Shown: positions 1-16,761 of the stretch, in pieces
Position numbering within the stretch: position 1 is the first letter of the stretch
Layout: each line of letters starts with the position of its first letter
Assembly: GCA_019245455.1 (NCBI GenBank)
Contig: JAFARM010000349.1
Location: 1 to 16,761 of the forward strand
DNA length: 16,761 nt
Direction of reading: 5' to 3'
Source of the DNA: Sphingomonadaceae bacterium
Lineage (GTDB): Bacteria; Pseudomonadota; Alphaproteobacteria; Sphingomonadales; Sphingomonadaceae
Program-made: the position numbers and the translations under genes
The notes under the pieces: model-generated
What the model was told of the DNA's origin: nothing
The model's database searches: none
What the model saw: the letters and a program-made list of their open reading frames with translations, nothing else

Positions 1-2
1 GG

Positions 3-899
3 CTAGGCGCTCAGCACCTGCGGCCGGTCGTAGTGACCGAGCGGGTCGACGTGGATCAGGATCTCCGCGCCGGGGAACGCCGACGCCACATCGGCCTCGA
101 TCTCGTCGACGATGGCGTGGGCGCGCGCGACGCTCATCTCGGGGTCGAGCCAGACGTGGAACTGAATGAAGTCGGTGACGCCGCTCGACCGGGTCCTGAG
201 CTCGTGGACGCCGCCCGCCTGCGGGTGGCGGGCGACGACGGCGAGCAGGCGGCGGCGCTTGTCGTCGGGCCACTCGCGGTCCATCAGCATATCGATCGCC
301 GCCCGCGCCGAGGTCACCGCGCCCCAGGCGAGATAGCCGGCGATCAGGAGCCCGAACAGCGCGTCGGCCCCGTGCAGCCCGGCCCAGACGTCGAGCGCCA
401 GCGCGACGATGACGCCGAGGTTGAGGAGCAGGTCGGATTCGTAATGGACGCGGTCGGTGCTGATCGCGATCGACTGCGTCTGGCGGACGACATGACGCTG
501 ATAGGCGACGAGCGCCAGCGTCAGGGCGGCGGCGACCACCGATACGCCGACGCCAACCTCGGCACGGCGCGGGACCGCCGGGTTGCCGAACTCGGCGACG
601 GCGCGGACGGCGATGGCGACGGCCGAACCGAGGATGACGAGCGTCTGCATCAGCGCGGCGATGGCCTCCGCCTTGCCATGGCCGAAGCGGTGGTCGTCGT
701 CGGCGGGCTGTGCCGCCAGCCACACCGCGTAGAGCGTGACGAGGCTCGACAGCAGGTCGAGCCCGGTGTCGGCCAGGCTGCCGAGCACCGCGACCGACCC
801 CGTCGCGCGCGCGGCATAGGCCTTGAGGAACAGAAGCAGCGTCGCCGACGCGACCGACGCCGCCGCCGCCCGGCGGGTGAGATCGCCGCGGTCGGTCAC
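3..899 (-). CDS. Cation diffusion facilitator (CDF) family metal transporter, FieF-like
   Basis: Inner-membrane proton-coupled exporter of divalent cations (Zn, Fe, Mn, Co or Cd; the substrate cannot be read from sequence). The 298-residue protein has the usual CDF plan: six hydrophobic segments between about residues 14 and 198, then a cytoplasmic C-terminal domain (about 205-298). The metal site of FieF-type members is visible as D44 and D48 in SLADTGLD on the second helix, and H152 and D156 in HYESD on the fifth. The loop motif HRFGHGKAE (70-78) is also typical. The start is GTG at 899-897; the G-rich end of the adjoining repeat (GGGAGGG on the minus strand) gives a Shine-Dalgarno a few bases upstream. 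Length is normal for the family, and the stop codon lies at the window edge (5-3). It follows pdxH on the same strand but is separated by a 289-base repeat cluster, so co-transcription is doubtful. Confidence 0.93.
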   Translation of the reverse strand: MTDRGDLTRRAAAASVASATLLLFLKAYAARATGSVAVLGSLADTGLDLLSSLVTLYAVWLAAQPADDDHRFGHGKAEAIAALMQTLVILGSAVAIAVRAVAEFGNPAVPRRAEVGVGVSVVAAALTLALVAYQRHVVRQTQSIAISTDRVHYESDLLLNLGVIVALALDVWAGLHGADALFGLLIAGYLAWGAVTSARAAIDMLMDREWPDDKRRRLLAVVARHPQAGGVHELRTRSSGVTDFIQFHVWLDPEMSVARAHAIVDEIEADVASAFPGAEILIHVDPLGHYDRPQVLSA

Positions 900-904
900 C
901 TTTT

Positions 905-959
905 CCCTCCCCCCCGGTGAGCGCAGCGAACCGAGAGCGGGGAGGGCAGGGGTGGGGGC
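905..959 (+). repeat. Palindromic repeat unit A (type II)
   Basis: A unit of about 55 bases: a C-rich lead (CCCTCCCCCCC), an imperfect hairpin around a GCA centre (about 915-933), then AGAGCGGGGAGGG and a G-rich tail GGGGTGGGGGC. Closely related units occur at 993-1046, 1083-1144, 11133-11189 and 11214-11273. Its outer end abuts the start of the CDF gene on the minus strand and supplies that gene's G-rich Shine-Dalgarno. Confidence 0.85.
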
Positions 960-992
960 ACCCGCCAGCCAACCGAAGGGCGGCTCTGCTTA

Positions 993-1046
993 CTCCCTCC
1001 CCCCCTGGCGCGCAGCGCCAGAGAGCGAGGGCTGGGGTGGGGGAGG
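993..1046 (+). repeat. Palindromic repeat unit B (type II)
   Basis: Second direct copy of the unit at 905-959, with the same C-rich lead and G-rich tail. The central hairpin is a perfect TGGCGC-GCA-GCGCCA (1006-1020). Its inner tail faces unit C across about 36 bases, so B and C form an inverted pair while A is an extra direct copy. Confidence 0.85.
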
Positions 1047-1082
1047 TCGGGCGAGGGGCAGCGGCTTAGATAGAGCGCGCGT

Positions 1083-1144
1083 TCCCCCCCCCCGGCCCTC
1101 CCCGCTCTCCGTTCGCTGCGCTCACGGGGGGGGAGGGAGAAGGA
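1083..1144 (-). repeat. Palindromic repeat unit C (type II), inverted
   Basis: Reverse-complement copy of units A and B, ending in GGGGGGGGAGGGAGAAGG near the pdxH stop. It contains a run of ten C (1084-1093) and a run of eight G. The whole stretch from 900 to 1188 holds these three units plus short unique connecting sequence, and I see no gene in it. Confidence 0.85.
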
Positions 1145-1188
1145 AGGGCCGCTCAGCTCAGCGGAGCGAAGGGGGCCGGCTAAGCTGC

Positions 1189-1767
1189 TCACGGGTACAG
1201 CATCCCGCTCGTCCACCCGTCGCCGTCGCGCGTGAACAGCGTCCGCTCGTGGTGGCGGAAGTCGCGGTCCTGCCAGAACTCGATCGCCGACGGCACGACG
1301 CGGAAGCCCGACCAGCGCGGCGGGCGCGGCACGTCGCCGGGGAAGCGCGCGGCGGCGTCGGCCAGGCGCGCGTCGAACGTGGCCCTGTCGGCAAGCGGGC
1401 GGGACTGATCCGATGCCCACGCGCCCAGTTGGGAGTCGCGCGCGCGGCTGGTGAAGTAAGTGTCGGCCTCGGCGGCGGCGACCGGCTCCGCGCGGCCGTC
1501 GATGCGCACCTGCCGGCGCAGCGACTTCCAGTGAAAGTCGAGGTGGACGAACGGGTTGGCGGCGATCTCGCGCCCCTTGCGGCTGTCGAGGTTGGTGTAG
1601 AACACGAAGCCGCACGCGTCCCACGCCTTCAACAGCACGATACGGACCGACGGCCGGCCGTCGGGCGTCGCCGTCGCCAGCGCTATGGCATTGGGGTCGT
1701 TCGGCTCGGCAGCGGCTGCGGCGGCGAACCAGTCGCCGAACAGCACGAAGGGGTCGGCGCTCGTCAC
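1189..1767 (-). CDS. pdxH: Pyridoxamine/pyridoxine 5'-phosphate oxidase PdxH
   Basis: FMN-dependent oxidase that converts pyridoxine or pyridoxamine 5'-phosphate to pyridoxal 5'-phosphate, the last step of vitamin B6 cofactor synthesis and salvage; soluble cytoplasmic homodimer in known members. The 192-residue protein shows the family hallmarks: NDPNAIALATATPDGRPSVR followed by VLLKAW (FMN-binding strand region), FYTNLDSRKG, the FHWKSLRRQVR segment, and SRARDSQLGAWASDQSRPL. The C-terminal part keeps EFWQDRDFRHHER, but the extreme C-terminus (WTSGMLYP) departs from the common RLAP ending. It is shorter at the N-terminus than the E. coli enzyme, as usual for alphaproteobacteria. The start is GTG at 1767-1765 with AAGGGG about six bases upstream. 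The SerC product encoded at 12985-14166 is a PLP enzyme, but the two genes are not linked in an operon. Confidence 0.93.
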   Translation of the reverse strand: MTSADPFVLFGDWFAAAAAAEPNDPNAIALATATPDGRPSVRIVLLKAWDACGFVFYTNLDSRKGREIAANPFVHLDFHWKSLRRQVRIDGRAEPVAAAEADTYFTSRARDSQLGAWASDQSRPLADRATFDARLADAAARFPGDVPRPPRWSGFRVVPSAIEFWQDRDFRHHERTLFTRDGDGWTSGMLYP

Positions 1768-1788
1768 GCCGACCCCTTAGGCAAAGCC

Positions 1789-1818
1789 CGCCGCGGCCGC
1801 AATCGCGCGGCCGCGGCG
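1789..1818 (-). terminator. GC-rich hairpin, probable terminator of the glycine-zipper gene
   Basis: Perfect 12-base inverted repeat (1789-1800 pairing with 1807-1818) with a six-base loop AATCGC. It lies just after the stop of the glycine-zipper gene and before the pdxH start on the same strand. No T-run follows on the minus strand (GGGCTTTG), so it is a strong hairpin but not a textbook intrinsic terminator. Confidence 0.55.
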
Positions 1819-1825
1819 AGCGGCG

Positions 1826-2647
1826 TCAGTAGTTGCCGCGGTTCTGGTCGCGCGTGTCGCGGATGCGCGCGTTGACCGTCGTCAGCCGGTCGTTGATCAG
1901 CTGGATGCTGCGCGGGGTCAGCTGACCACCATAGCGCGGCGAGGTCCGCGCCTGGCGTCTGATCGAGTCGAGGTCGCGCCGCGCGCGATACGCCTGATCC
2001 TGCGTCATCAGCCCCTGCTGGACCGAGCGGTCGATCCGTGCCGAGGTGCGGTTGATGCGGCCCCAGACGTCGCTCGGATCGCCGCTGTCCCAGCGGTCAC
2101 CGCCGTAGGGCCGGTCGCCGCCGGCATAGCGATCGCCATCCGGCCGGCCGTAACCTTCCTGCGCCACCGGCTGCGCCGTGACGTAGCCGCCCTCGGCGTA
2201 ATAGCCGGGGGCACCGGCGGGAACCCAATAGCCGTTGCGGTCGCGGTAGCCACGGCTCGCGTCGCCCGGAACCCAGCGCCCGTCGCGGTCATAATAGCCG
2301 GCCGGCGCGCCTTCGACCCAGCGGCCGTCGCGGTCGTAGAAGCCGGTCGCCGCCGACGGATCGACGCGGTTCGGGTGCCAGCGGCCGCCATTGTCGTAGA
2401 AGCCATAGGCGTGGACGCAGTCGCGCGGACCCTTCGCCAGCTGGTTGCCGGCGACGCCGCCGCCGACGCCGCCGAGCACGGCCCCGAGCGCATTGCCGCC
2501 GATGGCTCCGCCGAGGATGGCGCCGACGCCGGCCCCGACGACGGTTCCGGCGGTACGGTTGTCACGGCGCTCCTCGCACGTTTCCTGCGCGGTGGCGGCG
2601 GTGGCGAAGGTCGCGGCGGCGACACTCGCCAGGATGAGACGACGCAT
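1826..2647 (-). CDS. Secreted glycine-zipper 2TM-domain protein with tandem aromatic repeats
   Basis: A 273-residue envelope protein of unknown exact role. It starts with a clear signal peptide (residues 1-20, cleavage after ATA). A glycine zipper follows at about 34-70 (AGTVVGAGVGAILGGAIGG and continuing), of the kind found in outer-membrane or periplasmic glycine-zipper 2TM proteins. Residues 81-158 hold about five degenerate copies of a 16-18-residue unit with the core GYYDRDGRWVPG. The C-terminal 80 residues (WGRINRTSARIDRSVQQGL onward) are charged and probably helical. The ATG at 2647-2645 has an excellent AGGAGG eight bases upstream. A stress-sigma promoter matches upstream (2682-2707) and a hairpin follows the stop, suggesting a single-gene transcript induced by general stress. 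Function beyond an envelope structural or stress protein is not readable. Confidence 0.88.
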   Translation of the reverse strand: MRRLILASVAAATFATAATAQETCEERRDNRTAGTVVGAGVGAILGGAIGGNALGAVLGGVGGGVAGNQLAKGPRDCVHAYGFYDNGGRWHPNRVDPSAATGFYDRDGRWVEGAPAGYYDRDGRWVPGDASRGYRDRNGYWVPAGAPGYYAEGGYVTAQPVAQEGYGRPDGDRYAGGDRPYGGDRWDSGDPSDVWGRINRTSARIDRSVQQGLMTQDQAYRARRDLDSIRRQARTSPRYGGQLTPRSIQLINDRLTTVNARIRDTRDQNRGNY

Positions 2648-2681
2648 ATCAGGGTCCTCCTGCTAATCGATATGGACCCCC

Positions 2682-2707
2682 AACGACAGGCGCGATGCTG
2701 CCGTTCC
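2682..2707 (-). promoter_or_regulatory. Candidate EcfG (general stress sigma factor) promoter
   Basis: On the minus strand the sequence reads GGAAC, 17 bases, CGTT, which is the known alphaproteobacterial EcfG/SigT consensus (GGAAC with 16-18 base spacing to cGTT). It ends 35 bases upstream of the glycine-zipper start codon, leaving a short leader that carries the AGGAGG. The -35 element lies inside a perfect palindrome CCGTTC-CAT-GAACGG (2701-2715). Confidence 0.6.
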
Positions 2708-2788
2708 ATGAACGGTAAACTACGTCGCGCGGCGGCATTCTCAGCGCGCGGTCGGGAGCCGAGCGCCTTCGGTGCCCGGGCCACGGAC

Positions 2789-2816
2789 TTGCGCCGGCAG
2801 ACCTGTGCCCTATTTA
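2789..2816 (+). promoter_or_regulatory. Candidate sigma-70 promoter of the J-domain gene operon
   Basis: TTGCGC (2789-2794), 16-base spacer, TATTTA (2811-2816), about 60 bases upstream of the J-domain ATG. TATTTA stands out in very GC-rich surroundings. It diverges from the EcfG promoter of the glycine-zipper gene; the 2648-2876 gap holds only these two promoters. Confidence 0.4.
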
Positions 2817-2876
2817 CGCCGCCGTTGCCGACGCGCAACAATGGACAGTGTCGGACGGCTGTGGTGAGCGGCGAGG

Positions 2877-3836
2877 ATGGCGAAGGACCTGTATTCGACG
2901 TTGGGGGTCGCGCGCGGCGCGAGCGCGGCTGAGATCAAGAAGGCGTATCGCAAGCTCGCCAAGGCCAACCACCCCGACACGCACGCGGGTGACGCCGCCG
3001 CGCTGGCGCGGTTCAAGGACGTGTCGGCGGCCTACACCATCCTGTCCGATGACGAGCAGCGCGGCCGCTACGATCGCGGCGAGATCGACGCCGACGGCCA
3101 GCCCAAGGCACCGCCCGGCTTCGGCGGCGGTGGCTTCGGCGGCGCTGGTTTCAACCCTGGCGCGAACGGTTTCTCCGGGTTCGGCCAAGGCGGAGGGACG
3201 CGCTTCGAATTCGGCGGCGATCCGGGCGACCTCTTCAGCGAGCTGTTCGGCGGCCGCGCGGGCGGCTCGCCGTTCGGCAGCGATCCCCGGATGCGCGCGG
3301 CACCGCCGAAGGGCAGCGACGTCGCCTACCGCCTGTCGGTGCCGTTCGAGGACGCCGCGACGCTGAAGCCGCAGCGGATTAGCCTGAGGAACGGCAAGAC
3401 GCTCGACCTCAAGCTGCCCGCCGGCTTCGAGTCGGGGCGGCAGGTGCGGATGGCGGGGCAGGGCGACGCCGGCCCCAGCGGCACCGGCGACGCGCTGGTG
3501 ACGCTGGAGATCGGTGCCCACCGCTTCATGCGCCGCGACGGCGACGACATCCGCCTCGACCTGCCGGTGCGCCTCGGCGAGGCGGTGCTGGGGGCCAAGG
3601 TCAAGGTGCCGACGCCCGACGGCCCGGTGCTGGTCGCGGTGCCGGCGGGATCGACATCGGGCAAGACGCTGCGCCTGCGTGGCCGGGGCTTCACGCGGGC
3701 CGACGGCAGCCGCGGCGATCTGCTGGCCACGGTCGAGGTCGATCTGCCGCACGACGATGCGGAGCTTCGCGCCTTTGCCGAACGTTGGACGGGTGACGCG
3801 ACCCGTAACCCACGGAGTTCGCTCGGCGTCGACTGA
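2877..3836 (+). CDS. J-domain protein with DnaJ C-terminal domain (CbpA-like, no zinc finger)
   Basis: Co-chaperone that should stimulate the ATPase of DnaK and deliver substrates; cytoplasmic. The 319-residue protein has an N-terminal J domain (about 4-68) with the essential HPD at 32-34, a Gly/Phe-rich linker (about 77-130), and two DnaJ-type substrate-binding beta domains (about 140-310). It has no CxxCxGxG zinc-finger repeats, so it is a class II/CbpA-type protein rather than DnaJ itself. The start is ATG at 2877 with GGTGAG eight bases upstream; MAKDLYSTLGV matches the family N-terminus. It heads a tight run: the next gene starts 11 bases after its stop, then fabI directly follows. A curved-DNA-binding activity, as in E. 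coli CbpA, cannot be assumed. Confidence 0.92.
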   Translation: MAKDLYSTLGVARGASAAEIKKAYRKLAKANHPDTHAGDAAALARFKDVSAAYTILSDDEQRGRYDRGEIDADGQPKAPPGFGGGGFGGAGFNPGANGFSGFGQGGGTRFEFGGDPGDLFSELFGGRAGGSPFGSDPRMRAAPPKGSDVAYRLSVPFEDAATLKPQRISLRNGKTLDLKLPAGFESGRQVRMAGQGDAGPSGTGDALVTLEIGAHRFMRRDGDDIRLDLPVRLGEAVLGAKVKVPTPDGPVLVAVPAGSTSGKTLRLRGRGFTRADGSRGDLLATVEVDLPHDDAELRAFAERWTGDATRNPRSSLGVD

Positions 3837-3847
3837 GGGGGAGCGCG

Positions 3848-4732
3848 ATGGCGGTGCTCGCGAGGCTGACGGCGACCCGCCCCTGGCAGGTCGTCGCGCG
3901 CACGGTCAAGGGGACGTGGAGCGACGGCTTCATGCTCGCCGGCAACCTCGCCTATCTGTCGCTGCTCACCCTGTTTCCCTTCTTCATCGTCGTCGCCACG
4001 GTCGCCGGTGCGCTCGGGCGCACCGACGACGGGCTGCACGCGATCAGCGCCTTCCTGCGCACGGTCCCCCCCGACGTCGGCACGCTGATCGCCAAGCCGA
4101 TCCGCGAGGTCATCGCCGCGCGCTCGCAGAAGGGACTGCTGACGCTCGGCATCCTCGTCACCTTGTGGACGGTCAGCGGCTTCATCGAGACCATCCGCGA
4201 GATCGTCCGCCGCGCCTATGGCACGACCGCGAGCCGGCCAGTGTGGGAGTATCGGCTGGGGGCGATGGCGATGATCGTCGGCGCCGTCGTGCTGATGCTG
4301 ATCGCGTTTGCCGTCCAGGTGACGATGACGGCGGCCGAGCAGTTCATCGTCCACCTTCTGCCGCTGAAGGACAATTTGAGCGACACGCTCGGCCTCAGCA
4401 AGCTCGCGCCGGCGGCGGCGCTGTTCGTCGCGCTGTGGGGCATCTTCATCGTCCTGACGCCGAAGAAGATCCGCGAGGGGCCGGCGCCGATCTGGCCGGG
4501 GCCGCTGCTGATCACGGCCGTGTGGATGGGAACCACCATGCTGCTGCCGCAGGTGCTCGGCCTGTTCGGCGGCTACAACCTGACCTACGGCAGCCTGGCG
4601 GGGGTCATCGTTGCGCTGCTGTTCTTCTACATTATCGGCTTGGGGCTGGTCGTCGGCGCGCAGCTCAACGCGGCACTGGCGGTCGTGCCGAATCTGCGCC
4701 AGAACGCCGCTGTGGCCGGAGCGGGAGCGTAG
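3848..4732 (+). CDS. YihY/virulence factor BrkB family inner-membrane protein
   Basis: Polytopic inner-membrane protein of the YihY/BrkB (UPF0761) family. The biochemical role of this family is not settled; older RNase BN naming is an error and should not be used. The 294-residue protein has about six hydrophobic segments and the family-typical N-terminal part with GNLAYLSLLTLFPFFIVVA, a central SGFIETIREIVRRAYG, and a C-terminal GGYNLTYGSLAGVIVALLFF followed by a membrane segment ending in GAQLNAAL. The start is ATG at 3848 with GGGGGAG just upstream. It sits between the J-domain gene (11-base gap) and fabI (zero-base gap, TAG then ATG), so translation of the three is probably coupled. Being co-encoded with a fatty-acid synthesis enzyme is in line with a membrane-biogenesis role, but that is only inference. 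Confidence 0.9.
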   Translation: MAVLARLTATRPWQVVARTVKGTWSDGFMLAGNLAYLSLLTLFPFFIVVATVAGALGRTDDGLHAISAFLRTVPPDVGTLIAKPIREVIAARSQKGLLTLGILVTLWTVSGFIETIREIVRRAYGTTASRPVWEYRLGAMAMIVGAVVLMLIAFAVQVTMTAAEQFIVHLLPLKDNLSDTLGLSKLAPAAALFVALWGIFIVLTPKKIREGPAPIWPGPLLITAVWMGTTMLLPQVLGLFGGYNLTYGSLAGVIVALLFFYIIGLGLVVGAQLNAALAVVPNLRQNAAVAGAGA

Positions 4733-5539
4733 ATGCCGGGGTTGATGGCGGGGAAGCGCGGGCTGATCATGGGGGTGGCGAACGATCGCAGCCTCGCCTG
4801 GGGCATCGCCCAGGCCGTCGCGCGCGAAGGCGGCGAGATCGCCTTCAGCTACCAGGGGGAGGCGCTTGAGAAGCGCGTGCGGCCGCTGGCGGCGTCGCTG
4901 GGCGGCGAGCCGTTCCTGATCGAGTGCGACGTGTCCGAGCCGGCGTCGATCGACCGCGCCTTCGACAAGCTGGGCGAACACTGGCCGCGGATCGACTTCC
5001 TCGTTCATGCGATCGGCTTTTCCGACAAGAATGAGCTGCGCGGCCGCTATGTCGACACCAGCCCCGAGAACTTTGCGCTGACGATGAACATCAGTGTGTT
5101 CAGCTTCACCGCCGTCGCCAAGCGCGCGCTGGCGATGATGCCCGATGGCGGCGCGCTGCTGACGCTCAGCTATTACGGGGCCGAAAAGGTCATCCCGCAC
5201 TACAACGTCATGGGCGTGGCCAAGGCGGCGCTGGAGACGAGCGTCCGCTACCTCGCCATGGACCTGGGGCCGGACAAGGTGCGGGTCAACGCGATCAGCG
5301 CCGGGCCGATCAAGACGCTGGCGGCGAGCGGCATCGGCGACTTCCGCTACATCATGCGCTGGAACGAGTATAACAGCCCGCTCCGGCGCAACGTCACCAT
5401 CGATGACGTTGGCGGGGCCGGCGTCTACCTGCTGAGCGACCTGTCGGCAGGCGTGACCGGCGAGGTCCACCACGTCGACGCCGGCTACAACGTCATCGGC
5501 ATGAAAGCGGAGGACGCTCCGGATATCAGCGTGGCGTGA
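4733..5539 (+). CDS. fabI: Enoyl-[acyl-carrier-protein] reductase (NADH) FabI
   Basis: Last reduction step of each type II fatty-acid elongation cycle: trans-2-enoyl-ACP to acyl-ACP with NADH, in the cytoplasm; the family is the target of triclosan. The 268-residue short-chain-dehydrogenase-like protein has the FabI nucleotide motif GVANDRSLAWGIA (14-26) and the FabI-type active site Y157-x6-K164 (YNVMGVAK), plus the upstream Y147/Y148. DKVRVNAISAGPIKTLAASGI (181-201) is the conserved substrate-loop region. Start ATG 4733 directly follows the previous stop; MPGLMAGKRGLIMG fits the family N-terminus, and the internal ATG at 4745 is less likely. The stop codon TGA (5537-5539) is followed without any gap by the left arm of the DUF559 repeat cassette. 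aroC lies beyond the cassette. Confidence 0.97.
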   Translation: MPGLMAGKRGLIMGVANDRSLAWGIAQAVAREGGEIAFSYQGEALEKRVRPLAASLGGEPFLIECDVSEPASIDRAFDKLGEHWPRIDFLVHAIGFSDKNELRGRYVDTSPENFALTMNISVFSFTAVAKRALAMMPDGGALLTLSYYGAEKVIPHYNVMGVAKAALETSVRYLAMDLGPDKVRVNAISAGPIKTLAASGIGDFRYIMRWNEYNSPLRRNVTIDDVGGAGVYLLSDLSAGVTGEVHHVDAGYNVIGMKAEDAPDISVA

Positions 5540-5598
5540 CTCCTCTCCCTTGCGGGGAGAGGAAGGGGCCCGCGCCGCAGGCGCGGAAAGGTGAGGGG
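5540..5598 (+). repeat. Left arm of the DUF559 cassette (type I palindromic unit)
   Basis: Hairpin 1 has 9-base arms TCCTCTCCC/GGGAGAGGA (5541-5549 with 5555-5563). Hairpin 2 is CCGCGCC-GCA-GGCGCGG (5570-5586). The tail AAAGGTGAGGGG (5587-5598) runs right up to the DUF559 ATG and can act as its Shine-Dalgarno. The unit begins at the base after the fabI stop. Confidence 0.88.
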
Positions 5599-6006
5599 AT
5601 GCGGCTTCCTGCGGGATCAGAAGCGCTCGAGCGTGTGCGAGCGCTCCGGCGCGCTCAGACGCCGGCCGAGGCGGCGCTGTGGCGCGAGCTTCGCGGCCGC
5701 CGGCTCGGCGGGTTCAAGTTCCGGCGACAAGTCGATCTCCGGCCGTTCATCGTCGATTTCGCCTGCCTCGAAGCAAAGCTGGTTGTCGAAGCGGACGGCC
5801 AGCATACGGACGCAGCCGATTATGATCAGCGCCGCACGGCTTGGCTGGAGCAGCACGGATACCGCGTCTTGCGCTTCTGGAACCACGAAGTCCTCGGTAA
5901 ACGCTCCGGCGTCATGGCGACGATCCTGGCGGCACTAACCCTCACCTTCCCACCCGGCTGCGCCGGGCGGGCCCCTTCCTCTCCCTGTCAGGGAGAGGAG
6001 CCTTGA
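5599..6006 (+). CDS. DUF559 endonuclease-domain protein (Vsr-like fold)
   Basis: Small protein of the DUF559 family, related to very-short-patch-repair-like nucleases of the PD-(D/E)XK fold; no specific substrate is known to me. From ATG 5599 it has 135 residues. The domain covers about 13-112 with the family signature: [41 protein letters not shown] (D53, E64 and Q68-H69 are candidate catalytic residues), YDQRR, and [12 protein letters not shown]. An in-frame GTG at 5536 overlaps the fabI stop and would add 21 residues translated from the left repeat; ATG 5599 is preferred because the domain starts after it and AAAGG lies seven bases upstream. The last 21 or so residues are encoded by the right repeat arm, and the stop overlaps the aroC TTG (TTGA). 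It is not an aromatic or fatty-acid gene, so it looks inserted in the operon. Confidence 0.8.
5939..6000 (-). repeat. Right arm of the DUF559 cassette (inverted type I unit)
   Basis: Reverse-complement partner of the left arm. Hairpin 1 has the same 9-base arms (5977-5985 with 5991-5999) but a different loop. Hairpin 2 is CCCGGC-TGC-GCCGGG (5953-5967): the stem differs from the left arm with both strands changed together, while the GCA loop (TGC on this strand) is kept. GGGAGAGGAG at its outer end precedes the aroC TTG and serves as its likely ribosome binding site. Confidence 0.88.
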
Positions 6007-7073
6007 GTCACAACAGCTTCGGCCACGCCTTCCGCTTCACCACCTGGGGGGAGAGCCACGGGCCGGCGATCGGCGCGATCGTCGACGGGTGCCCGCCGGA
6101 CCTGAGCCTGAGCGAGGCGGACGTCCAGCCGTGGCTCGACCGGCGGCGGCCGGGCACGTCGCGCTTCACCACGCAGCGGCAGGAGCCCGATCAGGTCCGC
6201 ATCCTGTCGGGCGTGTACGAGGGGCGCACCACGGGCACGCCGATCCACCTGATGATCGACAACGTCGACGCGCGATCGAAGGACTATGCGGAGGTCGCGC
6301 GCGCCTATCGGCCTGGCCATGCCGATTATGCCTATGACGCCAAATACGGCCTGCGTGACCCTCGCGGCGGCGGGCGGTCCTCCGCGCGCGAGACGGCGAG
6401 CCGCGTGGCGGCGGGGGCAGTGGCCCGGCTGGTCATCCCGGAGGTGAGCATCCGCGCCTTTCTCGTCGAACTCGGCGGCGACGCCATCGACCGCGCGGCG
6501 TTCGACGACGGCGAGATCGACCGCAACGCCTTCTTCTGTCCCGACGCCGCCGCCGCCGCCCGGTGGGAGATCGCCCTCGACGCGGCCCGCAAGGCGGGAT
6601 CGTCGTTGGGCGCGGTGGTCGAATGCGTCGCCGAAGGCGTGCCGGCGGGATGGGGATCGCCGCTCTACGCCAAGCTCGACGGGCAGCTCGCATCGGCAAT
6701 GATGAGCATCAACGCCGTCAAGGGCCTCGAGATCGGCGACGGTTTCGCCGCGGCGCGGCTGCGGGGCGAGGATAACGCCGACGCCATGGCGCCGGGGCCG
6801 GACGGCCGCCCCCGTTTCACCAGCAATCATGCCGGCGGCGTCGCCGGCGGCATCGCCACGGGCCAGCCGGTCGTGGTGCGCCTGGCGCTGAAGCCGACCA
6901 GCTCGATCCTGACGCCGGTACCGACGATCACCCGTGACGGGGCCGCGACCGAAATCGTCACCAAGGGTCGCCACGACCCCTGCGTCGGCATCCGCGCCGC
7001 GCCGGTCGCCGAAGCGATGATGGCGCTGGTTCTGGCCGACGCCAAGCTGATGCACCGCGCGCAGTGCGGCTGA
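6003..7073 (+). CDS. aroC: Chorismate synthase AroC
   Basis: FMN-requiring lyase that makes chorismate from 5-enolpyruvylshikimate-3-phosphate, the last step of the shikimate pathway to aromatic amino acids, folate and quinones. The 356-residue protein carries all three family signatures: [14 protein letters not shown] (16-29), [20 protein letters not shown] in the first half, and [19 protein letters not shown] near residue 280. The start is an unusual TTG at 6003-6005: [19 protein letters not shown] is the normal N-terminus and no ATG or GTG fits. GGGAG (5991-5995) seven bases upstream, inside the right arm of the repeat cassette, is the likely Shine-Dalgarno. The TTG overlaps the DUF559 stop (TTGA), so translation may be coupled to that gene. 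It is last in the J-domain/YihY/fabI run. Confidence 0.96.
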
Positions 7074-7085
7074 GCGCCGACGCGC

Positions 7086-7113
7086 TTGCACCCTGGCCGG
7101 CACCCACTATGTT
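7086..7113 (+). promoter_or_regulatory. Candidate sigma-70 promoter of the TM2 gene
   Basis: TTGCAC (7086-7091), 16-base spacer, TATGTT (7108-7113). The predicted transcript start near 7120 lies upstream of the GGGAGG Shine-Dalgarno at 7131-7136 and the GTG at 7143. The -10 element runs into a palindrome (7110-7125). Confidence 0.5.
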
Positions 7114-7125
7114 ATTCGAGTAACA
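7110..7125. promoter_or_regulatory. Palindromic operator candidate overlapping the TM2 promoter
   Basis: TGTTATTCGAGTAACA has 5-base arms TGTTA/TAACA around TTCGAG, with TCGA at the centre. It covers the -10 and probable +1 of the promoter at 7086-7113, where a bound repressor would block transcription. AT-rich arms are unusual in this GC-rich window. The cognate regulator is not in the window. Confidence 0.4.
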
Positions 7126-7142
7126 CAGTTGGGAGGGCTGCC

Positions 7143-7409
7143 GTGGCCATCGACCGCTATTCGCCGCACAACGTCGGGCCGCCGGTGGCGTCGACGCTGA
7201 TCACCTATCTCGTCTGGTTCTTCCTCGGCACCATCGGCGGCCACCGCTTTCTGACGGGGCGCGTGGGCACGGGGCTGATCATGCTGACGCTGCACGTGCT
7301 CGGCTGGCTGACGTGGTGGCTGCTCGGCTTCGGCTATCTCCTGCTGGGCATCGTCGGCGTGTGGTGGCTCATCGATGCCCTGCTGATCCCCGGTTGGCTT
7401 CGGCGCTGA
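7143..7409 (+). CDS. TM2-domain inner-membrane protein
   Basis: An 88-residue membrane protein with a TM2 domain: two or three hydrophobic helices joined by a short turn. The diagnostic pattern is present: first helix TYLVWFFLGTIGGHRFLTGR (21-40, with the GxxGGHRF core), GTGLIMLTLHVLGWL, and a last helix GIVGVWWLIDALLI with the conserved aspartate at 78. No biochemical function is established for bacterial TM2 proteins. The start is taken as GTG 7143 because GGGAGG lies six bases upstream, the predicted transcript starts near 7120, and AIDRYSPHNVG leads directly into the domain; an in-frame TTG at 7086 would sit in the promoter. It appears to be a single-gene unit with a palindrome at its promoter, so it may respond to a dedicated repressor. 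Confidence 0.85.
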   Translation: MAIDRYSPHNVGPPVASTLITYLVWFFLGTIGGHRFLTGRVGTGLIMLTLHVLGWLTWWLLGFGYLLLGIVGVWWLIDALLIPGWLRR

Positions 7410-7422
7410 GTCGTTCTGCCTG

Positions 7423-7436
7423 CGACATAAGTGTCG
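7423..7436. promoter_or_regulatory. Inverted repeat upstream of the sigma-54 promoter, possible activator site
   Basis: CGACA-TAAG-TGTCG, 5-base perfect arms, about 67 bases upstream of the -24 element of the PEP-CTERM promoter. That distance suits an enhancer-binding activator of the NtrC/PrsR class. It could also be chance or a weak hairpin after the TM2 gene; no T-run follows. Confidence 0.25.
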
Positions 7437-7501
7437 GCGTGCTTTACATCGCACTAACCAAGCCCGCAAAACATCAACCTGTTTTCAAGACATTACGGAG
7501 T

Positions 7502-7518
7502 TGGCATGGAGATTGCTT
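7502..7518 (+). promoter_or_regulatory. Sigma-54 (RpoN) promoter of the PEP-CTERM gene
   Basis: TGGCAT-GGAGA-TTGCTT matches the sigma-54 consensus TGGCAC-N5-TTGCW. The invariant GG (7503-7504) and GC (7515-7516) are exactly ten bases apart. The expected start of transcription near 7528 gives a leader of about 26 bases before the ATG at 7554. PEP-CTERM genes under RpoN with the PrsK/PrsR two-component system are known in other Proteobacteria. The element is also the left half of a perfect 9-base inverted repeat, TTGGCATGG/CCATGCCAA (7501-7509 and 7522-7530). Confidence 0.72.
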
Positions 7519-7553
7519 GACCCATGCCAAACGTGTCGAGTTTGGATAACGCG

Positions 7554-8168
7554 ATGAGAATTGTTGCAGGAATCGTTGCTCTGGCCCTGGCGGCACCGGC
7601 CGCTGCCGTGACGCTCGACTTCGAAAGCTACGTCGACGAGACGCCGATCTACAGCGACGGTGAGCTCCTGTTCAACAACCTGTCGTCGCTCGATACGCGC
7701 CAGCTGCCGAACTCCGGCTATGCGAACACGGTCGCCAGCGGTCACAATGTCGTCTTCAACCCGTCCGGCCGGCCGACGACGATCACGTCGCTCGTTCCCG
7801 TGCGGCTGATCAGCGCCAACCTCGGGGCGGCGTGGAGCGATGGGCTGACCGTCACCTTCGCCGGGTCGTATCGCGGCAGTGCCGTCTATTCGCAAAGCTT
7901 CACGGTCGGCACCGCTCGGTCGTCGTTCGTCGCCTTCAACCCAAGCCTTGTCGATTCCGTCGTCGTCACGACGGTCGACGGCGTTCACAACAGTGCCTTT
8001 AATCCGAACTTCGGGAAGCAGTTCTCGCTCGACAACCTCAGCTATTCCCTCGCGGGCGCATCGACGCAGATCGCTGGAACGCCCGAACCCGCCAGCTGGG
8101 CACTGATGATCGTCGGCTTCGGCCTGATCGGCGTCGCCGCGCGCCGCCGGGTGCCGCGCGCCGCCTGA
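7554..8168 (+). CDS. PEPxxWA-CTERM sorting-domain extracellular protein
   Basis: A 204-residue secreted protein, probably processed by a rhomboid-like exosortase and tied to exopolysaccharide or biofilm matrix, as known for the PEP-CTERM system. The signal peptide spans about residues 1-18 (MRIVAGIVALALAAPAAA). The body is beta-rich and of unknown function (LDFESYVDETPIY onward). The C-terminus has the full tripartite sorting signal: PEPASWA (177-183), a hydrophobic stretch LMIVGFGLIGVAA, and the basic tail RRRVPR. The start is ATG 7554: the sigma-54 promoter predicts a transcript beginning near 7528, after the earlier in-frame ATG at 7524, and the signal peptide begins at 7554 with GGA seven bases upstream. 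No exosortase gene is in this window. It converges on purA with four bases between stops. Confidence 0.9.
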   Translation: MRIVAGIVALALAAPAAAVTLDFESYVDETPIYSDGELLFNNLSSLDTRQLPNSGYANTVASGHNVVFNPSGRPTTITSLVPVRLISANLGAAWSDGLTVTFAGSYRGSAVYSQSFTVGTARSSFVAFNPSLVDSVVVTTVDGVHNSAFNPNFGKQFSLDNLSYSLAGASTQIAGTPEPASWALMIVGFGLIGVAARRRVPRAA

Positions 8169-8172
8169 CGCG

Positions 8173-9462
8173 TCAGTCGAGGAACGGATCGCGCACCAGG
8201 ATGGTGTCGTCGCGCTCGGGCGACGTCGAGACCAGCGCGACCGGGCAGCGGGTTAGCTCTTCGACGCGGCGGATATATTTGATCGCCTGCGCCGGCAGGT
8301 CGCTCCAGCTGCGCGCGCCCATCGTCGATCCGCTCCAGCCGTCGATCCGCTCATAGATCGGTACGACCGCTGCCTGCTCGGCGGCATGGGCGGGAAAGTG
8401 GTCGAGCGTCCGTTCGCCGAGGCGGTAGCCCGTACAGATCATCAGCTCGTCGAGGCCGTCGAGCACGTCGAGCTTGGTCAGCGCCATGCCGGCGACGCCG
8501 CTGACCTGCACTGCCTGGCGCACCAGCACGGCATCGAACCAGCCGCAGCGGCGCTTGCGTCCGGTCACCGTGCCGAACTCGCGCCCGCGCTCGCCGAGCC
8601 GCTGGCCGACCGCGTCGTCGAGTTCGGTCGGGAACGGGCCGCTGCCGACGCGCGTCGTGTACGCCTTGACGATGCCGAGCACGTAGTTGATCGCGCCCGG
8701 CCCCATGCCGCTGCCGGCCGCTGCGGTACCGGCGACGACGTTCGACGAGGTGACGAACGGGTAGGTGCCATGGTCGACGTCGAGCAGCACGCCCTGCGCG
8801 CCTTCGAACAGGATGCGCTTGCCCGCGCGCCGCGCCTCGCCAAGGCTTGCCCATACGGGGGCGGCGAACGGCAGGACGAACGGCGCGACCTCGGCCAGCG
8901 CCGCGACCAGGGCGTCGCGATCGACCGGCGGCACGCCGAAGCCGGTGCGCAGCGCATTGTGGTGCGCCAGAAGCCGGTCGAGCTGCGGCCCGATCGCGTC
9001 GAGGTGGGCGAGGTCGCAGACCCTGAGCGCGCGCCGCCCGGCCTTGTCCTCATACGCCGGACCGATGCCGCGCCGCGTCGTGCCGATCTTGCCCGCGCCG
9101 CTCGCGTCCTCGCGCAGACCGTCGAGCTCGCTGTGCAGCGGCAGGATCAGGGGGCAGAGCTCGCTGACCTTCAGGTTCGCCGGCGTGATCTCGACGCCCT
9201 GCGCGCGCAGCTTCGCCACCTCGCCCCGGAAGTGCCAGGGGTCGAAGACGACGCCGTTGCCGATGACCGACAGCGCGCCGCGAACGATCCCCGACGGCAG
9301 CAGGCTGAGCTTGTAGACCTCGTTGCCGACGACGAGCGTGTGGCCGGCGTTGTGCCCGCCCTGGAAGCGGACCACGACATCGGCGCGCGCCGACAGCCAG
9401 TCGACGATTTTGCCCTTGCCCTCGTCGCCCCATTGCGCGCCGATGACGACGACATTGGCCAT
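8173..9462 (-). CDS. purA: Adenylosuccinate synthetase PurA
   Basis: Cytoplasmic GTP-dependent ligase that joins aspartate to IMP, the first committed step from IMP to AMP. The 429-residue length is standard. The N-terminus has the phosphate-binding GDEGKGK (12-18) with catalytic D13, followed by GGHNAGHT with H41. Further family motifs are [52 protein letters not shown] (here [19 protein letters not shown]), and [11 protein letters not shown]. The C-terminal base-recognition region [17 protein letters not shown] is intact. The ATG at 9462 has GGGAG upstream. It is last in the serC-serA-hisZ-unknown-purA run, 16 bases after the small secreted unknown. No terminator fits in the four-base gap to the convergent PEP-CTERM gene. 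Confidence 0.97.
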
Positions 9463-9478
9463 TGGTCCGTCTCCCGTT

Positions 9479-9919
9479 TCAGCGGCGCAGCGTCGCGACG
9501 CTGACGCAGGCGACTCCCGCCGACGCCGGCAGCCGCGAATAGGTGCCGCTCAGCGCCAGCGTCGCCGCCGACGCCGGATTGACGGCCTTGATCAGCACGA
9601 AGGTCGTCAGCAAGCCGGCGATCTGCGCCTGACGCGAATGGTCGGCTTCGGCGATCCTGGCGGCATCGGCGGGTGCCGGCATGACGCCGGTCACGTCGCG
9701 ACTGAAGGCCACGGCGACGGTCAGCGGCGCTCCGCCCGGCGGCAGGCAGGTGAACAGCAGTCGGTCGCCGCTCTGCACGTTCAGCACGTCGGCGCAGATC
9801 GCGGTGAACGGTGTTCCCGGCGGCGGGGCGGCTGGCGCGGGCGAGGGGGACGCCGCGTGTGCCGGTGCCGTGAGCAGCGCCAGCCCGGCCATGACGGTGC
9901 CCAAGGCTCGGTCAGCCAC
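9479..9919 (-). CDS. Small secreted protein of unknown function in the hisZ-purA operon
   Basis: I do not recognise the family. The product is 146 residues with a probable signal peptide ([20 protein letters not shown], cleavage after AHA near residue 22), a short Ala/Pro-rich linker ([12 protein letters not shown]), and a periplasmic domain beginning [20 protein letters not shown] with strand-like segments and three cysteines in the mature part. The start is taken as GTG 9919-9917, which overlaps the hisZ stop by eight bases, so translation is probably coupled; ATG at 9891 would leave a very short signal peptide. The reading frame continues upstream inside hisZ, but that extension is only a shadow. 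A secreted protein wedged between two cytoplasmic biosynthetic genes is odd; its place in the operon may simply reflect housekeeping expression. Confidence 0.72.
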
Positions 9920-11045
9920 GCGCGATCTCCACCGGCGCGGTGCCGTCCCAGTAATGGCTACAGCCGCGTTCGGGGTCGTCGGCGGCAAGCGCTGCGACCG
10001 TGATCCAGCCGTCCGCGCGCAGCCGCTCGCCGACTTCACGCGAGGTGCCGGCGGGCAGCGCGATGCGGCGCGGGGTGGCGACGCCCAGTCCGGCATCGAC
10101 GAGGCCGTCGAGATAAAGCGAAAAGCCGACCGCCGGCTCCGTCGTGCCGTCCGGGTGGACGACGCTGTACGCGCCGCCGCGGCCGATCTCGCCGCGGACG
10201 CGGTCGGCGAACAGGGTAAAGCCGATCCACCGCTGATAGTCGAAGCCGTGGCGCTCGGTCGGATCGAGGGTCACGGCGACCTGCGGGTGCGCGACGGCGA
10301 CGCTGGCGACGACAGCGGCAACCTCGGTCAGTCGTGCCGTCAGCGGGGCCGGAAGATCGAGCGCTGCCAGGGCGGCGAGCGCAGTCGACGCCGGCCCCGC
10401 CGCGGCGATCAGCGGCGCGTAGATCGACGCGCCCGCCGCCGCCAGCCCGGCCGCGTCCTTGGCGTCGAGCAGCGCCTCGACGCGCGCGACCCCGGCGATC
10501 GGTGCCGGCCCGGCCCAGTGCGCGGCGAGATCGGCAACGAAGCTGGGCAGCGTCAGGTCGACCGTGATCGCCGCGACGCCGGCGGCGCGCAACCCGCCGA
10601 TCGCGAGCGTCAGCACCTCGACGACCGCGGCAACCGAGTCGCGGCCGATCAGCTCGGCCCCGGCCTGCAGCATCTCGCGCTCGGGGCGGAGCTGACTGCC
10701 ATGGACGCGCAGCACCGGGCCGCCATAGCCAAGGCGCAGCGGGCGCGGGACATGAGCGAGACGCGTCGCGGCGATCCGTCCGACCTGGCCGGTGATGTCG
10801 GGGCGGAGCGCCAGGCTGAGCCGCGACACCGGATCGACGAAGCGCAGCAGTTCCTGCCGCGCCGTCGTCGCCAGCCGCCCGGCGAGCCCGTCCTCATATT
10901 CGACGAGCGGTGGCTGGACCCTGTCGTAGCCGTGTGCCGCGACATGGTCGATCAGAGTCCGCAGCAGCCGGTCGGCTGCGTCGGCCTGCGGCGGCAGGCG
11001 GTCGCGATAGCCCTCGGGGAGCAGCCCGGCGGTAATGGGGGTCAT
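9912..11045 (-). CDS. hisZ: ATP phosphoribosyltransferase regulatory subunit HisZ
   Basis: HisRS-like regulatory partner required by the short form of HisG in the first step of histidine biosynthesis (ATP plus PRPP). The protein has 377 residues with class II aminoacyl-tRNA-synthetase-like motifs: GLLPEGYRDRLPP at the N-terminus, PPLVEYEDGL, the motif-2 region LRFVDPVSRLSLALRPDITGQVGRIAATRL, and a C-terminal GRGGAYSVV segment. It lacks the tRNA-binding domain expected of a true HisRS. The ATG at 11045-11043 is preferred to an upstream in-frame ATG at 11243, which would translate the repeat region; AAGGGGG lies about four bases upstream. hisG is not in the window. Upstream, serA is separated by 234 bases of repeats; downstream the secreted unknown overlaps the stop. 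Confidence 0.92.
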   Translation of the reverse strand: MTPITAGLLPEGYRDRLPPQADAADRLLRTLIDHVAAHGYDRVQPPLVEYEDGLAGRLATTARQELLRFVDPVSRLSLALRPDITGQVGRIAATRLAHVPRPLRLGYGGPVLRVHGSQLRPEREMLQAGAELIGRDSVAAVVEVLTLAIGGLRAAGVAAITVDLTLPSFVADLAAHWAGPAPIAGVARVEALLDAKDAAGLAAAGASIYAPLIAAAGPASTALAALAALDLPAPLTARLTEVAAVVASVAVAHPQVAVTLDPTERHGFDYQRWIGFTLFADRVRGEIGRGGAYSVVHPDGTTEPAVGFSLYLDGLVDAGLGVATPRRIALPAGTSREVGERLRADGWITVAALAADDPERGCSHYWDGTAPVEIARG

Positions 11046-11047
11046 CA

Positions 11048-11109
11048 ATCCCCCTTCCCGTTGGCGTTCCGCCGCCTTCGGCTCAAGCGAGGGGCCGGTG
11101 GGGAAGGGG
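11048..11109. repeat. GC-rich inverted-repeat segment upstream of hisZ
   Basis: CCCCTTCCC near 11051 and GGGGAAGGGG at 11100-11109 are inverted copies enclosing a hairpin-rich core (GGCGTTCCGCC, GCCTTCGGC). It resembles the palindromic units elsewhere but is not a clear copy of either type. It carries the G-rich Shine-Dalgarno of hisZ on the minus strand. Confidence 0.55.
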
Positions 11110-11132
11110 CGAAGAGGAAGCCGGTAGGACAC

Positions 11133-11189
11133 GTCTCCCTCCCCCCCCGGCGCGCAGCGCCAGAGAGCGGGGAGGGCCGGGGTGGGGGC
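11133..11189 (+). repeat. Palindromic repeat unit D (type II)
   Basis: Near copy of the units at 905-1046: C-rich lead (TCTCCCTCCCC), hairpin GGCGC-GCA-GCGCC (11149-11161), AGAGCGGGGAGGG, and tail CCGGGGTGGGGGC. It forms an inverted pair with unit E across 24 bases. Confidence 0.88.
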
Positions 11190-11213
11190 AGGCTCGGGCC
11201 GCCGTCGCCGCCA

Positions 11214-11273
11214 GCCCCCACCCCGACCCTCCCCGCTCTCCATTCGCTGCGCTCACGGGGGGGGAGGGAGAAG
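11214..11273 (-). repeat. Palindromic repeat unit E (type II), inverted
   Basis: Reverse-complement partner of unit D, nearly identical to unit C at 1083-1144 (both contain GCTCTCC, then a TTCGCTGCGCTCACGGGG core). Its outer end lies about six bases from the serA stop. Confidence 0.88.
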
Positions 11274-11279
11274 AATAGG

Positions 11280-12860
11280 TCAGCCAAAGCTCAGCGCCTT
11301 TACCTGCCGCACGCCCTCCATGGCATGGATCGCGGCCAGCGTGGCGGCGGGGATCGCCTCGTCGACCGAGAGCAGCAGCACCGCCTCCGCTCCCGCGTCC
11401 CGGCGGCCGAGGTGGAAGGTGCCGATGTTGACCCCCGCGGCACCCAGCGTCGACCCCAGCCGGCCGATGAAGCCCGGCTTGTCCTCGTTGACGATGAACA
11501 GCATCGGGCCCTTGAGCGCGGCTTCGACCTTGATGCCGATGATCTCGACCAGCCGCGGGTCGCGGTTGCCGAACAGGGTTCCCGCGACCGACCGTTCGCC
11601 CTCGGGGGTGCGGACGGTGACGCGGACCAGCGTGTGATAGTCGGTCTCGCGCTCGTGGCGGACCTCGGCGACGTCGATGTCGCGCTCGCGCGCCAGGAAC
11701 GGCGCGTTGACCATGTTGACGGTGTCCGAGTGGACCCGCATCAGCCCGGCCAGCACGGCGGCGGTGATCGGCTTCAGGTTGAGCTCGGCCGCCGCGCCCT
11801 CTACCTCGACGGTGACGCCGCCGACGCCGCCCTCGGTTAGCTGGCCCATCAGCGAGCCCAGCTGTTCCGCCAAGGCCATGTACGGCTTCAGCCGCGGCGC
11901 CTCCTCGGCCGACAGCGACGGCACGTTGAGCGCATTGGTGACGCCGCCGGTCAGCAGGAAGTCGCTCATCTGCTCGGCGACCTGAATGGCGACGTTGACC
12001 TGCGCCTCGTCGGTCGACGCGCCGAGGTGCGGCGTCGAGATGAAGTTCGGCGTGCCGAACAGCGGCGACTCCTTCGCCGGCTCGGTGGCGAAGACGTCGA
12101 GCGCCGCCCCGGCGATGTGGCCGCTGTCGAGTCCGGCCTTCAGCGCCGCCTCGTCGATCAGCCCGCCACGCGCGCAGTTGATGATGCGCACGCCGGGCTT
12201 GGTCTTGGCCAGCGCTTCCGCCGACAGGATGCCCCGCGTGCTGTCGGTCAGCGGCGTGTGCAGCGTGATGAAGTCGGCGCGGGCGAGCAGGTCGTCGAGC
12301 GCCACCTTCTCGATCCCCAGATCCTGCGCGCGCTCGGGCGTCAGGAAGGGGTCGTAGGCGATGACCTTCATCTTGAGGCCGAGCGCACGGTCGGCGACGA
12401 TCGAGCCGATGTTGCCGGCGCCGATCAGGCCGAGCGTCTTGGCGAACAGCTCGACCCCCATGAAACGGTTCTTCTCCCACTTGCCGGCCTGGGTCGAGGC
12501 GTCGGCCTCGGGCAGCTGGCGGGCCAGCGCGAACATCAGCGCGATGGCGTGCTCGGCCGTCGTGATCGAGTTGCCGAACGGCGTGTTCATGACGACGACG
12601 CCCTTGGCGCTAGCCGCCGGGATGTCGATGTTGTCGACGCCGATGCCGGCGCGGCCGATGACCTTGAGGCGGGAAGCAGCGGCGATAACGTCCTTCGTCG
12701 CCTTGGTCGCCGAGCGGACGGCGAGGCCGTCGTAGTTGCCGATGATCTCGATCAGCCTGTCCTTCGACAGGCCGGTGATCTCGTCGACCTCGACGCCGCG
12801 GGCGCGGAAGATCTCGGCGGCCTTGGGCGACATCTCGTCGGCGATGAGGACTTTGAGCAT
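11280..12860 (-). CDS. serA: D-3-phosphoglycerate dehydrogenase SerA
   Basis: NAD-dependent oxidation of 3-phosphoglycerate to 3-phosphohydroxypyruvate, the first step of serine synthesis. The 526-residue protein is the long form. The catalytic/NAD-binding part has GAGNIG (147-152) and the active-site residues R231 (NCARGGLIDE), E260 (FATEPA) and H278 (TPHLGAS). An allosteric-substrate-binding-type domain follows, then a C-terminal ACT domain (about 450-526, MLFIVNEDKPGFIGRLGSTL) likely to sense serine. The start is ATG 12860: MLKVLIADEMSPKA is the family N-terminus and AAGGAAA lies just upstream. An in-frame ATG at 12971 would translate the intervening repeat and is rejected. serC is upstream and its product uses the SerA product. 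Confidence 0.97.
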   Translation of the reverse strand: MLKVLIADEMSPKAAEIFRARGVEVDEITGLSKDRLIEIIGNYDGLAVRSATKATKDVIAAASRLKVIGRAGIGVDNIDIPAASAKGVVVMNTPFGNSITTAEHAIALMFALARQLPEADASTQAGKWEKNRFMGVELFAKTLGLIGAGNIGSIVADRALGLKMKVIAYDPFLTPERAQDLGIEKVALDDLLARADFITLHTPLTDSTRGILSAEALAKTKPGVRIINCARGGLIDEAALKAGLDSGHIAGAALDVFATEPAKESPLFGTPNFISTPHLGASTDEAQVNVAIQVAEQMSDFLLTGGVTNALNVPSLSAEEAPRLKPYMALAEQLGSLMGQLTEGGVGGVTVEVEGAAAELNLKPITAAVLAGLMRVHSDTVNMVNAPFLARERDIDVAEVRHERETDYHTLVRVTVRTPEGERSVAGTLFGNRDPRLVEIIGIKVEAALKGPMLFIVNEDKPGFIGRLGSTLGAAGVNIGTFHLGRRDAGAEAVLLLSVDEAIPAATLAAIHAMEGVRQVKALSFG

Positions 12861-12872
12861 TTCACTTTCCTT

Positions 12873-12910
12873 CTCCCCTCCCGCGAGCGGGAGGGGCCGG
12901 GGGTGGGAGG
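12873..12910 (+). repeat. Palindromic repeat unit F (serC-serA gap)
   Basis: CTCCCCTCCCGC-GA-GCGGGAGGGG hairpin followed by a G-rich tail CCGGGGGTGGGAGGT. It is shorter than the type II units because the GCA hairpin is missing. It pairs with an inverted copy at 12949-12984 across 38 bases. Confidence 0.85.
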
Positions 12911-12948
12911 TCGCGGTCGAGCGGAAGCGGCGGTTCGCGGACGGACTG

Positions 12949-12984
12949 CCCACCCCCGACCCCTCCCGCAAGCGGAGGGGAGGG
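12949..12984 (-). repeat. Palindromic repeat unit G (serC-serA gap), inverted
   Basis: Reverse-complement partner of unit F (CCCACCCCCGACCCCTCCCG onward). It ends at the base before the serC stop codon. The pair may act as an attenuating hairpin between serC and serA in the mRNA. Confidence 0.85.
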
Positions 12985-14166
12985 TCAGCTCGTCACCACC
13001 CCATAGGCCCACTCGATCCACGGCCCGAGCGCCTGCACGTCGGCCGCGTCGACCGTCGCCCCGCACCACACGCGCAGGCCCGGCGGGGCGTCGCGGTAGC
13101 CGCCGATGTCGAAGGCGACGCCTTCCTGCTCGAGCAGCGCGGCGATCTTCTTCGGCACGTCGGGCGCGGCACCCGGCAGCGATAGGCAGACGGAGGTGTT
13201 CGACCGCGTCGATGGGTCCTTGGCGAGATGCTCGACCCACGGCGTCGCCTCGACCCAGCGGTCGAGCGCCTGCGCGTTGGCGTCGGCGCGGGCGTAAAGC
13301 TCGTTCAAGCCGCCGATCCCCTCCGCCCAGGTCAGCCCGTCGATATAGTCCTCGACCGCGAGCATCGACGGCGTGTTGATCGTCTCGCCGGCGAAGATGC
13401 CCTCGATCAGCTTCGCCCCTGCGACGCCGCCTGCGGCGTCGGCCTTCTTTGCGCTCGTCAGGCGGAAGATCTTGGGCAGCGGCCAGGGGGGCGTGTAGCT
13501 CTCGAGCCGCTCGACCGCGCGGGGGCCGAGGATCAGCACGCCGTGCCCGCCCTCGCCGCCGAGCACCTTCTGCCAGCTGTAGGTGACGACATCCAGCTTG
13601 TCCCACGGCAGCTCCTGCGCGAATACCGCGCTCGTCGCGTCGCACAGGGTCAGGCCCTCGCGGTCGTCCCTGATCCACTCGCCGTTCGGTACGCGGACGC
13701 CGCTCGTCGTGCCGTTCCAGGTGAAGGCGACGTCGTGGTCCTGCGGCACGCGCGTCAGGTCGGGCAGCTCGCCGTAGGGCGCGGTGATGACGGTCGCGTC
13801 GAGCTTCAGCTGCTTGACGGCATCGGTCACCCAACCCTCGCCGAAGCTCTCCCACGCCAGCATCGCCGCCGGCCGCGCGCCCAGCATCGTCCACATCGCC
13901 ATCTCGAACGCGCCGGTATCGCTCGCCGGGACGATGCCGATGCGGTGGCTGTCGGGCACCTTCAGCACGCGGCGGGTGAGGTCGATGGCGAGTTTCAGCC
14001 GCGCCTTGCCGAGGCCCGAGCGGTGCGAGCGGCCGAGACTGTCGGTGGCGAGGGCGGCAGCGCTCCAGCCGGGGCGCTTGGCGCAGGGGCCGGACGAGAA
14101 GTGCGCGCGGGCAGGCCGCAAGGTTGGCTTGTCGTGCGCGCCGCGCACGGGGGGACGATCGGTCAT
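12985..14166 (-). CDS. serC: Phosphoserine aminotransferase SerC
   Basis: PLP-dependent transfer of the amino group of glutamate to 3-phosphohydroxypyruvate, giving phosphoserine (second step of serine synthesis; the family also serves in some PLP-synthesis routes). The 393-residue protein is of the alphaproteobacterial type. Key features are [12 protein letters not shown] near the N-terminus, W150 in [17 protein letters not shown]176 in CDATSA, and the PLP lysine K200 in [14 protein letters not shown]. The ATG at 14166-14164 has AAGGAGA five bases upstream, inside a hairpin of the leader RNA. serA follows 124 bases downstream across an inverted repeat pair, so the two are the classic serC-serA operon. 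Confidence 0.96.
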
Positions 14167-14167
14167 G

Positions 14168-14212
14168 GTCTCTCCTTGCAGAGAGCGCGCGCCGCGTTGG
14201 GATGGCGTGGCC
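14168..14212 (-). ncRNA. serC leader RNA motif
   Basis: The mRNA directly before serC folds into a terminal hairpin CUCUCU-GCAA-GGAGAG (14185-14170): six pairs with a GNRA tetraloop. It contains the serC Shine-Dalgarno. An upstream weaker stem CGCC/GGCG (14207-14204 with 14193-14190) is possible. The serC motif is a known alphaproteobacterial leader found upstream of serC-serA whose last stem overlaps the ribosome binding site, which is what is seen here. The ligand or regulator is not known to me. The match is by position and structure, not by covariance search. Confidence 0.68.
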
Positions 14213-14242
14213 CGCCGCCGTGCGTAGAGATGCGTGCCGCCG

Positions 14243-14248
14243 CGTCAA
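14243..14248 (-). promoter_or_regulatory. Possible -35 element of the serC promoter
   Basis: On the minus strand TTGACG precedes the leader RNA at a fitting distance and lies in the palindrome GCGTCTTGACGC. I could not find a convincing -10 element at 16-18 bases. Confidence 0.25.
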
Positions 14249-14319
14249 GACGCATTGTGCGGGAGCCGAAACGCCGCCACCTTGTTTTGGTCCCGAACCG
14301 AACCCGAAAGGCTGATCGA

Positions 14320-14799
14320 ATGCGCGTTTTCTTTGCCGCCGCCCTGCTCGCCGCCGTTGCCGTCCCCGTCGCGGCGGAGGAGGAACGCACCATCACCTCG
14401 ATCGCCGAATCGCCGCTGTCCGACGTCAACTTGAAGAAGAAGCACATTCCGCCCGTACTCGTCGCGGCGCAGGCGGCACCCTATGCGACGGCGGGGCTCG
14501 GCGACTGCGACAAGATCGCGGCCGCGGTCAAGGAACTCGACGCGGTTCTCGGCCGCGACCTCGACGCGATGACGTCGGCGCAGAAGCGCAACGAAGGTCG
14601 CGAACTGGCGATGGACGCGGGGCAGGACACGATCAACAGCCTGATCCCCGGCCGCTTCATAATCCGTCGCCTGTCCGGCGCGACCGAGGCGCAGCGCAAG
14701 GCGGTCGCCGCAGTCTATGCCGGTTCGGTCCGCCGCGGCTTCCTCAAGGGGCTCGGCGAGGCGCGCAAGTGCGCCTATCCGGCGGCACCGCGCGGCTAG
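14320..14799 (+). CDS. Secreted hypothetical protein with two cysteines
   Basis: I do not recognise a named family. The product is 159 residues. Residues 1-19 form a clean signal peptide (MRVFFAAALLAAVAVPVAA, then EEERTI). The mature part is mostly helical by appearance: KKKHIPPVLVAAQAAPYAT, DCDKIAAAVKELDAVLGRDLD, and a C-terminal EAQRKAVAAVYAGSVRRGFL. Cysteines C63 and C151 could form a disulfide in the periplasm. The start is ATG 14320 with AAAGG eight bases upstream; the same frame is open for a kilobase upstream but only as a shadow of serC. It diverges from serC (153 bases between starts) and is followed 52 bases later by the LOG gene. No clear promoter was found. Confidence 0.82.
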   Translation: MRVFFAAALLAAVAVPVAAEEERTITSIAESPLSDVNLKKKHIPPVLVAAQAAPYATAGLGDCDKIAAAVKELDAVLGRDLDAMTSAQKRNEGRELAMDAGQDTINSLIPGRFIIRRLSGATEAQRKAVAAVYAGSVRRGFLKGLGEARKCAYPAAPRG

Positions 14800-14851
14800 T
14801 CAGCGGCGGCGGCGGCAGCTATCGCGCTCGGCCTAGCCTGCCGAGAAGCCG

Positions 14852-15703
14852 ATGACGCCTGCCATTCCGCCCCGCCTGTTCCCGACCGCGCGCGACGAGG
14901 CGAACCTCGCCAATGCGCCGACGGCGACGTCGCAGACCGAGCACCCGGCGTATCGGCTGGCGTTCCAGGACGCCGACTTCCTGCTGCGCGACGACCTGCG
15001 GCCGGTGCGCTTCCAGCTCGAGCTGATGAAGGCCGAGCTGGCGCTGGCCGAGGCGGGGATCGCCTCGACCTTCGTCTTCTACGGCTCGGCCCGCATCCCG
15101 GCACCCGAGGACGCGGCCGCGCTGGTCGCCGCCGCCTCGACCCCGGAAGCACGCCAAGTTGCCGAGAGCCTGGCCGCCAAGGCGCATTATTACACCGTCG
15201 CCCGCGAGCTGGCGCGGCTGGCATCCAGCGTGCCCGACGACGCCACCGGGCGGCAGTTCGTCGTCTGCTCGGGCGGCGGGCCGTCGATCATGGAGGCGGC
15301 GAACCGGGGCGCGGCCGACGTCGGCGCGCCGTCGATCGGCCTCAACATCGTCCTGCCGTTCGAGCAGCTGCCCAACCCCTATGTCACGCCGGGCCTCAGC
15401 TTCCAGTTCCACTATTTCGCGCTGAGGAAGATGCACTTCCTGATGCGCGCGCGGGCGGTGGCGGCGTTCCCCGGCGGCTTCGGCACGTTCGACGAGCTGT
15501 TCGAGCTGCTGACGCTGGTGCAGACGGGCAAGGTCGCGCGGCTGCCGATCCTGCTCGTCGGCCGTGCTTTCTGGGAACCGGTGGTCGACTTCGCGGCGCT
15601 GGCGGACGAGGGGACGATCGCGCGGAGCGACCTCGACCTGTTCCACTTCGTTGAGACGGCCGACGAGGCGTGGCGAATCGTGCGGGAGCACTACCGCCTC
15701 TGA
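14852..15703 (+). CDS. LOG family protein (nucleoside 5'-monophosphate phosphoribohydrolase-like)
   Basis: Rossmann-fold enzyme of the LOG/TIGR00730 family, often mislabelled lysine decarboxylase. Characterised members release a base from nucleoside (cytokinin) 5'-monophosphates. The 283-residue protein has TFVFYGSARIP (73-83), the nucleotide-binding VVCSGGGPSIMEAANRG (137-153), R192-K193 (FALRKMHF), and the catalytic signature PGGFGTFDELFE (207-218), so the active site looks intact. The N-terminal 70 residues extend beyond the shortest plant-type LOG proteins, as in other bacterial members. The start is ATG 14852; the Shine-Dalgarno is weak (GAGAAG), and a six-pair hairpin CTCGGC/GCCGAG (14827-14845) precedes it. 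The stop is followed without gap by a palindromic repeat pair that could end transcription. Confidence 0.9.
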   Translation: MTPAIPPRLFPTARDEANLANAPTATSQTEHPAYRLAFQDADFLLRDDLRPVRFQLELMKAELALAEAGIASTFVFYGSARIPAPEDAAALVAAASTPEARQVAESLAAKAHYYTVARELARLASSVPDDATGRQFVVCSGGGPSIMEAANRGAADVGAPSIGLNIVLPFEQLPNPYVTPGLSFQFHYFALRKMHFLMRARAVAAFPGGFGTFDELFELLTLVQTGKVARLPILLVGRAFWEPVVDFAALADEGTIARSDLDLFHFVETADEAWRIVREHYRL

Positions 15704-15760
15704 CCCTCTCCCGCTTGCGGGAGAGGCGACTCGCGCGCCAGCGCGGCGGGTGAGGGTGTG
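15704..15760 (+). repeat. Palindromic repeat unit H (type I)
   Basis: Same order as the left arm of the DUF559 cassette: hairpin CTCTCCCGC-TT-GCGGGAGAG, second hairpin CGCGC-GCCA-GCGCG (15732-15745), and tail GGGTGAGGGTGTG. It begins at the base after the LOG stop codon. Confidence 0.88.
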
Positions 15761-15802
15761 CCTCAAGCCTTCGAGCGGCGACGGCAGCCTAGAACGATCG
15801 TT

Positions 15803-15865
15803 TACACCCTCACCCGGGCCGCGCCTGCAGGCGCGTCTCTCGCCTTTCCCGCAGGCGGGAGAGGG
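15803..15865 (-). repeat. Palindromic repeat unit I (type I), inverted
   Basis: Reverse-complement partner of unit H, with ACACCCTCACCC at the inner end, hairpin CGCGCC-TGCA-GGCGCG and an outer hairpin ending GGGAGAGGG. The 42-base core between H and I contains no gene. It ends seven bases before the stop of the convergent cytochrome gene, so the pair may serve as a bidirectional terminator. Confidence 0.88.
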
Positions 15866-15872
15866 ATGAGCC

Positions 15873-16649
15873 TCAGTGCTTGTCGGTCTTGCTCGTTCCG
15901 GCGACATCCGCCGCGGCGGGGCCACCGATCTTGCCGTCGGGCTGCTTGGCGACGTTCGCCGTCGCCTGCGCCGGCGCGACATCGGGAGCCTTGCCCGGCT
16001 GCGGCGGCAGCTTCTCGGACGTCGGCACGGCGGCCGGCGAGGTCGTCGCGCCGGCGGCGTTGGCGACGGTCGCGGTGGCCGGGGCCTTGGTCGCCGCAGC
16101 GTCGGCGGGAACCGGCGGGATCGGCAGCGGGTGGTCGCTCTTGCTGTTCAGGTAAGCGATGACCGCGGCCCGCTCCTCGGGCTTCGAAATTCCGGCGAAG
16201 GCCATCTTGGTACCGGGAACATAGGTCTTGGGGCTGGTCAGCCAGGCGTTGAGCTCGGTGAAGCCCCACTTCGCATTCGCCGTCTTCTGCAGCGCGTCCG
16301 AATAGCTGAAGCCGGGCATATGGTCGTGCGGGCCACCGACGACGCCGTACAGGTTGGGGCCGATGCCGGCGGCACCACCCTTCTCGGCGTTGTGGCAGGC
16401 GCCGCACTTCTTGAACACCTCGGCGCCATGATCGACGCTGGCGGAAGCGAGGTAGAACTCGATCGGCTTGTCGGCCGGCGCGGCAGGCCCGGCGGCGGCG
16501 CTCTCGTCGACGACGCCTTCGACGACATAACCGGGCTTCTTCGGCTTCTCGACCTTGTAGACCTCGCCCGTGACCAGGATCAGCCCGAGCACCGCGATGC
16601 CGGCGGTCAGGCCCCAGCCCGCGATCTTGTTCCACTCGAAACTGTCCAA
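15873..16649 (-). CDS. Membrane-anchored class I cytochrome c with Ala/Pro-rich tail
   Basis: Electron carrier facing the periplasm, tied to the inner membrane by an uncleaved N-terminal helix (about 9-27, IAGWGLTAGIAVLGLILV). The 258-residue product has one haem site CGACH (82-86), a GIGPNLYGVVG segment, and M149 in GTKMAF as the probable sixth iron ligand, all typical of cytochrome c552/CycM-like carriers that feed terminal oxidases. Residues after about 171 form an Ala/Pro/Thr-rich tail of some 88 residues with no domain. The start is taken as TTG 16649-16647: DSFEWNKIAGW is the usual N-terminus, GGAG lies seven bases upstream, and a promoter fits at 16697-16725. The in-frame ATG at 16730 would begin upstream of that promoter. 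It converges with the LOG gene. Confidence 0.9.
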   Translation of the reverse strand: MDSFEWNKIAGWGLTAGIAVLGLILVTGEVYKVEKPKKPGYVVEGVVDESAAAGPAAPADKPIEFYLASASVDHGAEVFKKCGACHNAEKGGAAGIGPNLYGVVGGPHDHMPGFSYSDALQKTANAKWGFTELNAWLTSPKTYVPGTKMAFAGISKPEERAAVIAYLNSKSDHPLPIPPVPADAAATKAPATATVANAAGATTSPAAVPTSEKLPPQPGKAPDVAPAQATANVAKQPDGKIGGPAAADVAGTSKTDKH

Positions 16650-16696
16650 CGTCGGTCTCCGAAGGCGGGCGGCATGGGCCCGGCGAAAGCGCGCGG

Positions 16697-16725
16697 ACCA
16701 TAGTTGCGGCTCCAGCGTGCTGCAA
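16697..16725 (-). promoter_or_regulatory. Candidate sigma-70 promoter of the cytochrome c gene
   Basis: On the minus strand TTGCAG (16725-16720), a 17-base spacer and TATGGT (16702-16697). The expected transcript start near 16690 leaves a leader of about 40 bases before the TTG start. The rest of the sequence to the window end shows no gene. Confidence 0.5.
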
Positions 16726-16761
16726 CCCATCTAGCATCGCGCTGCAGCATCGCCAGGGCGG

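Follow-up and report, generated by a model that had tools for sequence, protein, structure and literature searches.

Bacterial genomes commonly contain interspersed palindromes, and many types are without a known enzyme. RAYT is the Y1 HUH transposase of the GTAG-tagged REPs, and REPIN/RAYT systems combine short palindromes arranged as inverted pairs with one small nuclease gene that has cognate units on both sides; gene-less pairs are scattered through the same genome, and enzyme and unit types match. All of these traits recur in the DUF559 element described here, although gene-less pairs elsewhere accompany subtypes other than its own. The DUF559 system differs in its enzyme, which is PD-(D/E)XK (DUF559, PF04480) or, in a parallel system, GIY-YIG rather than HUH, and in having a CT-rich stem and a GGTGAGGG-like inner tag in place of GTAG. 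Because enzyme and tag differ, we do not count it as a REPIN/RAYT member, though it appears to work like one.

The seg and mob genes of T4 are free-standing homing endonuclease genes. Genes of this kind, such as that of I-Bth0305I, resemble the present elements in placing a Vsr-like or GIY-YIG nuclease between conserved genes and in the replacement of one nuclease by another at a single gap, but DUF559 elements have lineage-matched inverted palindromes and dispersed gene-less copies. With MITEs they share gene-less elements (about 115 or about 160 bases) that have inverted ends and occur in several copies; the differences are double-hairpin ends, no target-duplication signal and a partner gene that does not encode a DDE transposase.

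Two published observations bear on the enzymes. According to a study in cells of Caulobacter VsrA, this DUF559 protein is needed for the DNA damage response when a cytosine methyltransferase is missing and is interpreted as a mismatch-repair enzyme; the word 'palindrome' is absent from the main text of that study (PMC12907096). The fold and active-site pattern of Vsr and VsrA recur in the protein studied here, whereas DUF559 is here multicopy, lies in palindrome pairs and has no methyltransferase gene inside its element. For the CGTC-tagged REPs, Di Nocera et al. 2013 report that a dedicated transposase seems to be lacking and that these REPs flank no RAYT or IS200 gene (PMC3733652). In the open-licence literature we found no earlier description of DUF559 or GIY-YIG genes linked to REP-like palindromes. 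Since DUF559 lies between matched mirror-image repeats in many bacteria, it may be the missing enzyme of a common palindrome family.

Results

Architecture of the fabI–aroC element

The window is the whole analysed stretch of 16,761 nucleotides from a Sphingomonadaceae bacterium (GCA_019245455.1, contig JAFARM010000349.1). The original prediction placed two inverted double-hairpin units around one DUF559 gene at 5540-6000, between fabI and aroC, and arms, folding and Pfam all confirm this arrangement (Table 1). The ungapped inverted arms (5540-5578 and 5962-6000) span 39 nt with 87% complementarity, and the gapped arms of this locus, L001, cover 5540-5597 and 5939-6000. Read inwards, both units present hairpin 1, GGGGCCCG, hairpin 2 and GGTGAGGG. 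Both form double hairpins as single-stranded DNA (z -3.5 and -4.4), with none of 200 shuffles equally stable. The inverted-pair score is 32.5, as against a 99th percentile of 14.2 for 259 control small genes, one of which scores at least 18.

The enclosed gene, with ATG 5599 as its putative start codon, matches PF04480 with an E-value of 2.8e-38 (5599-6003) and 130.6 bits, the curated cut-off being 20.6. Its reading frame continues across the downstream unit, and its TGA stop (6004-6006) overlaps the aroC TTG start at 6003, which suggests translational coupling.

Table 1. Positions of the palindromic units, genes and inverted pairs of the window, with the GIY-YIG loci from other stretches
Feature	Position	Strand	Remarks
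Upstream palindromic unit	5540..5598	+	hairpin 1, GGGGCCCG, hairpin 2, GGTGAGGG; tag gene-facing
DUF559 (PD-(D/E)XK, Vsr-like) nuclease gene	5599..6006	+	135 aa; domain 5626-5937
Downstream palindromic unit	5939..6000	-	inverted copy of upstream unit
fabI, left neighbour of element	4733..5539	+	confirmed by Pfam and NCBIfam
aroC, right neighbour of element	6003..7073	+	TTG start; confirmed by Pfam and NCBIfam
Gene-less element, subtype A heterodimer	15704..15866	.	units best match paralogue L002
Gene-less inverted pair	12876..12980	.	first unit resembles L003 (23); second weakly (16, vs 14 for L002)
Inverted pair, 899-965 and 1077-1143	899..1143	.	resembles repeat beside paralogue L005
Inverted pair	11114..11273	.	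resembles repeat beside paralogue L005
GIY-YIG genes in second-class inverted palindromes	L092:6375-6810; L125 to L154		resemble CGTC REPs

Structure prediction for the enzyme

A structure model of the DUF559 protein (38 sequences) reached a mean pLDDT of 87. Foldseek matched it to 3hrl, a solved DUF559 protein (E 2e-9), to 3r3p (E 5e-5) and to Vsr (1cw0/1vsr, E 0.03). Judged by this model, I-Bth0305I, a homing endonuclease, is among the nearest solved folds, with Vsr matched more weakly. Residues E33, E73, D75 and H78 are invariant in the 38 aligned rows, and D62 is present in at least 90% of them; the predicted fold and these conserved acidic and histidine residues are those of a PD-(D/E)XK, Vsr-like protein. 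PADLOC returned no match, and we rejected a defence-system identity for the element.

RAYT was likewise rejected as the mover of the palindromes: the Y1 transposase (PF01797) has no match in the window's own genome, which is 95% complete, and Y1_Tnp matches occur in 21 of 119 Sphingomonadaceae relatives. This scarcity leaves no obvious other mover of the palindromes.

Generality of the architecture

DUF559 is present in 102 of the 119 Sphingomonadaceae genomes, with 273 matches and 0 to 10 per genome. The flank test of DUF559 genes that the original prediction proposed for Sphingomonadales was run in this family: 83 of 97 domains lie inside an inverted pair (score of at least 18, 260-base flanks; threshold chosen after the first control distribution was known), compared with a single one of the 259 small control genes taken from those stretches, these controls being longest-ORF picks and not annotated genes. 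The one control in a pair is itself a GIY-YIG nuclease gene (L092; Pfam E 3.7e-12). The 97 domains come from 94 stretches drawn from the 273 matches, mainly by E-value order and avoiding small contigs. Among twenty of the weakest matches listed from the same 273, 15 lie inside a pair, compared with 0 of 139 control intervals. A first control of 442 shifted intervals yielded five scores of at least 18, four at or over DUF559 genes (L022, L034) and one at L002. The tag faces inward in 55 of the pairs and outward in 2, and is ambiguous in 26.

The architecture extends well beyond the family. One locus per genome was taken across the class Alphaproteobacteria, with 18 of 29 DUF559 loci in a pair; a phylum search found pairs at 4 of 9 alphaproteobacterial and 9 of 15 non-alphaproteobacterial loci; and a scan of named genomes found them at 47 of 61 loci (64 less three at contig edges), with 2 of 330 control intervals positive. 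The pair-positive named records carry labels that include Marinimicrobia, Gastranaerophilales, Elusimicrobiota, Anaerolineae, Verrucomicrobiia and Omnitrophota, a list of phyla that is provisional because MAG contigs can be misassigned and several of the other-phyla loci are MAG contigs. In this respect the original prediction was too narrow: the architecture reaches beyond a single alphaproteobacterial family. Recurrent sites and sister genomes make all these DUF559 counts non-independent.

DUF559 homologues without flanking repeats, which had been named as evidence against the prediction, do occur in part: a detectable pair is absent at 14 of 97, 5 of 20, 11 of 29 and 14 of 61 loci of the respective sets. 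By eye, some of the 14 in Sphingomonadaceae sit amid mixed or nested palindromes. At Rhizobium/Rhizobiales loci L266, L267, L274 and L316 we observed long composite arms with extra hairpins.

Flanking repeats and protein lineage

Arm similarity and protein similarity are correlated (Mantel rho 0.20, above the maximum of 0.16 reached in 500 permutations). Paralogues of one genome rarely share arms (5 of 46 pairs), whereas similar proteins encoded in different genomes often do (111 of 186 pairs). Ten arm classes mapped on the domain tree (75 rows) require 16 changes; over 300 shuffles the mean is 45, and no shuffle needs fewer than 39. The insertion site also tracks the tree (57 rows; 19 changes, shuffles mean 41.8, minimum 36), so descent at a site accounts for part of the arm–protein signal. 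When pairs assigned to one site are set aside, arms are alike in 70% of 43 with a protein similarity of at least 0.6 and in 13% of 1521 with a similarity of 0.4-0.5. By these sequence comparisons, the flanking repeats track the protein lineage and not the host genome.

The number of DUF559 genes also correlates with the count of the hairpin pattern across the 119 genomes (Spearman rho 0.62), a correlation in which kinship is handled through same-genus contrasts alone: 15 of 23 such pairs are informative and 13 of these 15 agree with the trend. Counts are at most 3 in the 17 genomes without DUF559 and have a median of 12, rising to 113, in the 26 genomes with four or more. The counted hairpin is a single pattern that other unit subtypes would escape, and it is absent from 30 of 102 DUF559-bearing genomes, 20 of them among the 36 genomes that have just one DUF559 gene.

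Paralogues and gene-less elements in the window's genome

Five DUF559 genes are present in the genome. L001 to L004 are each enclosed by an inverted pair of units, and the four pairs differ in subtype; L005, near a contig end, is not bracketed, the sole inverted pair beside it being downstream. The hairpin pattern occurs at 49 sites, as against 1 for the reversed control, and exactly two pairs of neighbouring sites start 300-600 bases apart, both enclosing a DUF559 gene. The GGGGCCC subtype, to which L001 belongs, occurs at three genome sites at no more than one mismatch, two of which are the L001 arms and one of which lies elsewhere; gene-less pairs of this subtype were found neither in the window nor elsewhere in the genome.

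The gene-less pair originally reported at 15704-15865 is real, but it is not of the type that surrounds the gene at 5540-6000. Its units score 30 and 45 when compared with the unit of L002; the scores fall to 25 and 18 with that of L004 and to 14.5 and 13 with the 5540 unit, which rules out a common subtype with L001. It belongs with eleven other subtype A gene-less elements, and by eye two differing unit variants are joined in 12 of 12. Their hairpin-to-hairpin length is about 155-165 bases, with one longer through a nested insert, and their spacers are only partly alike between copies. Subtype B comprises six gene-less copies of about 110-120 bases. Gene-less elements of one subtype occupy unrelated genomic places. 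The L002 gene is flanked by two like units, unlike the subtype A gene-less elements (L214 to L224, 15704-15866).

Presence, absence and exchange at insertion sites

We compared thirty fabI loci, 18 of which have aroC within reach. The empty sites sought in the fabI–aroC gap exist: the two genes abut in five relatives (gap -1 to 8 bases; L041 to L044, L053) and others carry the element. Other DUF559-free gaps measure 12 to 30 bases in four cases, and 90, 104 and 601 bases in three. Six genomes of the window's genus divide into two with the DUF559 element, two with a single degenerate unit (84 and 87 bases, by eye) and two with unrelated sequence; the element also occurs in three further genomes (L014, L083, L091). 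A stable ancestral DUF559 gene, the other finding that would have told against the prediction, is not what the relatives compared show at fabI–aroC; at sites 4 and 6, one lineage does look vertically inherited.

At the carB site of another genus, one of 14 genomes has the element, and 12 others could be read across the junction. Of these, ten rejoin within 27 bases, at the very edge of the element in six and not until about 340 bases past it in four, and two hold unrelated sequence; neither DUF559 nor a CTCC..GGAG hairpin was found at the site in any of the 12. The yqeY–dnaG gap of the same 14 congeners holds one DUF559 lineage in six, another DUF559 with different arms in two, a GIY-YIG gene accompanied by palindromes of its own in three, neither gene nor unit in two and one degenerate hairpin in one, the states of G142, G148 and G149 coming from a single comparison. 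At comparable sites, the sequence comparisons indicate that gene and repeats are gained or lost together, three single degenerate units excepted.

Recurrent use of gaps is widespread, with 62 of the 97 DUF559 loci falling in 12 gene gaps; L003, from the window's own genome, falls in the recurrent yqeY–dnaG site. Nuclease elements recur in the same conserved-gene gaps across genera (for example L003, L017 and L104). We found no target duplication in 68 gene-bearing elements, whose longest flanking direct repeat averages 1.97, compared with 2.09 for shifted controls; the nearest empty sites are too diverged to define exact insertion boundaries.

The laboratory strain E. coli K-12 carries a lone unit of the same kind, not a pair, beside its DUF559 gene ycjD (L322, about 2190-2240, in the ycjD–fabI gap). 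This type of unit, which we take to be Box C, is matched in 5376 of the 5426 E. coli genomes searched, with a median of 19 places each at E up to 1, and ycjD itself was detected in 3365 of the 5426 (megablast). E. coli was set aside as a strain-level test of empty sites, as two strains without ycjD have an efflux operon beside fabI and offer no clean site. For the tusA–zntA stretch, 50 of the 60 matches listed align at full length, unit included.

Discussion

A proposed mobile element with its own nuclease

We favour, with a probability of roughly 0.6, the reading that 5540-6006 is an autonomous REP-like selfish element whose DUF559 protein is its own recognition and mobilising nuclease. The proposal that DUF559 is the mobility enzyme of the palindrome family holds as regards the tie: association, arm–lineage co-variation (cognacy), copy number and joint presence or absence strongly support a relation like that of RAYT to REPs. 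The mobilising activity itself is a proposal. Architecture, generality, gene–arm cognacy and the copy-number correlation, like joint presence or absence, the dispersed gene-less copies and the lack of a duplication signal, are results read from DNA sequence; recognition, cleavage, movement in trans, the repair route, co-transcription and decay are the steps that we propose in addition.

The inverted double-hairpin units would be the recognition ends, and the enclosed gene would encode the cognate nuclease. With its Vsr/I-Bth0305I fold, the DUF559 protein would recognise its own unit type and cut or nick at that unit or at the target. Cutting would lead to the copying or movement of its own element and, in trans, of gene-less pairs of the same subtype, and host replication or repair would finish the insertion without target duplication. 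The gaps in which elements settle would lie between housekeeping genes, which makes co-transcription of the nuclease with these genes probable, and an element could decay to a single unit.

Several observations count against this reading. The GGGGCCC subtype is nearly without other copies in its own genome. Some DUF559-bearing genomes are free of the counted hairpin, some loci lack a pair, spacers are only partly alike and target duplication is absent. Some sites look vertically inherited by sequence, and the insertion site also tracks the protein tree. Finally, VsrA, the one member for which we found a study in cells, has been read as a mismatch-repair enzyme, and E. coli ycjD has a single unit.

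The main rival is homing: the nuclease gene would invade existing pairs by cutting and by recombination between like units, and the palindromes would spread otherwise. The likeness to I-Bth0305I among the closest solved folds suits it, as do the exchange of different nuclease elements at one gap among 14 congeners (DUF559 6, other DUF559 2, GIY-YIG 3), the concentration of 62 of 97 loci in 12 recurrent gene gaps and the lone degenerate units at fabI–aroC in two congeners. We nevertheless hold it to be unlikely, if worth keeping in mind, since arms track the protein lineage even when pairs assigned to one site are set aside, the carB units are missing along with the gene in all 12 of the other congeners seen, and a Y1 transposase is without a match in the own genome and found in only 21 of 119 relatives.

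A second alternative is that DUF559 serves the cell as a mismatch-repair nuclease of the Vsr type, with the hairpins doing no more than insulate its transcript or end transcription. The reported requirement for VsrA in the DNA damage response without a cytosine methyltransferase (PMC12907096) is what speaks for it. A household role fits poorly with DUF559 copies that vary from 0 to 10 per genome, with arms that are lineage-specific and not generic, with other small genes that lack arms (1 of 259) and with hairpin numbers that track DUF559 numbers, and we give it little credence. That palindromes passively gather in loose intergenic DNA where DUF559 happens to reside is very improbable: several of the 14 exceptions do sit amid mixed or nested palindromes by eye, but controls from the same stretches score 1 of 259, 0 of 139 and 2 of 330, the tag faces inward in 55 cases against 2 (26 unclear) and arms co-vary with the protein.

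A parallel GIY-YIG system

The DUF559 architecture has a counterpart. Small GIY-YIG genes of Sphingomonadaceae lie within inverted palindromes of a different class at 22 of 30 loci. In the class at large, 10 of 24 small GIY-YIG genes are in pairs and 0 of 2 UvrC genes are, these 26 having been tested out of 29 with three contig-edge loci excluded. The two palindrome classes are distinct: a CT-rich stem is present in 80 of 83 DUF559 pairs and 0 of 21 GIY-YIG pairs, and a CGT/GTC-like outer tag in 17 of 21 GIY-YIG pairs (loose pattern) and 1 of 83 DUF559 pairs (narrower pattern).

Compared by eye with four published families of CGTC REPs, the palindromes at small GIY-YIG genes look alike (GTCATTCCCGCGAAGGCGGGAATCC and similar). 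They differ in enclosing a nuclease gene, the CGTC REPs being described as seemingly without a dedicated transposase (PMC3733652). Small GIY-YIG nucleases are possibly the missing enzyme of the CGTC REP superfamily.

We regard it as an even question whether bacterial interspersed palindromes in general are the offspring of nuclease-encoding elements, with RAYT (HUH) for GTAG REPs, DUF559 (PD-(D/E)XK) for the CCCTCTCCC/GGTGAGGG palindromes of many bacterial groups and small GIY-YIG nucleases for CGTC REPs. If so, three unrelated nuclease folds would have converged on one way of life. A nuclease matched to each palindrome class would make the origin of the palindromes testable and would give DUF559, a domain of unknown function, a candidate role. 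In the window's own genome, one gene-less element of the DUF559 type (L224, contig C140) has a CGTC-like palindrome pair nested within its spacer.
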